5,530 nucleotides of DNA, from contig JAKPAQ010000445.1 in NCBI GenBank assembly GCA_029779385.1, positions 1-5,530 on the forward strand. The letters are read 5' to 3'. Shown here piece by piece: positions 1 to 5,530 of the stretch. This DNA is from Actinomycetes bacterium. Lineage in GTDB: Bacteria; Actinomycetota; Actinomycetes; Propionibacteriales; Nocardioidaceae. A program made the translations under genes and the position numbers. The notes below the pieces were generated by a model, which was given only the letters and a program-made list of their open reading frames with translations, ran no database searches and was not told the origin of the DNA. Position 1 is the stretch's first letter. The number at the start of each line of letters is the position of its first letter.

Positions 1-2
1 TA

Positions 3-317
3 TTCAGTGATTTCCGTGGCGTGCTCGGCCGTTACTTCTACTATTATTTGTCGACTTTTCTACGTCCTGTCGCTCTCGCTGGCAGCAATACAGTCACAAT
101 GGAGTCGCTTCGTCGCCCAGTGCTCGCAGATTTCGCAGTAGCTCTGCCACCACTCGATGAGCAGGCCAATACCGTCATATATCTCGATGACCGCACATCG
201 AAGATCGACGCTCTGATCGCCGAGTCGGAGAAGTTCATCGAGCTTGCCCGCGAACGTCGATCGGCACTCATCACCGCCGCGGTAACCGGCCAGATCGACG
301 TCCGGGAGGCGTCCTGA
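3..317 (+). CDS. hsdS: Type I restriction enzyme specificity subunit HsdS, C-terminal fragment (cut by window edge)
   Basis: HsdS is the DNA-recognition subunit of type I RM enzymes. It binds two HsdM and positions them on a bipartite target. Only the last 104 codons are present, in a frame open to the left edge, so the start lies outside; the GTG at 21 is internal. Visible are the end of the second target-recognition domain and the conserved segment after it: LPPLDEQ (nt 144-164), then a helical stretch with RTSKIDALIAESEKFIELAR, then ERRSALITAAVTGQID (nt 252-299) close to the C-terminus. This 'PPL-EQ ... kID-Li ... ERR-ALI-AAVTGqIDvr' pattern is a hallmark of HsdS C-terminal conserved regions, whose long helices contact HsdM. 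The stop (315-317) shares one base with the ATG of the next gene. The family is certain enough; target specificity cannot be inferred from this piece. Confidence 0.93.
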   Translation, partial: FSDFRGVLGRYFYYYLSTFLRPVALAGSNTVTMESLRRPVLADFAVALPPLDEQANTVIYLDDRTSKIDALIAESEKFIELARERRSALITAAVTGQIDVREAS

Positions 318-1033
318 TGCTGTTGGCATTCGTCGATGAGTCCGATCACGGCGACTTCCGTTGTTTCGGGGCGATCCTGGCGGATGAGAATGCAACGAAG
401 CAGCTCACCGACCAGCTCAACGCACTGATGATCCAGGCGAGCAAGGATTATGGAATACCCGCGACCACCGAGTTCCATGCTCACCCTATGTTTCATGGCA
501 AAGAGGCGTGGGAGGGTGTTGGTCAACGTGCCCGGGCGAACCTGCACGAGAAGGTCATCGACGCTATCGTGGGGGCCGATGTCACTCTGCTGCTGCGGCA
601 CGTCAGCGAGCAGCGTCTGCGGGATCGACAGGATCGGCGTGGCTACCCGGACCGGTTCCCACCAGAGCAGGTCTGCTTCCAGCACATTCTGCAACGTGTA
701 GAGAATGTCGCGTCAAGGCAGGGGACGTACGCGCTCGTAATCGCTGACGAACGGGGTGATCGCGAACGCCACCGCGAACGATTCGCGGTCTATCAAACCG
801 ATGGAACTCCCGGCGTCCACCGGCACACCACCCTTCCTTCGCTCCTCGACACTGTTCATTTCGCACCGAGCCATCACTCACGGATGCTGCAGGCAGCGGA
901 CATGTTGGCGTTCACCTACCGCCGATACCAGACGGTCCGCGAGACAGATCATCGTGCGCAGCGAGTGATGGACAGGCTGTGGTCGAAGTTGCAGGACTCC
1001 GGAAAACTACATAGTCCAGGCGGATGGCCGTGA
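317..1033 (+). CDS. DUF3800 domain-containing protein
   Basis: This is a 238-residue protein of the DUF3800 family, which has no firmly established biochemical role. Family-typical signatures are visible: an N-terminal FVDESD (residues 5-10, acidic D7/E8), an EFHA segment (52-55), a central strand ending in acidic IADERGD (142-148), and the C-terminal APSHHSRMLQAADMLAF segment (183-199) with D195. Acidic residues at the ends of predicted strands suggest a metal-dependent, RNase H-like nuclease fold; this is inference. The length fits the family. The ATG is chosen because GGGAGG (304-309) lies 7 nt upstream and the codon overlaps the hsdS stop (TGATG), which implies translational coupling. DUF3800 genes are often seen in defence islands and near RM genes. 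Here the gene sits between hsdS and hsdR, so an accessory defence role is plausible but unproven. No signal peptide or membrane segment is seen. Confidence 0.85.
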   Translation: MLLAFVDESDHGDFRCFGAILADENATKQLTDQLNALMIQASKDYGIPATTEFHAHPMFHGKEAWEGVGQRARANLHEKVIDAIVGADVTLLLRHVSEQRLRDRQDRRGYPDRFPPEQVCFQHILQRVENVASRQGTYALVIADERGDRERHRERFAVYQTDGTPGVHRHTTLPSLLDTVHFAPSHHSRMLQAADMLAFTYRRYQTVRETDHRAQRVMDRLWSKLQDSGKLHSPGGWP

Positions 1034-1040
1034 TGCACAA

Positions 1041-1063
1041 CAGCCCCGCACGGGGCGGGGCTG
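1041..1063 (+). terminator. GC-rich hairpin, probable terminator of the hsdS-DUF3800 operon
   Basis: There is a perfect 9-bp inverted repeat, CAGCCCCGC / GCGGGGCTG (1041-1049 and 1055-1063), with a 5-nt loop ACGGG, starting 8 nt after the DUF3800 stop codon. No T-tract follows, which is common for actinobacterial terminators. Its position directly after an operon and ahead of a new promoter supports the call. It could also act as an mRNA-stabilising 3' hairpin. Confidence 0.7.
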
Positions 1064-1194
1064 AGGGCCATGCGGGCGGCATCACTGCGGCCTGCACGAC
1101 AATACTAGCACGTGGGGAGCGGTCAATGACGTGGACGTGGACGGCCTCAGTGTCGGTGTTACCGGCGACTGGCACCGACCCTAGCCCCGTGCAC

Positions 1195-1208
1195 TAGCGT
1201 CACTCCCG
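1195..1208 (+). promoter_or_regulatory. Putative -10 box and leaderless transcription start of hsdR
   Basis: TAGCGT (1195-1200) fits the actinobacterial -10 pattern TANNNT and is followed by exactly 7 nt before the hsdR GTG at 1208. No purine-rich ribosome-binding site precedes that GTG (the upstream bases are CACTCCC). This geometry puts the transcription start on the start codon itself, the arrangement of leaderless mRNAs common in mycobacteria and relatives. A -35 element is not convincing at the expected distance. This is an inference from spacing only. Confidence 0.45.
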
Positions 1209-3148
1209 TGGCGCAGCATAACGAGATCGAGTTCGAGCGGGAGTTCGCCGAGTACCTCGCGGCGCACGGCTGGCTGTATTCGATGAACGACACCGGCTAC
1301 GACAAGGAACGCGCCCTGTTCCCTGCCGACGTGCTCGGCTGGCTGCGCGATACCCAGCCCGAACAGGTGGACAAGGTCATCAAACCGGGGTCCAAGGACG
1401 TCGCCAAGCAGGAACTCCAGCTGCTGGACCGGCTCGTGAAGGTGCTTGATCTGCCGTTGGCCAACGGCGGCGGCACCCTGAACGTGCTGCGCAACGGGTT
1501 CTCACATCTGTCGGGCAAGTTCGCGATGTGCGTATTCCGGCCCGAGTCGACACTGAACGCCAAACGCAACACCGATCATGCGGCGGTGCGGCTGCGAGTG
1601 ATGCGGCAGGTGCACTTTTCCACCGCCGACAACCGGTCGGTGGATCTGGTGTTCTTCGTCAACGGACTGCCTGTGGCCACAGCCGAACTCAAAACCGACT
1701 TCACCCAGTCGGTTGCGGACGCGATCACTCAGTACCGCGCCACCCGCCTGCCCAAAGATCCGAAGACCGGGCTGGTGCAACCTCTGTTCCTATCCGGTGC
1801 CCGCGCGCTGGTGCATTTCGCCGTCTCCAACGATGAAGTGTGGATGACCACCCACCTCGTCGGTGAGAAGACCCACTTCCTCCCGTTCAACCGGGGCACC
1901 GAGGACGGCGGCGCAGGAAACCTATTGAACCCGAACGGTTCCCGATCCTCGTATCTGTGGGAACGGGTGTTGCAGCGTGATGCGTGGCTCAACATTCTGG
2001 GCCGGCTCATGTACATCAAGCACGAGTCGAGTACCGACCCGATCAGCGGCAAGACGACCAAGACGGCGACGCTGCGGTTCCCGCGGTTTCACCAGTGGGA
2101 AGCGGTCACCGAACTCACCGCAGCTGTCACCGCCGAAGGTGTCGGGCGGCGGTACCTGATTCAGCATTCGGCCGGGTCGGGAAAAACCGATTCGATTGCG
2201 TGGACCGCGCACCGGATGGCGCGGCTACAGGTGGACAACACCAAGGTGTTCGACTCGGTCATCGTCGTCACCGACCGCAACGTCCTCGACGCGCAGTTGC
2301 AGGATGCGATCAAACAGATCGACAACGATCAGGGCATCGTTGTGGCGATCGACCAGACCGAGGCCACCAAGGCCGGGGGTTCCAAGTCGTCGCTGCTGGC
2401 GAAGGCGTTGACCGATGGCAAGTTGATCATTGTCGTCACCATCCAGACCTTCCCCTTCGCGATGGCCGCGATCCGGCAGCACAAGGGTCTCAAGGGTAAG
2501 AAGTTCGCGGTGATCGCTGACGAGGCGCACTCCTCCCAGTCCGGACAGATCGCCGGCAAACTCAAAGCGGTCCTAACCGCCGAGGAACTGCAAGACATCG
2601 AGGACGGCGGGGAGATCGACGTCGAGGCGATCCTGGCCGCCGAGGCTACCGACCGCGCCGACTCGTCGAACATCTCCTACTTCGCGTTCACTGCCACACC
2701 GAAAGGCAAGACCCTCGAACTGTTCGGGCGCCGGCCCAGCCCAGACGAGCCGCCGGCACCGTTTCACGTGTACACGATGAAGCAGGCGATCGAAGAGGGC
2801 TACATCCTCGATGTCCTCACCGGCTATCACAGCTTCACACTGGCCTTCCAGATCGGTCAGAAGGTGGCCGACGAAGAGCACGAGGTCGACCAGGCCGAAG
2901 CCACGAAGGCGGTGATGAAGTGGGTCAAGATCAACCCGCAAACCATCTCCCAGAAGTCGGCGATCATCGTCGAACACTTCCGCGAGAACGTCGCCCACCT
3001 GCTCGACGGACACGCCAAAGCGATGGTGGTGGCTGACTCCCGCAAGGCCGCCGTCCGCTACAAACTCGCGATCGACGACCACATCACCAAGAAGGGCTAC
3101 GGCTACCGCACCCTGGTCGCGTTCTCCGGCAGCGTCATCGACCCCTAG
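1208..3148 (+). CDS. hsdR: HsdR N-terminal part: nuclease and first helicase lobe, ending at the premature TAG
   Basis: This is a 646-residue product if translation stops at the amber codon. Residues 1-80 hold the HNEIEFEREF...HGWLYS opening typical of the family, which supports the GTG start. The PD-(D/E)xK nuclease is seen as D146 in SVDLVFF and E160-L-K162 in ATAELK (nt 1685-1693). The helicase part shows a Q-like FHQWEAV (294-300), Walker A SAGSGKT (321-327, nt 2168-2188), VIVVTDRNVLDAQL (351-364), DEAH (438-441, nt 2519-2530) and motif III FTATP (494-498, nt 2687-2701). Residues from about 510 enter the second RecA lobe, with AMVVADSRKAAVRYK (605-619) and VAFSGS (637-642). Motifs V and VI are lost. 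The fragment could still bind ATP and perhaps HsdM, but should not translocate or restrict. Confidence 0.85.
   Translation: MAQHNEIEFEREFAEYLAAHGWLYSMNDTGYDKERALFPADVLGWLRDTQPEQVDKVIKPGSKDVAKQELQLLDRLVKVLDLPLANGGGTLNVLRNGFSHLSGKFAMCVFRPESTLNAKRNTDHAAVRLRVMRQVHFSTADNRSVDLVFFVNGLPVATAELKTDFTQSVADAITQYRATRLPKDPKTGLVQPLFLSGARALVHFAVSNDEVWMTTHLVGEKTHFLPFNRGTEDGGAGNLLNPNGSRSSYLWERVLQRDAWLNILGRLMYIKHESSTDPISGKTTKTATLRFPRFHQWEAVTELTAAVTAEGVGRRYLIQHSAGSGKTDSIAWTAHRMARLQVDNTKVFDSVIVVTDRNVLDAQLQDAIKQIDNDQGIVVAIDQTEATKAGGSKSSLLAKALTDGKLIIVVTIQTFPFAMAAIRQHKGLKGKKFAVIADEAHSSQSGQIAGKLKAVLTAEELQDIEDGGEIDVEAILAAEATDRADSSNISYFAFTATPKGKTLELFGRRPSPDEPPAPFHVYTMKQAIEEGYILDVLTGYHSFTLAFQIGQKVADEEHEVDQAEATKAVMKWVKINPQTISQKSAIIVEHFRENVAHLLDGHAKAMVVADSRKAAVRYKLAIDDHITKKGYGYRTLVAFSGSVIDP
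3146..3148 (+). other. Premature in-frame amber stop codon in hsdR
   Basis: TAG at codon 647 of hsdR lies between CCC and TCC. Codons on both sides belong to the same frame and the same conserved block (...SVIDP, stop, SGPDSLTEAS...), so the lesion is a substitution rather than an indel or deletion. The position normally holds a sense residue between the 'FSG-v-DP' and 'TEa-MNPG' elements, typically acidic as I recall the family. GAG to TAG is one possible one-base route. Confidence 0.9.
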
Positions 3149-3163
3149 TCCGGTCCCGACTCG

Positions 3164-4321
3164 TTGACCGAGGCGAGCATGAACCCGGGTATCAGTGACC
3201 TGCGGACCGCGTTCACCGGCGAGCAGTTCACAGTGATGATCGTGGCCAACAAGTTCCAGACCGGCTTCGACCAGCCCCTGCTGTGCGCCATGTACGTCGA
3301 CCGCAAACTCTCCGGCGTCACCGCGGTACAAACACTGTCCCGACTCAACCGCACCTACCGAACCCCTTCGGGCACAACAAAAACTGCAGCAATGACGCAG
3401 GTCGTCGACTTCGTCAACGACCCCGCCGGCATCCGTGAGGCGTTCGAACCGTACTTCACCGACGCATTCCTGGAAACCGAAACCGACCCCAACCTCGTAC
3501 ACGACCTGTCCACCAAACTCGACACCGCCGCCATCTACACCCCCGACGAAATCGACCGGTGCGCACAGGCATACGTGCAGGGCAAACACAACGCTCTCTC
3601 CGCGGCCGTCGACCACGGCAAGAAGCGATTCGCCGACCGCTACACCGCCGCCCTCACCGCCAACGGCGGCGAAGGCGACAAACCCGAACTCGCCGAACTC
3701 GACATGTTCCGTCATGACGTCGGATCCTTTGTGCGGCTCTACGACTTCATGTCCCAGATCATCGACTACGGCGACCCCGACCTCGAGAAGAAGCAGATCT
3801 ACCTGCGCTACCTCGAACGCGTCATCAGACCCGACAACTACACCGCCGAGATCGACCTGTCCGACATCATCCTCAAAGAAGTCGCCCACAAGGACAAGGG
3901 CAAGACCGACATCAGCCTCGGCACCAAGGTCGGCCTGACCGGGATCACCGCCGCAGGATCCGGAGAGAAACGCGACCCCACCATGGTCGCCTTCCAGCAA
4001 GTCCTCGACCGCCTCAACGAACTGTTCGGCTCCGAAGACTTCTCCACCTCCCAGAAGACCTCGTTCATCGAATCCCTGCTGCAAACCCTGCTCGCCGACC
4101 GCGACCTCGTCCAGCAGGCCAAGGTCAACACCCCCAAACAGTTCACCGAATCCCCCGACTTCGAATTCGCCGTCACCGGCGCCGTCGCCGACAACCACGG
4201 CGCCCACGAAAAGATGAGCAACTACTTCTTCAGCGACGCACCCGGACGTACTCACCTGATCTCCGACATCGCCAAGTGGTTCTACCAGGTCGTCACACAT
4301 GAGGAGGCACAGCAGTCGTGA
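3164..4321 (+). CDS. hsdR: HsdR C-terminal part: helicase motifs V/VI and C-terminal helical domain
   Basis: This is the remainder of hsdR in the same frame as 1208-3148. The first usable start after the amber codon is TTG 3164, or ATG 3179 with only a weak GAGGCGAG just upstream, so independent translation is doubtful. Numbering from the full gene, motif V is ANKFQTGFDQP (680-690) and motif VI QTLSRLNRT (708-716, nt 3329-3355), followed by VDFVNDPAGI. Then comes the helical C-terminal region, including SFVRLYDFMSQIIDYGDPDL and LRYLERVI, which in type I enzymes helps dock HsdR on the methylase core. The tail (VADNHGAHEKMSNYFFSD...) is complete and shows no decay, so the nonsense change is probably recent. 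The stop overlaps the next gene by 4 nt. Codons are overwhelmingly C-ending, more so than in neighbouring genes. Confidence 0.75.
   Translation: MTEASMNPGISDLRTAFTGEQFTVMIVANKFQTGFDQPLLCAMYVDRKLSGVTAVQTLSRLNRTYRTPSGTTKTAAMTQVVDFVNDPAGIREAFEPYFTDAFLETETDPNLVHDLSTKLDTAAIYTPDEIDRCAQAYVQGKHNALSAAVDHGKKRFADRYTAALTANGGEGDKPELAELDMFRHDVGSFVRLYDFMSQIIDYGDPDLEKKQIYLRYLERVIRPDNYTAEIDLSDIILKEVAHKDKGKTDISLGTKVGLTGITAAGSGEKRDPTMVAFQQVLDRLNELFGSEDFSTSQKTSFIESLLQTLLADRDLVQQAKVNTPKQFTESPDFEFAVTGAVADNHGAHEKMSNYFFSDAPGRTHLISDIAKWFYQVVTHEEAQQS
4301..4307 (+). promoter_or_regulatory. Ribosome-binding site of the methyltransferase-like gene, inside the hsdR end
   Basis: GAGGAGG lies inside the last hsdR codons, 10 nt before the GTG at 4318. 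Together with the GTGA overlap it decides the start and indicates translational coupling of hsdR and the downstream gene. If ribosomes stop at the hsdR amber codon, this strong site could still allow independent initiation. Confidence 0.7.
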
Positions 4322-5406
4322 AGGATAGGGGCCCACATCCTGCGCTACGGACGATTCTCAATGACACGACGGAGGTCTCCTATTCTGACCTGGACTATGA
4401 GATCGCCGGTCGCGAATCCACTACCAGTGATTCGCTTGCTCGGTTGCTCACCATCGGCTGTCTCAGTCGCTTGGATCCCGACCGAACCTCGGTTGATATC
4501 TGGGATCCTGCCGCAGGTATCGGCTACGCGGGCTTCCTGATCGCTGACGCCCTTCAATCTGTGGGAGTCCAAGTGAAGTACCGCGGCCAGGACATCAACG
4601 AACAAGCGGTGTCGGCATGTCAGCGCCGTTTCGCAGAGGTATCGGACGCCAAGGTGAACCTCGGCGACACTCTGGCACACGACACGTTCCCCGATTTCGA
4701 GGCGGACCTTGTCATCGTGGATGCACCGTTTGGCCTGAGTTGGGAGACTTCAGCGGATGCAATAGAAACTCGGCGTGAGTCTGGTGCGTTCCACTTCGGG
4801 CTACCGCGAGTCTCGGACGGAACCTGGCTATTCATCTCCCTTGCACTTGAAAAGTTGCGACCCGCGGAACAGGGAGGTGGCCGTGTAGCCGCTCTCGTTG
4901 CTCCAGCGGCACTTAGCAGCGTCGACGGTGCCGCCATCCGGGAACGAATCGTGGAAGCGGGGCTACTTGAATCTGTGACCCGGCTCCCAGCCGCCCTCGC
5001 ACCAAACACTCAGATAACCTTATATCTCTTAACATTCACCAATCGCTCTCCGAGCTCGGGGCGTGGCAAGGTAGCGGTTGCCGATATGCAAACGCAGTAC
5101 ACGACTGAGCGTCGACATCGATCGATGACACCGATAAGTTTCAAAGAACTCGAATCCGGTCTACGAACTGGCAAACCAGGAAAACGCAACCGAGTAATCG
5201 ACGTCCAGCAGTTAATCCGAAGAAGTGCGGAGCTATCCCGGACTACCCCCGAAGGACTACGATTCTCGTGGCGGATAGACACATACAACGATACACCAAT
5301 CGATGATTCACTGCTGAAACTTCGCTACTCTGACCTAGATCCGCGAGTAGTGGTGGGAGTTCCGGCGTTTGAGAAGACAAAAGTGCTTGTCCTGGTTGAT
5401 AATTGA
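4318..5406 (+). CDS. N-6 adenine DNA methyltransferase-like protein (HsdM-related, probably 3'-truncated)
   Basis: This is a 362-residue protein of the N6-adenine methyltransferase superfamily. Motif I (SAM binding) is DPAAGIGYAGF (63-73) against the usual DPACGSGGFL, followed by RGQDIN (89-94), which matches the SAM-contacting G-(E/Q)-(E/D)-(I)-N strand of HsdM. Motif IV is DAPFG (135-139) instead of N/DPPF/Y. Downstream, DGTWLFISLALEKLRP, GGRVAALVAP and IRERIVEAGLLESVTRLPAAL follow the HsdM order. The roughly 150-residue N-terminal helical domain of HsdM is missing: only about 60 residues precede motif I. GTG 4318 overlaps the hsdR stop (GTGA) and has a good RBS, so it is an operon partner of hsdR. 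It may be an accessory or orphan methylase, or a degenerate one. Codon use is less GC-biased than hsdR, with an AT-richer 3' third. The ORF ends 40 nt before a transposase-like start, so its C-terminus may be lost or replaced by insertion sequence DNA. Confidence 0.75.
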   Translation: MKDRGPHPALRTILNDTTEVSYSDLDYEIAGRESTTSDSLARLLTIGCLSRLDPDRTSVDIWDPAAGIGYAGFLIADALQSVGVQVKYRGQDINEQAVSACQRRFAEVSDAKVNLGDTLAHDTFPDFEADLVIVDAPFGLSWETSADAIETRRESGAFHFGLPRVSDGTWLFISLALEKLRPAEQGGGRVAALVAPAALSSVDGAAIRERIVEAGLLESVTRLPAALAPNTQITLYLLTFTNRSPSSGRGKVAVADMQTQYTTERRHRSMTPISFKELESGLRTGKPGKRNRVIDVQQLIRRSAELSRTTPEGLRFSWRIDTYNDTPIDDSLLKLRYSDLDPRVVVGVPAFEKTKVLVLVDN

Positions 5407-5530
5407 GGTTGCGAAGCCAAAAACTATCAGACCGGGAGAAGCACCTTGTCGGTGAAAAGTGTACGCCGCGGGAGGAGGAAGGCCAAGCGTGTGCGGATCG
5501 GTGAGCCCGACCCGTCGCTGACCGGCCGGG
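5407..5530 (+). mobile_element. Probable left end of an insertion sequence (IS1380-like), running off the window
   Basis: The tentative boundary lies between roughly 5390 and 5430, because the next ORF resembles a transposase N-terminus. The terminal inverted repeat and target duplication cannot be identified, since the right end is outside the window. A start as early as CCTGGTTGATAATTG (5391-5405) is possible; the last residues of the methyltransferase ORF would then be IS-encoded. Low certainty on type and exact edge. Confidence 0.35.
5446..5530 (+). CDS. Probable transposase N-terminus (IS1380-type), cut by window edge
   Basis: An open frame starts at TTG 5446 and is still open at the window end, giving 28 codons. 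GGGAGAA (5434-5440) lies at good spacing before the TTG; GTG 5452 is a second option but sits further from the RBS. The peptide starts MSVKSVRRGRRKAKRVRIGE and continues PDPSLTGR. A basic N-terminus followed by 'vRiG-pDpSLT' resembles, from memory, the opening of actinobacterial IS1380-family DDE transposases (which continue with a G-aAv-eL-drLg segment). The catalytic domain is outside the window, so the assignment rests on a short stretch and could be wrong. Confidence 0.45.
   Translation, partial: MSVKSVRRGRRKAKRVRIGEPDPSLTGR

Follow-up and report, generated by a model that had tools for sequence, protein, structure and literature searches.

The analysed stretch of DNA, called the window here, is 5,530 nucleotides long. 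At its centre is an hsdR gene (1208-4321, + strand) that is divided by an in-frame amber codon and flanked by further genes on the same strand. The features are as follows:

3..317 (+): last 104 codons of hsdS, the gene continuing beyond the window edge (PADLOC Specificity_I, 7.7e-26)
317..1033 (+): gene for a DUF3800 protein of 238 aa, between hsdS and hsdR (Pfam PF12686, 9.7e-15)
1208..3145 (+): N-terminal half of hsdR, 646 aa, with the nuclease domain, the first helicase domain and the start of the second (Pfam, TIGR00348)
3146..3148 (+): premature amber codon, codon 647 (one residue at this point in 114 of 116 full-length relatives)
3149..4321 (+): C-terminal half of hsdR, 390 codons and TGA, covering what is left of the second helicase domain as well as the C-terminal region (Pfam T1R_D3-like)
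3164..3181 (+): earliest in-frame candidates for a restart past the stop, TTG 3164 and ATG 3179 (putative starts)
4318..5328 (+): 5' part of an N6-methylase-like gene, about 337 codons (Pfam N6_Mtase, 5.6e-20)
5329..5530 (no strand assigned): terminal part of a repeated element, interpreted as an insertion sequence, that cuts the methylase gene (recurrence at contig ends)

Sequence and domain content of the two hsdR halves

Numbered from the GTG at 1208, the TAG at 3146-3148 is codon 647. It is preceded by 646 codons and followed by 390 codons in the same frame up to the TGA at 4319-4321, and it is the sole internal stop in that frame. The N-terminal half, whose last residues are FSGSVIDP, matches the Pfam models HSDR_N, ResIII and SWI2_SNF2, with the HSDR_N nuclease domain (PF04313, 2.3e-12) at residues 128-217; the C-terminal half matches T1R_D3-like (8e-11). 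Both helicase domains are accordingly represented, SWI2_SNF2 and ResIII in the first half and T1R_D3-like in the second, and the TAG falls between the matched stretches. The hsdR family model TIGR00348, of 674 positions, is covered in order by the two halves, from 104 to 547 by the N-terminal half (7e-38, score 130.6) and from 597 to 668 by the C-terminal half (1.2e-9, score 37.3). Neither half alone reaches the cut-off of 284.55, and the gene does not encode a single uninterrupted HsdR polypeptide, being broken at the TAG. Searches against solved structures gave no match at 1e-5 for the N-terminal half, and weak matches to EcoR124I-type HsdR (best 0.0067) for the C-terminal half.

A stop-free stretch of 390 codons arose in 2 of 2000 simulations under a third-order model of the window, which makes an open frame of this kind improbable as a chance event. 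Since a long antisense frame (587 aa) also spans the TAG site, it is homology rather than the openness of the frame that establishes the C-terminal half as coding. The GC content by codon position is alike in the two halves (0.62/0.40/0.85 and 0.60/0.40/0.84). The initial annotation had described a single amber codon dividing an otherwise undecayed hsdR, and this description holds: the frame is the same on both sides, both halves match HsdR and the full C-terminus is in place.

The stop site in relatives and the origin of the TAG

The protein relatives considered are the best 120 of 7999 scored, of which the 116 with at least 950 aa were treated as full-length. Exactly one residue stands between the two halves in 114 of these 116, the remaining two having separations of 2 and -60. 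The alignment to intact HsdR homologues that had been proposed as a check on codon 647 thus places a single residue there. Four residues occur in this column, whose variability is moderate (69th percentile).

At the DNA level, 80 of 344 genome loci were kept. Their hsdR is in one clean frame in 76, carries a stop or frame break in three (L025, L032 and L063) and is cut by a contig end in one (L066); at the site of the window's TAG, none of the 80 has a stop. L063, from Williamsia, has an hsdM match of full length upstream of its broken hsdR. L025 has one in-frame stop in the N-terminal half of hsdR, and HsdM was not found upstream of it. A search with the relative P0003 across 401 genomes of the family brought up more copies with stops, for example one with a TGA in genome G134. 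Since three of the 80 loci are broken, none of them by a stop at the window's site, and further copies carry stops, hsdR loss recurs in the family at a low rate and at different places.

Three database products bear on whether the TAG is a real allele. P0001 is a 646-aa product, and its cluster holds four member sequences on 78 contigs (the largest of 405,400 bases), which may include the window's own contig and may all go back to repeated assembly of a single strain. P0121 is a 380-aa product of the C-terminal half (seven member sequences, two contigs) whose first residue corresponds to ATG 3179 and which differs from the window's C-terminal half by one residue; it very probably derives from DNA with the same break, because an uninterrupted gene would be called as a protein of about 1036 aa. 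P0002 is an intact sister of 1036 aa, found on one contig, with 97.5% identity to the window over the N-terminal half and 96.9% over 386 aligned residues of the C-terminal half. A sequencing or assembly error might be considered, given that only one DNA copy of the TAG was read here and that P0001 and P0121 are known as proteins; however, P0001 represents 78 contigs, and P0121, with its one differing residue, implies a second source carrying the break. Taken with the intact sister, these products make a one-off sequencing error, the artefact which the initial annotation had set against its own reading, an unlikely origin of the TAG, and we regard error of either kind as extremely improbable.

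Age of the stop and selection on hsdR

The window and P0002 differ at 16 of 646 positions in the N-terminal half and at 12 of 386 in the C-terminal half, 7 of the 12 lying at residues 1010-1032. We polarised these differences with P0003, leaving out the last 20 residues of the C-terminal half. By this count, 58 of the 64 N-terminal and 58 of the 63 C-terminal differences of the window from P0003 are common to P0002, while the window and P0002 differ from each other at 16 and 8 positions, respectively. Judged by P0003, the new state is in the window at four N-terminal positions and one C-terminal position and in P0002 at 10 and three, the rest being undecided. Of the 16 N-terminal differences, 14 cluster at residues 383-472, a pattern which suggests that recombination may have taken place within hsdR. 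Near-invariant columns are changed in the window at 0 of 270 positions in the N-terminal half and at 2 of 150 in the C-terminal half (one and two, respectively, in P0002), and two or more such changes in the C-terminal half occur in 17 of 115 relatives. As few changes have accumulated since the split from the intact sister, the stop appears to be young, a nonsense allele without further decay. The claims that the gene has not decayed and that the event is recent are both upheld by the large share of differences from P0003 that the window has in common with intact P0002.

Substitution rates were compared with those of relatives, among them the intact L001-L004 (described below). Ka/Ks between the window and L001-L004 is 0.14-0.16 for the first 370 codons of the C-terminal half and 0.08-0.10 for the N-terminal half; for the C-terminal half it is 0.13-0.17 between the window and L006, L024 and L130, and 0.03-0.11 among L001-L004 themselves. 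With L004 as the outgroup, the C-terminal half has changed at 24 nonsynonymous to 37 synonymous sites in the window line and at 15 to 40 in the L001 line, and the window line exceeds its sister in nonsynonymous changes in this half in all four comparisons made. The raised Ka/Ks of the window's C-terminal half could reflect relaxed selection. However, the pairs of L024 with L001 and with L002, all of them open frames, reach 0.20 for the same half, and 58 of 63 differences are shared with intact P0002; hence, most of the nonsynonymous excess is older than the stop.

These values also bear on possible readthrough or suppression of the stop, by which some full-length HsdR would be made. The C-terminal half is undecayed and shows long-term purifying selection against L001-L004, and the TAG stands in a moderately variable column, so that several residues would be tolerated at this point. 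Nevertheless, youth explains the absence of decay equally well, with an intact sister at about 97% identity, and a stop at this site is absent from all 80 genome loci. As recency suffices to account for an undecayed C-terminal half, readthrough is not needed as an explanation, and we consider it very improbable.

A further alternative is that translation terminates at the TAG and restarts at ATG 3179, with the two halves cooperating as a split HsdR. This ATG lies 30 bases past the TAG with a GAGG five bases 5' of it, and the 380-aa database protein begins at its residue. Against this, a gene caller would choose ATG 3179 regardless, and its methionine requires no role as a start, because the stretch is coding, with TEANMN at this place in P0003 and P0004, both intact relatives. 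Moreover, in intact relatives the site of the break falls after the SWI2_SNF2 match and before the T1R_D3-like match, probably within the second helicase domain, and a split is unlikely to be tolerated there. We therefore hold a split HsdR to be most improbable. It is likewise very improbable that a leaky amber or a coupled restart at ATG 3179 yields low or conditional amounts of working HsdR and thereby acts as a translational dial with methylation kept; a leaky stop would constitute a natural control of the restriction level.

Genes upstream of hsdR

The hsdS gene accompanies hsdR in the window, where its last 104 codons are present at 3-317; the Pfam Methylase_S match of this tail (4.6e-4) is slightly under the cut-off. 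The DUF3800 gene recurs at the same position in two Williamsia loci, L024 and L063, with 82% and 87% identity, and was not found upstream of hsdR in the other 78 of the 80 genome loci, some of which have little upstream sequence. The hsdR is broken in two of the three DUF3800-bearing loci (the window and L063), numbers too small to carry meaning. Among the papers surveyed, one mentions both DUF3800 and restriction-modification, once each. Of the 74 relatives whose upstream sequence extends over 3.5 kb or more, 73 have HsdM there, and the window itself contains no HsdM. The proposed retention of HsdM and HsdS is visible only in part: HsdS is represented in the window by its tail, and HsdM would lie outside it.

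A methylase gene cut by a repeated element

The GTG at 4318 of the N6-methylase-like gene overlaps the hsdR stop codon (GTGA). Of the 70 genome loci with sufficient sequence, four (L008, L017, L029 and L064) have such a gene after hsdR, as does the Gordonia plasmid pJH63-1 (L129), and in all five a second N6-methylase-like gene comes next. The alignment of the window's gene ends at codon 339 with L017 and at codon 337 with L029, and extends to codon 352 only across gaps (L008 and L129). Motif IV of the first gene, for which NPPF/Y is usual, is DAPF in the window; three of the five relatives have DAPW, and the remaining two have DPQW and EPPW. The third-position GC of the gene (0.58 versus 0.84-0.85 in hsdR) suggests a separate origin.

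Bases 4300-5530 were searched in 59 genomes from the Gordonia alkaliphila genus and bases 5329-5530 in 401 genomes. The window's own locus was recovered neither here nor with the whole window in 8 genomes of the Williamsia genus, with bases 1-1200 in 6 genomes or with P0003 in 401 genomes of the family. A stretch of about 125 bases beginning at 5329 is, however, found again with 98-100% identity at four contig ends of G390, a genome from the Gordonia alkaliphila genus search, and the flanks differ among the three copies inspected. The first 28 bases of the element recur less than 130 bases from three further contig ends of G390, two of which proved on inspection to have other sequence after the 28 bases, as expected for the opposite end of an element with a terminal inverted repeat. 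The repetition at several contig ends leads us to interpret the element as an insertion sequence, of which no transposase is seen. In plasmids it was found neither by blastn of bases 5380-5530 nor by tblastn of the 26-aa start of a possible reading frame. Among weak matches to 5479-5530, the best, L147, has surrounding frames that are not transposase-like by inspection. IS1380, considered as a candidate family, was not supported.

The operon hence carries two lesions, the TAG in hsdR and the element in the methylase gene. In this respect the initial annotation was right about the hsdR stop but overlooked that the next gene, the methylase, is also broken by an element near 5329.

Probable loss of restriction at the locus

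Taking these observations together, we consider it highly likely that these genes form a type I restriction-modification operon of a Gordonia-like actinobacterium, that its hsdR has acquired a recent nonsense mutation, and that restriction has been lost here. The link to Gordonia follows from the closest named relatives of hsdR and from the insertion sequence held in common. The gene order is hsdS, DUF3800, hsdR and the N6-methylase-like gene, with hsdM presumably upstream. Translation of hsdR would stop within the second helicase domain, at 646 residues, and a product with the nuclease domain, the first helicase domain and part of the second would be incapable of translocating DNA and thus of restriction. 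With translation ending at that point, there would be no working translocase-nuclease and the locus would restrict no more, while HsdM and HsdS, if whole, would continue methylation. In type I systems, the loss of HsdR alone is harmless to the cell; the loss of methylation with an active HsdR is not. The second lesion, the insertion sequence in the methylase gene, fits relaxed selection on the operon. With a recurring nonsense allele, an intact sister and a broken neighbouring methylase, the locus would be a clear illustration of restriction loss in type I systems.

Comparison with known systems

Among phages, no near match was found, and protein mode gave only four phage records, all under 60%. 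Viral contigs gave no match to a 37-base string across the stop and contain hsdR relatives at 18 loci, the best at 83%. One contig filed as viral (L082) has an hsdR relative (83% over the N-terminal half) with an HsdM match upstream. The longest near matches in plasmids are about 80% identical over hsdR.

The intact hsdR genes of Gordonia and relatives, L001-L004 (L002 being Gordonia alkaliphila), share the frame of the window's gene, with 87-90% identity over the N-terminal half and 81-83% over the C-terminal half; unlike the window, they have a sense codon at the stop site. The operon on plasmid pJH63-1 of Gordonia sp. JH63 resembles the window in having an N6-methylase-like gene (59% identical) directly after hsdR. 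There, however, the hsdR is whole (sharing 53% and 45% identity with the two halves in the window), as is the methylase gene (482 aa), which is followed by a second one (351 aa), whereas the window's methylase gene is cut.

Stops in hsdR are a known kind of lesion. For Staphylococcus aureus RN4220, PMC5399793 reports that a premature stop in hsdR makes its type I system defective. Stops named in PMC7557576 lie in the target domains of hsdS, and that account is for this reason no precedent for a stop in hsdR. The window shares with RN4220 the premature hsdR stop that goes with a defective type I system there; it differs from that laboratory strain, which belongs to a different phylum, in that the next gene of the operon is broken too.
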